Below are positions 1-64,000 of a DNA stretch of 64,000 nt, piece after piece. The notes below the pieces were generated by a model that saw only the letters and a list, made by a program, of their open reading frames with translations, searched no databases and was not told the DNA's origin. The stretch lies in contig NZ_JOMG01000002.1 in NCBI RefSeq assembly GCF_000711225.1, positions 508,501-572,500 of the forward strand, in the 5' to 3' direction. Source of the stretch: Pelobacter seleniigenes DSM 18267. GTDB lineage: Bacteria > Desulfobacterota > Desulfuromonadia > Desulfuromonadales > Geopsychrobacteraceae. Every line of letters starts with the position of its first letter. The stretch's first letter is position 1. Made by a program: the position numbers and the translations under genes.

Positions 1-1085
1 GTCAGGAACTGGCACTTTCCGCCACCCTGGCTCAGCTCAAGAAGCGAAGTAACATTTTGACGATCGACACTTATGATCAGGTCGGTAACCTTGTGGTCAC
101 CACCGCAGCTAAGTCCCCGGAAGGTCTCGAACTGGATCAGTTACGACCGTTCGGTTCCCCTGTTGCCCGCCTGCAGCATTGGCATAACCAGCCGGTGCTG
201 AGCTATATCAGCCCCATCATTGCCTACAACGAACCCGTGGGTTATTGGCAGATCCGCTATGCCATGACGACATTGAACCAGCAGACTCTGGAGATCGTCA
301 GCATCTTTAGCGCCCTGATCATTTCCCTGTCATTGCTCCTCGGCCTGTTGCTCAATAATATTCTGCGGCGCTTTGTCCTCAAACCGGTCTATGCGCTGCA
401 AAAAACCATGCACTCTATCGAAAACAGGGATGGTCCAGCCGATCAGGAAGAGATCGACGACGAACAGAGACTGGCCAGGATGGTCTGTGCTTTTGACGAA
501 CACTCCTGCCACTTGAAGGTTTCGAAAGAGACCCAGGATGAAATCGGCTCTTTGGGCTATGCTTTTCAGCAAATGCTGCTGGCCCTGAAGAATGCCTATA
601 TCGGCAGCCGAACCGATGTCCTGACCAAACTCAATAACCGCAGAAAGCTGGATGAAGTTCTGGCCTTCGAAATCAAGCAATCCAGCCGCTACCAAAATCC
701 CTTTGCCTTCATCCTGATCGATATCGACTACTTTAAAACCGTCAATGACACCCATGGCCACCTGGTCGGGGACAGGGTTCTGGTGGAATTGGCCGAACTG
801 CTGCAGAACTGTTTACGGACAACCGACATTGCCGGACGTTGGGGCGGCGAAGAATTCATCATCATCCTGCCCCAACAAAAACGGCTGCATGCGCAACAGC
901 TGGCGGAAAAGCTCCGCAACACGATCTGCAGCCACCGGTTTACCGATGCCAACATTACCATTACCGCCAGTTTTGGCATCAGCGAATATCTGCCCGGAGA
1001 TTCCGCTGCCGGCCTGGTCAAGAGAGCCGATGACGCTCTCTATGAAGCAAAGCGGTTTGGCCGCAACCGCATTGTCTGGCAATAG
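1..1085 (+). CDS. Membrane-bound GGDEF diguanylate cyclase (5' end outside window)
   Basis: Makes the second messenger cyclic di-GMP from two GTP at the inner membrane. The reading frame is open to the first base of the window, so the true start lies upstream; a TTG at 57 is an internal codon. Visible part: the end of an extracytoplasmic sensor region, one hydrophobic segment (about bases 290-365), a HAMP-like linker and a C-terminal GGDEF domain. The active-site GGEEF motif is intact, and an RTTD sequence sits five residues before it, the spacing of the inhibitory I-site, so product feedback is likely. The input signal cannot be read from the part shown. The gene ends 27 bases before the convergent regulator gene. 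Confidence 0.88.
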   Translation, partial: QELALSATLAQLKKRSNILTIDTYDQVGNLVVTTAAKSPEGLELDQLRPFGSPVARLQHWHNQPVLSYISPIIAYNEPVGYWQIRYAMTTLNQQTLEIVSIFSALIISLSLLLGLLLNNILRRFVLKPVYALQKTMHSIENRDGPADQEEIDDEQRLARMVCAFDEHSCHLKVSKETQDEIGSLGYAFQQMLLALKNAYIGSRTDVLTKLNNRRKLDEVLAFEIKQSSRYQNPFAFILIDIDYFKTVNDTHGHLVGDRVLVELAELLQNCLRTTDIAGRWGGEEFIIILPQQKRLHAQQLAEKLRNTICSHRFTDANITITASFGISEYLPGDSAAGLVKRADDALYEAKRFGRNRIVWQ

Positions 1086-1111
1086 CCAGCCGTCGGCTCT
1101 CCGACAAAAGG

Positions 1112-2110
1112 TTAACCACCCGCCAGCCCGCTGGCCTGTTCCCGCTCAAAGCCCTTGCGGCTGTTGTAGCCCCGCTCAGCAAATGGTTGCAGTTGCTCCT
1201 GCCATTTTAGCTTCAATGCCAATAAGGCCCGCTTGGGATGGTCAATCTTATCAGGTTCGACCAGGGTCTCCAGCACGCTGAATTCAAAGCTGGCGGCACC
1301 AAATTCCGTCAGTTCAGCCTGCAACGCACGGTTAAAGACCACTTTTCCCATCTTCAGCTGAAACAGGCGGCTTTTCTTTTCTGCCTCCAGGTTCTCGCTG
1401 CTGCCGATATAGATTTTTCCGTTGGCTTTATTGCGAATCTGGAAAATCCCCATCTCCGGCCGACTCTCTTTGTATTCCTGCTTGAGCTGTGCCCGCTTGC
1501 TTTTTTTTCGGGCTGATTGTTCAAGATTCATCATCGCTTTCCCATTCGTTTTGTTATCCTGAGGCTCCCGCCAGTAACCGGTGCCATCCCGCTGGATCAG
1601 GCGTTCATCGACCAATAACCGGCGGATGGTACAATAATCGTCATAGAGCGGCTGCAGCAGACCAGTGACCTCGGCTTCGGAGTAGCGTTGTCCCGGCTGA
1701 AACCGCAGTGCAAATTCTTCCAGGATAATCAGTCGCTTTTTATGCTGAGCCGGCAACTTTTCCAGCACGCCCCCGTTAAAAAAGGTGGTCAGGACTTTGC
1801 GGCGATAGACCTCCATCCGCTGATCCTGCAAATTCTTGCTGGCCGGAGCGGCACAGACAATCTCACGCAGGGTTACCTGCAAAAGCTGCTCATTTGCGGC
1901 AATGATCACGTAATACTGTTCTTTTCTGCTCTGCACCAGTCCGGCTTGTTCCAACTTTTTGAGGTGGAAGGAGACCGTTGACGGTGCCAGGGCATGCCGT
2001 TTGGCGAGCTCTTCCACATATTGGGGCTGCTCAAGCAATGAGTTGAGCATGGCCAGACGTGACTCATCAGCCAGGGCCTTCATGATGGCGATACTTTGTG
2101 CGGCGTTCAC
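1112..2110 (-). CDS. ArsR-family regulator fused to DUF2087 and a GIY-YIG domain
   Basis: 332 residues with three modules. Residues 1-90 form an ArsR/SmtB winged helix (helix with APSTVSFHLKKLEQAGL). Residues about 105-185 match DUF2087 (RLIILEEFALRF through GTGYWRE), a domain often joined to ArsR regulators. Residues about 205-320 form a small GIY-YIG domain (GIFQI and YIGSS are visible). The Glu expected in the last helix (LE-x-x-W in relatives) appears to be Lys, so nuclease activity is doubtful. No Cys cluster for metal sensing is seen. The start is GTG, with AGGAGG just upstream. It is divergent from a methyltransferase gene across two matching palindromes, so control of itself and that gene is likely. 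The fusion is observed; its function is unknown. Confidence 0.8.
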   Translation of the reverse strand: MNAAQSIAIMKALADESRLAMLNSLLEQPQYVEELAKRHALAPSTVSFHLKKLEQAGLVQSRKEQYYVIIAANEQLLQVTLREIVCAAPASKNLQDQRMEVYRRKVLTTFFNGGVLEKLPAQHKKRLIILEEFALRFQPGQRYSEAEVTGLLQPLYDDYCTIRRLLVDERLIQRDGTGYWREPQDNKTNGKAMMNLEQSARKKSKRAQLKQEYKESRPEMGIFQIRNKANGKIYIGSSENLEAEKKSRLFQLKMGKVVFNRALQAELTEFGAASFEFSVLETLVEPDKIDHPKRALLALKLKWQEQLQPFAERGYNSRKGFEREQASGLAGG

Positions 2111-2123
2111 CGGAACCTCCTGT

Positions 2124-2139
2124 TTCGATATTTATCGAA
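2124..2139. promoter_or_regulatory. Palindromic operator 1 (TTCGATA-TT-TATCGAA)
   Basis: A perfect 7+7 inverted repeat with a two-base centre, 14 bases upstream of the GTG start of the ArsR fusion gene and so over its leader or promoter. Size and symmetry fit a dimeric ArsR-family repressor. A second, nearly identical copy lies 52 bp away. Confidence 0.6.
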
Positions 2140-2175
2140 TCAAATTACGGCACAAACAAGGCCTTGTCAAACTAA

Positions 2176-2191
2176 TTCTATACATATCGAA
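2176..2191. promoter_or_regulatory. Palindromic operator 2 (TTCTATA-CA-TATCGAA)
   Basis: Same architecture as the site at 2124-2139 with one changed base in the left arm. The centres are 52 bp apart, about five helical turns, so dimers would sit on one face of the DNA. It lies on the methyltransferase side of the divergent intergenic region. Confidence 0.55.
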
Positions 2192-2304
2192 ACAAATACC
2201 TTCTCCAGGTTGAATAAGAAGGAAGTTTTTTCTATTGTCAGTTTTTTGAACAAGGCCCCGCAACAGCAGACTGACCAATCTCCTTCATGGACACCGGAGC
2301 GATG

Positions 2305-3054
2305 ATGAACCAACAAACCTGGAACGCCCGCCAATATCAGGATAAAGCCTCTTTCGTTGCCGACCTCGGCACCCCGGTGCTGGAATTACTGAACCCGCAG
2401 CCCCATGAAGCGATTTTGGACCTGGGCTGCGGCGATGGCGCGCTGACCGAAAAAATTGCCCAGATCGCCAGCCGGGTGGTCGGCATCGACTCCAGCCCGA
2501 GCATGGTTCGGGCCGCCCTGGAAAAAGGACTGCATGCGGAGCTGATGAGCGGTGCGGATATCACTTACCGGAATGCCTTTGACGCCGCGTTCAGCAACGC
2601 CGCCCTGCACTGGATCAATGATGCCGCGGCGGTTATCAAGGGAGTTTTCAATGCACTGAAGCCACAGGGAAGATTTGTCGGAGAATTCGGTGGCCACGAC
2701 AATATCGCCACCCTGGTTCAGGCCATGGGCACGGTGGTCGCACAGCATCCGGAGATGGGGCCTTTTACCAACCCCTGGTTCTTCCCCCGGGCGGAAGAAT
2801 ATCAACAACTCCTGGAAAGAAACGGTTTCAGAGTCGATTACTGCGAGTTGATTCCCCGCCCGACCCCGTTACGGTCCGGGGTCCGGGAGTGGCTGAAAAT
2901 TTTTGCCAACCATGTGATTGCAGATTTACCGGAGGGAGGCGAAGAGCTGTTTCTTTAACAAACCGAGCAGTTGGTCAAACCGGTACTGTACTCGGAACGG
3001 GACGGCTGGCATGCCGACTATGTCCGGTTGCGCTTTGCGGCACACAAACGCTGA
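2305..3054 (+). pseudogene. Class I SAM-dependent methyltransferase interrupted by an in-frame TAA
   Basis: Seven-strand SAM-methyltransferase fold: the SAM-binding loop DLGCGDG lies about 40 residues in, followed by GIDSSPSM and SNAALHW, as in trans-aconitate-methyltransferase-like proteins. ATG 2305 is preferred because GGAG lies five bases upstream; ATGs at 2287 and 2302 are alternatives. Translation stops at TAA 2956-2958, yet the same frame continues to TGA 3052-3054 and encodes 31 residues typical of this family's C-terminus (PVLY, GWHADYVRLRFAAHK). A GAA-to-TAA change would explain the stop. It may be a recent loss of function, a tolerated truncation, read-through or a sequencing error. 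The substrate is unknown. The divergent ArsR fusion probably regulates it. Confidence 0.75.
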
Positions 3055-3240
3055 CGTGGGAAAATCGCCTGCGGGCTCTGCAGGGAGACAAGCAGAGTCA
3101 ATGCCGACCTGTCAAATCATTGGCTGAGATAAAACGAGGTGTACAGGACCTTGCCTGCAATAATTCCCGGATGGATTTTTCAACAACCAGTCAAAGGAAG
3201 ACCACCGGGTGGCACCGAGCCGCTGCAAAACAACCGCAGA

Positions 3241-3882
3241 TCAGAAATAGATGGAGTCGATAAACTCTTTGCCGTTGTCGATATGCTCAAGCAGGGCCTC
3301 GCGGACCCGAACGATATCTTCACTGCGGAAAGCCTCGACAATGGCATCGTGCTCATTCAAAAACTCTTCATAGCGAGCACCGTAGTGACGGCTGATATGG
3401 CGGCGCATAAAAAACCGCTGAAAGGTGTCATGGAAGGTGTCCAGGATATACCGGTTTTCACTGAGTTCAAGAATCAATGAATGAAAATTCAGTTCAAGAG
3501 TGAAGCGCAAGCGATGATCATCCGACGCGGCAGTCTCCCTGATGACCTGGGCCCGGCGCTCCATCTCCCGCAGGCTTTCCGGGGTAATGTTGATAATGGC
3601 CTTTTCTGCTGCACCGAGTTCCAGAAAACGGCGAAAATCATGCAACTGATCATGCTCCTCCTTGGTGAGTTGATGGACCATGTAATAACTTTTTCGAGCC
3701 GAATAATCGAGGTACCCCTCTTTGTAAAGCATGATCACTGCAATCTTGACCGGAGTACGGCTAACCCCGAGTTGTTCGGCTAACTCGCTGATCACCAACC
3801 GTTGTCCGGGGATCAGTTCGAAGTTGAGCATCATGTTCCTGATTTTGAGATAGGTTTGAACTTCGAGCGAGTCTTCCTGCAT
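3241..3882 (-). CDS. GntR-family (FCD type) transcriptional regulator
   Basis: 213 residues: an N-terminal GntR winged helix (about 10-75, with ISELAEQLGVSRTPV) and an all-helical FCD ligand-binding domain (about 85-205) carrying conserved Arg, Glu and His positions (FHSLILELSENR, EHDAIVEAF). FCD regulators usually sense small carboxylates or sugar acids, often with a bound metal. The start is ATG with AAGGAGAGG upstream. It is divergent from the FucI-like/ACP/SufS/SufE cluster, and a 42-bp palindrome lies between them, so it most likely represses that cluster and perhaps itself. The ligand cannot be told from sequence. Confidence 0.85.
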   Translation of the reverse strand: MQEDSLEVQTYLKIRNMMLNFELIPGQRLVISELAEQLGVSRTPVKIAVIMLYKEGYLDYSARKSYYMVHQLTKEEHDQLHDFRRFLELGAAEKAIINITPESLREMERRAQVIRETAASDDHRLRFTLELNFHSLILELSENRYILDTFHDTFQRFFMRRHISRHYGARYEEFLNEHDAIVEAFRSEDIVRVREALLEHIDNGKEFIDSIYF

Positions 3883-4104
3883 TCACCTCTCCTTGTCTGC
3901 CGCCTCCTGTTTTTCTTCAGGCCTGAGGAATAAAAGAAAAAACGGCTGCCTGCGGTTTATATAATAATTTTCAGTAAGCCGCAAGGACAGGCCATCTTGG
4001 CGCAGATTTTCCCATCCGCCTGCCCATTTTCTGTCTCGTAAACACATTGTTTCCGTTCTGGCCTATCCCATATAGCTCGAAAATTTCTTGACTTCGAATA
4101 TTTT

Positions 4105-4146
4105 GAATGCAACACTGAATTCATTACTGAATTCAGTGTTGCATTC
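4105..4146. promoter_or_regulatory. 42-bp palindrome in the GntR/FucI-like divergent region
   Basis: Two perfect 18-base arms (GAATGCAACACTGAATTC and its complement) flank a six-base centre, ATTACT. The core also reads as a direct repeat, ACTGAATTCA-TT-ACTGAATTCA. It begins 12 bases after a -35-like TTGACT (4088-4093) and ends 70 bases before the ATG at 4217. It is far longer than a usual single GntR site, so two dimers may bind; as RNA it would form a very stable hairpin in the leader. The rest of the 334-base gap shows no gene. Confidence 0.7.
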
Positions 4147-4216
4147 GATAACATACCAGGCCAAGGACGACAAAACCAGCTGGATAACCAGCTATCACAC
4201 AAAAAGGAGTGTTGTT

Positions 4217-5764
4217 ATGTCGATCGAACGGACGTTAGATGTAAAGTTGAATGTCAAACCGGTCTTTGTAGCCATGCACCATGACTACGTTTTCGAAGGG
4301 CCCTGCCGCTTCGGTAGCGGAGTCGGGCTGACCAAGGATTTTGATCTCAAGATCAATCAGGAAATTTATGCCGCTTTTCTTGGCGATGTGGAAACCTATG
4401 TTGCCAAAGAAGTCAACCTGCTGGAACCGGTCTTCATTGACCGCAACGAGGAATTCGCTGTCACCGATGCAATGCTGGCGAAAATGGCCGGCCATGTGGA
4501 AGAGGTCGATGTCTATCTGTTCGGTCAGGCCGGACGCGGCTTCGATGTGATCATTGAGTTTGCCCAACGCTACAAAAAACCGGTGATGTTTGCGGAAAAC
4601 GCCCTGCATATCACCTGCACCGCCGCACCGATCCTTGCTCGCGGCCTGGAAGCCTACCCCACCATGTGTTGGGAAGACACGGTAGAAAAACTGAAACTCC
4701 TGCGCGTCCGCAAAGCGCTGCAACAGACCAAAGTCCTGCTTGCCCCGCGCGGAAATTCCAATATATCTTTGAGCGCCCTTGATTCGTTCCTGTCCCTGGA
4801 AAAAGTGAGCGATGTTCTTGGCGTCAAATTCCGCTATGTCGATGTCCATGAACTCCTCGACCAGACCCGGCACGTTGCTGCGGACAGCAACCATACCACC
4901 CCCGGGGTAAGCGGTCTCAACCCCACCGACGCCGAAATGAAAGAGATCTACGCGCTGACCGACAAAATGATTGCCGGTGCGGTCGAATGCGATATGACCC
5001 GCGAAAACGTGCTGCGCTCGGTCATGGCCTATGCGACAGTCAAAAAGTTCCTGGCCCACAATGAGTGCAACGCCTTTTCCATGCCCTGCCCGGACGCCTG
5101 TGCGACGCGACGCCTGAACCAGGAAAAGATCACCCCCTGCTTTATCCATTCCATGCTCAATGAAGAAGGGATTCCATCGGCCTGCGAGTATGACATCCCT
5201 GCCCTGATTTCCATGGTGGTGCTGATGAACCTGGCCAACGCTGCCCCTTACATGGGCAATACTTTCCCGACCCTGCTGAAAAACGGCAAACGGGTTAATG
5301 TACGGCCAACTTTCTTCAGAGCGGACCAGTCGCAGGAACAGGATATCCCGGAACTGGGTGAGCAGGAGAATGTCATGCTGACCTTCCACTCGGTCCCCAA
5401 CCGCAAGATGAAGGGTTTTGACAGTGCCGAATCCTCCTATGCCCTGCGCGCCTTTGCCCGCGATGCTGAGTTTGGAGCCACCATCCGTTACGACTTCAAA
5501 AAGGATATCGGCCAGACCATCACCATGTGCCGCTTCGACCCGACCTGCAGCAAGCTGTTCGCAGCCAAAGGGACCATCGTCGGCGGCGTGGGCTACACCG
5601 ATAAGAACTGCAGCGAAGGGGTCTTCTTCACCGTGAAAAGCGACAAAGACTTCTTTAACAAGCAGGTCGCTTTCGGCAACCATGTGCCACTGGTCTATGG
5701 CGATCATCTTGACGATCTGATCGCCCTCGGCGAACTGCTGGGGATGGAGATTGTAACCGCCTGA
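4217..5764 (+). CDS. L-fucose/L-arabinose isomerase-like protein of unknown function
   Basis: 515 residues. The C-terminal half resembles the FucI/AraA isomerase C-terminal domain (GIPSACEYDIPALISM, followed by the LANAAPYMGN region). The middle is rich in cysteines (NECNAFSMPCPDACATRR, then CFIHSMLNEEG), which is unusual for sugar isomerases and could hold a metal, an iron-sulfur cluster or a persulfide. The start is ATG 4217 with AAGGAG ten bases upstream; the in-frame upstream extension would be encoded by the palindrome and looks non-coding. It is the first gene of a unit with an ACP-like gene and sufS-sufE. Isomerase chemistry is an inference from fold; the substrate is unknown. Confidence 0.6.
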   Translation: MSIERTLDVKLNVKPVFVAMHHDYVFEGPCRFGSGVGLTKDFDLKINQEIYAAFLGDVETYVAKEVNLLEPVFIDRNEEFAVTDAMLAKMAGHVEEVDVYLFGQAGRGFDVIIEFAQRYKKPVMFAENALHITCTAAPILARGLEAYPTMCWEDTVEKLKLLRVRKALQQTKVLLAPRGNSNISLSALDSFLSLEKVSDVLGVKFRYVDVHELLDQTRHVAADSNHTTPGVSGLNPTDAEMKEIYALTDKMIAGAVECDMTRENVLRSVMAYATVKKFLAHNECNAFSMPCPDACATRRLNQEKITPCFIHSMLNEEGIPSACEYDIPALISMVVLMNLANAAPYMGNTFPTLLKNGKRVNVRPTFFRADQSQEQDIPELGEQENVMLTFHSVPNRKMKGFDSAESSYALRAFARDAEFGATIRYDFKKDIGQTITMCRFDPTCSKLFAAKGTIVGGVGYTDKNCSEGVFFTVKSDKDFFNKQVAFGNHVPLVYGDHLDDLIALGELLGMEIVTA

Positions 5765-5823
5765 GCCAGTGGGCTCGATGGGTGACGGTTTGGTGAAGCA
5801 AAAATCCCAACAGGAGCGAAATC

Positions 5824-6231
5824 ATGTCGGCAACAGCGCTTAAGGAAAAACTCTTATGCTCCAAGAACCAGGCGGCCGAGCAAATCGCTGCGATTAAAGC
5901 CCTGCCGGAACTGAACCAGGAGGCGTTGTTTTTTCATCTGCGGAACTACCTCAAAAGCAGGTTTCTTCTTGAGGAAGAAGACTGCCGGAGCGAGAACCTG
6001 CAGGAACTGGCGGCGATCAGCCTGGCCAAGACTCTGGCGGTCTCGCCGGCCGAATTAAAAGGGCTCGATCTGTCGCAGACCTGTACCGGCAGCTCTTCGG
6101 TGTTCAGCAAGAAAGTGTTGCTGCTCATGGCCCTGGAACGGGAATTGAACATTTCCATCCCGGAACAGGAAAGCGTGCGCATTAAAACCATCACCGACCT
6201 GACCACAGCGGTCCTGACCAAACTGCGTTAA
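5824..6231 (+). CDS. Small acyl-carrier-protein-like protein
   Basis: 135 residues. The last 80 resemble an acyl carrier protein: a helix II-like stretch VLLLMALERELNISIP followed by a KTITDLTTAVL helix, matching the usual VMALEEEF-IEIP and TVGDAV pattern. The Asp-Ser-Leu site that carries phosphopantetheine is not intact; the region reads CTGSSSVFSKK, so several serines could serve or none may. The N-terminal 50 residues are helical and not recognised. RBS CAGGAG precedes the ATG. It lies 59 bases after the FucI-like gene and before sufS, which suggests a docking or carrier role with the desulfurase, as ACP plays for mitochondrial NFS1. That role is inference. Confidence 0.55.
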   Translation: MSATALKEKLLCSKNQAAEQIAAIKALPELNQEALFFHLRNYLKSRFLLEEEDCRSENLQELAAISLAKTLAVSPAELKGLDLSQTCTGSSSVFSKKVLLLMALERELNISIPEQESVRIKTITDLTTAVLTKLR

Positions 6232-6239
6232 GCGTCACC

Positions 6240-6274
6240 AGGATCCGCAGCCTACTAAAAAGGCTGCGGATCCT
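6240..6274 (+). terminator. Strong hairpin between the ACP-like gene and sufS
   Basis: Perfect 13-base arms (AGGATCCGCAGCC and its complement) around a nine-base loop, nine bases after the ACP-like stop codon. No T-run follows, so it may be a partial terminator, a processing site or a 3'-end stabiliser separating expression of the first two genes from sufS-sufE. Confidence 0.55.
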
Positions 6275-6303
6275 GTCGCTCAGGCCCTCTTGCGGAGCAC
6301 CTT

Positions 6304-7542
6304 ATGTCAATGGATGTGGAACAGATACGCAGGGATTTTCCGATCCTGCAGGAAACAGTATACGGCCGACCGCTGATCTATCTGGACAACGCCGCCACCA
6401 CCCAGTTGCCCATTGCGGTCCTCGATGCCCTGCAAAACCATTATTGCTATTGCAATGCCAACCCCCATCGGGGGATCTACGCCCTCGGCGCCAAGGCCAC
6501 TGCCGACCGGGAGTCGGCCCGCGCAGAGATCGGAGCCTTTATCAACGCGCGCAATCCATGCGAAATTGTCCTTTGCTCGGGCACAACCGACGCCATCAAC
6601 CTTGTTGCCGCGTCCTTTGGCGATGCGTTCCTGAAGCCGGGCGATGAGATCATTGTCTCCGCCATGGAGCATCACTCCAACTGGGTTCCCTGGCAGATGT
6701 TGTGTCGCAGACAAGGTGCCAGGCTCAAAGTCATTCCGCTGGATGACCAGGGTGATCTGTGCCTGGACCGCTTTACCGAACTGCTCTGCGACAAAACCCG
6801 TCTGGTCGCCGTGACCCAGGTATCCAATGTCCTCGGCACCGTCAACCCTCTTGAAACCATCATCAAGCTGGCTCATCAGCGGGACATCCCGGTGCTGGTC
6901 GACGGCGCGCAAAGCATTCGCCATGAAATCATCGATGTCCAGCAGCTGGATTGCGACTTTTTCTGTTTTTCCGGCCATAAAGTTCTGGCACCGGCCGGAA
7001 TTGGGGTGTTGTATGCCAAGGAAGATGTGCTGCGGCAATTGCAGCCGACCCGCTTCGGCGGCGGTATGATGGCCAAAGTCGACCGGCAGCAGGCGGTTGC
7101 CGAAGACCTGCCCCATACCTTTGAGGCCGGAACGCCCAACTGTGCCGGAGCCGTGGCCCTGGCCGCCGCCCTGCGGTATCTGAACAGCCTGGGCCGGGAC
7201 GCAGTTCAGCGTGCCGAACAGGATTTGACCGATTACTGCTGCGCCCGGCTCAGCACCATGGCGGACCTGCACATCCTTGGCCAGCCGCAGCACCGGGCCG
7301 GGGTGATCAGTTTCAATGTCAACAGCCTCCACCCTTACGACATTGCCACGCTGCTGGATAAGCTCGGCATCGCCGTACGCTCCGGCCAGCACTGCGCCCA
7401 ACCGTTGTTCGGAGAACTCGGCTTAAGCGGTGCGGTTCGGGTTTCACCGGCCTTTTACAACACCAGAGCAGAGATCGATAATCTGGTTGACTCACTATCA
7501 CGAGTGATCGCATTACTGCGCCACCAGGAATCCAAACCATGA
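6304..7542 (+). CDS. sufS: Group II cysteine desulfurase (SufS type)
   Basis: 412 residues, class V aminotransferase fold. It removes sulfur from L-cysteine with pyridoxal phosphate and leaves a persulfide on its own cysteine. Visible: the N-terminal YLDNAATT motif, the PLP-binding Lys in SGHKVLAPAGIG and the catalytic Cys in RSGQHCAQP, which is the short-loop SufS signature. GGAG lies seven bases before the ATG. It overlaps sufE by four bases (ATGA), so the two are translationally coupled. No SufBCD scaffold genes are nearby, so the sulfur may go to a dedicated use linked to the FucI-like and ACP-like genes rather than general Fe-S assembly; that point is inference. Confidence 0.9.
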   Translation: MSMDVEQIRRDFPILQETVYGRPLIYLDNAATTQLPIAVLDALQNHYCYCNANPHRGIYALGAKATADRESARAEIGAFINARNPCEIVLCSGTTDAINLVAASFGDAFLKPGDEIIVSAMEHHSNWVPWQMLCRRQGARLKVIPLDDQGDLCLDRFTELLCDKTRLVAVTQVSNVLGTVNPLETIIKLAHQRDIPVLVDGAQSIRHEIIDVQQLDCDFFCFSGHKVLAPAGIGVLYAKEDVLRQLQPTRFGGGMMAKVDRQQAVAEDLPHTFEAGTPNCAGAVALAAALRYLNSLGRDAVQRAEQDLTDYCCARLSTMADLHILGQPQHRAGVISFNVNSLHPYDIATLLDKLGIAVRSGQHCAQPLFGELGLSGAVRVSPAFYNTRAEIDNLVDSLSRVIALLRHQESKP

Positions 7543-7958
7543 CCATTAACGACCTGCAGAACAAGATTATTGCCGATTTTGAGGAGTTGGAAGACAGTTT
7601 CACCAAGTTCGCCTACCTGACCGAGTTGGCAACCACCCTGCCCAGGCTGACCGAGAAACAGAAATCGACTGCCAACCTGGTCGCCGGCTGCCAGTCCCAA
7701 GCCTGGCTGGAGATGCATTGCCGCGATGGCAAAATCGAGCTGCAAGGGGACAGTGACACCTTAATCGTCCGCGGCATTCTGGCCATCATTGCCACGGTCT
7801 ATTCCGGCCGCCGCCCGGAGGAAATCGTTACCGCCGACTTCTACCTGTTACAAAAGGCAGGGATCACGGATGTGTTGTCCACGGACCGGGCCAACGGTAT
7901 TGCCGCCATCCTGGCAAAAATCCGTTCTTATGCAGCGGCCTGTCTCGGTTCTGTTTAA
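7539..7958 (+). CDS. sufE: SufE-like sulfur acceptor
   Basis: 139 residues. It accepts the persulfide from SufS and raises its activity. The family pattern is clear: LTEKQKSTANLVAGCQSQAWL, where the Cys after AG is the sulfur-accepting residue, followed by GKIELQGDSDTLIVRGILAI. It starts inside the last codons of sufS. It is the last gene of the unit; a hairpin at 8021-8040 follows. Confidence 0.9.
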   Translation: MTINDLQNKIIADFEELEDSFTKFAYLTELATTLPRLTEKQKSTANLVAGCQSQAWLEMHCRDGKIELQGDSDTLIVRGILAIIATVYSGRRPEEIVTADFYLLQKAGITDVLSTDRANGIAAILAKIRSYAAACLGSV

Positions 7959-8020
7959 GTGATTCGGGGTTGCTCTCGGGCGACCCGTCATATTTCATAC
8001 CCAGGGCGGCCCAGCCATCA

Positions 8021-8040
8021 AGCCGGTCTCCCGACCGGCT
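8021..8040 (+). terminator. Hairpin downstream of sufE
   Basis: AGCCGGTC, loop TCCC, GACCGGCT: a perfect 8-bp GC-rich stem 62 bases after the sufE stop. Only short T tracts follow, so a Rho-independent terminator is probable but not textbook. Confidence 0.5.
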
Positions 8041-8193
8041 GAAACGCTTTTCCGGTTGCTTGCCACTGACCGTTTGGCACGGCTTTATTTTCTTCCTCAA
8101 GGGATTGAATTCCTGCGGCCTATCGTTTAAAACCTTACCATTCTGACATCAGTAGTTTCTCAATCCGAAATTTAAACCTGATAAATACCGGTC

Positions 8194-8214
8194 GTCCCGC
8201 CCGTGCTGCGGGAC
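8194..8214 (+). promoter_or_regulatory. Hairpin in the purT leader
   Basis: GTCCCGC, seven-base loop, GCGGGAC, ending 22 bases before the purT ATG and just before its AGGA ribosome site. It could influence translation. I could not match the leader to a known purine-linked riboswitch. Confidence 0.35.
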
Positions 8215-8236
8215 ATCATCAGACAGGAATCATGTT

Positions 8237-9433
8237 ATGACCACAATAGGAACCCCTTTCTCGTCCACAGCCACCCGCGTGCTGCTCTGCGGTGCGGGCG
8301 AACTCGGCAAGGAAGTTGCCATTGAACTGCAACGCCTCGGCTGCGAGGTGATCGCCGTCGATCGTTATGAACATGCTCCGGCCATGCAGGTTGCGGACCG
8401 TTCCCATGTCATCTCGATGCTGGATGGAGCGGCCTTGCGAGCGGTTATCGAGCAGGAACAGCCACACTATATCGTCCCGGAAATTGAAGCCATTGCCACC
8501 GACACCCTGGCCGAACTGGAGCAGGAAGGATTTAACGTGGTCCCCACCGCCCGGGCTACTCAGTTGACCATGAACCGCGAGGGAATCCGCCGTCTGGCGG
8601 CAGAAACCCTGGGCCTGCCGACCTCCAACTATCGCTTTGCCGCAAGTCGGGACGAATATCGCGCAGCAGTCGCTGCAATCGGCCTGCCCTGCCTGGTCAA
8701 ACCGATCATGAGCTCTTCGGGTAAAGGGCAAAGTCTGGTCAAAACCAGGGAAGCGATTGAAGCGGCCTGGGATTATGCCCAGGAAGGCGGCCGCGCCGGA
8801 AAAGGCAAGGTTATCGTGGAAGGATTTGTCGATTTCGATTTTGAAATCACCCTGCTGACCATCCGCCACAATGATGCCACCGGGCAAATCACCACCAGTT
8901 TTTGTGCTCCCATCGGTCACCGTCAGGAAGACGGTGATTACCAGGAATCCTGGCAGCCGCAAGCCATGAGCCCCCTGGCCCTGGAGCGTGCCCAGGGCAT
9001 TGCCAAAGCGGTCACGGACGAACTGGGCGGACGCGGGCTGTTTGGAGTGGAACTGTTTATCAAAGGAGATGCGGTCATCTTCAGTGAAGTCTCCCCCCGA
9101 CCGCACGATACCGGGTTAGTCACCCTGATCTCCCAGGATCTGTCCGAATTCGCGTTGCATGTTCGCGCCATCCTCGGCCTGCCGATCCCTAATATCGTGC
9201 AGAACGGACCATCAGCTTCAGCGGTATTGCTGGCTTCAGGACATTCCACCCGAATGCAATACGGCAACCTGCAAGCCGCATTAAACCGACCAGACACCCA
9301 ACTGCGCCTGTTCGGCAAGCCTGAAATCGCCGGGAAGCGCCGCCTTGGAGTCGCGCTGGCACGAGCGGAGAACGTCGCCAAAGCACGCCAGACCGCTAAT
9401 GCCGTCATTACAGATATTCAGGTGACACTCTAG
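8237..9433 (+). CDS. purT: Formate-dependent phosphoribosylglycinamide formyltransferase
   Basis: 398 residues, the usual PurT length. It makes formyl-GAR from GAR, formate and ATP in purine synthesis without folate. ATP-grasp architecture: an N-terminal Rossmann-like domain ([20 protein letters not shown]), the central ATP-grasp with [12 protein letters not shown], the metal and formate region ([12 protein letters not shown]) and a C-terminal lid. Formate use fits an anaerobic lifestyle. It appears to be a single-gene unit with the start at ATG 8237 and AGGA upstream. An insertion sequence begins only a few bases after its stop codon and may have displaced its terminator. Confidence 0.93.
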
Positions 9434-9465
9434 CCATCATGGCTGACAGTTAAAAAAGAGAAGAC

Positions 9466-9480
9466 CTGCCCCTTGCAAAC
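9466..9480 (+). repeat. Left subterminal inverted repeat of the IS
   Basis: CTGCCCCTTGCAAAC, complementary at 13 of 15 positions to 10880-10894. Subterminal rather than terminal inverted repeats are a hallmark of the IS1111 subgroup. Confidence 0.65.
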
Positions 9481-9540
9481 ATGGGTTATGCTGGAGTCGT
9501 TGAAACAACCGGCACAGAGCCATAACCAAGGAGACAGGTC

Positions 9541-10650
9541 ATGACAAAGTCTATCACTTATGTTGGTTTCGATGTTCATAAAAACTCGATCGATGTCGCG
9601 TTAGCCGATGCTGGCCGCGAGAGTGAGATCCGCTATTACGGCACCATTAACGGAGATCTTGCCTCACTGGACAAGGTGATCCGTAAACTGGTCTCACGGG
9701 GAACCAGACCCTCCTTTGTTTACGAGGCCGGACCCTGTGGCTATGAAATCTATCGGCATCTGACACAGCAAGGATACGATTGCAAGGTGGTTGCCCCATC
9801 GCTGATTCCGCGAAAAAGCGGCGACCGCATCAAGAATGATCGCCGCGACGCTGAGATGCTGGCGCGGCTGCATCGTGCTGGAGAACTGACTCCGGTCTAT
9901 GTCCCTTGTCTCGAAGATGAGGCGATGCGCGACTTGTGCAGAGCCCGCATCGACAGCAAAAGTGCTGAACGCAAAGCGCGCCAACAACTGGGGGCCTTTC
10001 TCCTGCGCAGCGGGTTCCGCTACAGCGGGAAAACACCCTGGAGCAAGGCTCACTGGAACTGGATCTCTTGCATCAAGATGCCGCATCCGGCCCAGCAGAT
10101 CACCTTGCAGGAATATATTGATGCCATACGTTCCTGCACAGAACGAGTTGAACGCATGACTGAACAGATTCGCCAACTTGCCGAGCCGTGGCGCATGAAT
10201 CCTGTCGTCGAGGCGATTCAGGCCCTGCGAGGCGTCTCCCTGATTGTTGCGACAACAACGGTTGCCGAATTGGGAGACCTGACCCGCTTTGATCATCCTC
10301 GACAGCTCATGGCGTACCTGGGATTGGTTCCCTCGGAACACTCCAGCGGCGAGACGGTCAAGCGTGGCGGGATCACCAAAACCGGGAACGGACATGCCCG
10401 GCGCATGCTGGTCGAAGCGGCTTGGTCGTATCGACTTCCGGCTCGGGTCAGTCGTCGGCTGCTTGAACGGCAGAGGCACCTACCGCAGGCTGTTTGGGAG
10501 ATCGCCTGGAAAGCACAATTGAGGCTCTGCTCCCGCTATCGACTGCTGACCGCCAAGGGGAAACGCAGTCAGGTGGTCATTGCGGCCATCGCCCGTGAGT
10601 TATCAGCATTTATCTGGGCCATCGCCCAAACGGTGCCACGCCCGGCATAG
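9541..10650 (+). CDS. IS110-family DEDD transposase
   Basis: 369 residues. The N-terminal RuvC-like DEDD domain shows Asp11 (VGFDVHK), Glu62 (YEAGPCG), Asp100 and Asp103 (KNDRRDAEMLARL). The C-terminal Tnp_20 domain shows the serine-containing SSGETVKRGGITKTGNGHARR block. All catalytic positions are present and the frame is intact, so it may be active. Enzymes of this family cut and recombine DNA under the guidance of an RNA encoded in the element's non-coding end. GGAGACAGG lies just before the ATG. Confidence 0.93.
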   Translation: MTKSITYVGFDVHKNSIDVALADAGRESEIRYYGTINGDLASLDKVIRKLVSRGTRPSFVYEAGPCGYEIYRHLTQQGYDCKVVAPSLIPRKSGDRIKNDRRDAEMLARLHRAGELTPVYVPCLEDEAMRDLCRARIDSKSAERKARQQLGAFLLRSGFRYSGKTPWSKAHWNWISCIKMPHPAQQITLQEYIDAIRSCTERVERMTEQIRQLAEPWRMNPVVEAIQALRGVSLIVATTTVAELGDLTRFDHPRQLMAYLGLVPSEHSSGETVKRGGITKTGNGHARRMLVEAAWSYRLPARVSRRLLERQRHLPQAVWEIAWKAQLRLCSRYRLLTAKGKRSQVVIAAIARELSAFIWAIAQTVPRPA

Positions 10651-10879
10651 CGAAGGAGTCAAGGAACAACGGAACCAGCTTCTGTCGCGAAAAAGCGCGG
10701 CCCCGGTAACGGAGAATCCTCGGGCCTGTTATGGGATCAGGCATTTGCCGAACTCCCGGCTCTAGCGAGAGGCAGCTCCACGACGTAGCCAAGACAGGCG
10801 GTAACCAACCCGCGAATATCAGCGTGATCTACCGTCGTAAAAAGCGGCCCCGTTTTTTCGTGACAGAGATTTAACCACA
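10651..10879 (+). ncRNA. Candidate guide (bridge/seek) RNA region of the IS right end
   Basis: Non-coding space between the transposase stop and the right subterminal repeat. It contains a run of possible hairpins: GCCTG/CAGGC (10724-10742), GCCG/CGGC (10747-10760) and CTCT/AGAG (about 10760-10772). In the IS1111 subgroup the guide RNA is encoded at this end. Exact ends and guide loops cannot be fixed from one copy. Confidence 0.5.
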
Positions 10880-10894
10880 GTTTTCAAGGAGCAG
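10880..10894 (-). repeat. Right subterminal inverted repeat of the IS
   Basis: GTTTTCAAGGAGCAG, the partner of the left repeat at 9466-9480. Twenty-eight bases further out a second block, TGTCAGCCAT (10913-10922), mirrors ATGGCTGACA at the left end. Confidence 0.62.
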
Positions 10895-10926
10895 TGCGTT
10901 TACTCTTGTAATTGTCAGCCATATCA

Positions 10927-11068
10927 GCAGGTTGTCGAAAAAGTCCATCCCTGGCCTTTTTCAAGCTTGGTGGAGAGAAGTGCAATTTTCTTCGCCTTAC
11001 AAATCAATGACTTGCAAGATATTAATCGCCCGTCCATGGCCGCAGCTGGCTGTTTTTCCACAGCCTGC
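10927..11068. repeat. Small non-coding element with inverted ends
   Basis: 142 bases bounded by GCAGGTTGTCGAAAAA (10927-10942) and its near complement TTTTTCCACAGCCTGC (11053-11068), 14 of 16 matching. No gene inside. The size and ends resemble a miniature inverted-repeat element; no target duplication was found. It lies directly beside the IS. Confidence 0.4.
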
Positions 11069-11098
11069 GAGGGTTCTTAGTCCTTTTCAATTCCAGCA

Positions 11099-12043
11099 CT
11101 ATGGCAGACGCGCCCTGGCCGCCAACCGTTTCCCGGCGGCGGCCAGGAGCAGATAAATACTCAGGGCAACAACAATAAAAGCAACCAGTTGAGAATACGA
11201 AACAGTTTCATCCAGAAAAATCACTGCCAGAATCATAGTTACAGCCGGCCAGGGTGTCGTCACCGAACTGGCCAACGAAACGTCAATATGGCGAACCGCG
11301 TGAAACCAGACGATCAGTTCCAGATAATAAAACAAGCCCATCACCATACCGAACATCATGAGATCCCGCTGCCACAGCACAGCCCAATCTTCAGCTCCGC
11401 TCAGTCCATACAGAACACCCAGAAACAGAGCCGACAACAAAACTCTAAAGAAGGTCACCTGAGCTGGTGTAATAGGGGTGTTGGTCAGTTCCTCCCGAAT
11501 CAGGACATGAGCAACCCCCCAGAGCAGAGGAACGCAAAGAGCGACCAGAAACCAGAGTGAGAAGCCGTCGATACGCCAGCTTCCGGCCGTTCCAAGGTAA
11601 TACAGGGTCACCAGCAGAATCCCTGTACTGGCCAGTTCCCAGCGCCCCTTCATCCGCCGCAGCAAAATCATTTCCACCAACATAGCGAACAGCGGGTAAG
11701 CTTGGATAGCGATCGCAGCACTGACCGCACCGGCCTGTTCCATAGCCAGGACATAGAACCAGGTAGCCAGACCAAACATCAACCCGGTCAACAGGTTCAC
11801 AATAAACATGCGAGCCAGTACGCGCCGGGGAAAATGGGCGCCAAAAAGACCTTTATGGCTGGAGGTTAGCTCGCGGACAAAGAGAGGGAGGGCAAATATC
11901 AGCTGCCACAGGGACAATATCCAGGCAAATCCCAGGGCGGAGCTGCCCTGAGGCCGACTATTGGTGATGATTGGCATCACCCCAAGGATGAGTAGGCAGA
12001 GAAAGGATAACGCAATTCCGATTCGCGGTGCCGGACGAGCCAT
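11099..12043 (-). CDS. EamA/DMT-family transporter
   Basis: 314 residues with about ten hydrophobic helices in two EamA repeats, the layout of drug/metabolite exporters such as YdcZ- and RhaT-like proteins. Substrates in this family range from amino acids to purines and cannot be assigned here. TAGGAG lies upstream of the ATG. It is divergent from a MocR-type regulator across a perfect palindrome, so PLP-linked regulation by that neighbour is likely, as is common for exporters next to MocR genes. Confidence 0.82.
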   Translation of the reverse strand: MARPAPRIGIALSFLCLLILGVMPIITNSRPQGSSALGFAWILSLWQLIFALPLFVRELTSSHKGLFGAHFPRRVLARMFIVNLLTGLMFGLATWFYVLAMEQAGAVSAAIAIQAYPLFAMLVEMILLRRMKGRWELASTGILLVTLYYLGTAGSWRIDGFSLWFLVALCVPLLWGVAHVLIREELTNTPITPAQVTFFRVLLSALFLGVLYGLSGAEDWAVLWQRDLMMFGMVMGLFYYLELIVWFHAVRHIDVSLASSVTTPWPAVTMILAVIFLDETVSYSQLVAFIVVALSIYLLLAAAGKRLAARARLP

Positions 12044-12067
12044 AGAGTCACTCCTAAAAATAACAAT

Positions 12068-12097
12068 TGATCCTATTGCTTCATAGCAATAGGATCA
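12068..12097. promoter_or_regulatory. Palindrome between the EamA exporter and MocR regulator
   Basis: TGATCCTATTGC, spacer TTCATA, GCAATAGGATCA: perfect 12-base arms in the 96-base divergent gap. It abuts an in-frame TTG (12098), which argues that the MocR gene starts at ATG 12140. It is the probable binding site of that regulator. Confidence 0.6.
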
Positions 12098-12139
12098 TTG
12101 CACCTCACTTTAAATTCAGACAAGAAACGTATTGCACTC

Positions 12140-13537
12140 ATGGCAATTTGGATACCTGATCTGGGCGGGCGCAAAGGCCCAAAATATAGCCAGCTCGTTG
12201 AAGCAATCACCGATGAGATCAAATCCGGGACATTAGCCCCTGGAACCCGCTTACCGCCACATCGACGATTAGCCTATGCTCTTGGCATATCACCAAACAC
12301 CACCAACCGGGCCTATGCAGAGTGCGTATCACGAGGTTTGTTACAGGGAGAAATTGGTCGGGGAACTTTTGTTCGAATGCCACAAGACCGTTCCAACCGG
12401 GAACTGTCGGCCAACCTTCACCGGACAAACGAAGGACCGGTTGATTTTTGCCATAACCTGCCTTTTCCCGGAACGGCTGCAAAGTTCCTCTCGCAGACCC
12501 TCGCAGAACTGAGCGGGCAACCTGGATTGCAGGCCTTTCTTGACTATCAGACCAATCACGAGTATGCCCATCATCTTGCAGCTGGGGCCCAATGGCTGCG
12601 ACAAATGGAAGTGAATGCGGCTCCCAACGAGATCGTCCTGACCTGTGGCGCTCAGCATGGCATTTTGGCCACATTGATGGCACTCACCGAACCGGGCAAC
12701 GTCTTGCTAACAGAAGAACTCAGCTATGCGCCGGTTTTCAATATGGCCGAGCACCTGGGATTGAAACTGCACAGTGTCGCCATGGACAGGGACGGCCTTT
12801 TGCCCGAAGCTCTGGAAGAGGCTTGCGACAGGCGCGCCGCCAGGGTTCTCTACCTGATGCCAACCATCCAGACGCCGACGACCGTGACGATGAGTGAAGG
12901 GCGGCGAAACGCCCTGATTGAGGTGGCCAGGAAACACCAACTGCTGCTGATCGAGGATGACGTCTACGGCCCGTTGCGGCTTCAAAGCCCTCCCCCACTG
13001 GCCCTTTTGGCTCCGGAAAGAACCATCTATATCAGCAGTTGTTCGAAGTGCCTCTCGCCCGGTTTGCGAGTGGCATTTTTGCGTGCGCCAGCAGCTCTGG
13101 CAACCGCTATACGCCGCGCCGTAACTCTCAGCTGCTGGATGCCTCCGCCACTGATGGCAGAGATTGCAGCACGTTGGATCAGCGATGGAACGGCCGATTT
13201 ATTGACCCAAGCCCAAAGATCTGAAGCCAATGTGAGGCAGGCTTTGGCGCAGAAACTCTTGGGCGGCTTCAAGCTGCAGGCAGACAGTCATGGCTTCCAT
13301 GTCTGGCTGCAACTTCCTGAACACTGGCAAGCAGACCTTTTCTGTAGCGAAGCGGCCAGAACAGGGGTTCTCCTGACGCCAGGGACTGCATTTTGCGTTG
13401 CTCAACGCCTGCAACCGCAGGCTGTGCGCATCAGTCTCAGCCATGAAGCAGACCGGGAGCGGGTTGCCATGGGGTTGAAAAAGCTGGCCGAGCTTTTGAT
13501 CAGGCCTGCCGCGACATCCCGTCCTCTACTGATTTAA
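12140..13537 (+). CDS. MocR/PdxR-type GntR regulator with aminotransferase domain
   Basis: 465 residues from ATG 12140. An N-terminal GntR winged helix (about 10-80, RLPPHRRLAYALGISPNTTNRAY) is joined to a fold-type I aminotransferase-like domain (about 105-455). The PLP-lysine motif is visible (ISSCSKCLSPGLRVAFL). Such proteins use PLP or a PLP-amino acid adduct to switch transcription and usually do not catalyse transamination. The start at MAIWIPDL matches the family N-terminus; TTG 12098 is a longer alternative but overlaps the operator. Its likely target is the divergent EamA exporter. Confidence 0.85.
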   Translation: MAIWIPDLGGRKGPKYSQLVEAITDEIKSGTLAPGTRLPPHRRLAYALGISPNTTNRAYAECVSRGLLQGEIGRGTFVRMPQDRSNRELSANLHRTNEGPVDFCHNLPFPGTAAKFLSQTLAELSGQPGLQAFLDYQTNHEYAHHLAAGAQWLRQMEVNAAPNEIVLTCGAQHGILATLMALTEPGNVLLTEELSYAPVFNMAEHLGLKLHSVAMDRDGLLPEALEEACDRRAARVLYLMPTIQTPTTVTMSEGRRNALIEVARKHQLLLIEDDVYGPLRLQSPPPLALLAPERTIYISSCSKCLSPGLRVAFLRAPAALATAIRRAVTLSCWMPPPLMAEIAARWISDGTADLLTQAQRSEANVRQALAQKLLGGFKLQADSHGFHVWLQLPEHWQADLFCSEAARTGVLLTPGTAFCVAQRLQPQAVRISLSHEADRERVAMGLKKLAELLIRPAATSRPLLI

Positions 13538-14031
13538 ACATAAATCGGAGCTGACTTTTCACTTTAAAATCAGCCGATGTGGAGATCGTGACAGAGTGAT
13601 TTTCTGGGAAGGCATCAATATCAATCTTTTCACTCAAAAAAGCCAAACAATTAAAAAATCCCCTTCTTCTTTTTCTGAAAGAAAACAAATCCTCTCTCAT
13701 CTTAATTTCATCTCAATAACAAAAATTAACTAAAATATTTTTTATATTTACCCAGTATCATCCCAATATCTTATGATGTATAAAGAAATCTAGTCATATT
13801 CTTATAGACATTGAAAATGAAGATAATTTATCAGGCATTTAGTAAACAATCATAACATTTTATTTTTTAAATTACTTCTATTTCTAAAAATAGAATTCGT
13901 TATGGAAACTATACATAGGAAAGTTAATAGATTTTTTCTAAAAGAAAAAACATAACCAATCTATAAAACCATCTCCCGGAAAATATTAATATACATAACG
14001 ATTCTACCTTCTCTCTCACTAGAACGGTAAC
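13538..14031. other. AT-rich intergenic block
   Basis: 494 bases, by eye about three quarters A+T, against a GC-richer surrounding sequence. No convincing gene, repeat or RNA was seen. It precedes an AT-rich response-regulator gene and probably came with it by transfer, or holds its silenced promoter region. Confidence 0.5.
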
Positions 14032-14652
14032 ATGAAAAAAATACTCATTGTTGACGACCATAAGATCATTTGCCAAGGGATCAAATCCCTGCTCAGTGAA
14101 TTTTCTGATTTTCTTATTCACTTTTCACATAATGGGCTTGATGCTGTTGAAAAAATCAAAGAGCAACTTTGGGAGATCATCATTATGGATATTAACATGC
14201 CGTTGCTGAACGGTATCGACGCAACTTCAAAAATAAAAAAAGAATGTCCTGCAGCCAAAGTAATCGCCCTGTCAGCCGCTTCAGATTTCTATCTCGTCAG
14301 CGAGATGTTTCATGCCGGTGCTGATGCATTCATCTTAAAAAGTGACTCCTTCGAAGATTTACTCGCTGCAATTCAAACTGTTCTTCAAGGAAAAGAATAC
14401 ATGTCACCCCAGCTCAGCTCAAACCTCACCCGCACCTATTATAAATCGGGAGAACCATCTCTTTCACAACGGGAAAATCAAGTCCTGCGGCTGCTTGCCC
14501 TTGGTTTTAATATCAAAACAATTGCTACGGACTTGTGTATCAGCCCTAAGACCGTTGAATCTCATCGTAGAAACCTGATGCTGAAGCTTAATCTTGGAAA
14601 CCTGGCCGATTTGACCCGCTATGCAATTCGACGCAATTTGATTCAGCCGTAA
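14032..14652 (+). CDS. Orphan NarL/FixJ-type response regulator
   Basis: 206 residues: receiver domain (1-120) with acidic pocket DDH, phosphoacceptor Asp53 (IIIMDINMP), Thr/Ser switch region (IALSAAS) and Lys (FILKSDS), then a LuxR-type HTH (about 145-205, IATDLCISPKTVESHRRNL). No sensor kinase is adjacent. Codons are A/T-rich compared with neighbours, and the upstream region is very AT-rich, suggesting acquisition. No good ribosome site precedes the ATG. The target is unknown; the next gene downstream is a chemoreceptor. Confidence 0.88.
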   Translation: MKKILIVDDHKIICQGIKSLLSEFSDFLIHFSHNGLDAVEKIKEQLWEIIIMDINMPLLNGIDATSKIKKECPAAKVIALSAASDFYLVSEMFHAGADAFILKSDSFEDLLAAIQTVLQGKEYMSPQLSSNLTRTYYKSGEPSLSQRENQVLRLLALGFNIKTIATDLCISPKTVESHRRNLMLKLNLGNLADLTRYAIRRNLIQP

Positions 14653-14873
14653 GCAAAGTGTCCGTTCCTTCAACTGAATACCCTTTTCAGTAAGCTATCC
14701 CCCTACCCCTTATCAGGAAAACCCTGAGCCTCTTTCAGGAGATAGCGTCTTGAATTTTTTCATATTTAAAATATCCTAACGAAGCCATTAATACATTCAA
14801 ATCTCTCTTTTCCAAATCGTTCCAGCAAAGGTCGCTCAAAAATGAAATTTGGGTAGAACGATCAAAGCCGTAA

Positions 14874-14940
14874 CAGCGGCCTTCAATGCCCTATAAGCAT
14901 GCATTTTAAGAATTTCGCGCTCTTGTAAAGGGCGCCGCTG
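14874..14940 (+). promoter_or_regulatory. Structured leader element upstream of the chemoreceptor
   Basis: CAGCGGC (14874-14880) pairs with GCCGCTG (14934-14940), and GCCCT (14888-14892) pairs with AGGGC (14929-14933), forming a 12-bp stem with a seven-base bulge around a 36-base interior. It lies 88 bases before the chemoreceptor ATG. It does not match a riboswitch class I could recall. The rest of the 376-base gap shows no gene. Confidence 0.35.
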
Positions 14941-15028
14941 AACATTTATCGCGGGTTTGACAGAAAACGCACAGCTAAGGAAGGGGGGCATCCATTAAAA
15001 ATCAGAAGACGAAAAAAGGAGAGTTCAC

Positions 15029-16753
15029 ATGCAATGCTTCAAAAATCTACGAATTGGAATAAAATTGTTGATCAGCTTTTCGGTCATGATTCTGTTGCTG
15101 GCTATTGTTGCCGGAACCGGCTATCACGGCCTTAAAACATTGGACGCCTTGCTGGAGGACACTCTTCATAGACGAATCGTGGTCACCAACAATCTCGCAT
15201 CTTCCGACCGCGACTTGCAACAGGCATTAGTCGCAGAAAGATCCATGCTTCTCAACAATCTGGACCAAACCACGCTGAACAAGCTCAAAGAAGACTTTTT
15301 TGAAAACAAAGACCAGGCAAGTCAACGATTCCAGACTGCAGCCAAGCTATTTTCGTCTTCTGCCGGGCGTGCTTTAGCAGAAAAATTCAATAGGGACTGG
15401 GCCGTCTGGGACCAATTTTCCCAGCAGATTATTTCTCAACGGGAGGCCGGGACAGAGGATGGCCTGACAGCGGCGATCAAACTGAGTCGAGGGAGTGCAA
15501 AAGAAGCGTTCGAAACCCTGCGCCAGAACATGGACAAACTTCAGGATTTAAACGAACAGATCATTGAGGAAACAAAGGCCGAGGCTCTCGATCTGTACCG
15601 GCATGTTGTCTTAGCTGTAGCAGTGACCCTGTTTCTGGCCTTGGTCATTGCCATAGCCATGGGATTTTTCATAACCCGCTCCCTGACCAAACCGATTCAT
15701 CAGGGAGTCCGTCTTGCGAAATTTATCCTCCAGGGTGAGTTTGATCAACGCCTTAATCTGGAGCAGAAGGATGAAATCGGTGTCCTGGCCGGAACCCTGG
15801 ACGCCATGACCGAACGCCTCAGTCAGTTGGCCCAAACGGCTGAAAAAATAGGCAAAGGGGACTTAACGAGTAAAATCGAACCGGCTTCGGAAAAAGATCA
15901 ACTGGGAAATGCCCTTAACAACATGCTGCACTCGCTGCAACAAATGATCGAGCACATCCAGGCTGCCGGGGATCAGATCGCGGCCGGCGCTGGTCAGGTC
16001 TCTGACGCCAGCCAGGCCCTGTCTCAAGGAGCAACCGAGTCTGCCAGTTCCATGGAAGAAGTCACGGCCTCGATGAATGAGATAGCGGAGCAGATTCGGA
16101 TTAATGCCGAGCACTCCGGCACGGCGAATCGTTTGTCTTCCGACGCCCAACACGCGGCACAATCGGGAAATGAAAAAATGGCTGAAATGGCCCTTTCAAT
16201 GGATAAAATCAATCAATCCAGTCAGGATATCGGAAAAATTATTAAAGTCATCGACGAGATCGCATTCCAGACCAATCTTCTCGCCCTCAACGCTGCCGTT
16301 GAGGCGGCCAGAGCCGGGCAGCATGGTAAAGGATTTGCCGTTGTGGCCGAAGAAGTCCGGAACCTGGCGGCAAGAAGTGCCAAGGCAGCCGAGGAAACAA
16401 CGGATCTTATTGCAGGATCGGTACAACTGGCTGAGCAGGGAGTCCTGATAGCCAGGGAAACCGAAGCCAGCTTGCAACACATTACGGAACGAACAACTGA
16501 AGTGGCGGAAATTCTCAAGGAAATATCAATCGCATCCAATGAACAGTCTCAAGGCATTGGTCAGATTACCGTGGGCCTGACCCAAATTGATCAGGTCACC
16601 CAGGCGAATACTGCCAGCGCGGAAGAAAGCGCTGCTGCCGCGGAAGAATTGGCCGAGCAGTCACAGCAGTTAAAAGGGATGCTGCACCATTTTATCCTGC
16701 ATCAGCCACAACCGGAAGTCGAGCAACAACGGCCTTACACCTTGCTCACTTAG
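15029..16753 (+). CDS. Methyl-accepting chemotaxis protein
   Basis: 574 residues. TM1 about 11-33, a periplasmic four-helix-bundle-like sensor (about 35-188), TM2 about 190-212, HAMP (about 213-265) and a long cytoplasmic coiled coil with the conserved hairpin tip ([23 protein letters not shown]). It signals to CheA/CheW and is adapted by methylation. No C-terminal CheR/CheB-binding pentapeptide is evident. AAGGAGAG precedes the ATG. It is a single gene; a hairpin follows. The ligand is unknown. It probably acts with the flagellar system encoded at 21.7-26.6 kb. Confidence 0.93.
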
Positions 16754-16761
16754 CCACTGAG

Positions 16762-16803
16762 CCTCAGTGCCGGGCAACCAGCAGCGGTTACCCGGCACTG
16801 AGG
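16762..16803 (+). terminator. Hairpin downstream of the chemoreceptor
   Basis: CCTCAGTGCCGGG pairs perfectly with CCCGGCACTGAGG, with an inner AACC/GGTT extension and loop AGCAGC. A very stable stem nine bases after the stop codon; no T-run follows. The remainder of the gap to sodA shows no gene. Confidence 0.55.
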
Positions 16804-17079
16804 AATCCATTTGCCCAGAAGCTGTCCCCTTTTCATACCATTCACCGTTCCAATCGAGATAAAAATCAGCAGGAAATTGACCCTCTCCCCCAAAAAACAT
16901 GACCAATATGGTAAGATATTATTCTCTTGTGCCGAGAATTCAACACAGCAGAACACTCGGCTGCCAGTGTCGAAGCAGTTTTTTACCACGAACACCGGGT
17001 TGCACGATGTGACTGGGTCGTAAAACCTCAAGCCATGACATCAAATGCAACTCATGATAACAACCCAAGGAGTTATTTT

Positions 17080-17682
17080 ATGTCCTACACATTACCCGAT
17101 CTTCCTTACAGTTACGACGCTCTCGAACCGCACATTGATGCTCGTACTATGGAAATCCACCATACCAAACACCATCAGGCTTATATCAATAAACTGAATG
17201 ACGCCCTCAAAGGCTCACCGTTGGCAGAATTACCGGTCGACACCCTCATGCAACGGCTGAACGAGGTCCCGGAAGGAGTCCGCACCGCCGTGCGTAACAA
17301 CGGCGGAGGCCATGCCAACCACAGCCTGTTCTGGACCCTGATGAGCCCGCAGGGTGGCGGTGAGCCCGGCGGTGCGCTGGCCGCAGCCATTGACAAAGAG
17401 CTGGGTGGGTTTGGCAAGTTCAAGGAGGATTTTTCCCAGGCCGCCCTCGGCCGCTTTGGCAGCGGCTGGGCTTGGTTAAGCCTGAATCCGGCCGGGAAAC
17501 TGGTGGTCGAGAGTACACCCAATCAGGACAGCCCGTTGATGACCGGCAATAAACCGTTGCTCGGCCTCGACGTCTGGGAACACGCCTATTATCTGAAGTA
17601 CCAGAACCGGCGGCCCGATTACGTCGATGCCTTTTTTAATGTCATCAATTGGGCCGCTGTCGCGCAGCGTTATGGGGCCTGA
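17080..17682 (+). CDS. sodA: Superoxide dismutase (Mn/Fe family, Mn-like)
   Basis: 200 residues, the full family length. It converts superoxide to oxygen and peroxide in the cytoplasm. Metal ligands are visible: His in MEIHHTKHH, His in [10 protein letters not shown], and Asp and His in [14 protein letters not shown]. The GGHANHS block and the Gln in NQDSPLM resemble Mn-type enzymes; a cambialistic enzyme is possible. The start ATG 17080 has AAGGAG eight bases upstream; the longer frame upstream is not conserved. It is a single gene with a terminator at 17765. It indicates exposure of an otherwise anaerobic cell to oxygen. Confidence 0.9.
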
Positions 17683-17764
17683 GCTCGAACTTTCAGCTGA
17701 ATATGGCCCCAAGGAACCGGAACGGAAGGATTGACTTGACCAAAGCAGGCAGGTTGACCGTCAT

Positions 17765-17808
17765 CCCCTGGCTGGAGAATCGCGATGACTCCCGGCCAGG
17801 GGACTTTT
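17765..17808 (+). terminator. Rho-independent terminator after sodA
   Basis: CCCCTGGC and GCCAGGGG form an 8-bp stem around a 22-base loop, followed by ACTTTT. The likely end of the sodA transcript. Confidence 0.6.
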
Positions 17809-17905
17809 CGTCCATGAATCGATCCTTTCAGCTCAAGAAATCTCCCTGTCAATTCGGTTACGGATAGATATAAATCCACAGTGACAAAGATAAGGAAGCA
17901 AGCTG

Positions 17906-17970
17906 GTTGCCATCCGAAAACTCCGAAGGGCAATGGCTAAGTTTTCAGATTGGAAACGAGCAATTTCTCG
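17906..17970 (+). ncRNA. Dispersed 65-nt structured repeat, copy A
   Basis: About 80% identical over 65 gap-free bases to 55500-55564. Predicted helices: GTTGCC with GGCAAT, GTTTTC with GGAAAC, and AACGAG with CTCGTT (the last two overlap and may be alternatives). Several differences between the copies keep pairing through wobble. It lies in the 493-base gap between sodA and the SRPBCC gene, where nothing else but the sodA terminator is seen. Confidence 0.4.
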
Positions 17971-18175
17971 TTGTGGCAAGGAAATCAAGAGGTTGCGCTG
18001 AGTCGTAGGACTTTACGCCGCACAAGAAACCCGCAGATTGACACCGCCACAGCGGAAAAGGGCCGTTTCCGGATGAAAACTAGCTGATTTTTCTCTTTCC
18101 AGGCCTTGATTTGAGAACGGAAGAAAAGAGATGCTGATCTGAACAACCCCGTTATAGGCAGAAAGGTGCTGATAC

Positions 18176-18619
18176 ATGCCGAACACAATCCGCTTGCATC
18201 GCGTATTTCGCTCGACCCCAGAAAAAATATACAAAGCCTTTCTTGATGCCGATGCCGTGGCCAGGTGGGTTCCGCCCAACGGCTTTACCGGCAAGGTCCA
18301 TCACATGGACGTTAAGATTGGCGGAACCTTCAAAATGTCCTTCACCAATTTTTCCACCGGTCGGGTTCATTCATTCGGCGGACAATACCTTGAGCTGGTC
18401 CCCTATGAATTGATCCGCTACAGCGATGATTTTGACGATCCGCATCTTTCCGGACAGATGTTCGTGACCGTCTCGCTGAAAAAAGGTGCCGTCGGCACGG
18501 AACTCAACATTATCCAGGAAGGTGTTCCCGACCCTGTACCTGCCGACGCCTGCTATCTTGGCTGGCAGGAATCCCTGGCATTTCTTGCCAAACTGGTGGA
18601 GCCGGACATTCCCGATTAG
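18176..18619 (+). CDS. SRPBCC (AHSA1-like) family protein
   Basis: 147 residues with the single START/Bet v1-like fold of AHSA1 proteins: N-terminal strand and helix (FRSTPEKIYKAFLDADAVARWVPP), central strands (GGTFKMSF) and a long C-terminal helix starting GWQESLAFLAKLVE. These proteins bind hydrophobic ligands or act as small chaperones; no catalytic function can be assigned. AAAGGTG precedes the ATG. It is a single gene, convergent with a LysE-type exporter. Confidence 0.8.
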   Translation: MPNTIRLHRVFRSTPEKIYKAFLDADAVARWVPPNGFTGKVHHMDVKIGGTFKMSFTNFSTGRVHSFGGQYLELVPYELIRYSDDFDDPHLSGQMFVTVSLKKGAVGTELNIIQEGVPDPVPADACYLGWQESLAFLAKLVEPDIPD

Positions 18620-18630
18620 CTGTTGGCCAA

Positions 18631-19245
18631 TTACCGATCCGCCAAAGCCAGATCAATACCGAGGAGCAAGAAGATCCCGGCAAATCCTTTCTTGAGCCAG
18701 CGCTGAACCCGGTTCGATTCGACGACATGCACTCTGAACCTGTCAGCCAGCAACCCGTAGCCGACAAACACCAGCAGAGTCATAAGCATGAACAGACCGC
18801 TGAGGGCCATCATCTGCATCAGGGCCGAATAGTGACCGGGGGTTATAAACTGCGGCAGGAACGCCAGAAAGAAAATCGACAACTTCGGATTGAGAATATT
18901 GATCAACACCGCTTTGACAAAAAGGCCGCGGCCCGCAAGATGATCGGCTTTCCCCGGCAGCTGAAAGGTCCCGGTGTCGTGCCACAGCGTCCAGGCCAGA
19001 TAAAACAGGTACAGCACTCCGGCAAATTTGACGGCCTGAAAGAGCACGGCACTGGCATGAAGCAGGGCGGCCAGACCCAGGCTACTGGCCAACAAATGCG
19101 GAATAATCCCAGCGGTGCAGCCGAGAGCCGCCACCAGGCTGGCCTTTCGCCCGAACAATAGCCCATTTGAAACCGTAAATATGACCCCGGTTCCCGGGAT
19201 CAGCACAACAATCAGCGCGGTCATTAAGAAGTCTGTTGAAATCAC
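18631..19245 (-). CDS. LysE/RhtB-family amino-acid exporter
   Basis: 204 residues with about six hydrophobic helices. The family signature GTGVIFTVSNGLLFGRKASLVAALGCTAG is visible in segments near the N-terminus, and NPKLSIFFLAFLPQF in the middle. It likely exports an amino acid such as homoserine, threonine or a related compound. The start is placed at GTG 19245 because AAGGGGG lies five bases upstream and the resulting N-terminus matches relatives; a TTG at 19263 is less likely. Single gene. Confidence 0.82.
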   Translation of the reverse strand: MISTDFLMTALIVVLIPGTGVIFTVSNGLLFGRKASLVAALGCTAGIIPHLLASSLGLAALLHASAVLFQAVKFAGVLYLFYLAWTLWHDTGTFQLPGKADHLAGRGLFVKAVLINILNPKLSIFFLAFLPQFITPGHYSALMQMMALSGLFMLMTLLVFVGYGLLADRFRVHVVESNRVQRWLKKGFAGIFLLLGIDLALADR

Positions 19246-19369
19246 TGTTACCCCCTTAAGCAATGTGGATAAGATATCAGGAAAACATTATACAGGAAGA
19301 TGGCGGGCATGCTGACAATTTGCTGCCAGCAGTCACATAAGAATAACTAACCTGCTCGATTTCAAAAGG

Positions 19370-19395
19370 AAAAGCCGACCATTCAGTCGGCTTTT
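19370..19395. terminator. Bidirectional terminator downstream of cheV
   Basis: AAAAGCCGAC, loop CATTCA, GTCGGCTTTT: a perfect 10-bp stem with an A tract on one side and a T tract on the other. It is placed to end the cheV transcript on the minus strand. Confidence 0.85.
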
Positions 19396-19430
19396 CCACA
19401 CAAATCAACAACTTTATCCACAGGCTGTCT

Positions 19431-20399
19431 TCAATGGGCTGCGGTGATTCCGAGCATCCGATCCATCATCTCCACCAGGTAGGGGATCTGCGGTTTGGTG
19501 GCGTAGCCGTCAGCACCGACCTGGTCACACTTGCGTGCCATCTGCTCATTGATCAGCGATGAAAACATGACCACCTTGGTGCCGCGCAAGAGAGGATCGT
19601 CCTTGACCTTTTTACAAAGAGTCAGTCCGTCCATCTTGGGCATTTCAATGTCCGATATCAACAGATGCAAATGATTGTCCAGCGTATCTTCAGCTGAGAC
19701 ATGTTCCCGGATCTGCATGATATGGTCATAGCAGTCCTGCCCATCAACATAAATTTTGATGTTTTCATATCCTGCTTTTTTCAGAACCCTTTCAATCCCG
19801 GCTCTGATCAGCGAAGAATCTTCCGCCAACATCAGTTTTTTCTGGCGGCGCATTTCTGGCAGGGTCATGGTGCCATCGCTGGTGCCCAAGACCTCGGTTT
19901 CGTAATCAAGGCCGGAATCCGGATCGAATTCCGCCACAATATGTTCCAGATCGACAATAAGAATTTCACGTTTTTCGATATTGATACTGCCGGTAAAGCG
20001 CGGCCGATACTGATCGATAAAGGTCGCCATGGGCTGAACATTGCCCCAGGAAACCCGGTGAATCTGATTCACTCCATCGACTTTGAAGCCGTTGACCCGA
20101 TCATTGAATTCACAGACCAGCACCACCGGGCGCACATCTTCATCCTCGCTGGAATGCTTTTTGGCAAGGTGGCTTTTCAGGTCGATCAGCGGAATGGTGT
20201 TGCCACGCAAAAGCAGAGTTCCCAGCATGCCGGGGGAACTGCCGGGTACCACGGTCAAGGCTTTTTCATCAAAGGGGATTATTTCTTTTAATTTATGGAC
20301 ATTGATCCCGAAAGATTGATGACCAAGATAGAATTCAATAATTTCCATCTCGTTGGTACCGCTTTCAAGCAGGATCTCCTGCTTCTGATATTCGCTCAT
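19431..20399 (-). CDS. cheV: Chemotaxis coupling protein CheV
   Basis: 322 residues: a CheW-like coupling domain (about 15-165) followed by a receiver domain (about 187-318) with phosphoacceptor Asp250 (LLISDIEMPKMDG) and Lys in TKPQIPY. CheV links chemoreceptors to CheA and tunes the signal by its phosphorylation. GAGG lies upstream of the ATG. It is a single gene ended by the terminator at 19370-19395, near the receptor and flagellar genes but not in an operon with cheA. Confidence 0.92.
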   Translation of the reverse strand: MSEYQKQEILLESGTNEMEIIEFYLGHQSFGINVHKLKEIIPFDEKALTVVPGSSPGMLGTLLLRGNTIPLIDLKSHLAKKHSSEDEDVRPVVLVCEFNDRVNGFKVDGVNQIHRVSWGNVQPMATFIDQYRPRFTGSINIEKREILIVDLEHIVAEFDPDSGLDYETEVLGTSDGTMTLPEMRRQKKLMLAEDSSLIRAGIERVLKKAGYENIKIYVDGQDCYDHIMQIREHVSAEDTLDNHLHLLISDIEMPKMDGLTLCKKVKDDPLLRGTKVVMFSSLINEQMARKCDQVGADGYATKPQIPYLVEMMDRMLGITAAH

Positions 20400-20561
20400 G
20401 GGCGTGCCTCGCTGGTCAGAGTTATAATATTTTTATTATTTGATCACTTTAATAACAATTTGTCAATATTTGCCTCTTCAATATTTTCCTGCCCAAACAA
20501 CTGAGTTCTCATGTAAGATAGATGATTAATCAAGTTAATTTTCAGTTAGTTGAGGTGTTCG

Positions 20562-21659
20562 ATGACAGATATGGCCCAGACCCATTATCGACTGGGAATG
20601 AATTATTTCCGGGGCAAAGGTGTGGAGAAATCATTTGTTGAAGCCATGAAGTGGTTCCGCCTGGCCGCCCAGCATAAATATCCCAAAGCGATTTTCATGT
20701 TGGGACGTATGTATGATAACGGGCAGGGCACGACGGCTAATCCTGCTGAAGCAGCCAAATATTACCAGGCGGCTGCGGAGTTGGGTTATGCCCGCGCGCA
20801 GAACACGCTCGGCCAGGCCTACATCAAAGGTCGCGGCGTGCCGGCTAATTACGATCAGGCCCTCCACTGGTTCAGAAAAGCCGCTGAGCAGAATTTTTCC
20901 GATGCCCAATATAACCTCGGCCTGATGTATGCCAAAGGGCATGGGGTGCCCAAGGACTTCATTGAAGCGAAACGCTGGTGGGCCATGGCCGCCGAGCAGG
21001 GCAATCCCAAGGTTCAGTTTACCCTCGGCCACATGTACCTGGTCGGCAAAGGGGTGAAAAAAAACTATTCAAAAGCCCGCCAATGGCTGCGCCAGGCTGC
21101 GGAACAGGGGCTACCGACCGCCCAGTATCACCTGGGGATGATGTATGCCCGCGGGACCGGTGTCCTGCAGAGCTATACCGAGGCCAGCAAATGGTTGCGC
21201 AAAGCAGCCGAACAGAACTTTCTCGACGCTATCTACAATCTTGGCAAGCTGCACAGTTCAGGCAGCGAAGAGGTCCGTGACCCGCTGACTGCCGTCACCC
21301 TGCTGAAACAGGCCGCCACGCGGGGACATCAGCGCGCCAAGGTGCTGCTGGGGCAGCACTATGCCAAAGGCAACGGTATCCAGCAAGACCTGCAACTGGC
21401 CTATCATTGGTGGCTGGAAGCAGCCAACAGTGGCAACCCGGATGCCCAATACAACCTCGGGATCATGTACCTGAACGGTAAAGGGGTGCAGACCGATGCA
21501 ATGGAAGGTAAAAGGTGGCTGACCCTGGCCGCCGACCAGGGTCATACCAAGGCCCAATATTGCCTGGGCATGATGTACTCAACCGGGAAAGGGGTCCCCC
21601 AGGATATCGACGAAGCCTTCCGTTGGAAGGAAGCTGCTGAATTCTGGGAGTCGCTGTGA
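20562..21659 (+). CDS. Sel1-repeat (TPR-like) protein
   Basis: 365 residues made almost wholly of about ten Sel1-like repeats of 36 residues, each with the A-x-x-x-LG-x-MY-x-x-G-x-GV pattern, stacked into a solenoid for protein-protein contact. No signal peptide or membrane segment, so it is cytoplasmic. The start is ATG 20562 with GAGGTG five bases upstream. It is convergent with flgL, 19 bases away. The partner is unknown; Sel1 proteins often serve as scaffolds in signalling or envelope assembly. Confidence 0.85.
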   Translation: MTDMAQTHYRLGMNYFRGKGVEKSFVEAMKWFRLAAQHKYPKAIFMLGRMYDNGQGTTANPAEAAKYYQAAAELGYARAQNTLGQAYIKGRGVPANYDQALHWFRKAAEQNFSDAQYNLGLMYAKGHGVPKDFIEAKRWWAMAAEQGNPKVQFTLGHMYLVGKGVKKNYSKARQWLRQAAEQGLPTAQYHLGMMYARGTGVLQSYTEASKWLRKAAEQNFLDAIYNLGKLHSSGSEEVRDPLTAVTLLKQAATRGHQRAKVLLGQHYAKGNGIQQDLQLAYHWWLEAANSGNPDAQYNLGIMYLNGKGVQTDAMEGKRWLTLAADQGHTKAQYCLGMMYSTGKGVPQDIDEAFRWKEAAEFWESL

Positions 21660-21678
21660 TGACCGCGCGGAATTCGCG

Positions 21679-22554
21679 TTACAGATAATCCAGAATCGAC
21701 AATGTTGCCAACCGGGCGCTGACCGACAAAGCGGCCTGATAGGCCTGTTCTGCTTGGGTCACGCCGGTCATGACCTCGATCAGGTCGGCATCCTCATACC
21801 CTGATAATCGTCCGTTCATCTGCAACTGAACATTCTGCAGCAACGCAGTGGTATCCTCGAGGCGCTCGTTGATGTTCCCCATCTCACTACGCTTGGAACG
21901 GATCTGGTCCGCTGCTGATTCCAGGTCATCCAGGGAATTGGTGATGGCATCGGTGTCACCGCTACGTAAATTCGCCTCCAGGTCGGACATCATGGCGAAA
22001 CAGTCCAGCGGTGAGCTGAACACTTCATCTCCGGTCAGATTGGTCTGCACGGTCTGCCCACGGCTTACTTCCACCATTTTATGATCGCTGGTCCCGGTAT
22101 AGGTGGGCGGGGTTCCGGAAAACGCCGGTGTGGTTTCGGCATAGCCGGAAAAAATATACTTGCCGTCAACTTTGGCGTTGGCAATATCAAGCAGTGAGGA
22201 CTGGAGAATCCCCATTTCGTCGGCATAGGTTTCCAGGTCCGTGTCTGACAGGGCGCCGTTCACTGCGGTGACAGCAATTTCCTTGATCCGCACCATAATA
22301 TCTTCCGCGCTGTTAAGATAACCGTCGACAATATCAATACTATCCTGGGTATCGGCGATCGTTTCAAGATAACGGTCCGAGGTGGCAATCTCGGTCCGTG
22401 AACTGAAAATGGACCCGATGGCGGACGGATCATCCGAAGCATCAATCACTTTTTTTCCTGTCGAGCCTTGCAGATAAAGTTCATTCATATTCTTGCTACT
22501 TTTCTCCAGATTATATTGCACTGTTCGGTAGAGTGACATTTGCGAAACCTTCAT
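21679..22554 (-). CDS. flgL: Flagellar hook-filament junction protein FlgL (HAP3)
   Basis: 291 residues with flagellin-like N- and C-terminal helices: the N-terminus KVSQMSLYRTVQYNLEKSS and GKKVIDASDDPSAIG, and the C-terminus EQAYQAALSVSARLATLSILDYL. It forms the junction between FlgK and the filament. It is the last gene of the flgD-X-E-N-K-L unit, nine bases after flgK. No fliW or csrA follows; the next gene is convergent and unrelated. Confidence 0.92.
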   Translation of the reverse strand: MKVSQMSLYRTVQYNLEKSSKNMNELYLQGSTGKKVIDASDDPSAIGSIFSSRTEIATSDRYLETIADTQDSIDIVDGYLNSAEDIMVRIKEIAVTAVNGALSDTDLETYADEMGILQSSLLDIANAKVDGKYIFSGYAETTPAFSGTPPTYTGTSDHKMVEVSRGQTVQTNLTGDEVFSSPLDCFAMMSDLEANLRSGDTDAITNSLDDLESAADQIRSKRSEMGNINERLEDTTALLQNVQLQMNGRLSGYEDADLIEVMTGVTQAEQAYQAALSVSARLATLSILDYL

Positions 22555-22563
22555 AATAAAACC

Positions 22564-23958
22564 TCACATTGACATCAGCGTGTCGAGCATTTCGTCGACC
22601 GTGGTCAGATATCTCGCTGCCGCTTCGTAACCGGATTGGTACTGAATCAGCATGAGCATTTCTTCGTCGGTGGAAACCCCGGCCACAGAATCGCGCATAT
22701 TTTGAATCTGATCCAGAGAGTCCCCAATACTATCGGACATGGCTTCGTTTTGACTGACAGTCAGTCCGACATCGGAAGCAATCACGGCATAGTAATCGTT
22801 TAAGGTATTGTTACCGTTGATCACAGCCTGATCCTGCAAGGCAACCATATTGAGGGTGTTCTCATTGTCGCCGGGCTGATTATCAGGGGCCGCGGTTGTC
22901 CCTGCCGCCACCTGCGCAGTATCGGTCAAAGCCATAGCGATTGAGGAGGCCGCACCGGTCCAGGGATCGCTGCCGCCAGCGGAGAAAGAGAAGAAATCAA
23001 CCCCGGCATTACCATCCAGATCAACGCCACCGGTATGGACCGCATTAACGGAAGTGGCAATGTTATAAGCAAGGATATCGAGTTTCTCGATGAGATCCGG
23101 GATATATTCGTCACGCATCTCCAACATGCCACCCAGTTCCCCACCAAAATCGTCAGCATCCAGGATACTTGTTGAAACACCACCGTCCACAGAAACCTGC
23201 AGAGTGCCGTTGGTCCACTCGGCAGCGACATTGCTGACTTGGTCCGCCGTCACCAGCGGTTGTCCATTCTGCAACTGAATCGACACCATCCCGTTTGCTT
23301 CTTCATAATAGGTGACACCGGCCGTCTCAGAGATGTCCTGCAGTAACATATCGCGTTGATCACGCAGCCCGTTGGCAGAGATGCCGGTCGATTCAGAGGC
23401 CAGAATCTGAACATTCAGATCAGCAACCTTGTTCAGCTGTTGATTCAGGGAGGTGACTTTCCCGCTGATATCATCATTGATACTTTCGCTCACCGCATTC
23501 AGGTCACTCACCATCGACTGCAGACTGTCAGCAACTTCCGCTCCCTTTTGCATGACCTGCTGCCGCTCCAATGTTGCTGAAGGGTTATCACTGAGCTCCT
23601 GCCAGGAATCAAAAAACTCGTCCAGATCAGTCGAAAAATCGCTCGTGCTGATGCCGACAATCTGTTCAACTTCGGCAAGAATGATCCCTTTGGAATTTTC
23701 TTCGCCATAGCCAGATTTTTTATCCGTCAACTGCTTGGCCAGAAAATTGTTGGTGGCGCGGCTGACGGAACTGGCCACCGCACCGGTGCCAATCATCTGC
23801 CCTTGAAATTCCAGGGTCGGCGAGGAAGAAACCACCAGGCTCTGCCTTGAATAGCCTTCGGTGTTGATATTGGCGACATTATTGCCGGTAACCTCGATCC
23901 CCTTCTGGTTAACCGCCAGACCGCCGGCGCCAGTGTTTAAGGACGCGATGAGACTCAT
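22564..23958 (-). CDS. flgK: Flagellar hook-associated protein FlgK (HAP1)
   Basis: 464 residues, on the short side for FlgK, with conserved ends: N-terminal NTGAGGLAVNQKGIEVTGNN and NINTEGYSRQ, C-terminal EMLMLIQYQSGYEAAARYL. It caps the hook and is exported by the flagellar type III system. The start is ATG 23958 with GGAGG upstream; a longer upstream frame would overlap flgN and is not conserved. It directly follows flgN, its chaperone. Confidence 0.93.
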   Translation of the reverse strand: MSLIASLNTGAGGLAVNQKGIEVTGNNVANINTEGYSRQSLVVSSSPTLEFQGQMIGTGAVASSVSRATNNFLAKQLTDKKSGYGEENSKGIILAEVEQIVGISTSDFSTDLDEFFDSWQELSDNPSATLERQQVMQKGAEVADSLQSMVSDLNAVSESINDDISGKVTSLNQQLNKVADLNVQILASESTGISANGLRDQRDMLLQDISETAGVTYYEEANGMVSIQLQNGQPLVTADQVSNVAAEWTNGTLQVSVDGGVSTSILDADDFGGELGGMLEMRDEYIPDLIEKLDILAYNIATSVNAVHTGGVDLDGNAGVDFFSFSAGGSDPWTGAASSIAMALTDTAQVAAGTTAAPDNQPGDNENTLNMVALQDQAVINGNNTLNDYYAVIASDVGLTVSQNEAMSDSIGDSLDQIQNMRDSVAGVSTDEEMLMLIQYQSGYEAAARYLTTVDEMLDTLMSM

Positions 23959-23959
23959 G

Positions 23960-24316
23960 TCATATCCTCCCGGTGTGCAGCAGCCCCATGGCCCGGGATT
24001 CAATCCGGTTGCCATGCCGACCGTAAAGCACGGTAGAGATCTCACGCCGGCAGCTGTTCATGGTCTGCCGCAGAAAGGTCAGGGTTGAAGCCAGCAGACG
24101 GGCATTCCGGCGATTCTGCCGCCGCAAGTAATCGGCAAACTCCTTAAGGTCCTCGGGGCAGGGTCCGTCCAAGGCTTTCAAATCAGCGAGGAGTTGGGCT
24201 TTTTCTTCCTGCAGCTCTTTGAGTTCCACAACCTGCAGCTTGATGGCAAAAGACCTCTCCCGCTTAATCAATTGCTCCAGAAGTGCTAATTTTTCCTGAT
24301 ATTCAGTGTGTGCCAT
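23960..24316 (-). CDS. flgN: FlgN-like export chaperone
   Basis: 118 residues, mostly helical, rich in Glu, Lys and Leu in the first 80 (YQEKLALLEQLIKRERSFAI, VELKELQEEKAQLL), as in FlgN proteins that keep FlgK and FlgL export-ready. Assignment rests on helical character, size and position immediately before flgK more than on strong motifs. The start is placed at ATG 24316 because GGA lies seven bases upstream; ATG 24328 is also possible. Confidence 0.75.
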   Translation of the reverse strand: MAHTEYQEKLALLEQLIKRERSFAIKLQVVELKELQEEKAQLLADLKALDGPCPEDLKEFADYLRRQNRRNARLLASTLTFLRQTMNSCRREISTVLYGRHGNRIESRAMGLLHTGRI

Positions 24317-24344
24317 AGCGATTTCCATTCAGCCCGTTTTGTCG

Positions 24345-25613
24345 TTACCGTTTAAGATTGATCAATTCCTGCAGCATTTCATCGGTGGTTGTAATAACTT
24401 TGGACGATGCGGAATAGCCGTTCTGGATGGTGATCAGATCGACAAACTCCTGGGCCAGGTCAACGTTGGACAATTCCAGGCTGCTGGTGTAGATGTAGCC
24501 CTGTGAAGCTCCCGAGACACCGACACTGGGGTCGCCAGAGGATGCGGTCTGGGCATACAGGCTGCCGCCTTCCTTCGCCAATCCGGAAGGGTTATTAAAG
24601 GTGGCCAGGGTCAGCTTGGAAATATTGATTTTTTCGCCGTTGGAATAGCTGGCAATGACCGTCCCTTCGTCATCGATGGATACCTCCACAACTTCACCGG
24701 GAGCATAGCCGTCCTGGGTCTGGGAAATAATTCGCGATGAATTGTTCCGTTGGGTCGTCGCAAAGGTCATTTCCACCTGTTGCCCGGAACTGGCACCGTT
24801 GGTCCAGACAATAGCCCCGGCCGTGGTCGTCCCCGTCCCTCCGGTCAGCAGGTTCCCGGAACCGTCAAAGGTCAGGGTGCCGGTGCCGATTTCGGTCAGA
24901 TCCGTGGTCGCGGCAACCGATGGATCGAGTTCATCACTGTCGATGACCATATGCCACTCCCAGGTATTGTCCGCGGTTTTGGTGAAATAAGTGGTCACCG
25001 GATGGCTGTCGCCCAGGGAATCGAACAACTCAGTCTGGGTCGAATAGCTCGACGTCCCCTCCGGGTCGGTGATATCAAAAGCGGTAATAATGTCAGAGCC
25101 GGAATCCAGGTTGGTTGTCAGCGTCAGTTGAGTGGTCTGGTGAGCGGCGATCTGGCTATTGAAATCGACTTTGATATCCGTCGGATCACCCCCGCTAAGA
25201 ACACCGTCTTCGTATGCTTTCCCCTGGACCCGATAGCCTTCGGCATTGACCAGATAACCGTCATCGCTGAAATCGAACGCACCGTTACGGGTGTAATAGT
25301 TCACCGGCGAATCAGACGCCCTGACCATAAAGAACCCATCGCCGTCGATAGCTAGGTCGGTATTGCTTGAAGTGCTGGAAAAGGACCCCTGGCTGAACAG
25401 ATTGGCCACCTTGGAGATCTGCACCCCGCGGCCGACCTGGGAGGAGCCCCCGGCACTGGAGATACTGGCCGACAAGACGTCGGAAAACAATGTTGAGCTG
25501 GATTTAAAACCGATCGTATTACTGTTGGAAATATTGTTGCCGGTCACACTCATCGCCTCTGAGTTAGCCTTCAGACCGCTGATCCCCGTATATAATGTGC
25601 TGGAAAGCCCCAT
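24345..25613 (-). CDS. flgE: Flagellar hook protein FlgE
   Basis: 422 residues. N-terminal rod/hook signature (STLYTGISGLKANSEAMSVT, GNNISNSNTIGFKSS) and C-terminal signature (SNVDLAQEFVDLITIQNGYSASSKVITTTDEML). It polymerises into the universal joint between rod and filament. The central domain is variable and Ser/Thr-rich. It lies between the short TIGR02530-type gene and flgN in the same transcription unit. Confidence 0.94.
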   Translation of the reverse strand: MGLSSTLYTGISGLKANSEAMSVTGNNISNSNTIGFKSSSTLFSDVLSASISSAGGSSQVGRGVQISKVANLFSQGSFSSTSSNTDLAIDGDGFFMVRASDSPVNYYTRNGAFDFSDDGYLVNAEGYRVQGKAYEDGVLSGGDPTDIKVDFNSQIAAHQTTQLTLTTNLDSGSDIITAFDITDPEGTSSYSTQTELFDSLGDSHPVTTYFTKTADNTWEWHMVIDSDELDPSVAATTDLTEIGTGTLTFDGSGNLLTGGTGTTTAGAIVWTNGASSGQQVEMTFATTQRNNSSRIISQTQDGYAPGEVVEVSIDDEGTVIASYSNGEKINISKLTLATFNNPSGLAKEGGSLYAQTASSGDPSVGVSGASQGYIYTSSLELSNVDLAQEFVDLITIQNGYSASSKVITTTDEMLQELINLKR

Positions 25614-25646
25614 GAGTTCCTCCTTGAAATTATTTTCGCTGCTGCA

Positions 25647-25910
25647 TCAGGCGATAACAGCACTGTCAATGTTGGTGAAGACATTCTGCTTCAGCTGTTC
25701 CTGGCCGACGACAGTGATGACCTTAGCGTTGGCGATACTGATAACCATGGCCAGTTGACCAAGCAGGACCAGCGACAACTTGCCCCCTTTTCCAGCCAGG
25801 TTTTCAACCGCCCGTTCAAGCCTGGCAATCTCCGGTGGGGAGAGAACCAGCTGCCGCTGTTCCAGGCGTTGTTTGGCATGACGTGAAAAACTTAGACATT
25901 GAGCAATCAT
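25647..25910 (-). CDS. Short flagellar operon protein (TIGR02530-like)
   Basis: 87 residues resembling the small conserved protein found between flgD and flgE in many non-enteric flagellar operons: FSRHAKQRLEQRQLVLSPPEI, then strands LVLLGQLAMVISIANAKVITVV and a C-terminal NVFTNIDSAVIA. Its role in hook assembly is not established. Position between flgD and flgE is diagnostic. Confidence 0.78.
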   Translation of the reverse strand: MIAQCLSFSRHAKQRLEQRQLVLSPPEIARLERAVENLAGKGGKLSLVLLGQLAMVISIANAKVITVVGQEQLKQNVFTNIDSAVIA

Positions 25911-25927
25911 GAGCGCCTCTTTCCTGA

Positions 25928-26587
25928 CTATTGATTGATGACGGAAGAAATTCCGCTGAACGGGATGTTGCCGGCATCGGTCACCAGAATACTGCCTGAA
26001 GAATCGATCCCAACTTCATTGACCGCTACCTTCACCAGCGGCTGTACCGAGAGATCCTCTCCTGCGCTATCGGTGCCGTTAACTTTGATCGAGTACAGCC
26101 CTTCCGGCAGTTGCTTGCCGGAGCTATCCGTACCGTCCCAGTTGACAAAATTGTAGCCTTGTTGCAGATCATTCATGGCAAAGCTGGTCACCACATTGCC
26201 GTCCTCATCAAGGACATCCAGCGAGACATCCTGCGCATCCCCGTCAAGACTGAAACCGAGGTCAACTGAATCACCCTGCATATAGAAGTCACCTGAGGCG
26301 ACGATCACTTTCTGCCCCAATAATGAAAAAGCCGACATTTGCTCTACATTGCTCTGGGCCGAAACCAGGGCGTCCAGCTTGTCGTTGGTATTGACCTGTT
26401 GTTCCAGGCTGCTGAACTGCGCCATTTGGGCAATGAATTCCGAGTTTTCCTGCGGATCAAGGGGATCCTGGTGCTGCAACTGAGCCACCAGCAGGGTTAA
26501 AAAATCATCTTGCCCGAGGGAATTCTGGGAACTGGTCAAAAAAGACGTTGTTGCCGCGGCCGTATCGGTAGCGCTGTTAACATCCAT
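25928..26587 (-). CDS. flgD: Flagellar hook capping protein FlgD
   Basis: 219 residues. N-terminal FlgD motif (LGQDDFLTLLVAQLQHQDPLDPQENSEFIAQMAQFSSLEQ visible in segments) and a C-terminal FlgD-type Ig-like domain (VNWDGTDSSGKQLPEGLYSIKV). The cap guides FlgE assembly. It is the first gene of the visible hook operon; its promoter must lie in the 26588-27100 gap, but I could not identify a clear sigma-54 or sigma-28 box. Confidence 0.93.
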   Translation of the reverse strand: MDVNSATDTAAATTSFLTSSQNSLGQDDFLTLLVAQLQHQDPLDPQENSEFIAQMAQFSSLEQQVNTNDKLDALVSAQSNVEQMSAFSLLGQKVIVASGDFYMQGDSVDLGFSLDGDAQDVSLDVLDEDGNVVTSFAMNDLQQGYNFVNWDGTDSSGKQLPEGLYSIKVNGTDSAGEDLSVQPLVKVAVNEVGIDSSGSILVTDAGNIPFSGISSVINQ

Positions 26588-27100
26588 ATCTTTCTCCTTG
26601 AAGACCGATCAGAAATCACCCATTGAAAGAAGCAATCTCAGGTGCTTAAGTTCGGTGAAAATCGTTCTTTAGCTAGGAGTCTTTTCGACTTTCCGGAAAC
26701 CTTTCTATGTTTTGTTTCAGTTGTATTTTCGTTATGAAATTATATATTTAGTTACTATTTGTTACATTTGAACAATAATCTAGATACAATCTTCAGGCCT
26801 CATTTAAGTTGGAAGGTAAAAGACATCACCAGAGAGAAATACAAGGAATGTGACGCGTGGCAGGAATCAACGCCAATGCCCAAAGGCAGGTTGTTATTTC
26901 TTTGTCCGAGCAACAGTGATCGGGGGGGATCAGAGCGTCCCCTGGAAAGGCACACAGATAAAAAAACAGTCGGCCGGGCTGACCTTCGGGCTCGCCTTTG
27001 AGTCCCGAAACAAGTCAGCCAGGTTTTGTCTGTGAGTAATTAGCGGTGACTACAGGTGGTAAGAAAACGCGGCTCCGTCGTATAAAAAACGACCCGGTGC
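26588..27100. other. Intergenic region upstream of flgD
   Basis: 513 bases. The 26690-26800 part is AT-rich and may hold the flgD promoter. No gene, recognisable RNA or repeat was seen. A GCAC/TTGC pair on the minus strand (about 26635-26655) has the wrong spacing and lacks GG for a sigma-54 promoter. Confidence 0.4.
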
Positions 27101-27868
27101 TTATTGGTGGCCATCCCCGGTCAGTAGATAGCCCGCCCCGCGTATTGTTTTCAGATAGCGCGGATGCAAAGGATCATCGCCGATCTTACTGCGAATCCGT
27201 GAAATGTAGATGTCGATGGAGCGATCAAAACCATTATATTCCGAATTGTACAGATATTTATGGATATCATCCCGACTGAGCACCTTGCGCGAATTTTCCG
27301 CCAGGCACCACAGAACATCGAATTCACGGGTTGTCAGTTCGACAGTGCTGCCATGGGAGCGGACTTCCCGACGCCCGGCATCGATGACCAACTGCCCCAG
27401 TTGAATGATTTTGCGGTTGTTCTGCTGCAACTCCTGGACCCGGCGTAGCGTCGCCCGGATTTTAGCCAGCAGCAGCGAAGGGCTCATCGGCTTGAGCAGA
27501 AAATCATCAGCGCCCATTTCCAGCCCGAGGATCTGCAGCATCTCATCGGCTTGTTCCGCTAAAACCAGAATCGGACCTGCATAAGAGAAGCGAAGGTTGC
27601 GACAGCGACTGATCAACTCCATAGATGGGGTCACGTAATCAATAAGCATCAGGTCCGGCTGGCCGACAGCAAAACATTCCACGGAAAGTTGCTTCTGCTG
27701 AAATTCATGAATCCTGAAGCCTTCGCTGGTCAGCATCTCGTGAAAAGGGGAATGCTCTTTGTTGTCACTGAACAGGAATAGTTTTTTACCGGCGGTTATG
27801 GACATTGGGGAGCTATCCACCAAATCGGCAGCGGCCTGGGCAGAACTTGCTTGATTGGATTGATACAT
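27101..27868 (-). CDS. OmpR-family response regulator with atypical receiver
   Basis: 255 residues: receiver (about 28-145) and an OmpR/PhoB winged helix (about 155-250, VELTTREFDVLWCLAE, DRSIDIYISRIRSKIG). Asp77 (LMLIDYV) and Lys in LLKPMSP are present, but the N-terminal acidic pair is reduced to SDN, so phosphorylation or Mg binding may be altered. A 27-residue Ala/Ser-rich N-terminal extension precedes it. No kinase is adjacent; it lies downstream of the MacAB operon on the same strand, with its own 197-base gap. Confidence 0.85.
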   Translation of the reverse strand: MYQSNQASSAQAAADLVDSSPMSITAGKKLFLFSDNKEHSPFHEMLTSEGFRIHEFQQKQLSVECFAVGQPDLMLIDYVTPSMELISRCRNLRFSYAGPILVLAEQADEMLQILGLEMGADDFLLKPMSPSLLLAKIRATLRRVQELQQNNRKIIQLGQLVIDAGRREVRSHGSTVELTTREFDVLWCLAENSRKVLSRDDIHKYLYNSEYNGFDRSIDIYISRIRSKIGDDPLHPRYLKTIRGAGYLLTGDGHQ

Positions 27869-28065
27869 TTATTCACCTCGATATTTAGGAGCTAAAAGCT
27901 AACAACCGGTTGAAAATTCTCCCGCAAACGATGTTCAAGGACGGTTGCCGGGCCGCGCTGTTTCGCCTTAGCGGCGCAAGAAACGCACAGCCCGCTTCCT
28001 GTTTTGGACTCAGATCCTCCTGGAAGTTGCTCTCCAGGCACCGTTCTTCCGAAAGTTAATTACTC

Positions 28066-29502
28066 TTACTCTTGTACTGCCAGGTCCGGGTTGAAACCGG
28101 AAGCGGATCTCTGGCCTCCCCCAAGGGCCAGATACAGGGTCATCCGATCTTCCAACTGTTCCATACGGTTTTTATTCAGCGCCAGATGGGCACTGCGCAA
28201 CGCCTCCTGCTTGTCGAGCCATTGTTCCAGGTCGGTCGCGCCGGCACGGTAACGGCGGCGGCTCAATTGTTCCGCCTTAACAGCCAGGGCCAGGTTCTGC
28301 TCCAGCAGCCCGGCGTTTGCCAGATCCTGCTCACGGGCAACCAGAGCATCTTCGACTTCAGCCAGCGCGGCATACAGCGTCTGTCTGAAATCGATCACCG
28401 CACTTTCAAGATCAGCCTCGGCTGCTTGGACATTCAAAGTGGTCCGATTCCAGTTCACAAAGGGCAAAACCAACCCGGTTCCCAGACTCACCAACGGATT
28501 CTGCAGGACCTGGCGGAGTTCATCGCTGCTGCTGCCCAGAGATCCGGTCAAAGTCAGCTGCGGATAGTAATCGGCTTTGCTGGCCTCGAACTGCTGATGC
28601 AGCTTACGCAAACGCAATTCAGCAGCCCGCAAATCGGGGCGATTCCCCAGCAGCTCTGCCGGCAACCCGGCCGCCACCCAGGGAATCGCAGTTTCGGCCA
28701 GATCGGTAATCTCTGTGAAACCCGCCGCGGGCGGCCGATCAAACAGGATCGCCAGAGCATGCCAGGTCTCCTTGAGATCCTGCCGGGTCTCGTGCAAAGT
28801 TTGCTCTGCCTCGTGCAGCGCCTGCCTGCTGCTGAACCATGCCGCGGCAGTGGTCGCCCCAGCCTGATAACGGGCCTTGGTCAATTGCTCAATCTGCCCT
28901 GTACAAGCGAGGGACTGCCGGTTTAAAGTCACGCTCTCCTGCAAATAAGAGATCTTCCAGTACAACTTGGCAGTGGTCCCGATCAATGAAAGCACAGCGC
29001 TATGGCGATCCTCCTCCGTTGCCTGAGCCTCCAACCGGGCGGCAGCATGAGCCGCCGAATACCTGTCCCAGAAGTCGATCTCGTAACTCAGTCCGGCGCT
29101 GACACTGTAGCTACTGCTCCGGGCACCATCTTGCAAGTCACGAGAGCGGCTCAAATCGGCGGAACCCGTGGCCGTCGGCCAGAGTTCCGTGCCGGCAATG
29201 CCGGCCTGCAGTCGCGCTGCCTTGATCTTGACCGCGGCGGCCCGGACATCGTTATTGACCGCAATAACCTGCTCGATCAGCCGATTCAACCGCGGGTCAT
29301 GGAAGGTTTCCCAGAACTTCTCCCCGCCAAGGCGTTGCTGGTCGGCGCTGGTCGCCTCCTGCCATTGCTCCGGAACATTCAGGGATGGGGCATGGTAAGC
29401 GTTTTTACCCAGGACCGAGCAGCCCGGCAGCAAAGCCAGCAGCAAAGCCAGCAGTAAAGCCAGCAGAACATATCTGCACACCAACGGCCCGCCCATGATC
29501 AA
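28066..29502 (-). CDS. Outer-membrane efflux lipoprotein (NodT/TolC family)
   Basis: 478 residues. A signal peptide with lipobox (LLPGCS) is followed by two outer-membrane-efflux repeats with long helices. The signal-peptide core is encoded by a 12-bp tandem repeat giving LLAL units. It forms the outer-membrane channel for the MacAB pump encoded just upstream; its start overlaps the macB stop by four bases. Family members trimerise in the outer membrane. Confidence 0.9.
   Translation of the reverse strand: MIMGGPLVCRYVLLALLLALLLALLPGCSVLGKNAYHAPSLNVPEQWQEATSADQQRLGGEKFWETFHDPRLNRLIEQVIAVNNDVRAAAVKIKAARLQAGIAGTELWPTATGSADLSRSRDLQDGARSSSYSVSAGLSYEIDFWDRYSAAHAAARLEAQATEEDRHSAVLSLIGTTAKLYWKISYLQESVTLNRQSLACTGQIEQLTKARYQAGATTAAAWFSSRQALHEAEQTLHETRQDLKETWHALAILFDRPPAAGFTEITDLAETAIPWVAAGLPAELLGNRPDLRAAELRLRKLHQQFEASKADYYPQLTLTGSLGSSSDELRQVLQNPLVSLGTGLVLPFVNWNRTTLNVQAAEADLESAVIDFRQTLYAALAEVEDALVAREQDLANAGLLEQNLALAVKAEQLSRRRYRAGATDLEQWLDKQEALRSAHLALNKNRMEQLEDRMTLYLALGGGQRSASGFNPDLAVQE
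29429..29464. repeat. 12-bp tandem repeat within the signal-peptide coding region
   Basis: Three copies of AGCAAAGCCAGC (the third with one change) encode four-residue Leu/Ala units in the hydrophobic core of the outer-membrane lipoprotein signal peptide. Gain or loss of a unit would keep the frame and change core length by four residues. Confidence 0.7.
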
Positions 29503-31457
29503 TCCCTGGCCAGAGCGGCAACCGGATCAAGCCGCGCGGCATTACGGGCCGGCAGAAAACCGAAAACAACCCCGATCAGCGTGGAACACAGCACCGCTGC
29601 CAGAATCGCCAGCAGCGAAAATTCCATTTTGATGCTGGTCACAAAGAACGGAAACGCCAGGCCGATGGCATAGGACAGCAGAATTCCGCAACTTCCGCCA
29701 AGCAGACAGACCAGGATCGCTTCAATCAGGAACTGCTGCATGATATCGGTCTGCCTGGCACCGACCGCCATACGGATGCCTATTTCGTGGGTTCTTTCGG
29801 TCACCGAAACAAGCATGATATTCATCACTCCGATACCGCCGACCACCAAGGAAATCACCGCAATGGCGGCAACCAGCAAGGTCATGGTCGCGGTGGTTTT
29901 ATTGACGGTTTTAAGGATCGTATCGCTGCTGCTGGTGTAAAAATCCTGGCTCCCGTGGCGCCGGGTCAGCAAGCGGGTGATATTATTTTCCGCCGTCTCG
30001 TTGTCAAACCCATCGGCAACCCGCACCGTGATCGAATTAAAATAATTCTGTCCGGTCAAACGCCCCATGGCCGCGCTATAGGGGAGCCAGACATTGAGGT
30101 CTTCGTTGTTTCCGAAAGGGCTCTCCTTTGCTTGAGTCACCCCGATGATCCGGCAGGGCACCGTCCCCAGCAGCACCACCCGTCCCAGCGGCGAACCACC
30201 GTTGGGAAAAAGTTTTTTCGCTGTATTCGGATCGATCACCGCCACCTGATCCAGGCGCTTAAGCTCAGTGCTCGAAAACCAGTTCCCCTGGTCGAGCAGC
30301 AGCCCGCGGACCCGATAGTAGTCTTCACTGACCCCGGTCACGGACGCCGAGGCAGTGATATTTCCGTAACGCAGCAGCAGGCTGGTTTTCAGACTGGGCG
30401 TGGCGCTGTCGACATAGGGCAGGGAACGCAATGCCTCGAGATCACTCGGCACCAGGGTATGAATCGCTGCGGAGCGAAAATCCCCCCAACCTTTACCGGG
30501 GATGATGGAAATAACATTGGTGCCCATGGAATTAATATCGTTCACGATCTTTTCCCGGGCCCCCTGGCCGAGAGCGACAACACAGACCACCGCAGTGATA
30601 CCGATAATGATGCCGAGCATGGTGAGCAAGGTCCGCAACCGATGTGAGACCATGGCAAACCAGGCCATCCGAAAAGCTTCCCCGGTTCTTCCCCACATGG
30701 CATTAAAGGAATTTGCCGACCCGCGGTCCTGTTTTTCCGCCAGCGGGACCGTCGCCGGACGGCCGCTTTTGTTGGACCGATCGTTCAAAATACGCCCGTC
30801 GCGCATTTCAATGATCCGTTCGGCATAACTCGCTATCTGTTGATCATGGGTCACCAGGATGACCGTATGCCCCAGCTGATTCAGCTCCTGCAACAGGGCC
30901 ATCATTTCCGCGCCGCTGTGACTGTCCAGGGCGCCCGTCGGCTCATCCGCCAGAATGACTTGGCCGCCGTTGATCAGTGCCCGCGCCACGCTGACCCGCT
31001 GCTGCTGCCCACCGGACAACTGTCCGGGCTTATGGCTGATTCGGTCACCGAGGCCGAGCCGTTCCAGCAGCTCTCGGCTGCGCAAGCGACGCTGCGTTTT
31101 ACCGATCCCGGCATAGACCGCGGGGATTTCGCTGTTCTCCAGGGCATCCAAATGGGACAGCAGATGATAGCGCTGAAAAATAAAGCCAAAATGATTACGC
31201 CGCAGTTCCGCCAACTCTTCCCCGGTCAGATTCGCGGTTTCCCGCCCGCCGACCAGGTAGCTGCCCGAGCTGGGATGATCGAGACAGCCAAGAATGTTCA
31301 TCAGTGTCGATTTGCCCGAACCGGATGAGCCGACAATAGCCACCATCTCGCCGGCCTCAATCCTCAGGTCCACGGCATCCAGGGCGGGAATACTGTTTTC
31401 TCCCGCTGCATAGATGCGAGAAACCTTTTGCAATTCAAGCAAGGCGCCCATCGTCAC
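29499..31457 (-). CDS. macB: MacB-type ABC transporter (ATPase fused to permease)
   Basis: 652 residues. N-terminal ABC ATPase (about 5-225) with Walker A GSSGSGKST, signature LSGGQQQRVSVARAL and Walker B VILADEPTGALD; then one TM helix, a large periplasmic domain and three C-terminal TM helices (LLVAAIAVISLVVGGIGVMNIM). The mechanotransmission ABC works with MacA and an outer-membrane channel to expel macrolides, peptides or lipid-like substrates from the periplasm. It overlaps macA by four bases upstream and the channel gene by four bases downstream. Confidence 0.94.
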   Translation of the reverse strand: MTMGALLELQKVSRIYAAGENSIPALDAVDLRIEAGEMVAIVGSSGSGKSTLMNILGCLDHPSSGSYLVGGRETANLTGEELAELRRNHFGFIFQRYHLLSHLDALENSEIPAVYAGIGKTQRRLRSRELLERLGLGDRISHKPGQLSGGQQQRVSVARALINGGQVILADEPTGALDSHSGAEMMALLQELNQLGHTVILVTHDQQIASYAERIIEMRDGRILNDRSNKSGRPATVPLAEKQDRGSANSFNAMWGRTGEAFRMAWFAMVSHRLRTLLTMLGIIIGITAVVCVVALGQGAREKIVNDINSMGTNVISIIPGKGWGDFRSAAIHTLVPSDLEALRSLPYVDSATPSLKTSLLLRYGNITASASVTGVSEDYYRVRGLLLDQGNWFSSTELKRLDQVAVIDPNTAKKLFPNGGSPLGRVVLLGTVPCRIIGVTQAKESPFGNNEDLNVWLPYSAAMGRLTGQNYFNSITVRVADGFDNETAENNITRLLTRRHGSQDFYTSSSDTILKTVNKTTATMTLLVAAIAVISLVVGGIGVMNIMLVSVTERTHEIGIRMAVGARQTDIMQQFLIEAILVCLLGGSCGILLSYAIGLAFPFFVTSIKMEFSLLAILAAVLCSTLIGVVFGFLPARNAARLDPVAALARD

Positions 31458-32635
31458 CTTCCCGGTGGCGGCCCCATCTGGCCACCCGGTGGATGGAGCC
31501 GGCTGGTTTCGCTCTTGCTCTCGCTCGGTGCGTTCTGAACCAGCAAGCGGTCTCCCTCTTTCACACCGTCGACAATTTCCACCTGGGCCTTATTGTTCAT
31601 TCCGATCCTCACCCGCCGCGGTACCGGACGGCCATCCACAAGGACGTCGACCCGGGTCTCAAAATAACTGCCATCTTCGGCCAGAACGGATACCGGCGCG
31701 GTTAAAACCTGCCGGGCCCGATTAAGGATAATCGTCACTTCCGCAGTGAGGCCGACCCGCAACCGCTGGGCCCGGTTGTCGACATCAAACAGGCCGTTGT
31801 AGTACACGGCACTGCCGGTCGAACTGCTGTCATCATCGACCGGACTCGGCTCAATCGCCCTGAGCACTCCCTCATAGCGTTCTTCCGGATTGCCGAGGAT
31901 CGTGAAATAAACCTCCTGCCCGGGTTCAACCTTGGCCACGTCCGCTTCGGAAATTTCCGCCTTGACCGTCATCCGCTCAAGATCAGCGAGGGTCAAAATC
32001 GTCGAAACCGACTGACTCGAGACCAGGGTCTGTCCTTCTTCGGCCGCAATACTGATCACGGTTCCGGTCATGGGCGCACTGATCATGGTGTAACCGAGGT
32101 TGGCCTGAGCCGTATCAACGGCAACCAGCGCTTTCTGCTGTTGTGCCTGCAAAGCCTCCAATTCGGCCTGGGCCACCTGATAATCCGCCACGGCCTCCTC
32201 CAGATCAGCCCGGGCGCCGGCAGCCTGATCGAACATGTCCTGTTCACGTTCAAAAGCCTGACGATACTGGGTTATCCTTACCTGCTTGGCCAGGATATCT
32301 GCCTCGATATTGGCCAGTTCGGAGCGGGCTTCTCTCAGGGAATTCTGCTGCAGGACCGGATCGATTTCGGCCAGCAACGTTCCCTTCTCCACTCGCTCAC
32401 CCAATTGCACGTGGAGGGTTTTCAACTGCCCGGACACCTGAGCCCCGACCTCAACCGTTTTAATCGGATTTAAAGTCCCGGTCGCCAGCACCGTTTCTTC
32501 CATATCCGCCCTGACCACCGGAACAGATAACGGCAGCGGTTGCGGCTGTGAAAAAGCATAAAAGGCCATTCCTGCGAAAACCGCCGCAACTGCAAGCCCT
32601 ATCATTATGAAAAATAAGAGTTTTTTACTTCTCAT
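31454..32635 (-). CDS. macA: MacA-type periplasmic adaptor
   Basis: 393 residues from ATG 32635, giving an N-terminal anchor helix (KKLLFFIMIGLAVAAVF) at the normal place; a GTG at 32668 would add 11 residues. Then come paired biotinyl-lipoyl halves (VSGQLKTLHVQLGERVEKG and YTMISAPMTGTVISI), a helical hairpin and beta-barrel and membrane-proximal domains. It bridges MacB and the outer-membrane channel. It is the first gene of the three-gene pump operon and is divergent from baeSR. Confidence 0.9.
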   Translation of the reverse strand: MRSKKLLFFIMIGLAVAAVFAGMAFYAFSQPQPLPLSVPVVRADMEETVLATGTLNPIKTVEVGAQVSGQLKTLHVQLGERVEKGTLLAEIDPVLQQNSLREARSELANIEADILAKQVRITQYRQAFEREQDMFDQAAGARADLEEAVADYQVAQAELEALQAQQQKALVAVDTAQANLGYTMISAPMTGTVISIAAEEGQTLVSSQSVSTILTLADLERMTVKAEISEADVAKVEPGQEVYFTILGNPEERYEGVLRAIEPSPVDDDSSSTGSAVYYNGLFDVDNRAQRLRVGLTAEVTIILNRARQVLTAPVSVLAEDGSYFETRVDVLVDGRPVPRRVRIGMNNKAQVEIVDGVKEGDRLLVQNAPSESKSETSRLHPPGGQMGPPPGR

Positions 32636-32668
32636 GGCCCAATCCAGGGTTTGTTCTCGAATCGCCAC

Positions 32669-33118
32669 AGGTGTCAGTAGCGGATCGCCCTGGCAATCAG
32701 CCGGAGCTTGATCTCTGCGCTATATGGTTTATAAAAGCCGACCTTACATTCTCGTCTGCAGACCCGCCATGCCAATCAAGCCGGAGGCGGAGCCCCGCAG
32801 AAACTGACGAATGATCTTCTAAAAAACCTTTAAAATCAGCTTATTTACAAAATAAGTCGCGACTATATTTCGGCTTTATTGCGATTATTGGGTGAGTAAT
32901 AACCTAGGAACATTTGTTACAAAGACTTCGCTCCATGAAATACTTGGCTAAGAAATAGCAACAAAAAGAGCAAGAAATGTGAAAGAAATGTGAAAATATA
33001 AATGGTCTACAAAAAACTGATGTACTTGACCGTTACGTTTTGCAATAACTGTCCTTGGACAGAATCGATTTACAATCGATTCCCTATGGGATCTGGCCGT
33101 TGAAAAGGATCCGGACCA
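32669..33118. other. Divergent control region between macA and baeS
   Basis: 450 bases, AT-rich from about 32820 on. It contains an inverted repeat CTTATTT-ACA-AAATAAG (32840-32856) and short GTGAAA direct repeats (about 32978-32996) that may be regulator sites for the divergent operons. No gene was seen. Confidence 0.4.
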
Positions 33119-34657
33119 TTGAAACCAAGCATTACTTACCGACTTTTTGGGGCGATTCTTCTGGCCGCCGGCCTCGCTGTCGTCAGCATGGTACTGATTG
33201 CGCAGTGGAACCTGGATCGCGGCTTTCTCAAATTTGTCAGAGATACTGAAGCGATCGGTGTCGCTAGTTTGTCAGAGACACTGTTGGAATATTATGCCGA
33301 GAATCAGAGCTGGCAGCCGCTGCAACATAACGGTTATCTTTGGCGCGACCTTATTCGGGAATCGCTGCCTCGCGATATGGGACCGCCGCCGGATTTTATG
33401 CTATCGGTCAAGCCAATGGGCGCGCGTCCGTCCGAACCGTCAGCGGAGCCGAAACAAAAGCCGCAACCAAGCCCCGACATGAAAAGTCGGTCCATCGGCC
33501 AGCCCCAGCCGCCAGGGGCCAGCGGCGGCGAATTGCCGCCGCTGCCGTTCATCAAGAATTACAATCAACGTTTCTTCCTGTTCGACAGCCAGATGAATTT
33601 ACTCATCGGCGCCCCAAAGGAATCAGCACAAACCGAACTCACCCCCCTGCAGGTCGATCAGCAGGTGGTCGGATATCTGGGCTTTACCCCAACAACCCGA
33701 TTGACAGATAATCGTCATCTACTTTTTTTGCATAGCCAGAAGATGACCGTCATCACCGTGTCGATCATAATTGTCCTGCTTTCGGCCGGACTCTCGTTAC
33801 TGTTGGCCTCGCGTTTGGTACGGCCGTTAAAACATCTGGCGGAAACAACTCACAAGTTGACCGGCGGGGAATTTTCCAGCCGGGTGCCGGTAACATCCAA
33901 TGACGAATTGGGGCGGTTGGCCGCCGACTTCAATACCTTGGCGTTGACCCTGGAAAAAAACGAGCAGGCACGCCGCCAGTGGGTTGCCGACATTTCCCAC
34001 GAATTGCGTACCCCGATCGGAATTCTGCGGGGAGAAATCGAAGCCCTGCTGGACGGGGTCAGGAAGGCCGACACCAAGGCCCTGGAATCGCTGCATGCAG
34101 AATCTTTACGGCTGGGACGGTTGGTGAGTGATCTCTATCAGCTGTCCATGTCCGATCTGGGCGCCTTGACCTACCGCAAAACCAGAATCGACGGAATCGA
34201 AGTTCTGAAAGAGGTCGTGGACAGCTATTTGGGAGAAATAGAGAATCACCAGCTGCACTTTTTCGGGGTCGCTGCGCCAAGTCGGCCGGTCGAGATTTTT
34301 GGAGACCCGGAACGTCTACACCAACTGTTCTCCAATCTGCTCGACAATTCCTTAAAATACACCGAGGCCGGCGGCTATCTGAAAATCGTTGCCAGTAAGG
34401 GAAAAGAAGTTCTGGAAATCAACTTCCAGGATTCCGCACCAAGCGTTGCCACAGAAAACCTCGACCGACTCTTCGACCGGCTGTTCCGCGTCGAATCGTC
34501 CCGTAACCGAGCCACCGGTGGCGCCGGCCTCGGCCTGACGATCTGTCGGAATATCGTTGAAGCACATCAGGGCTCAATAGCAGCCCTCAAATCACCGCTG
34601 GGCGGGCTCTGGATCAAAGTCACCCTGCCCCTACCGGGAGTCACCGATGCCGGATAA
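33119..34657 (+). CDS. baeS: BaeS-like sensor histidine kinase
   Basis: 512 residues. TM1 about 8-28, a periplasmic sensor with an unusual Pro-rich insert (about 84-142), TM2 about 208-230, HAMP (about 231-283), HisKA with His294 (ISHELRTPIG) and an HATPase domain (SNLLDNSLKYT, GGAGLGLTICRNIV). The start is TTG 33119 with AAGGAT upstream. It overlaps the response-regulator gene by 11 bases. BaeSR systems respond to envelope stress and control efflux; the divergent MacAB operon is the obvious target. Confidence 0.88.
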   Translation: MKPSITYRLFGAILLAAGLAVVSMVLIAQWNLDRGFLKFVRDTEAIGVASLSETLLEYYAENQSWQPLQHNGYLWRDLIRESLPRDMGPPPDFMLSVKPMGARPSEPSAEPKQKPQPSPDMKSRSIGQPQPPGASGGELPPLPFIKNYNQRFFLFDSQMNLLIGAPKESAQTELTPLQVDQQVVGYLGFTPTTRLTDNRHLLFLHSQKMTVITVSIIIVLLSAGLSLLLASRLVRPLKHLAETTHKLTGGEFSSRVPVTSNDELGRLAADFNTLALTLEKNEQARRQWVADISHELRTPIGILRGEIEALLDGVRKADTKALESLHAESLRLGRLVSDLYQLSMSDLGALTYRKTRIDGIEVLKEVVDSYLGEIENHQLHFFGVAAPSRPVEIFGDPERLHQLFSNLLDNSLKYTEAGGYLKIVASKGKEVLEINFQDSAPSVATENLDRLFDRLFRVESSRNRATGGAGLGLTICRNIVEAHQGSIAALKSPLGGLWIKVTLPLPGVTDAG

Positions 34658-35333
34658 GATCCTTATCATTGAAGATGAACAAAAACTGGCCCAGATCCTC
34701 TCTGACTATCTGAAACAAGCCGGCTATGAAACAGATTGTCTCTACACCGGCCAGGACGCCGTTTCCGTGATTCGGGAACAACACCCGGCTCTGATCTTGC
34801 TGGACCTGATGTTGCCGGGACGTGATGGGCTTGATATCTGTCGCGATGTCAGAACTTTTTCCAATCTTCCGATTATCATGATTACCGCCCGGGTAGAGGA
34901 GATTGATCGGATTCTTGGGCTGGAACTCGGTGCCGACGATTATATCTGTAAACCGTTCAGCCCGCGGGAAGTCGTAGCCCGGGTCAAAACCGTCCTGCGC
35001 AGGTCCGCGGGGAACAACATTATCGCAACGGCAGATCTTTCCCTGGATGCCGGTCGCTACCTGGCGGCGCTGGAAGGAAAGGATCTGAATCTGACCGCCA
35101 TTGAGTTCAAGCTGCTTCAGTTTCTCGCCAACCACCCCGGGCAGATCTTCGGCCGGCAGGTGTTGATGGACCGAATCTACCAGGACGAACGGATTGTTTC
35201 CGATCGCACCATTGATAGTCATATCAAGAAACTGCGGAAAAAAATTTCCGGTCTTTGCCCGCACCTGCAGTTGATCCACTCCGTCTACGGGGTCGGTTAT
35301 AAATTTGAGTATGAAAAAATCGAAGAGCTCTAA
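34647..35333 (+). CDS. baeR: BaeR-like OmpR-family response regulator
   Basis: 228 residues: receiver with phosphoacceptor Asp53 (LILLDLMLPGRDG) and Lys in CKPFSPREV, then a winged helix (about 130-225, NLTAIEFKLLQFLANHP, RTIDSHIKKLRKKI). It is the partner of the overlapping BaeS-like kinase. Its likely role is activation of the divergent macAB-channel operon and possibly others. Confidence 0.9.
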   Translation: MPDKILIIEDEQKLAQILSDYLKQAGYETDCLYTGQDAVSVIREQHPALILLDLMLPGRDGLDICRDVRTFSNLPIIMITARVEEIDRILGLELGADDYICKPFSPREVVARVKTVLRRSAGNNIIATADLSLDAGRYLAALEGKDLNLTAIEFKLLQFLANHPGQIFGRQVLMDRIYQDERIVSDRTIDSHIKKLRKKISGLCPHLQLIHSVYGVGYKFEYEKIEEL

Positions 35334-35415
35334 GGCCCGCCCTTTTTAAGGAGTGCAAACCGACAATTCAAGGTTAAGCGCATCCTGCCCATCGCCCTGA
35401 CCACCTTCCCTGCTG

Positions 35416-35604
35416 GTGCGCGGCCAGGTTCTCTTGTAGATGCTTTTTGGGCGCCTTTTCATCCTCACCACCGACCTGATTTTCGGGGCCATTGCCCTGT
35501 TGACCGGGACCGTGGGACTGCGACTGTTTCACTCCGGCAGAGCGCAACGGGTCATGAACCGAATCAGTGCATTGATATTTCCAGCCTCACCTGACACCTG
35601 GTAA
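35416..35604 (+). pseudogene. Remnant of a LysE/RhtB-family exporter
   Basis: In one frame the stretch encodes QVLL, an in-frame TAG (35437-35439), then MLFGRLFILTTDLIFGAIAL, a further hydrophobic run and RAQRVMNRISALIF before TAA. The hydrophobic pattern and the arginine-rich RAQR-x-MNR segment match the C-terminal quarter of LysE/RhtB exporters. Nothing upstream supplies the rest of the gene. It lies just after baeR. Confidence 0.55.
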
Positions 35605-35670
35605 CGATTGCAAAATAGGTCTTCGGTCAATTTTGCCAAACCAGCCCACCTATTCTCTATTGCATAAAAA

Positions 35671-35684
35671 ATGCATTCGTGCAT
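35671..35684. promoter_or_regulatory. ATGCA-TTCG-TGCAT operator at the sigma-54 activator start
   Basis: Inverted repeat with a four-base centre, the same design as 37428-37441. A further TGCAT-AAAAA-ATGCA pairing (35661-35675) overlaps it. It ends ten bases before the activator's ATG, the position for autorepression. Confidence 0.6.
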
Positions 35685-35693
35685 AATATTCCT

Positions 35694-37418
35694 ATGCAAA
35701 CTCTCGCCCTCAACCCGCAGGTCCAAACTCTGTTGGATGCAACCGGACGGATCATTCTGACCATCGACAATGACGGTATTGTTGCCTTGGTCAGCCAGCT
35801 GGCCCGCGAACACCTGCGCATCATGCCCGGGATTCCCCTCGAATCCGAATATCCGGGTTTCTGGATCCAGGTCAACAAAGTGCTGGATGGAACCCTTGCC
35901 AATAGCGAAATTCCGTTGCAACTCGGTAACCGCGAGTACCTGGTCGGGGTCAACCCCCTGGTCGAGGAGGGCAAAATCAAGGGTGCCGTCTGCATTCTGG
36001 TCGACAGTACCCAGCTCGACACCATGACCCGCAGACTCCCCTCATTCAACACCCTCTCCCGAGAACTCGACACCATCATCGACTCATCGTCGGACGGGCT
36101 GTTCGTTTGCGATGCCAACGCCAACGTGATCCGCATGAATCCGGCGTCGGAAAAAATTCACCAGTTGCCGGCCAGTGAACTGATCGGTCGCAATATGCGC
36201 GAACTGATCGCCAGCGGTTTTATCGATCGCTCTGCCGCCCTGGAGGCCAGCATCAAGAAAGTCCGGGTGAGCCAACTGCAGAACAAAAACGGCCACAAAC
36301 TGATCTCCATCGGGACTCCGGTCTTTGATGACAATAATGAACTGATCAGGGTCGTGGTCAGTGAACGGGACATCACCGAAATCGACAATCTGCAGAAAGA
36401 GCTCGAAAAACAGGAAGGAATGCGCGACGGCTTCCGCGATCAGATGCTGGCCATGCAGCAGGCCGAACTGGAAGGGCAGGAGATTATTGCGCGCAGCCCG
36501 TCGATGATTCGCGCTCTCCAGCAGGCACTGAAAGTCGCCAAAGCCGATTCATCTGTCCTGATTCTTGGCGAATCCGGGGCCGGCAAAGGGCTGATTGCCG
36601 ATATGATCCACAAGCATTCGCAACGGCAAAAAGAACCCCTGATCAAAATCAATTGCGGCGCCATCCCGGAATCGCTCATTGAAGCGGAATTGTTCGGCTA
36701 TGAAAAAGGAGCTTTCACCGGAGCCCTGACCAGCGGCAAACCCGGCCACTTTGAATTGGCCGACGACGGCACTCTTTTTCTGGACGAAATTGCTGAGCTC
36801 CCGCCTTCTTCACAGGTCAAACTGCTGCGTTTTCTGGAAGACGGCCGCATCACCAGGCTGGGCAGCACCAGAAGCAAAACCCTGAATGTCCGCGTCCTGG
36901 CAGCAACTCACCAGGATATGGAGAAACTGGTCGGAGAGGGACGATTCCGCCTCGATCTCTATTACCGTCTGAATGTTATTCCCATCCAGGTCCCCCCGGT
37001 CCGTGAGCGCACGGACTGTATCGTCCCGCTGATCAGGCATTATATCGAAAAATTCAACAACCAGACCGGCACCCGCAAACGCCTGACCCGGGCCGCCCTT
37101 GATGCCCTGACCGCTTATCCCTATCCGGGAAACGTCCGCGAACTCATGAACATTTGCGAACGGTTGGTGGTCATGTCCGATACGGAACTGATCGGCCTGG
37201 CCGACCTGCCGGCCCATATCGGCCAGGCCGTGGCCAGCCAAACCCATCTCAACAAACTCCCCAGTGGCCTCTCCCTGACCGAAACCCTGGAACGCATCGA
37301 AAAAGAACTGCTCGAAAAAGCCCGCGCCCAGTATCGGAATCAAAGTGAAATCGCCGCAGCCCTCGGCGTCAATCAATCGACCATTGCCCGCAAACTTAAG
37401 AAATACCATCTCACCTGA
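35694..37418 (+). CDS. Sigma-54-dependent activator, PAS type (probable proline-catabolism regulator)
   Basis: 574 residues from ATG 35694 (GTG 35679 lies within an operator). An N-terminal ligand-type domain (about 1-110), PAS (about 115-235), AAA+ core with Walker A GESGAGKG, the sigma-54 contact loop GAFTGA and Walker B LFLDEIAELP, and a Fis-type HTH (SEIAAALGVNQSTIARKL). It resembles RocR/PrdR activators of amino-acid use. The next genes are pruA and proline dehydrogenase behind a sigma-54 promoter with a matching upstream site, so they are its probable targets. It is a paralogue of the gene at 46574. Confidence 0.88.
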   Translation: MQTLALNPQVQTLLDATGRIILTIDNDGIVALVSQLAREHLRIMPGIPLESEYPGFWIQVNKVLDGTLANSEIPLQLGNREYLVGVNPLVEEGKIKGAVCILVDSTQLDTMTRRLPSFNTLSRELDTIIDSSSDGLFVCDANANVIRMNPASEKIHQLPASELIGRNMRELIASGFIDRSAALEASIKKVRVSQLQNKNGHKLISIGTPVFDDNNELIRVVVSERDITEIDNLQKELEKQEGMRDGFRDQMLAMQQAELEGQEIIARSPSMIRALQQALKVAKADSSVLILGESGAGKGLIADMIHKHSQRQKEPLIKINCGAIPESLIEAELFGYEKGAFTGALTSGKPGHFELADDGTLFLDEIAELPPSSQVKLLRFLEDGRITRLGSTRSKTLNVRVLAATHQDMEKLVGEGRFRLDLYYRLNVIPIQVPPVRERTDCIVPLIRHYIEKFNNQTGTRKRLTRAALDALTAYPYPGNVRELMNICERLVVMSDTELIGLADLPAHIGQAVASQTHLNKLPSGLSLTETLERIEKELLEKARAQYRNQSEIAAALGVNQSTIARKLKKYHLT

Positions 37419-37427
37419 CCCACCATT

Positions 37428-37441
37428 ATGCAATTCTGCAT
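37428..37441. promoter_or_regulatory. ATGCA-ATTC-TGCAT upstream activator site for pruA
   Basis: Inverted repeat matching the site at the activator's own start (35671-35684). It lies 144 bases upstream of the -24 element at 37585, a typical enhancer distance. Confidence 0.6.
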
Positions 37442-37584
37442 TTTCTCTTACCCCTCCAGACCTTCCAAACAAAGAACAATGGATCAGCAGAAAACAGAGT
37501 AAGTTTATTTTTCAATTTTAACATATTGATTTTATTGAATTATCACAGAAGAATCAGCAACCAGGAAGGATCCTCCCCTTAACC

Positions 37585-37600
37585 TGGCACCTTATTTGCT
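37585..37600 (+). promoter_or_regulatory. Sigma-54 promoter of pruA-putB
   Basis: TGGCAC-CTTAT-TTGCT, a near-perfect -24/-12 element with GG and GC ten bases apart. Transcription would start about base 37611, giving a leader of about 45 bases to the pruA ATG. Confidence 0.85.
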
Positions 37601-37656
37601 CATATACTGACGTATATTCATTGAGGAATAAAAACCATAAACTGAAGAGGAGAATC

Positions 37657-39306
37657 ATGAATCTTCTGAATAATGCTTCAATCAACGTTCCTGTTCCGCA
37701 AAATGAGCCGAACCTGACTTACGCCCCCGGCACACCTGAGCGCGCCAAGCTCAAGACTGCGTTGGAGGAGCTGAAATCCAAACAGGTGGAAGTGCCTTTG
37801 ATTATTGGTGGCAAAGAAGTCCGCACCGGCAATACCGCCAAGATTGCCTGCCCTCATGATCACTCTATTACCTTGGGCACGTATCACAAGGCCGGCCCCA
37901 AAGAAGTCCAGATGGCCATTGATGCCGCCATGGCCGCCAAGCCGGTCTGGGAAAGCCTGCGCTGGGAAGAGCGCGCCGCCATCTTCCTGAAGGCTGCCGA
38001 CTTGCTTGCCGGCCCCTATCGTTTCCTGATCAACGCAGCCACCATGCTCAATATCAGCAAAAACCCCTTCCAGGCCGAGATCGATTCCGCCTGTGAGCTG
38101 ATCGACTTCCTGCGCTTCAATGTCTATTTTGCCCAGCAGGTCTATGAAGACCAGCCGATGCTCTCCTCCCGCCAGGTCTGGAACTATGTTCAGCACCGCC
38201 CGCTGGAAGGTTTTGTCTTTGCCGTCGCGCCGTTCAACTTCACGGCCATCTCCGGCAACCTGCCGACCTCGCCGGCCATCATGGGCAACACCGTGGTCTG
38301 GAAACCGGCTTCATCGGCGGTTTATGCCCCCTACTACTTCATGAAGCTGCTCCAGGAAGCCGGACTGCCGGACGGTGTCATCAACTTCGTCCCCGGCTCG
38401 GGGAGCAATGTCGGCGACACCATTCTTGCCAGCCCCGACTTTGCCGGCATCCACTTCACCGGCAGTACCGCGGTCTTCCAGAGCATGTGGAAAACCATCG
38501 GCACCAACCTGGCTGACAACAAATATAAAACTTATCCGCGCATCGTTGGCGAAACCGGCGGCAAGGACTTTATCTTTGCCCACAAATCCGCTGATGTGAA
38601 AGCCCTCGCCACTGCAGTCGTCCGCGGCGCCTTCGAATACCAGGGGCAGAAGTGCTCGGCCGCATCGCGTGCCTATATCCCGGCCAGTATCTGGCAGCCC
38701 GTACTTGACGAAATCAAAGCCCAGACCGATCGCATCAAAATGGGCGACGTCTGTGACTTCGGCAATTTCGTCAACGCCGTTATCGACAAGGGCGCCTTTA
38801 AGAGCATCACCGCCTACATCGACTACGCCAAGGACGCCAAAGATGCTGAGATCGCCATCGGCGGCGGTTATGACGACAGTAAGGGCTGGTTCATCGAGCC
38901 GACCGTCATCACCACCACCAACCCGAACTTCAAAACCATGGAAGAAGAGATCTTCGGCCCAGTGATGACCATGTACTGCTATCAGGACGACGCTTTTGAG
39001 GCGACCCTGGAACTGTGCGACCAGACGTCACCCTACAGCCTGACCGGCGCCATTTTCTCCCAGGATCGGGTCGCCACGAGCTTTGCCATGGCCAAACTGG
39101 TCAATGCGTCCGGGAACTTCTATATCAACGACAAGCCGACCGGCGCGGTTGTCGGCCAGCAACCTTTCGGCGGAGCCCGCGCTTCGGGAACCAACGACAA
39201 GGCCGGCAGCAAGCAGAACCTGATGCGCTGGGCTTCGGTGCGGGCGGTCAAAGAAAACTTCGTCCCGCCGACAACTTTCGAATACCCCTTCATGGATCCG
39301 GAATAA
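37657..39306 (+). CDS. pruA: L-glutamate gamma-semialdehyde (1-pyrroline-5-carboxylate) dehydrogenase
   Basis: 549 residues, ALDH superfamily. It oxidises the glutamate semialdehyde formed from proline to glutamate with NAD. Visible: substrate region PFNFTAISGNLP, NAD site FTGSTAVF, catalytic Glu in GETGGKD, catalytic Cys in GQKCSAASR and the C-terminal FGGARASGTNDKAG typical of P5C dehydrogenases. The start is ATG 37657 with AGAGGAG upstream. First gene of the proline operon, driven by the sigma-54 promoter at 37585. Confidence 0.94.
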   Translation: MNLLNNASINVPVPQNEPNLTYAPGTPERAKLKTALEELKSKQVEVPLIIGGKEVRTGNTAKIACPHDHSITLGTYHKAGPKEVQMAIDAAMAAKPVWESLRWEERAAIFLKAADLLAGPYRFLINAATMLNISKNPFQAEIDSACELIDFLRFNVYFAQQVYEDQPMLSSRQVWNYVQHRPLEGFVFAVAPFNFTAISGNLPTSPAIMGNTVVWKPASSAVYAPYYFMKLLQEAGLPDGVINFVPGSGSNVGDTILASPDFAGIHFTGSTAVFQSMWKTIGTNLADNKYKTYPRIVGETGGKDFIFAHKSADVKALATAVVRGAFEYQGQKCSAASRAYIPASIWQPVLDEIKAQTDRIKMGDVCDFGNFVNAVIDKGAFKSITAYIDYAKDAKDAEIAIGGGYDDSKGWFIEPTVITTTNPNFKTMEEEIFGPVMTMYCYQDDAFEATLELCDQTSPYSLTGAIFSQDRVATSFAMAKLVNASGNFYINDKPTGAVVGQQPFGGARASGTNDKAGSKQNLMRWASVRAVKENFVPPTTFEYPFMDPE

Positions 39307-39346
39307 CGGCTGCCAAGCGCCCAAGGGGCTCGGGTTAAACGGTCAT

Positions 39347-39372
39347 CTGCACTCGGCGCAGGCCGAGTGCAG
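39347..39372 (+). terminator. Intercistronic hairpin between pruA and the proline dehydrogenase gene
   Basis: CTGCACTCGG, loop CGCAGG, CCGAGTGCAG: a perfect 10-bp stem without a following T-run. It probably stabilises or attenuates the transcript rather than ending it. Confidence 0.45.
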
Positions 39373-39417
39373 AGATTTCCCCATCAACCTTTTTTATTGA
39401 CCAGCAGGAAGCTGAAC

Positions 39418-40326
39418 ATGTCTCTCTTTAATTTTCTTGTTTCCAAAACCATCATGCATGTGCCGAAGCCGATCGTCAGCTACTTTGCCAAAGGCTACAT
39501 CGCCGGCTCCACCCTGGATGACGCGATCCGCGTAACCAAAGAGCTGAATCAGCAAGGCATGATGACCACCATCGACATCCTTGGGGAATTCATCACCAGA
39601 ATCGACCAGGCGGTCGCTTTCAAAAACAACGGACTGGAGATCCTCCAGGCCATCGACCAGCACAAGCTGAACGCCAACCTGTCCATCAAGCCGACCCAGA
39701 TGGGACTCACGCTGGACAAGGAACGCTGCTTCGAATTGATTCATGAGCTGGTTGCCGAAGCCAAGCGGATCAACAATTTCATTCGCATCGACATGGAAGA
39801 TATCCCGACCACGGACGACACCCTGGAATTTTTCCGCAAGCTGCGGGAAGAATTCCCCGGCCATGTCGGGACGGTGCTGCAGGCCTACCTGCGACGGACG
39901 CCACAGGACATTATCGACCTGGCTGACGGTTATCAGAATTATCGCCTGTGCAAGGGGATCTACATCGAACCCAGACTCCATGCCTGGAAGCACCCGCAGG
40001 CCATCAACCGCAACTATGTCACCTGCCTGGAGCGGATGTTCAAGCAGGGTGCCTACGTCGGGATCGCAACCCACGATGAATCTCTGGTTTTTGAAGCCAT
40101 GAATCTAGTGCGCGAACTGGGCCTGAAACCCGATCAGTACGAATTCCAGATGCTCCTCGGAGTCGATGAAGAGTTACGGAAAATCATCGTTGACAACGGC
40201 CACCGCCTGCGGATCTATGTTCCCTACGGGCAGGACTGGCTCCCCTACTCGAAACGTCGCCTCAAAGAAAATCCCTTCATCGCCCAGCATGCCCTGAGGC
40301 AGATGTTTGGATTGAAAAAACATTAA
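39418..40326 (+). CDS. putB: Proline dehydrogenase (stand-alone)
   Basis: 302 residues, the monofunctional FAD TIM-barrel type. It oxidises proline to 1-pyrroline-5-carboxylate and passes electrons to the membrane. Motifs: NANLSIKPTQMGL, IRIDMEDIPTTDDTL, LQAYLRRT, RLCKGIYIEP, ATHDESL and FQMLLGV. The start is ATG 39418 with CAGGA upstream. It pairs with pruA for conversion of proline to glutamate. The name follows stand-alone usage; putA would be the fused form. Confidence 0.92.
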   Translation: MSLFNFLVSKTIMHVPKPIVSYFAKGYIAGSTLDDAIRVTKELNQQGMMTTIDILGEFITRIDQAVAFKNNGLEILQAIDQHKLNANLSIKPTQMGLTLDKERCFELIHELVAEAKRINNFIRIDMEDIPTTDDTLEFFRKLREEFPGHVGTVLQAYLRRTPQDIIDLADGYQNYRLCKGIYIEPRLHAWKHPQAINRNYVTCLERMFKQGAYVGIATHDESLVFEAMNLVRELGLKPDQYEFQMLLGVDEELRKIIVDNGHRLRIYVPYGQDWLPYSKRRLKENPFIAQHALRQMFGLKKH

Positions 40327-41002
40327 CAATTTCAGGGGCCTCTTGCGGCCCGACCAACAGAAGTGCTAGAGTTGCTGCTGCGCTTCGGAGGGCCTCAGAT
40401 GGATCTCGGCTGTTTCCGAACCACCTGAGGCCTGAATAGCAAAACAAGCATCACCCGCAACACAGCTTGACCGAATCAGGCTCCTTATTGGCCTGACTGA
40501 AACTTCGGACAATGCCTGGTCTCAAAGGCGAGACCTCTGATCGCCACTATTAATTCATTGATCAATCGAGAACGAACTCGAACACAGCATTAACAGTTTG
40601 CCCGTCCAAGCGTCACCCGATGCGCCAGAAAAAGGCCTGGACGGCAGACAGAAGCCTTTAAAAAACGGTTGCCAGCCGTTTTCGACAGCCGAACTGCCGA
40701 TTGCGTTAAAAACCGTGACTCAGATAGAAAAGGGCAAAAAATAGAATGCTTTTTCCCAGGGTTTCGCCGATGATAGATAGGTTGGCCGGATCCCTGAAAG
40801 ATTCTTAAAAGAAGCATTCATTAAACCGAGAAGGTCGTCATTTTATTGGAAAATCAGGTTATTGAGAAATTTTCCGAGGTTACTCTCTCAAGGGGGAGGA
40901 AGATGAACTTTTCACGGGTGACATTTTCGTTGACCGATGAAAATCGGAAAGGTAACCTTCATCAAAACAGTGTTTAAAACCATCAAACAAGGAGGAAACA
41001 CA
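40327..41002. other. Long intergenic region upstream of livK
   Basis: 676 bases without a convincing gene; a minus-strand open frame at 40590-40817 lacks any family features. Possible stems: TCAGGC/GCCTGA (about 40476-40497), GGTCTC/GAGACC (about 40519-40536) and the terminator-like hairpin at 40662. The livK promoter must lie in the last part; I found no clear sigma-54 element. Confidence 0.45.
40662..40682. terminator. Terminator-like hairpin between putB and livK
   Basis: AAAACGG, loop TTGCCAG, CCGTTTT: a 7-bp stem with A and T tracts, usable in both directions, though far (336 bases) from the putB stop. Confidence 0.4.
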
Positions 41003-42133
41003 ATGAAGAAGCAATTCCGTAATATCTTGTTAGCGCTCTTTGCTGTCGCACTGACGGCAGGCTTGTCCTGGGCCGACACCCTCAAGGTCGGTGTTCAGGC
41101 TCCGATTACCGGCAGCTATGCCAACGAAGGTCAGGGAATCGACAACGGCGTACGCCTGCTCGCCTCTCAGATCAACGCCGCCGGCGGGGTTATGGGCAAA
41201 CAGGTTGAAGTCATCACCTGCGACGATCAGGGGACTGCCATGGCCGCCGCAATCTGCGCCAAGGACCTGGTCAACAAAGGCGTCTCCATGGTCATCGGTT
41301 CCTACACCTCAACCTGCGCTGAAGCTGCTCAAAAAACCTATTTCAAAGCCGGTGTCCTGCAGACCTCCGACGGGACCGCGGATTCTTTGACCGAAAACGG
41401 CTACTGGACTTTCCTGCGTAACTCCTTCCCGAACAGCGCCGAAGCCGAATTCGTCGCCAATTACCTGGTTAACGTCAAAAAGTATCAGCGGATCGTGGTT
41501 CTTTCCGACTTCTCAACCTATGCCGACGGCCTGGCCAATGCCGCTGAAGCTGCCATCAAAAAACTTGGCGGCAATGTGGTTTCCCGCGACAAGATCAAAG
41601 CTGATTCACAAAACTTCACTCCGGTCCTGACCAACATCAAGTCGAAAAACCCGGATGCAATTTTCTTTGCCGGCTACTACTCCGATGGCGGCCAACTGCG
41701 CTCACAGCAGATCGCCCTCGGCATCAAAGCCGACTTCTACGGCGGTGACGCCAACGATAATCCGGACTTTGTAAAACTGGCAGGCTCGGCTGCAGAAGGC
41801 GCTTTCATCGTGAACGTTCCGTCACCGGACGTGCTCCCCTACGAAATCGCCAAAACCTTTATTGCCGACTATCAGAAAACCTACGGTGAAATGCCGCCTT
41901 CCATCTGGGGTCTGATGAATATTGACGGTATGCGTGCGATCATCCACGCCATGGAACAGAATAAGAGCTTCGACACCAAGAAGGCAGCTGACTACCTGCA
42001 CAACATGCCTGAGCCGATGCCGGGGATCACTGGTCCAATCGCTTTCTCCGCCGACGGTAACCGCAAAGGTGGTGCTTATGTGGTGAAAAGAATCCAGGCT
42101 GACGGCACCTACGCCAACGAATATGTTCAGTAA
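41003..42133 (+). CDS. livK: Branched-chain amino-acid ABC transporter substrate-binding protein
   Basis: 376 residues. A signal peptide (MKKQFRN, hydrophobic core, cleavage after SWA) precedes a type I periplasmic binding fold (DTLKVGVQAPITGSYANEGQ, GVRLLASQINAAGG). It captures a branched-chain or related amino acid for LivHMGF. The start is ATG 41003 with AAGGAGG upstream. It is the first gene of the operon and is separated from livH by two strong hairpins, which would favour excess binding protein. Substrate specificity cannot be told; proximity to proline genes is suggestive only. Confidence 0.92.
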   Translation: MKKQFRNILLALFAVALTAGLSWADTLKVGVQAPITGSYANEGQGIDNGVRLLASQINAAGGVMGKQVEVITCDDQGTAMAAAICAKDLVNKGVSMVIGSYTSTCAEAAQKTYFKAGVLQTSDGTADSLTENGYWTFLRNSFPNSAEAEFVANYLVNVKKYQRIVVLSDFSTYADGLANAAEAAIKKLGGNVVSRDKIKADSQNFTPVLTNIKSKNPDAIFFAGYYSDGGQLRSQQIALGIKADFYGGDANDNPDFVKLAGSAAEGAFIVNVPSPDVLPYEIAKTFIADYQKTYGEMPPSIWGLMNIDGMRAIIHAMEQNKSFDTKKAADYLHNMPEPMPGITGPIAFSADGNRKGGAYVVKRIQADGTYANEYVQ

Positions 42134-42151
42134 ACCGTTCTGAACAATCTG

Positions 42152-42182
42152 ACAGGGCGGGGAGATGTTTTCCCCGCCCTGT
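42152..42182 (+). terminator. Hairpin after livK
   Basis: ACAGGGCGGGGA, loop GATGTTT, TCCCCGCCCTGT: a perfect 12-bp stem 18 bases after the livK stop. Without a long T-run it likely acts as a partial terminator or 3' stabiliser. Confidence 0.6.
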
Positions 42183-42225
42183 GACCTTATCCAGGCCCAT
42201 TCACACAAAGCCGGCCCTTGCCCAG

Positions 42226-42267
42226 CAGACGCGAGAAGAGGACACCACACCCCTCTTCTGGCGTCTG
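42226..42267 (+). terminator. Second hairpin in the livK-livH gap
   Basis: CAGACGC and AGAAGAGG pair with CCTCTTCT and GCGTCTG across a single G/G mismatch, forming a 15-bp stem 47 bases before the livH start. Confidence 0.5.
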
Positions 42268-42314
42268 ACAGGCAGTTAAGTTGAGCACAGAATCACCAAC
42301 CTCGGAGAAGTTTT

Positions 42315-43211
42315 ATGGACATTTTTCTGCAGCAACTTGCCAACGGCCTGACCATCGGCAGCATGTTTGCCCTGGTCGCGCTCGGCTACACCATGGTTTA
42401 TGGTGTCATGAAATTAATTAACTTTGCCCATGGTGACATGGTCGCCGCATCAGCTTTTGTCGGACTGACCATCTACACCCAGGTCATGGGGAAAGCCACT
42501 TCACTGGGGGCCGTAATTGTTATTTTTCTCCTGTCCGCGGCAATCATGGCCTGCGTCGGGATTATCCTCGAACGGGTCGCTTATCGGCCGTTGCGGACCG
42601 CGCCGCGCCTGTCGGCCGTGGTCTCCGCCTTGGGTGCCAGCATGGTCATCCAGAACGGCATCATGCTGATTTGGGGCCCACGGATGAAAATCTTCCCGGA
42701 GCTGGTACCCCAAGTCTACTGGAATTTCGGCAACGTCGTGATCAGCCTGATTCAGGTGCTGATCCTGGCCCTGTCGCTGGTACTGATGGTATCCCTCTAC
42801 CTGTTCGTTGAAAAAACCCGCATGGGTGCTGCGATCCGCGCCAGTTCCATCGACCAGGACGCCGCCCGGCTGATGGGCATTAATGTCAACAGCGTCATCG
42901 CCCTGATTTTTATCATCGGCTCTTCTCTAGGTGCGGTCGGCGGTCTGTTTATTGGTCTCTATTATCGGGGTATTACTTTCAATATGGGGTGGCAATACGG
43001 GCTCTATGCCTTTATTGCGGCAATCCTCGGCGGCATCGGCAACATCCCCGGGGCAATGCTCGGCGGCATGCTGCTCGGCCTGTTCAATGCCTTCATCGCC
43101 GGATATGTTTCCAGTACCTGGGCCGACGCTTTCACCTTTGTCCTGTTGATTTTAATCTTGATTGTTCGCCCCACCGGGATCCTCGGTGAGCGGGTTGCGG
43201 AGAAAGTCTGA
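42315..43211 (+). CDS. livH: Branched-chain amino-acid ABC transporter permease LivH
   Basis: 298 residues, about eight TM helices, with the family N-terminus (LQQLANGLTIGSMFALVALGYTMVYGVM) and the GIIL-ERVAYRPLR segment. It forms the membrane channel with LivM. GGAGAAG precedes the ATG. Its stop overlaps the livM start by one base. Confidence 0.94.
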   Translation: MDIFLQQLANGLTIGSMFALVALGYTMVYGVMKLINFAHGDMVAASAFVGLTIYTQVMGKATSLGAVIVIFLLSAAIMACVGIILERVAYRPLRTAPRLSAVVSALGASMVIQNGIMLIWGPRMKIFPELVPQVYWNFGNVVISLIQVLILALSLVLMVSLYLFVEKTRMGAAIRASSIDQDAARLMGINVNSVIALIFIIGSSLGAVGGLFIGLYYRGITFNMGWQYGLYAFIAAILGGIGNIPGAMLGGMLLGLFNAFIAGYVSSTWADAFTFVLLILILIVRPTGILGERVAEKV

Positions 43212-44167
43212 TGAAAAACCTCGAACGCTTTGGTCTTCCGATCTTTATTGTGGTTATGGCAATTCTGCCGCACCTGCTTAATGAACGTTGGCAGGCGGTC
43301 GCCATCACCTTTCTGATTTTTGCCGTGGTAGCCTTGTCACAGGACATTATCCTTGGCAAAAGCGGTATGTTCAATATGGGCCAAGCCTTGTTTTTCGGCA
43401 TGGGTGCCTACACGACCGCAATTCTCAACCATCAGTTCGACTGGCCGATCATTGCCACCGTCCCGCTGGCAATTCTGATTCCGGCACTGTTCGGTATCCT
43501 GCTGGCCGGGCCGATCGTCCACCTGCGCGGCGACTATCTGCTGGTCACCACAATTGGCTTCAATATTGTATTTGTTCAGGTCCTGCAAAATAATCTTGGC
43601 GGAGTGACCGGCGGCCCGAACGGTATCTTCGGCCTCGACTCACTCAACATCTTCGGCACCAACCTGGTCAGCCAGGTGGCAGTTTACTACTTCGCCTTTC
43701 TGGTTCTGCTCCTCACCCTCTGGGTGATGCGCAACCTTGCAAAGAGTAAACCCGGGCGGGCGCTACACTACCTGCGGGAAGATCAACTGGCAGCAGAGAG
43801 CATCGGCATCAATACCCGCGTTTACAAGATTTTTGCCTTCGGCCTCGGCGCCGGCATCGCCGGATTGGCTGGCACCGTCTATGCCACTCAATACTCGGCG
43901 GTCAGCCCGGAAGCCTTCGAATTCATCCAGTCGGTTCTCTTCTTCAGCATCGTTTTGGTCGGGGGCTCGTCAATCCCCGGGGTGCTGCTCGGGGTATTCG
44001 TAATGTTCGTGCTGCCGGAGATCTTCCGCGAATTCGCGACCTGGCGTTACTTTATCTTCGGCTTCGCGATGATCCTGGCCATGATCCTCCGCCCCCGCGG
44101 TATCTGGCCGGCAACTTTCGGCAAAATCCCCAAGTTTCTGATTAAGGAATCGAACCATGGCGCATAA
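43211..44167 (+). CDS. livM: Branched-chain amino-acid ABC transporter permease LivM
   Basis: 318 residues, about nine TM helices. Family features: LSQDIILGKSGMFNMGQALFF, GDYLLVTTIGFN and AESIGINTRVYKIFAFGLGAGIAGLAG in segments. It partners LivH. It overlaps livG by 11 bases, indicating tight coupling. Confidence 0.94.
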   Translation: MKNLERFGLPIFIVVMAILPHLLNERWQAVAITFLIFAVVALSQDIILGKSGMFNMGQALFFGMGAYTTAILNHQFDWPIIATVPLAILIPALFGILLAGPIVHLRGDYLLVTTIGFNIVFVQVLQNNLGGVTGGPNGIFGLDSLNIFGTNLVSQVAVYYFAFLVLLLTLWVMRNLAKSKPGRALHYLREDQLAAESIGINTRVYKIFAFGLGAGIAGLAGTVYATQYSAVSPEAFEFIQSVLFFSIVLVGGSSIPGVLLGVFVMFVLPEIFREFATWRYFIFGFAMILAMILRPRGIWPATFGKIPKFLIKESNHGA

Positions 44168-44933
44168 CAATCTGATCCTGAACAACGTCACCAAACGTTT
44201 CGGTGGACTGACTGCCGTCGACGACCTGAGCATGAAAGTTGAACAAGGTCAAATCTACGGCATCATTGGCCCCAACGGCGCCGGCAAGACCACCGTTTTC
44301 AACTGTATTACCGGTATCTACAAATCGGAGGAAGGTTCTGTCAACTGGCGCGGTGAAGAGATCCGCGGACTGACCCCGTACCAGATTGTCGATCGCGGCA
44401 TCGTACGAACCTTTCAAACCATCCGCCTGTTCAGCCAGATGTCGGTGGCCGAAAACATCATGAGCGGCCGGCATATCAAGAGTATGCAACGCTGGTGGCA
44501 CGGGATTGTTCCAACCCCCGCTGCCCGCCGCGACGAACTGGACAACTGGCACAAGGTAGAAGAGCAGCTTGAATTTTTCAATCTCTCCGAATTTGCAGCC
44601 ACACCGACCGGATCCCTCCCGTATGGAATCCAGCGCCGGGTCGAAATGGCCCGCGCCATGGCCGTTGACCCGACCCTGCTGATTCTTGACGAACCCGCGG
44701 CCGGGCTCAACGATAAAGAGACCATGGGGTTGCTGAATACGATCTTTAAAATCCGCGACAAGGGGATCACGGTGCTGCTCATCGAACATGACATGGATAT
44801 GGTCATGGAAGTCACCGACTATCTGACCGTAATTAACTTCGGCAAAAAAATTGCCGAAGGGACTCCCGCCGAAATTCAAAAAAATCCGGCAGTTATCGAA
44901 GCATATCTGGGAAGTGAGGATGACGATGAGTAA
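44157..44933 (+). CDS. livG: LIV ABC transporter ATPase LivG
   Basis: 258 residues. ABC ATPase with Walker A GPNGAGKTT, Q-loop region RTFQTIRLF, Walker B LLILDEPAAGLND and the LivG-type C-terminus. The signature reads LPYGIQRRVEMARAM, a common variant in LivG. It drives import with LivF and overlaps livF by eight bases. Confidence 0.94.
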   Translation: MAHNNLILNNVTKRFGGLTAVDDLSMKVEQGQIYGIIGPNGAGKTTVFNCITGIYKSEEGSVNWRGEEIRGLTPYQIVDRGIVRTFQTIRLFSQMSVAENIMSGRHIKSMQRWWHGIVPTPAARRDELDNWHKVEEQLEFFNLSEFAATPTGSLPYGIQRRVEMARAMAVDPTLLILDEPAAGLNDKETMGLLNTIFKIRDKGITVLLIEHDMDMVMEVTDYLTVINFGKKIAEGTPAEIQKNPAVIEAYLGSEDDDE

Positions 44934-45645
44934 CGACGTCCTGTTTCAAATAAAAGATCTTGAGGTCTCCTACGGCAGCATTGCCGCCATCAAGGGGATT
45001 TCACTGGAAGTTCGCAAAGGTGAAATTGTCACCATTCTCGGTGCCAACGGCGCCGGCAAAACCACCACCATGCGGACCATCAGTCAGCTGCTCAAAGCCA
45101 AATCCGGCTCGATTCTCTTCAAGGGGCAGGAACTGACTCAGCAGCCAGCCCATAAGATCGTCAAACTCGGCATCAGCCATTCTCCCGAGGGGCGGCGGGT
45201 CTTCGGTATCCTGACCGTTGAGGAAAACCTGCTGTTGGGTGCCTTTTCGCAAAGCAAAGTCGACCGCGAAACCTTGAAGTGGGTCTACCAACTGTTTCCG
45301 CGCCTTGAAGAACGACGCAAGCAGCTGGCCGGCACCCTATCGGGCGGAGAACAGCAGATGCTCGCCATCGGCCGGGCCTTGATGAGCAAGCCGGAAATGC
45401 TGTTGCTTGACGAACCCTCACTGGGAATCGCGCCGATCCTGGTCAAAGCCATTTTCGAGCAGATCAAAAAGATCTCCCAAGAGGGCGTGACCGTTCTGCT
45501 GGTCGAACAGAATGCCAAGGCGGCGTTGAAACTCGCTGATCGCGGCTACGTTCTTGATGTAGGCAAGATCGCCCTGGCAGGAACCTCTGCTGAACTGCTC
45601 GCGTCCGAAAAAGTTCAGGAAGCGTACCTGGGCAAGAAAAACTGA
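44926..45645 (+). CDS. livF: LIV ABC transporter ATPase LivF
   Basis: 239 residues from ATG 44926 (GAGG at 44916-44919 is well placed; ATG 44920 would overlap it). Walker A GANGAGKTT, signature LSGGEQQMLAIGRAL, Walker B MLLLDEPSLGIAP. It is the last transporter gene of the livKHMGF operon; the Usp gene follows after 36 bases and is probably cotranscribed. Confidence 0.93.
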   Translation: MSNDVLFQIKDLEVSYGSIAAIKGISLEVRKGEIVTILGANGAGKTTTMRTISQLLKAKSGSILFKGQELTQQPAHKIVKLGISHSPEGRRVFGILTVEENLLLGAFSQSKVDRETLKWVYQLFPRLEERRKQLAGTLSGGEQQMLAIGRALMSKPEMLLLDEPSLGIAPILVKAIFEQIKKISQEGVTVLLVEQNAKAALKLADRGYVLDVGKIALAGTSAELLASEKVQEAYLGKKN

Positions 45646-45681
45646 TGCCGCCTGGCCGGGTGGCCCCAAAGGAGTTGAGCT

Positions 45682-46494
45682 ATGAGCTTAAAAGATATCC
45701 TCGTCCATATTGACAATCGCCCGACCTGTACGTCACGACTGGAAGTCGCTATAAAACTTGCCAAACAGCACGGTTCACTGCTGGCCGGAATCTATGTTGT
45801 CCCACGCCCCCATTATCTTGCCGATATGCGTGATCTGCACCGCCAAGAAGACGAGGCCCGAGTGCTGTTTGAGGAGATGACCAGCGCAGCCGGGATCGAG
45901 ACGGAATGGATCATTGTCGACAGTTATCAAAGCGGCCTGAATGTCTCCCAAGCGATCAACCTGTACAGTCACTATCGAGATATGCTGATCATCAGCCAGA
46001 CCGACAGCTCCGCTCCCGATCCTGCCATTCCGGACAACCTGCCGGAAAAAGCGGTGCTGGGTTCAGGCCGCCCGGTGCTGATCGTCCCTTACGCCGGCAC
46101 CTTTCCACAGGACTTCAAGATTATCCTCCAGGCCTGGCGCGGCGGTCCGGAATCAGCCCGGGCTCTGAACGATGCCATGCCGCTATTGGCCATGGCGGAG
46201 GAGGTCAAGGTCATTACTGTTCAGGGCAAAGACGGCGACGAGATCTACCAATCCCATGAAGCAGACATCTGTCATCATATGAGCCGCTACGAACTGCCGG
46301 GACTGAGCTGCGAAAAACGGGTCAGCGGACCGTTAAGTGTCGGCGACCTGCTCCTCAACCGCTGTGCGGATGTCGGTGCCGATCTCCTGGTCATGGGCGC
46401 GACCATGCAATCGCGGCGCGGGTTTCAGACCCTTGGCGATACCGGCCGGCACCTGCTTCAGCATATGACCGTCCCGGTGCTGATGTCCCATTAA
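45682..46494 (+). CDS. Tandem universal stress protein
   Basis: 270 residues with two UspA-like halves. The N-terminal half begins LKDILVHIDNRPTCTSRLEVAIKLAK; the C-terminal half ends GADLLVMGATMQSRRGF and GDTGRHLLQHMTVPVLMSH. The G-x2-G-x9-G-S/T ATP motif is not clearly intact in either half, so nucleotide binding is uncertain. AAGGAG precedes the ATG. It follows livF closely and may belong to that operon. Confidence 0.82.
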   Translation: MSLKDILVHIDNRPTCTSRLEVAIKLAKQHGSLLAGIYVVPRPHYLADMRDLHRQEDEARVLFEEMTSAAGIETEWIIVDSYQSGLNVSQAINLYSHYRDMLIISQTDSSAPDPAIPDNLPEKAVLGSGRPVLIVPYAGTFPQDFKIILQAWRGGPESARALNDAMPLLAMAEEVKVITVQGKDGDEIYQSHEADICHHMSRYELPGLSCEKRVSGPLSVGDLLLNRCADVGADLLVMGATMQSRRGFQTLGDTGRHLLQHMTVPVLMSH

Positions 46495-46517
46495 TTGGCT
46501 GTTCTAAAGGCTTCGGA

Positions 46518-46535
46518 TTGCAGCCTGAGCTGCAA
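46518..46535. promoter_or_regulatory. TTGCAGC-CTGA-GCTGCAA operator upstream of the second sigma-54 activator
   Basis: Perfect 7-bp inverted repeat with a four-base centre, extended by CTTCG/CGAAG (46511-46515, 46536-46540). It lies 38 bases before the activator start. Four-base centre and TGCA-containing arms recall the site of the paralogous activator at 35671. Confidence 0.55.
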
Positions 46536-46573
46536 CGAAGCTCGACCGGCGGTTCGACCGCAGAAAAAAGATC

Positions 46574-48283
46574 GTGCTGGATTCTCAACAGTTTTCTGAA
46601 ATCATTGCTTCCGTCGGTACCGGTGGCGCGATCATCGGTCCGACCGGCAGCGTTATATGGGCCTGGGGATCGCTGGCAGCGCATTACCTTCCCGAGCAGG
46701 AATTACCGCTGACCTGCCCTCGTCTCAACGCTGCTGTGCGGCTGGTCCTCAACCGCGGTGAAAGCCAGTTTGTCACCGCCCTGGAAAAGGATCTGGCCGA
46801 TCAAATGGCCTGGCTCGGACCGCAGGAGATGCCGGACGGCCGCGGCGTGCTGATCGTCCTGATGGAGAACCGGCCGTTGCAGCAGCTGACCCGGGAAAAT
46901 GACGCCATTATCGACTGCTCCTCCGACGGCCTCTTTGTCTGTGACGGAAAAGGTTTTATCTTACGGGTCAACCCTGCTTCCGCCCGCATCAACAACGCTC
47001 CTCCCGATCGACTGATCGGACGACATTATCTCGATGTTGCCGCCGATGGGCTGGTCATCCTCCCGTCAGCTGCCCTGGAAGCCATTAAAAACCGTGCCCA
47101 GGTCAGCCTGCTGCAGGAAAACCGCTACGGTCGCAAACTGATTTCCACGGGCACCCCGGTTTTCGACGATAACAACGAACTGATCCGCGTGGTGGTCAGT
47201 GAAAAGGACATCACCGAAATCGACCGCCTGCAACACGAGTTGGAAGAACAGCAGGCTCTCGGCAACCAGTTCCGCCATCAGGTGCGGGAACTCCAGCAGC
47301 AGCAGCTGGCCGACCTGGCGATCATTGCCGAAAGTCCGAGCATGATCAAAACCCTCCAGCAAGCGCTCAAGCTCAGTGAAGTCGACTCAACGGTCCTGCT
47401 GCTGGGGGAATCCGGTGTCGGCAAGGGACTGATCGCGGACCTTATTCATAAGAACTCCACCCGCGCCGGGCAACCGATCATCAAGCTGAACTGCGGCGCC
47501 ATCCCGGAGTCGCTCATCGAAGCCGAGCTGTTCGGCTATGAAAAAGGGGCCTTCACCGGTGCGGTGGGCAACAAGCCGGGCTATCTGGAACTGGCCGACG
47601 GCGGCACCATCTTCCTTGACGAAATCGCCGAGCTGCCGCAGGGCTCGCAGGTTAAACTGTTACGGTTCATGGAGGACGGCCAGGTTACCCGCCTCGGCAG
47701 CACCAAAAGCAGGCGGGTCAATGTGCGGATTCTCGCCGCGACCAATCGCGACCTCGAACTGATGATCCGCCAGGGACAGTTTCGAACCGATCTCTACTAC
47801 CGGCTCAGTGTCATCCCTATCAACATTCCTCCCTTGCGCGAACGGCGCGACTGCCTGGTTCCATTGATCAACAGTTTCATTACCCGTTTCGCCGAGCGGA
47901 TCGGTAAACCGAAACGGCTGACCCCGGCAGCCATCGACGTCCTCTGTCAATACAATTACCCGGGCAACGTTCGTGAGCTGATGAATATCTGTGAGCGGCT
48001 GGTGGTCATGGCCGAGGGCGAGCTGATTGACGTCGATGAACTGCCCCAGACCGTCATCGCCCAGAACGAAAACAGCGTCGGCATCTTCCTCACCGAATGG
48101 CCCCGCGAAATGACCATGGAACAGATCGTCGAAAGCGTGGAACGGCATGTTATTCTGAAGACCGCTCAACGCTTTCACAAACAGCTCGATATCGCGGCCG
48201 AACTGGGCATGAGCCAGCCGACCGTCGCCCGCAAGCTGCATAAATATGGAATTGATCTGCACACCCTCCTGTACCAGAGATAA
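46574..48283 (+). CDS. Sigma-54-dependent activator, PAS type (paralogue of 35694)
   Basis: 569 residues with the same order as the proline-region activator: an N-terminal domain, PAS (about 105-220), coiled linker, AAA+ core (Walker A GESGVGKG, GAFTGA loop, Walker B IFLDEIAELP) and a Fis-type HTH (LDIAAELGMSQPTVARKL). Start GTG 46574; no strong ribosome site. Long identical stretches in the PAS end (ISTGTPVFDDNNELIRVVVSE against a near copy) show duplication and divergence. Its target may be the adjacent liv/usp operon, but no sigma-54 promoter was found there. Confidence 0.86.
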   Translation: MLDSQQFSEIIASVGTGGAIIGPTGSVIWAWGSLAAHYLPEQELPLTCPRLNAAVRLVLNRGESQFVTALEKDLADQMAWLGPQEMPDGRGVLIVLMENRPLQQLTRENDAIIDCSSDGLFVCDGKGFILRVNPASARINNAPPDRLIGRHYLDVAADGLVILPSAALEAIKNRAQVSLLQENRYGRKLISTGTPVFDDNNELIRVVVSEKDITEIDRLQHELEEQQALGNQFRHQVRELQQQQLADLAIIAESPSMIKTLQQALKLSEVDSTVLLLGESGVGKGLIADLIHKNSTRAGQPIIKLNCGAIPESLIEAELFGYEKGAFTGAVGNKPGYLELADGGTIFLDEIAELPQGSQVKLLRFMEDGQVTRLGSTKSRRVNVRILAATNRDLELMIRQGQFRTDLYYRLSVIPINIPPLRERRDCLVPLINSFITRFAERIGKPKRLTPAAIDVLCQYNYPGNVRELMNICERLVVMAEGELIDVDELPQTVIAQNENSVGIFLTEWPREMTMEQIVESVERHVILKTAQRFHKQLDIAAELGMSQPTVARKLHKYGIDLHTLLYQR

Positions 48284-48336
48284 TCCTTTGCTATGATAAA
48301 TGAACTCCATCCACCCTCTACCCATGGGAGACAAGC

Positions 48337-48675
48337 ATGAAAGAGATCAGCTGGCAGGATTTTGACCAAGTGGAATTACGCGTCGGGACGATTGTCGAGG
48401 TTGAGGACTTTCCTGAAGCACGCACGCCGGCCTATAAGATCAAGGTTGATTTCGGGCCGACCATCGGCATCAAAAAATCGAGTGCCCAGATCACCGATCT
48501 CTACAGCAAGGAAGACTTAAAAGGACGGCAGATCGTTGGGGTGGTCAACTTCCCCCCCAAACAGATCGGCCCGTTTCGTTCAGAATGCCTGATCACCGGT
48601 TTCTATCAGGAAGATCGCTCGGTCGTACTGGCCGTTCCGGAAAGAAAAGTCACCAACGGCGCCAAACTCGGCTGA
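48337..48675 (+). CDS. csaA: CsaA-like tRNA-binding-domain protein
   Basis: 112 residues, a single OB-fold EMAP/tRNA-binding domain: [46 protein letters not shown] and [15 protein letters not shown] (seen in segments). CsaA is a dimer reported to have chaperone activity in protein export; its tRNA-like binding fold leaves the true role open. GGGAG lies upstream of the ATG. Single gene. Confidence 0.9.
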
Positions 48676-48686
48676 ACAGCGCAGCC

Positions 48687-49523
48687 CTATAAGCCGTCAT
48701 CCTCACGTACCCGCAAAAATGACGGGAAGCGGGGGATGCCGGAAGCAAAACGGCCATAATACTTAAAGGTGATCAGGGTTCCCAGCGGTGGTGGCCGGTC
48801 GCGTTCAGCATCCGAAAACCCGCTGCCGATTCTGAACTCGGTGCCATCAGCCATTCTGACCAGCAGGGCTCCGAGTCGGCCAAGGTTTCTCCCTTTGCCG
48901 GGCAGCTGGGCGATAACGGTCGCTTCGGCATCGAGATAACTTTTGACTTTCAGGATCGTCGGGCTGCGCCCCGGCGTATAGGGAGTATCCGCCCGGCGTA
49001 CGATCAGCCCTTCCCCGCCCAGAGCTTCGACGCGCTGTAACTCCTGCTGTAGATGTTGTTCACTCTGAACCGGGATCTGTTCAATCACAAAAGCATGCCC
49101 CCCGGGGTGGGCGGCAAACCATTCCCTGGCCTGGTTGATCCGCGCGGCAAAAGATCCGCCGGCTGCGGGGGCATCAAAGATCGCAAAACGCAGCTGCAAC
49201 CAGCGCTCTTTCCGGCTTTCACTGCGCACGATCGAAGCCACGGTTGCAAATTGACCGCGGCCGGCCCAGAGCTCCCCTTCCAGCGCAAAAGGGGGCCAGT
49301 CACGCACAAACTCGGGCGGCGGTACAAACGGATGACCGTTTTTTGACCAGAGTTGGCGGCCGTCCCAATACCCGCGGACTCCGTCCAGCTTCTCGCTCAT
49401 CAGCCAACCGGTCACATCCACCTGGTCGCGATAAACCTCTGGCAACATGGGTTCCCCGGCGGCAACGGTCGCAACCAACAGAAACCCCAGAACCAGCCAC
49501 CCGCCAATGGTTTTGCGCATCAT
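48687..49523 (-). CDS. Secreted ATP-dependent DNA ligase (Lig E type)
   Basis: 278 residues. A signal peptide (residues 1-22, cleavage after AAG or similar) precedes a minimal ligase: adenylation domain with nucleophile Lys45 in SEKLDGVRGYWDG, motif III-like LRFAIFDAP, motif IV GGEGLIVRR, motif V ILKVKSY and a C-terminal OB fold. Lig E enzymes seal DNA nicks with ATP and are thought to act in the periplasm or outside the cell, perhaps on imported or biofilm DNA. ATG 49523 or 49520 may start it; GGAGGGGG is directly upstream. Single gene, divergent from the alkyltransferase-like gene. Confidence 0.9.
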   Translation of the reverse strand: MMRKTIGGWLVLGFLLVATVAAGEPMLPEVYRDQVDVTGWLMSEKLDGVRGYWDGRQLWSKNGHPFVPPPEFVRDWPPFALEGELWAGRGQFATVASIVRSESRKERWLQLRFAIFDAPAAGGSFAARINQAREWFAAHPGGHAFVIEQIPVQSEQHLQQELQRVEALGGEGLIVRRADTPYTPGRSPTILKVKSYLDAEATVIAQLPGKGRNLGRLGALLVRMADGTEFRIGSGFSDAERDRPPPLGTLITFKYYGRFASGIPRFPSFLRVREDDGL

Positions 49524-49692
49524 CTCCCCCTCCTCGCTTAAATCCTGTACGGACCAATATTAGTGGCGAGTTCTGGCTTTTTTCTGATTCCCAGACAGGC
49601 GCAAAATAAAATTGAGTCAAGGGTTTACCCGATGCTATTTTGAAAGCTGTTTGGCCGTGTCAACAAGTCAACCATCGCGGAAAGGCGCCCTC

Positions 49693-50025
49693 ATGACTGT
49701 TCCCCAACAAGGGTCTCTCTATCAACGTATTTACAGCCTGGTCAGGGGAATTCCGCCCGGTTCGGTCAGCACCTACGGGCGCATCGCCAAACTGGTGGGG
49801 ACCACTCCGCGGGCCGTGGGTTTTGCCATGGCCGCATTACCTCCAGGCCATGACGTCCCTTGGCAACGGGTGATCAACAGCCAAGGAGGAATCAGCCCGC
49901 GCCGGGACGGAGAAGGGAATATTCTCCAGCGTGCGTTGCTGGAGGCGGAAGGAGTGCAATTTTCAGCCGCAGGAAAGATAGATCTGCAGACATATCTCTG
50001 GCCTTTTCCGGACCAGCCCTGCTGA
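49693..50025 (+). CDS. Alkyltransferase-like (ATL) DNA-binding protein
   Basis: 110 residues, a single MGMT C-terminal domain with the HTH and base-flipping loop (VSTYGRIAKLVGTTPRAVGFAMAA). The catalytic PCHRV of alkyltransferases is PWQRV here, the mark of ATL proteins, which bind O6-alkylguanine without repairing it and recruit nucleotide-excision repair. The start at MTVPQQG fits the family; an upstream extension is not conserved. It is divergent from the secreted ligase gene. Confidence 0.9.
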   Translation: MTVPQQGSLYQRIYSLVRGIPPGSVSTYGRIAKLVGTTPRAVGFAMAALPPGHDVPWQRVINSQGGISPRRDGEGNILQRALLEAEGVQFSAAGKIDLQTYLWPFPDQPC

Positions 50026-50127
50026 GTGTCATGGCCCCGGCGCAAGACAATACGGTCGATGGCATTTCGGCCGGATCGTCCCCTCCTCGGTGGCGGGTGG
50101 CCGAAGGGGGATCTGTACCCGGGACTG

Positions 50128-51369
50128 CTAGCGACTGTTACCGGGCAGAGCTTTGGGCAGGGTCGCCGCACCCGCTGTGGGCAGCACACTGACCAGCCGC
50201 AGGCCGCTCAGCAACGCCACCCCGATCAGCCCCGCGATCAGCGTCACCACTCCGTGCCAGCCCCAGCTCGAATAAAAATAGCCCCCGCCAGTCCCCGAGA
50301 TGCTCGAGCCCAAGTAGTAGAAAAACAGATAGAGGGAAGAGGCCTGGGCACGTGCTTCTCCGGCAAGCACCCCCACCCAGGCCGAACAGATCGCATGCGC
50401 GCCGAAAAAGCCTATGGTGAAAACGACAATTCCGAGAATGACCAAGACCAGCCCCTGATCCAGAGTCAGCAACAGACCGCTCAACATGATCGCCAGAGAC
50501 ATGAACAGAATCGAAGGCCGTCCAAAACGATCCACTAGCCGGCCCATCACACTGGAGCCGCAGCCCCCGAAGGCATAAGCAAGAAAAATCAGCGCAACCT
50601 GGGACTGCTGCAAATTGAATTCGCTGCCCAGCAGGCGGAAAGTGACATAGTTGTAAAGAGTGACGAATCCGCCCATACAGCAGAAGGCAAGCAGGAACAG
50701 GCAGATCAGGCCTGGATGGCGCAGATGCCTGAGCAGGGAAGAGGTCAGGCTGCGCAGTTGCAATGGTCGTTGGCTCTGAAAATTGCGGGAAGGGGGAAGC
50801 AGCCAGGCGAACAACAGCGCCAGCAGCAGCCCCAGCCCGCCGATGGCGGCAACCGCCATGCGCCAGGACCAGAGGTCCGCCAGAATCACGGTCAGAATCC
50901 TGCCAGTCATGCCGCCAAAGGCGTTGCCGGCAATATACAGCCCCATGGCGCTACCGATGGCACGCGGCTCGATCTCTTCATTGAGATAAGCCATGGCCAC
51001 CGCGGGAACCCCGGCCAGGACCAGCCCCTGGATCAGCCGCACCCCGAGCAACAGAGACAACGGAAGGGGGCAGGCACTGACCAGGGCCAGCAGTGAGGCC
51101 GCCACCACCGCGACGATCATGATCCCTCTGCGGCCCCAGGCATCCGACAGGACACCGGATAGCGGCAGGGTCAATGCCAGGGCAAAGGTGGCAAAGGACA
51201 GCGAGAGGCTGGCCGTGGCTGGCGTAATGCCGAATTCCGCGACTAGGTCGGGAAATAACGGCTGGAACATGTAGATGGTGGAAAAGGTCACAAACCCGGC
51301 AAAAAACAAGGCCAGATTGGCCTGCCAGTAAGCTTTTGTTCCCGGTTCAAGGGCGGAATATTCGGTCAC
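50128..51369 (-). CDS. MFS transporter (YnfM-like)
   Basis: 413 residues, about 12 TM helices, with the MFS motif A-like GVLSDAWGRRGIMI and its repeat GRLVDRFGRPSILF. It resembles predicted sugar or drug efflux proteins of the YnfM group. GTG start with AGGTG upstream. It is divergent from a LysR regulator with a palindrome in the gap, so it is the likely target of that regulator. Confidence 0.86.
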   Translation of the reverse strand: MTEYSALEPGTKAYWQANLALFFAGFVTFSTIYMFQPLFPDLVAEFGITPATASLSLSFATFALALTLPLSGVLSDAWGRRGIMIVAVVAASLLALVSACPLPLSLLLGVRLIQGLVLAGVPAVAMAYLNEEIEPRAIGSAMGLYIAGNAFGGMTGRILTVILADLWSWRMAVAAIGGLGLLLALLFAWLLPPSRNFQSQRPLQLRSLTSSLLRHLRHPGLICLFLLAFCCMGGFVTLYNYVTFRLLGSEFNLQQSQVALIFLAYAFGGCGSSVMGRLVDRFGRPSILFMSLAIMLSGLLLTLDQGLVLVILGIVVFTIGFFGAHAICSAWVGVLAGEARAQASSLYLFFYYLGSSISGTGGGYFYSSWGWHGVVTLIAGLIGVALLSGLRLVSVLPTAGAATLPKALPGNSR

Positions 51370-51443
51370 GATAGCACCTGTTCATGGCATGGTTGAAGAG
51401 GACTGGGAACAGCTTACTGCATGGCTGGATATAATAAAAATAT

Positions 51444-51469
51444 ATTGTTATTATGATTACCATAACAAT
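51444..51469. promoter_or_regulatory. LysR-type operator between the MFS and LysR genes
   Basis: ATTGTTAT, 10-base spacer, ATAACAAT: perfect 8-bp arms of T-N11-A character, 20 bases before the LysR ATG and inside the divergent promoter region. Confidence 0.65.
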
Positions 51470-51489
51470 CTTTGATAGAGGATGCGTCG

Positions 51490-52407
51490 ATGGATATCCG
51501 TCAATTACGGGTTTTTACTGAAATCGTTCGTCAGGGGAATTTTACCCGGGCCGCCGAGCAACTGCATATTGCTCAACCGGCGGTGAGCATGACCCTGCGC
51601 AAACTGGAAGAGGAACTGGATCTGACCCTTCTTAATCGACAGGACAAACGCATTACCCTCACCGCAGAGGGGGAAACGTTGCTCAAACACGCGGAGCGGA
51701 TTCTTGACAATCTGGCCGTTGCCGCAACGGAAATGGCTGAATTAAAAGAGCTGTCCCGCGGGGAGGTACGGATCGGGATTCCACCGATGATGAGTTCCTT
51801 TTATTTTCCCAAGATTATCCAACTGTTTCGCCAGCAGTATCCGCACCTGCAGGTCGCAGTCAGCGGCGAGGGGGCGGGGCAGATCCAGCGCCTGCTGCGC
51901 AAAGGGGAGATCGATATGGGGGTCATCACTGCTCCGGTCCACCATGGCGAACTGAGCTACCAGCACTTTCTGCGCGAAGAGATTGTCGCCTGCGTTCCGG
52001 TCGACCACCCCCTTGCCGAGTGCAGTGAAATCACTCCGGCAGAGTTTTTCGGTGAACCGCAGATTGTCTTCAAGGAAGGCTATTACATGCGGGAATTGCT
52101 GGATGAGATGATTGCCAGGGAAAAGCAGCGCCCCCAGGTCATTTTCGAAACCAATCTGTATACCCTGGCCAGTTCTCTGATCAAACAGGGACTGGGAACC
52201 TCAACATTTTTACGGATGGCGGTTCAGGGTGATCCTCAACTTGCAGCAATCTCCTTTTCACCGCGCCTGCACTTGGATTTGTATATTGCCTGGAAATCCG
52301 AACGCTATCTGTCCAGAGCCAACCGGGCCTTTATCGACTTTCTGCTGCGGCAGAACCGGCTCAGTGCTCCTACCGACTCAGACAAAGATCCCCACCAGTC
52401 CGGCTGA
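51490..52407 (+). CDS. LysR-family transcriptional regulator
   Basis: 305 residues. N-terminal HTH (MDIRQLRVFTEIVRQGNFTRAAEQLHIAQPAVSMTL in segments) and a periplasmic-binding-like effector domain (about 90-300). Start ATG 51490 with GAGG upstream. It is divergent from the MFS exporter across a palindrome. Its 3' end overlaps the convergent TRAP permease gene by 30 bases, so the two transcripts are antisense there. Confidence 0.9.
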   Translation: MDIRQLRVFTEIVRQGNFTRAAEQLHIAQPAVSMTLRKLEEELDLTLLNRQDKRITLTAEGETLLKHAERILDNLAVAATEMAELKELSRGEVRIGIPPMMSSFYFPKIIQLFRQQYPHLQVAVSGEGAGQIQRLLRKGEIDMGVITAPVHHGELSYQHFLREEIVACVPVDHPLAECSEITPAEFFGEPQIVFKEGYYMRELLDEMIAREKQRPQVIFETNLYTLASSLIKQGLGTSTFLRMAVQGDPQLAAISFSPRLHLDLYIAWKSERYLSRANRAFIDFLLRQNRLSAPTDSDKDPHQSG

Positions 52408-54150
52408 TACCAGAGCCAGCCGGGCCAGCACCCCGCGCGGAGCGATAATCCCGTAGGAGATTGCCGTCAGGCTGGCCCCCAACTTGAAAAACGCCAGCAA
52501 GGCGGCAACCGGGGTATCGAACAGCCTGATCAGGGCCGGATTAGCCACCATGCCCAGTGGAATCAGGTAAAGGCCGATTCCTAGCGTCATGGCACAGACC
52601 GCGATCTTGAGCCAGTTTTCGCCAACCATTCCGGAAGCGATAAAGACCGCCCCGCACACCGGCGGGGTAATGGTCGACAGCAGGGCAAACCAGAAAACGA
52701 AGAGATGGGCAACCAGGGGCGGCACCCCCAACTCCTGCAGAGCGGGTCCGGCCACCGAGACACAGATGACGTAAGCGGCCGTGGTCGGGACTTCCATCCC
52801 CAGCACCAGACAGGCCAGTCCGGTCAACAGTAACGCCGGCCAGAGGCTGTGGCCGGAGCCGGACAGGATCAGCGAGGTGATTTTAACTCCCAACCCGGTC
52901 TGCCCCAGCACCCCGATGACAATGCTGGCGCAGAGGATAATCGAGGCGATAGTGGAAATCTGTTTGCCGCAGTTCAAACAAACATCCTGTAACCGGTGCA
53001 GAGTGCGGGACAGGGAAAAGCTGAAGCGGATATCGACAAAAAGCAGGAGAAAAGCCACCAGGATCGCAACACAGGCTGCATATTGCGGGGTATAACCACC
53101 ATTGAACATACGCTCCAGCAACACCGCAAAAGGCACCACGAAAAAAAGTGCCGTGGTGATCACCGCAGCTCTTTCCGGCAGATCCCCCTGCTCAACAGCT
53201 TTGAGGGAATAGCGCTGGGCATAGGCATTGATCCCGCTCCAGACGGTCAGGAAATAGAGGATAGCCGGCAGCAATGCCGCACCCATGATGCTGTTGTATG
53301 GCACCCCGGTCAGTTCAACCATGACAAAAGCGCCCGCCCCCATCAACGGTGGCATGATCTGACCGCCGGACGAGGCCACCGCCTCAACGGCACCGGCCAG
53401 GGCCCGCGGATATCCCAGTTTGGTCATGGCCGGCAGAGTGATCGCCCCGGTCGAGGCCACATTAGCGGAAGCCGACCCGGAAATGGAACCGAACAGCGCT
53501 GAGGACAAAACCGAAACCTTGGCAGCTCCCCCTTTCAACCGTCCGGCCACCGCGGTTGCGAGATTCATAAAGCCCTGCCCGGCTTCTCCGGCATTCAGTA
53601 CCGCCCCCATAATGACGAAAATCGCGACGATCTGCACCGAGACGCCGGTCAACTGACCCCAGAGACCTCCTTCAGCAATCGTCAGCGTGCCGAGAAAACT
53701 TCTTAGCGGCAACCCCGGATAGCCGAACTCCCCCGGGATATAATGACCGAACAGGCCATAGAGCAAAGCCAGCAGGGCGACACTGGGCAACGGCCAGCTG
53801 ATGCTGCGGCGGGCCATCTCCAGAGTACTCAACAGCAGAATGACGGCCATGGCGAGTTGTAACGATCCGTGCAATGCGCCGTACTGATCAGAGAGCGTTT
53901 CTTCATGCAGTGCGACATAACAACAGCTGGCCACGGCAACCAGAGTCAAAAGCAACCCGCTCCAGCGTCTGGCCGGGGTTTGGGCGGTAAAGACCAGCGC
54001 CCAGGGCGCAGCCAGGGCCATATGCAGCGGCCGGCTGATCAGATTGGGGACCATCCCGCTAAAAACCAGATAAAGATGAAAAAATATAGATAGCGCGCCC
54101 AGACAGTACCAGGGCCAGCGCAACGATGAGGTCGGGGATGAGTCAGTCAT
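52378..54150 (-). CDS. TRAP transporter fused small/large permease (TAXI type)
   Basis: 590 residues with about 16 TM helices: an N-terminal four-helix DctQ-like part and a DctM-like large part with FGSISGSASANVASTGAITLPAM and SSGGQIMPPLMGAGAFVM. It uses an ion gradient to import a carboxylate delivered by the TAXI binding protein encoded just upstream. Substrates of TAXI systems are poorly known; glutamate or 2-oxo acids are candidates. Confidence 0.9.
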   Translation of the reverse strand: MTDSSPTSSLRWPWYCLGALSIFFHLYLVFSGMVPNLISRPLHMALAAPWALVFTAQTPARRWSGLLLTLVAVASCCYVALHEETLSDQYGALHGSLQLAMAVILLLSTLEMARRSISWPLPSVALLALLYGLFGHYIPGEFGYPGLPLRSFLGTLTIAEGGLWGQLTGVSVQIVAIFVIMGAVLNAGEAGQGFMNLATAVAGRLKGGAAKVSVLSSALFGSISGSASANVASTGAITLPAMTKLGYPRALAGAVEAVASSGGQIMPPLMGAGAFVMVELTGVPYNSIMGAALLPAILYFLTVWSGINAYAQRYSLKAVEQGDLPERAAVITTALFFVVPFAVLLERMFNGGYTPQYAACVAILVAFLLLFVDIRFSFSLSRTLHRLQDVCLNCGKQISTIASIILCASIVIGVLGQTGLGVKITSLILSGSGHSLWPALLLTGLACLVLGMEVPTTAAYVICVSVAGPALQELGVPPLVAHLFVFWFALLSTITPPVCGAVFIASGMVGENWLKIAVCAMTLGIGLYLIPLGMVANPALIRLFDTPVAALLAFFKLGASLTAISYGIIAPRGVLARLALVSAGLVGIFV

Positions 54151-54179
54151 ATCTGTTGAATCTTCAAAACAGTGAGAAA

Positions 54180-54202
54180 AGCACCCGGACCAGCCGGGTG
54201 CT
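54180..54202 (-). terminator. Hairpin between TAXI binding protein and permease genes
   Basis: AGCACCCGG, loop ACCAG, CCGGGTGCT: a perfect 9-bp stem between the two minus-strand genes, probably a partial terminator that gives more binding protein than permease. Confidence 0.55.
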
Positions 54203-54231
54203 CAGTCGGTTAACGCTATGCGGACGTTCAA

Positions 54232-55191
54232 TCAACGGATTGCTTCCGGAACTGTAATCCCCTGTTCCTGATAATAACGCAGAGCACCGGGATGCAGTTT
54301 CCCGTAGATATTACTCAGCATTTCCGGAGAAACCCCGCCCCACCAGGCATTCGATTTGGCCATTTTCTGTTTCTGCTCCCAAAACGCCTTGGTCAGTTGA
54401 TAAGCGATCTCATCCGCCATATCGGTGGTGGCGTAGGCGATCACCGGCAGAGAGGTGGTGGTGACAGGGTAATCGACTCCCGGATAGGTTCCGGCAGGAA
54501 TCAGCAATTTGGTTCGTTTGGTCAGGACGACCTGTTCGTCGGACAATGACAGTAACTGCACACCGATTCCGGCGGCCGCTTCCACAACATTGGGAGCCGG
54601 GAACGACCCGGAGGTCGCGAACCCGTCAATCTGCCGATTTTTCAACGCCTGAACCGCGCTTCCCAACTCAACATTGGCCAATTTGACTTTGCCTTCAAGA
54701 CCGAACAGCTGAAAATATTTTTCCGCCTCGCGGGCGCCGAAGGAGCCTTTGCCGATGAGGATGCTCTTGCCTGCCAGATCGGCAAAATCTTTGATTCCGC
54801 TATCGGCCCGGACCACAAAATGCATGGTTAAAGAAGGAATGGGGAAAAGAGAACGGACGTTATTATACTTTGCCGGGTCATCGCCTGCGAATTTCCCCTG
54901 CCCGGTCTGGGCCTGCTTGATCAGAGCCGGCGGGGTGGTGAAGACATAATTTCCGCTCCGCACCATGACTTCCTTAACATTCTGCACCGACCCCTGGCTT
55001 TCTTCAACCGTCACAATCACCTCACCGCCGGTTCCCGCTTTGATCGCTTCGGCAATCTGCACCGCCATCTGGTAATAGGATGAGCTGGTTTTGGCGGACT
55101 TATAGGTCACTCGGGTCTCGGCATGGACCACGGACGCACAGAGAAACATGGCGAGCAGGCCGGCACTACTGATCAGTCTGGTCAAGGTCAT
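54232..55191 (-). CDS. TAXI-family TRAP substrate-binding protein
   Basis: 319 residues. A signal peptide (TRLISSAGLLAMFLCASVVHA) is followed by the TAXI fold: TYKSAKTSSSYYQMAVQIAEAI, TPPALIKQAQTGQGKF, GKSILIGKGSFGAREAEK. Start ATG 55191 with GGAGG upstream; an upstream extension is not conserved. First gene of the two-gene TRAP unit. Confidence 0.9.
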   Translation of the reverse strand: MTLTRLISSAGLLAMFLCASVVHAETRVTYKSAKTSSSYYQMAVQIAEAIKAGTGGEVIVTVEESQGSVQNVKEVMVRSGNYVFTTPPALIKQAQTGQGKFAGDDPAKYNNVRSLFPIPSLTMHFVVRADSGIKDFADLAGKSILIGKGSFGAREAEKYFQLFGLEGKVKLANVELGSAVQALKNRQIDGFATSGSFPAPNVVEAAAGIGVQLLSLSDEQVVLTKRTKLLIPAGTYPGVDYPVTTTSLPVIAYATTDMADEIAYQLTKAFWEQKQKMAKSNAWWGGVSPEMLSNIYGKLHPGALRYYQEQGITVPEAIR

Positions 55192-55499
55192 AAAAAGCCT
55201 CCGCTTCTGGTTAAGACGGTCGTCGCTGCAGTTGGTCGGTCTCGCCGGCAAGCCTGCAGCAGGATAAAAAAATCGAGAACATAGATTAAAAAGAAGACTT
55301 CAAGATATCCGGAATCTATTGAATTATCAAATAAAAACGGAAATATGAGGCAACGCAAAGCAAAGGTTAAAAAAGAACAAAAGGAAATCTATCCTGACGG
55401 AACATCACTCCACTCTAGGGCCAGGCCCGCCCCTTCCGTGAAAGCTGGGAAGAACCACCTGGCAGTCTTCCGAAGTCAGAAAAACTGTCAGCATAGGTC

Positions 55500-55564
55500 G
55501 TTGCCATCCGGACACTCCGGCTGGTAACGGTGCAGTTTTCAGATTGGGAACGAGCAGTTTTTCG
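55500..55564 (+). ncRNA. Dispersed 65-nt structured repeat, copy B
   Basis: About 80% identical to 17906-17970 with no gaps. Predicted helices: GTTGCCA with TGGTAAC closing an inner CCGGA/TCCGG stem, then GTTTTC with GGGAAC. It lies in the 387-base gap between the TAXI binding-protein gene and the EEP gene, where nothing else was recognised. Confidence 0.4.
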
Positions 55565-55578
55565 CTTTCCGCCAGCGG

Positions 55579-56382
55579 CTAAGGCCGAATTCCGAAGCCA
55601 ACCGCCGACAGATCACTCAGGTCATCGCAGAAGCAGGTCGGTTCGCGCTCCCCATGCCGCTGGTCTTCGGCGACATCGACATCGAAATCGACCACCAGCG
55701 GCAGATGATCGGAGAAGGTGACCTGCGGAACCTGAAAATTCCTGATTTTGATATCCTTGCTATGCAACACAAAATCAAGATGCTGGTTGGGGTTTCGGCT
55801 CGGATAGGTGGGTAAGCCGGCACGGTTGGCATCCTCCAACCCGGTTGCGGCCAGAAACAAATCGATCTCCTGTTCACCCCAGAGCATGTTGAAATCTCCT
55901 GTCACCAGGAACGGTCGATCGGTCTTGCGCACCAGATCATACAGGGCGGAAAGCTGCTGATGACGGGTTCGTCCGCCAAGGGACAGGTGGACCAGATAGA
56001 CCACCATATGTTCCAGTTCCAACTCCATGACCAGGCGCTTCATCCCCTGGTCGAAAAAATGGAAAGTCTCATTACGAATCCGGTCACGGGCCAGAAAGGC
56101 GTTCCCCTGCCGATTAAGAACCGGAATACGATGCCAGAATGAACCCTGCCCGTACTTGGTGGAGTAGGAATGGTAATGCCCCAGGGATTCGGCCAGTTGC
56201 TCGACCTGGTTTTTACGGCCGGTCCGGTAGGACCCGTAATCGACTTCGACCAGGCCGACCAGGTCCGGCTGCAGATCACGCAGAAAACCCGCTATCCGGT
56301 TGAGATTGCGGCCGGTGGGACGCACAAAATTACGCGCTTTGGGCCCGGTCGCATAACGAATATTGTAGAGGACAAATCGCAT
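55579..56382 (-). CDS. Endonuclease/exonuclease/phosphatase-family protein
   Basis: 267 residues with the EEP active-site series: Asn in LYNIRYA, Glu in LVEVDYG, His in LVHLSLGG, GDFN and SDHLPLVVDF. No signal peptide. Family members cut nucleic acids or phosphodiesters of lipids and inositols; the substrate cannot be told here. ATG start with a weak ribosome site. The C-terminus has a Cys/Asp-rich tail of unknown meaning. Single gene. Confidence 0.85.
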   Translation of the reverse strand: MRFVLYNIRYATGPKARNFVRPTGRNLNRIAGFLRDLQPDLVGLVEVDYGSYRTGRKNQVEQLAESLGHYHSYSTKYGQGSFWHRIPVLNRQGNAFLARDRIRNETFHFFDQGMKRLVMELELEHMVVYLVHLSLGGRTRHQQLSALYDLVRKTDRPFLVTGDFNMLWGEQEIDLFLAATGLEDANRAGLPTYPSRNPNQHLDFVLHSKDIKIRNFQVPQVTFSDHLPLVVDFDVDVAEDQRHGEREPTCFCDDLSDLSAVGFGIRP

Positions 56383-56666
56383 GCTTCGGTCTTTTAAAAC
56401 TCCTGAACAGGGCGGCCGTCAGCGGGCCATCGCAACAGCCAGCCTGGTACAAATAGGTTACAGAGATCTTTTAAAATTAAAGCATTGTCGGAAGCGAAAA
56501 CAAGGGGCCAGGGGCAGAAAGATTGACGTCAAGAGCCCCCTGCTGCCAAGAATCCCGCCCGTTCCTGCCGGACGGGTTAAACCCCGACCGGCAGGACATC
56601 GTTCCTTATTTTGCAGGAGTAGAGCGAAACCGCACGGTTACCTCACCGGATGTGGCAGCAAACAAA

Positions 56667-56695
56667 AAGCCCCGTGGTTAAACACCACGGGGCTT
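56667..56695 (-). terminator. Terminator of cstA
   Basis: AAGCCCCGTGGT, loop of five, ACCACGGGGCTT: a perfect 12-bp stem followed on the minus strand by a T-rich tract. The rest of the 56383-56732 gap shows no gene. Confidence 0.88.
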
Positions 56696-56732
56696 CGGGA
56701 TTACAGTTCAGCAGTTAATGTTCGCGGTAAGG

Positions 56733-58154
56733 TTAACCGACCGGTTCTTCGACCACTGCTTCAACTTTGCGGAACTTGAACAGGAACAGAATCAGGCTCA
56801 ACACGGCAACCGCGATACCGATTCCGGTAGAAGTGGAAAGGGTCAGCCCGAAACCGATCTTAGCATAGGCCAGATAGGTGGTAGCCACAGCGGTCATGAA
56901 CACAGCCGGCACCGTGGCAATCCAGTGCAGCTTGGCTTCTTTGATCAGATACGCGGCGGAGGCCCAGAGGACGATGGTGGCCAGGGTCTGGTTAGCCCAA
57001 CCGAAGTAACGCCAGATGACACCGAAATCGCCGCGGGAGACCAGGAAACCGATGACGAACAAGGGAATCGCCAGGGCCAGACGCTTGCTGGTCTGTTTTT
57101 GCGGCAGTTTACAGAAATCGGCAATAATCAGCCGGGCGCTGCGGAAGGCGGTATCGCCTGAGGAGATCGGCAGTACGACCACGCCGATGATGGCCAGCAG
57201 ACCACCCAGGGGACCGAGCAGGGTGGTGGAAATTTCATTGACCACATAAGCCGGACCACCTTGTGCCAGTGCGGCATTGAGGGCTGCGGAGTTGTTGTAG
57301 AAAGACATGCCCAGGGTCGCCCAGATCAGGCCGATCACCCCTTCACCGATCATAGCGCCGTAAAACAGCGGCCGACCGTGTTTTTCGTTTTTGACGCAGC
57401 GGGCCATCAGCGGCGACTGGGTTGCATGGAACCCACTGATTGCGCCACAGGCGATGGTAATGAACATCAACGGCCAGAGCGGCAGGCCTTTGGGATGGAT
57501 GTTGGACAGGGTCAGTTCAGGGAAAAAGTGGTAGCCCTTGAAAATCAGTGCTGCGGTCAGCCCGACAGCCATAAAAATCAGCACGGCGCCGAACAAGGGA
57601 TAGAGTCGACCGATGATCTTGTCAACCGGCAGGATCGTGGCCAGAAAGTAATAAACAAAGATAATGGCAACCCAGGCCGGAACGGCGAGCCCGGTCAGAT
57701 TACCAAGCAGTTTGGCCGGACCGAGAACAAACACGACCCCGACCAGCAGCAGCAGGACAATGGAGAAAACCCGCATGAACTGCTTGAATCCGACACCCAA
57801 TTCGTTCCCGACCACATCCGGAATCGACTGGCCACCGGAGCGCATCGACAGCATCCCGGAAAAATAATCATGGACTGCGCCGCCGAAGATACTCCCGACA
57901 ACAATCCAGATCAGCGCCGAGGGTCCGTACAGGGCCCCAAGGATCGGTCCGAAAATCGGCCCCAGCCCGGCAATGTTCAACAGCTGGATGAGGAAGATTT
58001 TCTTTCCGGACATTTCCACATAATCGACCCCGTCGTTCATGGTGGTGGCAGGGGTGAGGCGGGTGGGATCAGGACCGAACACCCGATCAACAAAGGATCC
58101 GTAAATAAAATACCCGATGATCAGCAGTGCAACACAGCCAAAGAAATAGAGCAT
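56733..58154 (-). CDS. cstA: CstA-family peptide/pyruvate transporter
   Basis: 473 residues, shorter than enteric CstA (about 700), with about 13 TM helices. Family motifs: FGPDPTRLTPA, GVDYV, QLLNIAGLGPIFGPILGALYGP, GAVHDYFSGMLS, SGFHATQSPLMARC and SSGDTAFRSARL in segments. Members import peptides or pyruvate. AGGAGG sits six bases before the ATG. An 11-G run (plus strand) lies 17 bases upstream of the start. Related carriers are controlled by LytS/LytR-type pairs such as BtsSR; one is encoded at 63.1-64 kb. Confidence 0.9.
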   Translation of the reverse strand: MLYFFGCVALLIIGYFIYGSFVDRVFGPDPTRLTPATTMNDGVDYVEMSGKKIFLIQLLNIAGLGPIFGPILGALYGPSALIWIVVGSIFGGAVHDYFSGMLSMRSGGQSIPDVVGNELGVGFKQFMRVFSIVLLLLVGVVFVLGPAKLLGNLTGLAVPAWVAIIFVYYFLATILPVDKIIGRLYPLFGAVLIFMAVGLTAALIFKGYHFFPELTLSNIHPKGLPLWPLMFITIACGAISGFHATQSPLMARCVKNEKHGRPLFYGAMIGEGVIGLIWATLGMSFYNNSAALNAALAQGGPAYVVNEISTTLLGPLGGLLAIIGVVVLPISSGDTAFRSARLIIADFCKLPQKQTSKRLALAIPLFVIGFLVSRGDFGVIWRYFGWANQTLATIVLWASAAYLIKEAKLHWIATVPAVFMTAVATTYLAYAKIGFGLTLSTSTGIGIAVAVLSLILFLFKFRKVEAVVEEPVG

Positions 58155-58171
58155 GACATTCCTCCTATATT

Positions 58172-58182
58172 GGGGGGGGGGG
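58172..58182. repeat. Homopolymeric G11 tract in the cstA leader
   Basis: Eleven consecutive G on the plus strand (C in the cstA mRNA sense), just upstream of the AGGAGG ribosome site of cstA. Such tracts slip in replication; here a length change would alter promoter-RBS spacing, not the reading frame. Confidence 0.75.
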
Positions 58183-58379
58183 ATTAATTACGCCTTGATC
58201 TTAGGAATCCAATACGTCAGAAGCCAGCGCGTACTCACCAATGGTTCTATATCTTTGTCAGTGGTCGAAAACGGCGGCCGGATGGTTGAAAGCAGGACAG
58301 AAATACATATTGATAGAAGATGGGAGGTGACAAAAAAGCGGAAAACAAAAAAGTTGTTGTTAGAGGAAAAATCTTCCTC

Positions 58380-58868
58380 TCAATCGGCCGCAGCCTGTAG
58401 TTTAAACCACTCAATCAGGAGATCGGCGGTGATTGAAACAGGCGTTGACAAAGTCTCTCCGGGTTGCAATGAAGCCGCCTGAATTCCGAGGCAATAGCAC
58501 TGGACGTTGTTTTCCTGTTCGATCCAGGTGATCAGTGCCGCTAATGGTAGACGATGAGTACTCAGACCTGAATTGATCAATTCGCCGGGACCAATTTGTC
58601 GTAAATCACCCGGAGCGCCACCGAAATCAGCAACATCCAGAAAGACAACAGTCCGCGGCCGATAACGTTCGACCCAATGAACAGAGCGCTCCGGTCGGTC
58701 GCCGGCATTTTCTATCTGCAACCCGGCAATTCCCCTCAGCTGTTCTGCCAGGTAAGGACCAACCCCATCATCCGATCTGAGGGTGTTGCCAAGGGCAATC
58801 AGCAGGCAGTGCCGCACTCCCGATGGAAACAGTTGTCTCAGGAACTCAGCGACCAATGAAGTGCACAT
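58380..58868 (-). CDS. [NiFe]-hydrogenase maturation protease (M52)
   Basis: 162 residues from ATG 58868. HyaD/HybD-like fold: LLIALGNTLRSDDGVGPYLAEQL with the nickel-binding Glu replaced by Asp/Ser context, and VVFLDVADFGG with the second metal Asp. It removes the C-terminal peptide after nickel insertion into the large subunit. It overlaps hydA by 23 bases. The exact start is uncertain; a GTG about 17 codons further in would also give the family N-terminus. Confidence 0.82.
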   Translation of the reverse strand: MCTSLVAEFLRQLFPSGVRHCLLIALGNTLRSDDGVGPYLAEQLRGIAGLQIENAGDRPERSVHWVERYRPRTVVFLDVADFGGAPGDLRQIGPGELINSGLSTHRLPLAALITWIEQENNVQCYCLGIQAASLQPGETLSTPVSITADLLIEWFKLQAAAD

Positions 58869-60171
58869 CAAGAAAATGGGTTGAGCAACTGATACAGGGA
58901 TCATAGGCACGCACCAGCATTTCCAGTATCCGGGTGATTTCATCCTCTGACTTTTCAAGAATTTCCGGCACCAGTTTACGCATGTCATCCTCAATGTTCT
59001 GCAAGTTCTGTCCAGTTGGAATGACACAATTGGCCTGCCTTATGATACCTCGGTCGTCAACTTGATAATGGTGAAAAAGCAGCCCCCTAGGCGCCTCCAC
59101 GGCGCCGACACCGCTTCCGGCCCGAACCGGAATCGAGCAATTTTCATTGACGCCGACAATGACTCGTTCACTCTGATCAACGCCATTGTCAATCAGTTCT
59201 TCGACAATTCGCAGAGCCTCGGCTGCACAGTGGGCACACTCGACCAGTTGAGCTGCGGTATTGAGAAATGGGTTGTAACAGGGGGCGGTCAGGCCGATCT
59301 TGTCTGCGACCGTACGGGCCAGCGGATGCAACTTGTCAAAATTAAGATTGAAACGTGCCAGGGCGCCAACAGAATAAGATCCGCGACTGAGTCTGGCATG
59401 CTTAGCCGACGAGTGGGACACCAGGAATTCGTTGGTGATGGTGCGGTAATCTTCCTTGGCCCGGCGGACACCATCGGTTGATCCGGCATCCCCCGTCAGC
59501 AGCGGATATTCGCCATCGTCACTGCAAAGTGCTACATATTCTGTTTCACGGATGAAATCAGGAAAAGTCAGCGCAGCAATCAGGTCGACGGTTGGATCAA
59601 GCTCATCAATCAACTCCTGCAGGATCGCACGGATATTCTCCAGTTCCCTTTTTTGCGGCAGTTTGGTGAATCCTCCGACCACCGCCGATATCGGATGAAC
59701 ATGGCGGCCGACCAGGGTATCGCAAATATCGTTGCAGGCCTTCTTCATCCGCAGAGCCCTGCGCACCACACCCGAATGATCGGTCATCAACCCCATAAGA
59801 CTCTGCACACCAAGCAAATCAGGAGCGGCCAGAAAATAAATGTGCAGCAGGTGACTGTCGAGGTTTTCAACATGCAGCAGCAGTTTGCGCAACTTCACCG
59901 TCTGGGTGCTGGGGACATAGCCGATGGCCTCCTCCGCCGCTTGTATCGAAGCCAGACTGTGGCTACAGGCACAGATGCCGCAAATCCGGGAAGTAATATG
60001 CTGAGCCTCGAAAATCGACCGCCCTTGCAACATCGCTTCAAAAAAACGCGGTGCTTCGACAATCTTAAGCTCCGCCTTGCGTAAAACTCCGTCAACGACA
60101 TCGACGACAATATGGCCATGCCCCTCGATCCGGGTGAGGAATTCAACATTGAGGGCAACGTTTCTACTCAT
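58846..60171 (-). CDS. hydA: Group 3b [NiFe]-hydrogenase large (alpha) subunit
   Basis: 441 residues. Nickel ligands: L1 RICGICACSHS (Cys64, Cys67) and L2 DPCISCSTH near the C-terminus, followed by a nine-residue peptide (FLDVHFIGR) that is removed on maturation. It catalyses reversible H2 oxidation, and in this group may also reduce sulfur or polysulfide. ATG 60171 is preferred (GGAG seven bases upstream); ATG 60174 is possible. It overlaps hydD. Confidence 0.93.
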   Translation of the reverse strand: MSRNVALNVEFLTRIEGHGHIVVDVVDGVLRKAELKIVEAPRFFEAMLQGRSIFEAQHITSRICGICACSHSLASIQAAEEAIGYVPSTQTVKLRKLLLHVENLDSHLLHIYFLAAPDLLGVQSLMGLMTDHSGVVRRALRMKKACNDICDTLVGRHVHPISAVVGGFTKLPQKRELENIRAILQELIDELDPTVDLIAALTFPDFIRETEYVALCSDDGEYPLLTGDAGSTDGVRRAKEDYRTITNEFLVSHSSAKHARLSRGSYSVGALARFNLNFDKLHPLARTVADKIGLTAPCYNPFLNTAAQLVECAHCAAEALRIVEELIDNGVDQSERVIVGVNENCSIPVRAGSGVGAVEAPRGLLFHHYQVDDRGIIRQANCVIPTGQNLQNIEDDMRKLVPEILEKSEDEITRILEMLVRAYDPCISCSTHFLDVHFIGR

Positions 60172-60913
60172 CATCGGTCTCCAACGCGGCATTGTACATC
60201 ATCATTTTATTGGCGATCAGCTCACCGCTTAGACCGTACGTGCTCAGCACCTCTTCGGCACCAGCCCGGTTCGGATTGGAAACCAGCCCCCGGCAGCCGT
60301 AACAGACATTGCCGTTGTTGACACACCAGGAATTGCAACCCGCCCTGGTCACCGGGCCAAGACAGGTGACTCCCTTGTCGTATAAGCAGACATTCTCATT
60401 GAACTTACACTCAACACAGACTGCATAATCCGGCACATGGTAGGACACACCGGTCAATGCTGCCTTGAGCACTCTGAGAAATTCATCTGGATAAATCGGG
60501 CAACCGTTGATGAAATAATCCACCTTGACCAGCTGATGCAGAGCCCGGGTCCGAATTGTCGGATACCACTGTGCCTTGTCGCCATAGACTTCGGATTGGC
60601 TTTCAGACAATAGCCGCCGGTTCTTTATCCCATTCACTCCACCGATGGTTGCACAGCTTCCATAGGCAATCAGCTTGTCTGAACGTTCCCGAATCTTGCG
60701 TAGCCGTTCTTCAGCCTCATGATTCACCACACTCCCTTCCACGAAGGCCAGGTCGTATGTCCCATTCCAACTATTCGACATGACTTCGCGGAACTCGACC
60801 AGATCAATCGCGCCGAGAACATCCAGGAGAGCCTCACCAAGGTTTGCAATCTGAAGTTGACAACCCTCACAGCTGGCCAGATCAAAAAATGCCACTTTGG
60901 GCCGTCCCATCAT
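60164..60913 (-). CDS. hydD: Group 3b [NiFe]-hydrogenase small (delta) subunit
   Basis: 249 residues. It binds the iron-sulfur clusters that carry electrons from the Ni-Fe site: SCEGCQ near the N-terminus, GSCATIGGVNG, GCPIYPDEF and a C-terminal Cys-rich part (CVECKFNENVC, CLGPVTRAGCN). Soluble, with no twin-arginine signal, as expected for group 3. ATG 60913 with GAGGAG upstream. It overlaps hydG and hydA. Confidence 0.93.
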   Translation of the reverse strand: MMGRPKVAFFDLASCEGCQLQIANLGEALLDVLGAIDLVEFREVMSNSWNGTYDLAFVEGSVVNHEAEERLRKIRERSDKLIAYGSCATIGGVNGIKNRRLLSESQSEVYGDKAQWYPTIRTRALHQLVKVDYFINGCPIYPDEFLRVLKAALTGVSYHVPDYAVCVECKFNENVCLYDKGVTCLGPVTRAGCNSWCVNNGNVCYGCRGLVSNPNRAGAEEVLSTYGLSGELIANKMMMYNAALETDDE

Positions 60914-61746
60914 ATCGCTCCTCTGATTTTCTTCACCCTGCTGTAATTGAATACTGGGCCATCCTGACAGCAATAGACCTCATGGATCTGGCAATGGCCG
61001 CATTTACCGAGACCGCATTTCATATGCCGTTCCAGCGACAGGTAAATTTGGTCTTCAGGAATCCCCTTTTTGAGCAGCTCGTCAATCACAAAACGGTACA
61101 TCACCGGTGGCCCGCAAGTCACAACCCAGGTTTTTAAAGGATCAAGGCTGACGCCGGGAATCAGCTGGGTAATCAATCCGACATTACCTTCCCAATCGGG
61201 AGCCGCTTTGTCGATCGAACAGAGAAAGTTAAGGTCAATGCGCTTGGCCCAAGACTCAAGCTCATTGTGAAACAGCATGCTTTGCGGGTCCCGGCAGCCG
61301 AGCAGGATATCGACCTTCCCGAATTCACGGCGATTATCGATGATGTAATTGATCAACGACCGCAAAGGGGCGATCCCGAGGCCGCCGGCAATCAACAGAA
61401 TATCGTTGCCTTCCAGTGGCACCACCGGGAAACCGACACCGAAAGGACCGCGGATACCGACCTCGTCCCCGACCTCGAGTTGATGCAGGACCTCCGTCAA
61501 GCGACCGGCATTGCGCACGCAAAGTTCAAAGCTGTCAAACCGGGTCGGCGAAGAACAGACCGATATCGGCGCTTCGCCGACACCGAAGAGAGAGACTTCG
61601 ACAAACTGGCCCGGATCGTGATCGAGAGTTTCGGCCTCGGGCAGTTCAACCCTGAAGAGCTTCTCGGTACGGGTCAGACTGGAGATTTCCACCAGCTTTC
61701 CGCGTTTGATCTCGTATCCGGAATGGTGGATAGCGATAAGCGCCAT
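60910..61746 (-). CDS. hydG: Sulfhydrogenase gamma subunit (FAD/NAD(P)-binding)
   Basis: 278 residues. Ferredoxin-NADP reductase-like: FAD region (PGQFVEVSLFG), NAD(P) region (LLIAGGLGIAPLRSLI) and a C-terminal [2Fe-2S] motif (CGLGKCGHCQIHEVYCC). It passes electrons between NAD(P)H and the small subunit. ATG 61746 with GAGG five bases upstream; it overlaps the hydB stop region closely. The name follows Pyrococcus sulfhydrogenase, not the HydG radical-SAM maturase. Confidence 0.92.
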   Translation of the reverse strand: MALIAIHHSGYEIKRGKLVEISSLTRTEKLFRVELPEAETLDHDPGQFVEVSLFGVGEAPISVCSSPTRFDSFELCVRNAGRLTEVLHQLEVGDEVGIRGPFGVGFPVVPLEGNDILLIAGGLGIAPLRSLINYIIDNRREFGKVDILLGCRDPQSMLFHNELESWAKRIDLNFLCSIDKAAPDWEGNVGLITQLIPGVSLDPLKTWVVTCGPPVMYRFVIDELLKKGIPEDQIYLSLERHMKCGLGKCGHCQIHEVYCCQDGPVFNYSRVKKIRGAI

Positions 61747-61747
61747 A

Positions 61748-62782
61748 TCAGCCTCGCTCCTCAATTAAGGCGTTGATCGTCTCCTTCAAATCAATCTTTG
61801 CCATGCATGCTCGGCTGCAGCGACCACAACCGGTACAGAACATCCGTTTGTATCGGACCATGGGGTATCGGAATTTGCGATTGAAACGATGCCGCTTGCG
61901 ATCAAGCCGCGTCTCACGAAAACTTTCGCCCCCGGCAACTTTGGCAAAGTTTTCATGCTGGCATGAATCCCAGACCCTTATTCGACGCCCTCTGGTCAGA
62001 TCAAGCTCAGCTTCATCCCTGACATCGAAACAGTAACAGGTCGGACAAACGTTGGTACAGTTACCGCAGGACAGACAGCGCTCTCCGACCTGTTTCCAGA
62101 CATCACTGTCGAAGGTTTCATCAAACAGGCGGGGGATATCCTGGTAGCGGATCGCAACCTCGTTTTTAAAAATCTCCTTTTTGTTTGCGCGCATCTCCTG
62201 CAGCTGCTTTTCCGCATCGGGAGTCACCGGCTCAAACAATCCCGACTGATGAACAATCGCCTCACCTTTCTCGGTCCCGATATCGACATAAAAGCAATCA
62301 TCAAGCCTGCTGAGAAACAGGTCATAACCTCCTTTCGGCAGATGATTGCGCAACATGGCGCAATTGGCGTGTCCGTCACAATAATCATTGCACTCCAGTC
62401 CGATCAGAGTGAAGTGGCCCTTACGAATGAGATAGTGAATATCGCGGGGGTGATCGGAAAAAACCACGTTAAGGCACTGAATTCCGGCAAGATCACAGGT
62501 ATGTAATCCGAACAGAACCAGGTCCTCGACCTCAACAACGGCCTCCATCTTCTGACCGTTGGCGATATCGTATTTCAGCAATGTCTCGTGCTGGGGCATG
62601 AAATATTTTTTGGGTGGGAGAACTGTCGGGATATAGTCCAATGACATCTCGGTCAGCCGCGAGACTTCAGCGAACCTGAACTGCCCTTTCTCAAGCGGTA
62701 CCGGGCCAACAACTTTTTGTCCGGCAGACAAAAATTCCACCAGTTCCGCCATCTTTGCTTTTACAAGCAGCGCCTGAGCCAC
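61748..62782 (-). CDS. hydB: Sulfhydrogenase beta subunit (4Fe-4S)
   Basis: 344 residues. Two C-terminal 4Fe-4S motifs (CLSCGNCTNVCPTCYC and CTGCGRCSRACMAKIDL). The N-terminal half matches the beta-subunit family (CDLAGIQCLNVVF, GLECNDYCDGHANC). The start is GTG 62782 with AAGGAG seven bases upstream; it makes the first gene of hydB-hydG-hydD-hydA plus protease. The promoter must be in the 277-base gap before it, where I saw no clear FNR or sigma-54 site. Confidence 0.92.
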   Translation of the reverse strand: MAQALLVKAKMAELVEFLSAGQKVVGPVPLEKGQFRFAEVSRLTEMSLDYIPTVLPPKKYFMPQHETLLKYDIANGQKMEAVVEVEDLVLFGLHTCDLAGIQCLNVVFSDHPRDIHYLIRKGHFTLIGLECNDYCDGHANCAMLRNHLPKGGYDLFLSRLDDCFYVDIGTEKGEAIVHQSGLFEPVTPDAEKQLQEMRANKKEIFKNEVAIRYQDIPRLFDETFDSDVWKQVGERCLSCGNCTNVCPTCYCFDVRDEAELDLTRGRRIRVWDSCQHENFAKVAGGESFRETRLDRKRHRFNRKFRYPMVRYKRMFCTGCGRCSRACMAKIDLKETINALIEERG

Positions 62783-63059
62783 AAGTTGACTCCTTCTTGC
62801 CAGAGGTCGACAGGTATCAACGTCTGACCTCGAATTGATTCCCTCTTCCTGGAATAGGTGGGGTGGTAGCAGCAAAAGACGCTAGTACTTCTTCAAGTTC
62901 AATTGAAAGTAATGATTAAATTGATAACCGACAACGATCAGGTGTCAAGACAATCTACGTATTTTGGGTGGGAAAGGTCTTTCAATCTTGAGATCCCCAA
63001 GAGTCGGAGACAAAAAAGCGCGCAAAGTTTGAACCAGGTCCAACGCTATGTTGCGGGGA

Positions 63060-63770
63060 TCAGATTCCGACCAGCCGCTTGAGGTCTTTGAGGTGACGGC
63101 GACTGACCGGCACCATATGACCACTGGTAGTCTTGATGTCAGCAGTCCCGCTCTCCCCGGGAATGATCTGATCCACCTGATGGATATTCACCAGACATTT
63201 GCGATGACAGCGGATCAGATCGCTTCGCTCTTCAAGGGCTTTCAATGTCATATCGGTGTTAAACACATCGCCATCCACCAGCAGGTGCACGCCGCTCTGG
63301 TCAGTATAGGCATATTCAACCGCTTCCGGGGCGATCAACTTGATGTTCCCGCCTTTGATGCAGGGGATCCGCGTCAACGGTTCGGTTTCGTAATCCGGCA
63401 CGATATGGGTGCGCAAATGCTCGTGCAGCTTTTCCACGGTTTTCTCCAGCCGCTCCAGCCGCACCGGCTTGAGCAGATAATCGAGAGTCTTCTCCTCAAA
63501 AGCACGCACCGCAAACTCGTCGTAGGCGGTGACGAAGACGACATGGGGCATGATATCGCGGTCGATCATACTGAGCATTTCAAACCCGCCGATCACCGGC
63601 ATCTGGATATCGAGGAAGATAACTTCGGGCCGCTGCCGGTTGATCATCTTGACGCCTTCCACGGCATTACCACACTCGCCGATCAGTTCGAACTGACCGG
63701 TTTTAACCAACAGCTTCTCCAGTTCCCGCCTGGCATTCGGTTCATCATCAATAATCAACGCTCGAATCAT
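63060..63770 (-). CDS. LytR/AlgR-type response regulator (LytTR domain)
   Basis: 236 residues: receiver with Asp54 (VIFLDIQMPVIGG) and Lys in LLKPVRLERL, then a LytTR DNA-binding domain (about 130-235, HLLVDGDVFNTDMTLKALEE, CHRKCLVNIHQVDQI). It overlaps the sensor gene by four bases. Close in form to BtsR/YpdB. A likely target is cstA, since BtsR controls a CstA-family carrier; the hydrogenase operon lies between them. Confidence 0.92.
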   Translation of the reverse strand: MIRALIIDDEPNARRELEKLLVKTGQFELIGECGNAVEGVKMINRQRPEVIFLDIQMPVIGGFEMLSMIDRDIMPHVVFVTAYDEFAVRAFEEKTLDYLLKPVRLERLEKTVEKLHEHLRTHIVPDYETEPLTRIPCIKGGNIKLIAPEAVEYAYTDQSGVHLLVDGDVFNTDMTLKALEERSDLIRCHRKCLVNIHQVDQIIPGESGTADIKTTSGHMVPVSRRHLKDLKRLVGI

Positions 63771-64000
63771 GAGGCCGCTCCTGCAGGTATGGTTATTCTG
63801 ATTTGCGTCTGGATATCGGGCTGACAGTTAACCGCGATCCCGAACTGCTCGCCATAGAGGTTCTTGATCCGTTTATCGACCAGGTTCATCCCGAGACCAC
63901 CATGCTCTATTTTCTGGCAATAGCTGCCGGCATTGTCTTCGATATCGATATGGATGGTCGCGCCGGCCCGTCTGGCCAGCACCTTGATCACACCGGTCCC
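63767..64000 (-). CDS. LytS-type sensor histidine kinase, C-terminal part
   Basis: Only the last 77 residues are inside the window, and the frame stays open to base 64000. They carry the HATPase G1/G2 elements (DIEDNAG, GGLGMNLVDKRIKNLYGE). It forms a coupled pair with the LytTR regulator that follows. The sensor input domain is outside. Confidence 0.82.
   Translation of the reverse strand, partial: GTGVIKVLARRAGATIHIDIEDNAGSYCQKIEHGGLGMNLVDKRIKNLYGEQFGIAVNCQPDIQTQIRITIPAGAAS

Follow-up and report, generated by a model that had tools for sequence, protein, structure and literature searches.

What would bring a sugar-isomerase-like protein, a small carrier-like protein and a cysteine desulfurase with its sulfur acceptor together in one gene cluster of Pelobacter seleniigenes, and where might the sulfur go? 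The window, i.e., the whole 64,000-nucleotide stretch of DNA that was analysed, contains the following features, the last four of which we refer to as the cassette.

3241..3882, minus strand: GntR-family regulator with an FCD ligand domain, divergent (Pfam FCD E 1.2e-21, GntR E 2e-10, above cut-off)
4105..4146, no strand: perfect inverted repeat, 19-nt arms around a 4-nt spacer, in the intergenic region of the regulator and FucI-like genes
4217..5764, plus strand: FucI-like (FucI-fold) protein, 515 aa (AF2 and VIA, conservation)
5824..6231, plus strand: ACP-like (ACP-fold) protein, 135 aa (AF2 and VIA, weak NCBIfam ACP match)
6304..7542, plus strand: SufS-type cysteine desulfurase (TIGR01979, above cut-off)
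7539..7958, plus strand: SufE-type sulfur acceptor (Pfam SufE E 6.7e-36)

All of these parts, from the regulator and the 42-bp palindrome to SufE, had been named by an earlier reading of the sequence alone (the sequence-only reading), and each was recovered at the position given there. The program-made frame of the FucI-like protein begins at TTG 4088; we took ATG 4217 as the start because AAGGAG precedes it and because it agrees with the starts in relatives. The sufS and sufE genes overlap by 4 nt. The inverted repeat is, from its position, a possible operator; one of its arms, with up to three mismatches, had a chance expectation of 0.01 in the shuffled window, and no second copy was found within the 64-kb window. 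An Rfam scan of the window gave no match. Among the neighbours scanned, transporters and regulators vary between loci, and relatives' loci show LysR, PucR-type or AraC regulators instead, which places the GntR/FCD regulator outside the conserved core. Some cassettes have MFS transporter genes close by. At the divergent relatives L080 and L081 there are GH31 genes in the vicinity, and at L079, also divergent, a sugar-type ABC permease.

The sequence-only reading had described a sugar-isomerase-like fold with an unusual Cys cluster, and both elements are supported, the fold by a predicted structure. The predicted structure of the FucI-like protein (AF2 pLDDT 81.5) matched L-fucose isomerase (1fui and 4c20) at VIA Z 28.2 and 13% identity; the alignment with 1fui spans 432 residues at 3.5 A. 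Across FucI and AraA structures (Z 23.6-28.2, 11-14% identity) the three-domain fold is shared over the full length, and the model suggests that the protein probably has the complete L-fucose-isomerase fold. Pfam returned nothing above cut-off, neither the protein nor profile A2 retrieved an isomerase when solved structures were searched by sequence, and a plasmid tblastn search with the protein gave no match. Direct comparison with FucI or AraA yielded no significant sequence match, and hhalign alignments to individual FucI and AraA sequences were limited to short, low-score pieces.

Seven Cys (C30, C284, C291, C295, C308, C323, and C465) are invariant in the 65-66 of 68 family rows that cover these positions, and H22, H311, H391, H489, D326, and N348 are also invariant in the rows covering them. 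The metal triad Glu-Asp-His of FucI (E337, D361, and H528, with the letters confirmed in the sequence) is only partly kept: E324 and H489 remain, and the metal-ligand Asp361 is replaced by N348, which is Asn in 66/66 rows covering the position. The His was paired by hhalign at low score, and the Glu and Asp/Asn were paired by hand from flanking letters and from their spacing of 24 residues, identical in FucI and the FucI-like protein. A low-score alignment also pairs C291 with AraA Phe279, presumably an active-site residue. Four of the Cys (C291, C308, C323, and C465) are also found in remote homologs, two of which have long flanks with no suf genes nearby; these four alone are thus no evidence for a sulfur relay. 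The invariant Cys suggest that Fe and acid-labile sulfide may be bound.

The 135-aa protein had been read as small and carrier-like, in keeping with its predicted structure (AF2 pLDDT 85.6, below 50 for residues 83-90 around Cys87). ACP appears in the title of 33/50 VIA rows (Z 7.6-9.1, residues about 28-135), although such Z can reflect an arrangement common among helical proteins. The other 17 rows come from entries for large complexes (complex I, mitoribosome, and FtsHi-motor) that probably contain ACPs. Foldseek gave no match at E 0.001 with the model. The match to an NCBIfam ACP model (E 1.2e-4) is below cut-off and agrees with the fold, and we consider a helical ACP-like fold probable from the model. 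The phosphopantetheine Ser of ACPs sits in a DSL motif, and no invariant Ser was present at the usual place in the family alignment: position 92 is Ser in 41/48 rows, Thr in 4/48, and Leu in 3/48. Cys87 is kept in all 48 rows covering it and Lys96 is near-invariant. We propose that the ACP-like protein may carry persulfide through Cys87.

The desulfurase relay proposed earlier appears to be complete. The cassette SufS scored 524 bits against TIGR01979 (cut-off 475) but did not reach PRK09295, a more restrictive model of E. coli-type SufS (473 versus 661 bits), and its catalytic residues H123, K226, and C364 are kept in 30-31 of 31 relatives. SufE scored 123 bits against Pfam SufE (cut-off 27), below the narrower NCBIfam SufE model (96 versus 160 bits), and its catalytic C51 is kept in 29/30 relatives. 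The CsdA and CsdE models were both below cut-off (377 versus 494 and 81 versus 136 bits, respectively). The cassette SufS is the only desulfurase of the window genome above the SufS family cut-off. SufB/SufD (PF01458) gave no match in this genome, whereas the same search was positive in 14/14 control genomes. An earlier claim that no SufBCD or IscU scaffold is present therefore holds for the neighbourhood and, with respect to SufB/D, for the whole genome, but not for IscU, since three NifU_N/IscU genes lie elsewhere, one of them following another desulfurase. These observations indicate that the cassette is not a housekeeping SUF system.

If the genes function together, they would be expected to recur together, and a count around the FucI-like gene had been suggested for this purpose. 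We assessed the 37 core FucI-like genes flanked on each side by 2 kb or more of sequence; these loci are not independent, as several form close pairs in the tree. With profiles built from cassette members, a same-strand ACP-like gene was detected no further than 3 kb away in 33, SufS in 21, and SufE in 19. SufS or SufE was nearby on the same strand at 25 loci, and 12 had neither within 5 kb on that strand. All three partners were within 3 kb on one strand at 14/37 loci, and ACP-like genes occurred alone at others. In a divergent FucI-like clade, 10/11 loci have a same-strand desulfurase within 500 nt. Seven ACP-SufS gene fusions and one SufS-SufE fusion were detected. In the stretches around the seven ACP-SufS fusions, a SufE gene was present only at L068 (the L012 fusion leaves its contig), as would be expected if the ACP-like Cys takes sulfur directly. 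ACP-like matches above 100 bits numbered 13 in 10 genomes, and 12 of them are no more than 2 kb from a FucI-like gene; the exception (G327) is on another contig. The association recurs at many loci in other phyla and exceeds chance.

The cassette is nonetheless not uniform in composition or distribution. The genomes G534 and G674 each have five FucI-like matches and four ACP-like genes, with SufS or SufE adjoining only some FucI-like copies. Two of the 37 core FucI-like genes (L008/G252 and L013/G299) lack all three partners in their neighbourhood, and their genomes contain no ACP-like match at all, yet all seven Cys are retained, suggesting that the relay is not indispensable. Joint conservation of the genes, on which the earlier proposal depended, was seen in other phyla, where the full sets occur, but not near the window genome: 59 closely related genomes gave no FucI-like match at E 1e-20. 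A scan of genome contigs gave at least 11 loci. Among 398 genomes drawn from the phylum of G298, only the centre genome matched the FucI-like protein at E 1e-60, a cut-off that was used in several genome searches and can miss the divergent clade; this points to a patchy distribution.

Collectively, the cassette is a conserved set, with many of its hosts among the Clostridia, that appears to pass cysteine sulfur through an ACP-like Cys to a seven-Cys FucI-fold enzyme. SufS, given its family and intact active site, would remove sulfur from cysteine, and the persulfide would be received by SufE and/or by the ACP-fold protein through Cys87. The ACP-fold protein may then dock on the FucI-fold protein, as their gene pairing suggests, and transfer sulfur there. 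With its Asp to Asn metal site and gained Cys, the FucI-fold protein would use this sulfur to assemble or restore a metal-sulfur centre before catalysing a reaction on a small substrate that may differ among paralogs; the adjacent regulator could turn the cassette on when that substrate is present. We place this dedicated relay, from SufS through SufE and the ACP-like Cys to a metal-sulfur centre in the FucI-like protein, slightly short of an even chance. Against it weigh the two core loci that keep all seven Cys with no partner gene nearby and the 12 loci with neither SufS nor SufE close by. In addition, one report (PMC13343975) saw no binding between E. coli ACP and SufS, and the catalytic Cys is missing from one of 30 SufE relatives. 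More tentative is the broader idea that the family represents a new metal-sulfur enzyme class on a sugar-isomerase fold, in which the ligands, up to seven Cys and several His, would occupy the old isomerase active site or its surroundings. Maturation in situ would depend on a desulfurase reserved for this enzyme and on an ACP-fold protein with a persulfide Cys instead of phosphopantetheine, and the several paralogs that some Clostridia genomes contain would serve different substrates.

The sequence-only reading had suggested that persulfide is delivered to a particular product or cofactor, perhaps a thio-sugar or another sulfur-containing metabolite. That the genes belong together is upheld; as to the product, the seven invariant Cys would fit a metal-sulfur centre at least as well, and we consider a thiolated metabolite the less likely endpoint. 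In such a scheme, the FucI-fold protein would hold a sugar or hydroxy-carbonyl compound into which relay sulfur is inserted, forming a thio-sugar or thio-acid. The combination of the fold with a complete relay, the low-score pairing of C291 with AraA Phe279, and the MFS transporter genes close to some cassettes are consistent with this. However, a simple acceptor needs fewer than seven Cys, all seven are kept even in genomes without an ACP-like match, and no recurring modifying enzyme was seen beside cassettes in the selection of neighbours scanned, making this route doubtful. Chemistry on a phosphopantetheine-linked substrate carried by the ACP-like protein, with SufS/SufE supplying sulfur, would account for the ACP fold, for Ser92 in most rows, and for the thiolase, 3-hydroxyacyl-CoA dehydrogenase, and CoA-transferase genes 2-5 kb upstream at L072. 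It is improbable given that position 92 varies to Thr and Leu while Cys87 does not vary, that scores against curated ACP models fall well short of cut-off (21.8 versus 71 bits), and that, of the loci whose neighbours were scanned, L072 alone showed CoA-related genes.

An ordinary sugar isomerase adjoining general Fe-S assembly genes by chance, the case that would have undone the earlier proposal, is very improbable. The fold similarity and the sugar-related genes near L079, L080, and L081, all divergent relatives, would suit it, but it is contradicted by the conserved linkage and fusions, by Asn at the metal-ligand position, and by the lack of SufB/D in a genome with a NifU_N/IscU gene behind another desulfurase; we rejected it. 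Sulfoquinovose isomerase was also rejected, its match being weak and local. Isothiocyanate biosynthesis of the paulomycin type was dropped: the excerpted description of that cluster (PMC4425429) gives a cysteine desulfurase and ACP with a ThiF-like partner and names no FucI-like or SufE gene.

No description of this cassette was found by title or abstract opening among the open-licence PMC papers listed, preprints excluded, in agreement with the initial impression that no described pathway has this gene set. Sulfur relays fed by cysteine desulfurases are already familiar; a protein-thiol carrier with an ACP fold and a FucI-fold destination are undescribed in the literature examined. If the preferred metal-sulfur relay is correct, it would add a new sulfur carrier and a new route to a sulfur-dependent enzyme centre (or a new thiolated metabolite), and would assign a function to an enzyme family with up to five copies per genome.

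The cassette protein resembles FucI and AraA in its full-length fold, with E324 and H489 where FucI has E337 and H528, and differs in its 11-14% identity, in Asn348 for Asp361, and in its seven invariant Cys. Sulfoquinovose isomerase (SqvD/SftI) belongs to the FucI family and provides the sole NCBIfam match (NF048012); its 34.6 bits, spread over about 93 residues, fall well short of the 700-bit cut-off. An SqvD model is reported to retain the Mn2+ ligands (PMC9594981), whereas the cassette protein has Asn for Asp; the neighbours scanned showed no evident sulfoglycolysis gene set, although GH31 genes are close to two divergent relatives. The SufS-SufE (SUF) and CsdA-CsdE pairs share the desulfurase and acceptor families and catalytic residues of the cassette. 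The cassette is set apart by the absence of a SufB/D match in the window genome, by CsdA and CsdE scores below cut-off, and by its FucI-fold and ACP-fold partners. A parallel to the carrier is the partnership of ACP with a cysteine desulfurase in ACP-IscS of E. coli and NFS1-ISD11-ACP of mitochondria; in the E. coli model of PMC13343975, a distance of 2.6 A separates the phosphopantetheine thiol from the Cys of the desulfurase. In contrast, the cassette desulfurase is of the SufS type, its ACP-like partner has an invariant Cys of its own but lacks an invariant Ser for phosphopantetheine, and seven loci encode the pair as a fusion. If the preferred reading holds, the cassette would offer a gene-fused parallel to the ACP-desulfurase link now being investigated in E. 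coli and mitochondria.

The four genes that the sequence-only reading had placed behind a divergent GntR/FCD regulator and a palindrome were all located within 3241-7958, in the following arrangement, shown with a transposase gene further along:

3241-3882, minus strand, divergent from the cassette: GntR/FCD regulator (named by Pfam/NCBIfam)
4105-4146, between the regulator and the FucI-like gene: perfect inverted repeat, 19-nt
4217-5764, same strand as the other three cassette genes: FucI-like gene (without curated cut-off match)
5824-6231, cassette strand: ACP-like gene (without curated cut-off match)
6304-7542, cassette strand: SufS gene (named by Pfam/NCBIfam)
7539-7958, cassette strand, 4-nt overlap with sufS: SufE gene (named by Pfam/NCBIfam)
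9541-10650: IS110-family transposase (Pfam Transposase_20, DEDD_Tnp_IS110)

The transposase lies 1.6 kb past sufE, with one gene (PurT-like, 8237-9433) between it and the cassette. On the upstream side, close to the cassette, a SAM-dependent methyltransferase gene (2287-3052) is interrupted by an in-frame stop codon, beyond which its reading frame continues for 31 codons or more; the gene is apparently decaying. Elsewhere in the window, a single ORF (1112-2110) unusually combines an ArsR-type HTH with DUF2087 and with a GIY-YIG match that is weak and under the cut-off, and a predicted tRNA-Gly(ccc) (28089-28178) overlaps a 478-aa ORF (28066-29502) on the opposite strand.

The FucI-like and ACP-like proteins matched nothing above the curated cut-offs of Pfam and NCBIfam. 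The AlphaFold2 model of the FucI-like protein (pLDDT 81.5; 11-row alignment) best matched L-fucose isomerases (1fui and 4c20; Z 28.2; 432 and 425 residues aligned) and also L-arabinose isomerases (Z 23.6-26.4), with 11-14% identity to these enzymes, and unrelated structures followed at Z ≤ 8.5. For the ACP-like model (pLDDT 85.6, falling below 50 in loop residues 83-90, which hold the invariant Cys), 33 of the 50 structural rows listed have ACP in the entry title (Z 7.6-9.1); the remaining 17 are chains from entries for respiratory complex I, the mitoribosome, and the FtsHi motor, which presumably include ACPs. Foldseek returned nothing below E 0.001 for this model, with ACP entries forming the majority of the listed matches.

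Alignment of FucI-like homologs (68 rows > 250 bits, counting fragments and excluding the weaker fragment L084) revealed seven cysteines (C30, C284, C291, C295, C308, C323, and C465) together with H22, H311, H391, H489, D326, and N348 that are invariant in all covering rows (65-66), while Glu occupies position 324 in 64 of the 66 rows. The spacing from E324 to position 348 (24 residues) equals that of E337-D361 in FucI (paired by hand), which we take to be FucI ligands, so that the Asp ligand of FucI is Asn in the FucI-like family. H489 pairs with FucI H528 in an alignment of low score. Cys87 of the ACP-like protein was conserved in 48/48 covering rows (the 49th row is a fragment) and Lys96 in 47/48, and position 92 was Ser in 41, Thr in four, and Leu in three of the 48. 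Ordinary ACPs need a Ser in this region for phosphopantetheine (Ser36 in E. coli; PMC13343975), and the exact pairing of position 92 with this Ser is uncertain, since the loop and the start of the helix are not of equal length. SufS H123 and K226 (31/31 rows), SufS C364 (30/30 covering rows), and SufE C51 (29/30 rows) were likewise conserved.

The neighborhood co-occurrence count that the sequence-only reading had proposed was run with profiles derived from the cassettes' own proteins, with thresholds of > 20 bits for ACP-like and SufE and > 100 bits for SufS. Among 55 core FucI-like genes, 18 were dropped (flank < 2 kb or gene incomplete), leaving 37 assessable loci that are partly non-independent, with close pairs in the tree. 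Counting same-strand genes up to 3 kb away, an ACP-like gene was present at 33 of the 37, SufS at 21, SufE at 19, and SufS or SufE at 25. Conservation of the set among relatives held in part: all three partners co-occurred at 14 of these loci, but 59 close relatives of the window genome lacked a FucI-like match (E 1e-20), leaving it alone among 60. At 5 kb on either strand, the counts were 34 (ACP-like), 23 (SufS), 21 (SufE), and two (no partner). Gene fusions join ACP-like to SufS in seven cases and SufS to SufE in one. Ten genomes with FucI-like genes gave 13 ACP-like matches > 100 bits, of which 12 were within 2 kb of such a gene and the other (G327) was on another contig; a fourteenth match (19.8 bits, containing a stop) was excluded.

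Twelve of the 37 core loci lacked both SufS and SufE on the strand of the FucI-like gene out to 5 kb. Two loci (L008 in genome G252 and L013 in G299) encode a FucI-like protein with the seven cysteines and lack all three partners nearby, and G252, G299, and G305 had no ACP-like match genome-wide. A further locus, L066, has one FucI-like copy without a nearby ACP-like gene yet with SufS and SufE. The FucI-like protein can therefore exist without the cassette. At two other loci, SufS is broken into two ORFs (L071:306-1531) and the ACP-like gene is an N-terminally cut fragment (L124:7970-8239); these are possibly decaying cassettes.

A short, divergent clade (11 loci: L078-L081, L116-L122) retains all seven cysteines, and at 10 of its 11 loci a desulfurase gene lies on the same strand no more than 500 nt away. 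Three loci (L078, L079, L117) have ACP-like, SufS, and SufE, and seven others a desulfurase alone. The two desulfurases tested by NCBIfam (L080, L081) were nearest TIGR01977, slightly below cut-off, and a GH31 gene is near both. Five remote homologs (L005, L006, L007, L009, L010) keep C291, C308, C323, C465, N348, H391, and H489 and do not keep C30, C284, C295, H22, and H311. This comparison indicates that C30, C284, C295, H22, and H311 are special to the desulfurase-linked family and that the other four cysteines are older. The two remote homologs with long flanks (L009, L010) had no suf or ACP-like genes nearby; these two, the ones compared with the SftI model, also matched it weakly.

A contig scan identified at least 11 relatives, spread over Clostridia families, Erysipelotrichaceae, Chitinispirillaceae, and Fibrobacter. 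Counting centre genomes, matches occurred in 19/299 genomes of the G298 family (E 1e-20; nine core-type, 10 of the divergent clade), 19/250 of the G302 family (E 1e-60), and 2/196 of the G301 order (E 1e-60); among 398 genomes of the G298 phylum, the centre genome alone matched (E 1e-60). In the window phylum, 4/297 genomes matched at E 0.001, with full-length matches only in the window genome and G252. The window protein is placed weakly in the tree (support 80/30), nearest to rows from Clostridia and Fibrobacterota. This placement, the absence from close relatives, and the neighboring transposase suggest that the window genome gained the cassette by horizontal transfer.

The cassette is not housekeeping. 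The claimed absence of SufBCD was borne out for SufB and SufD, which had no match in the window genome (5.09 Mb, 6 contigs), an identical search being positive in 14/14 control genomes; the claimed absence of an IscU scaffold did not extend to the genome, which has three NifU_N/IscU genes. One of these (C5:241248-241613) directly follows a second desulfurase (C5:239991-241103), and the cassette SufS is the sole desulfurase above the SufS family cut-off.

Sulfur would pass from SufS to SufE, then to Cys87 of the ACP-like protein, and then to the FucI-like protein. The seven ACP-SufS fusions, only one of which (L068) has a SufE gene in the nearby stretch considered, fit direct transfer from SufS to Cys87; the L012 fusion extends past its contig end. 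As the end use of the sulfur, we put first a metal-sulfur centre in the FucI-like protein, because its seven cysteines are invariant and persist without the ACP-like gene, because some genomes hold several FucI-like paralogs with SufS/SufE adjoining only part of them, and because regulators (LysR, PucR-type, AraC) and transporters (MFS, citrate/sodium-sulfate-symporter type, TRAP, ABC) vary among hand-picked neighbor genes of the scanned cassettes. The varying neighbors suggest that FucI-like proteins are substrate-specific enzymes.

A serious rival to the metal-sulfur centre is that the relay sulfur thiolates a metabolite. Among the neighboring genes scanned are those for thiolase, 3-hydroxyacyl-CoA dehydrogenase, and CoA-transferase (upstream at L072) and for an FAD-oxidase and ETF (L073). 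Another cassette (in L015) is preceded, at a distance of 1.8-4 kb, by genes for an M20 peptidase and a DUF3100 protein (L015:5975-8194), a possible clue to substrate.

A dedicated sulfur relay is of an already known kind; the boldest reading is that the FucI-like cassette represents a categorically new enzyme class. Among the papers listed by text searches of the open PMC library, none described the FucI-like/ACP-like/SufS/SufE set. In a recent study (PMC13343975), E. coli ACP binds IscS, with the modelled phosphopantetheine thiol 2.6 Å from the desulfurase cysteine, and binding to SufS was not found. The thiol in that system is on phosphopantetheine, whereas in the ACP-like protein the cysteine would be part of the protein itself.
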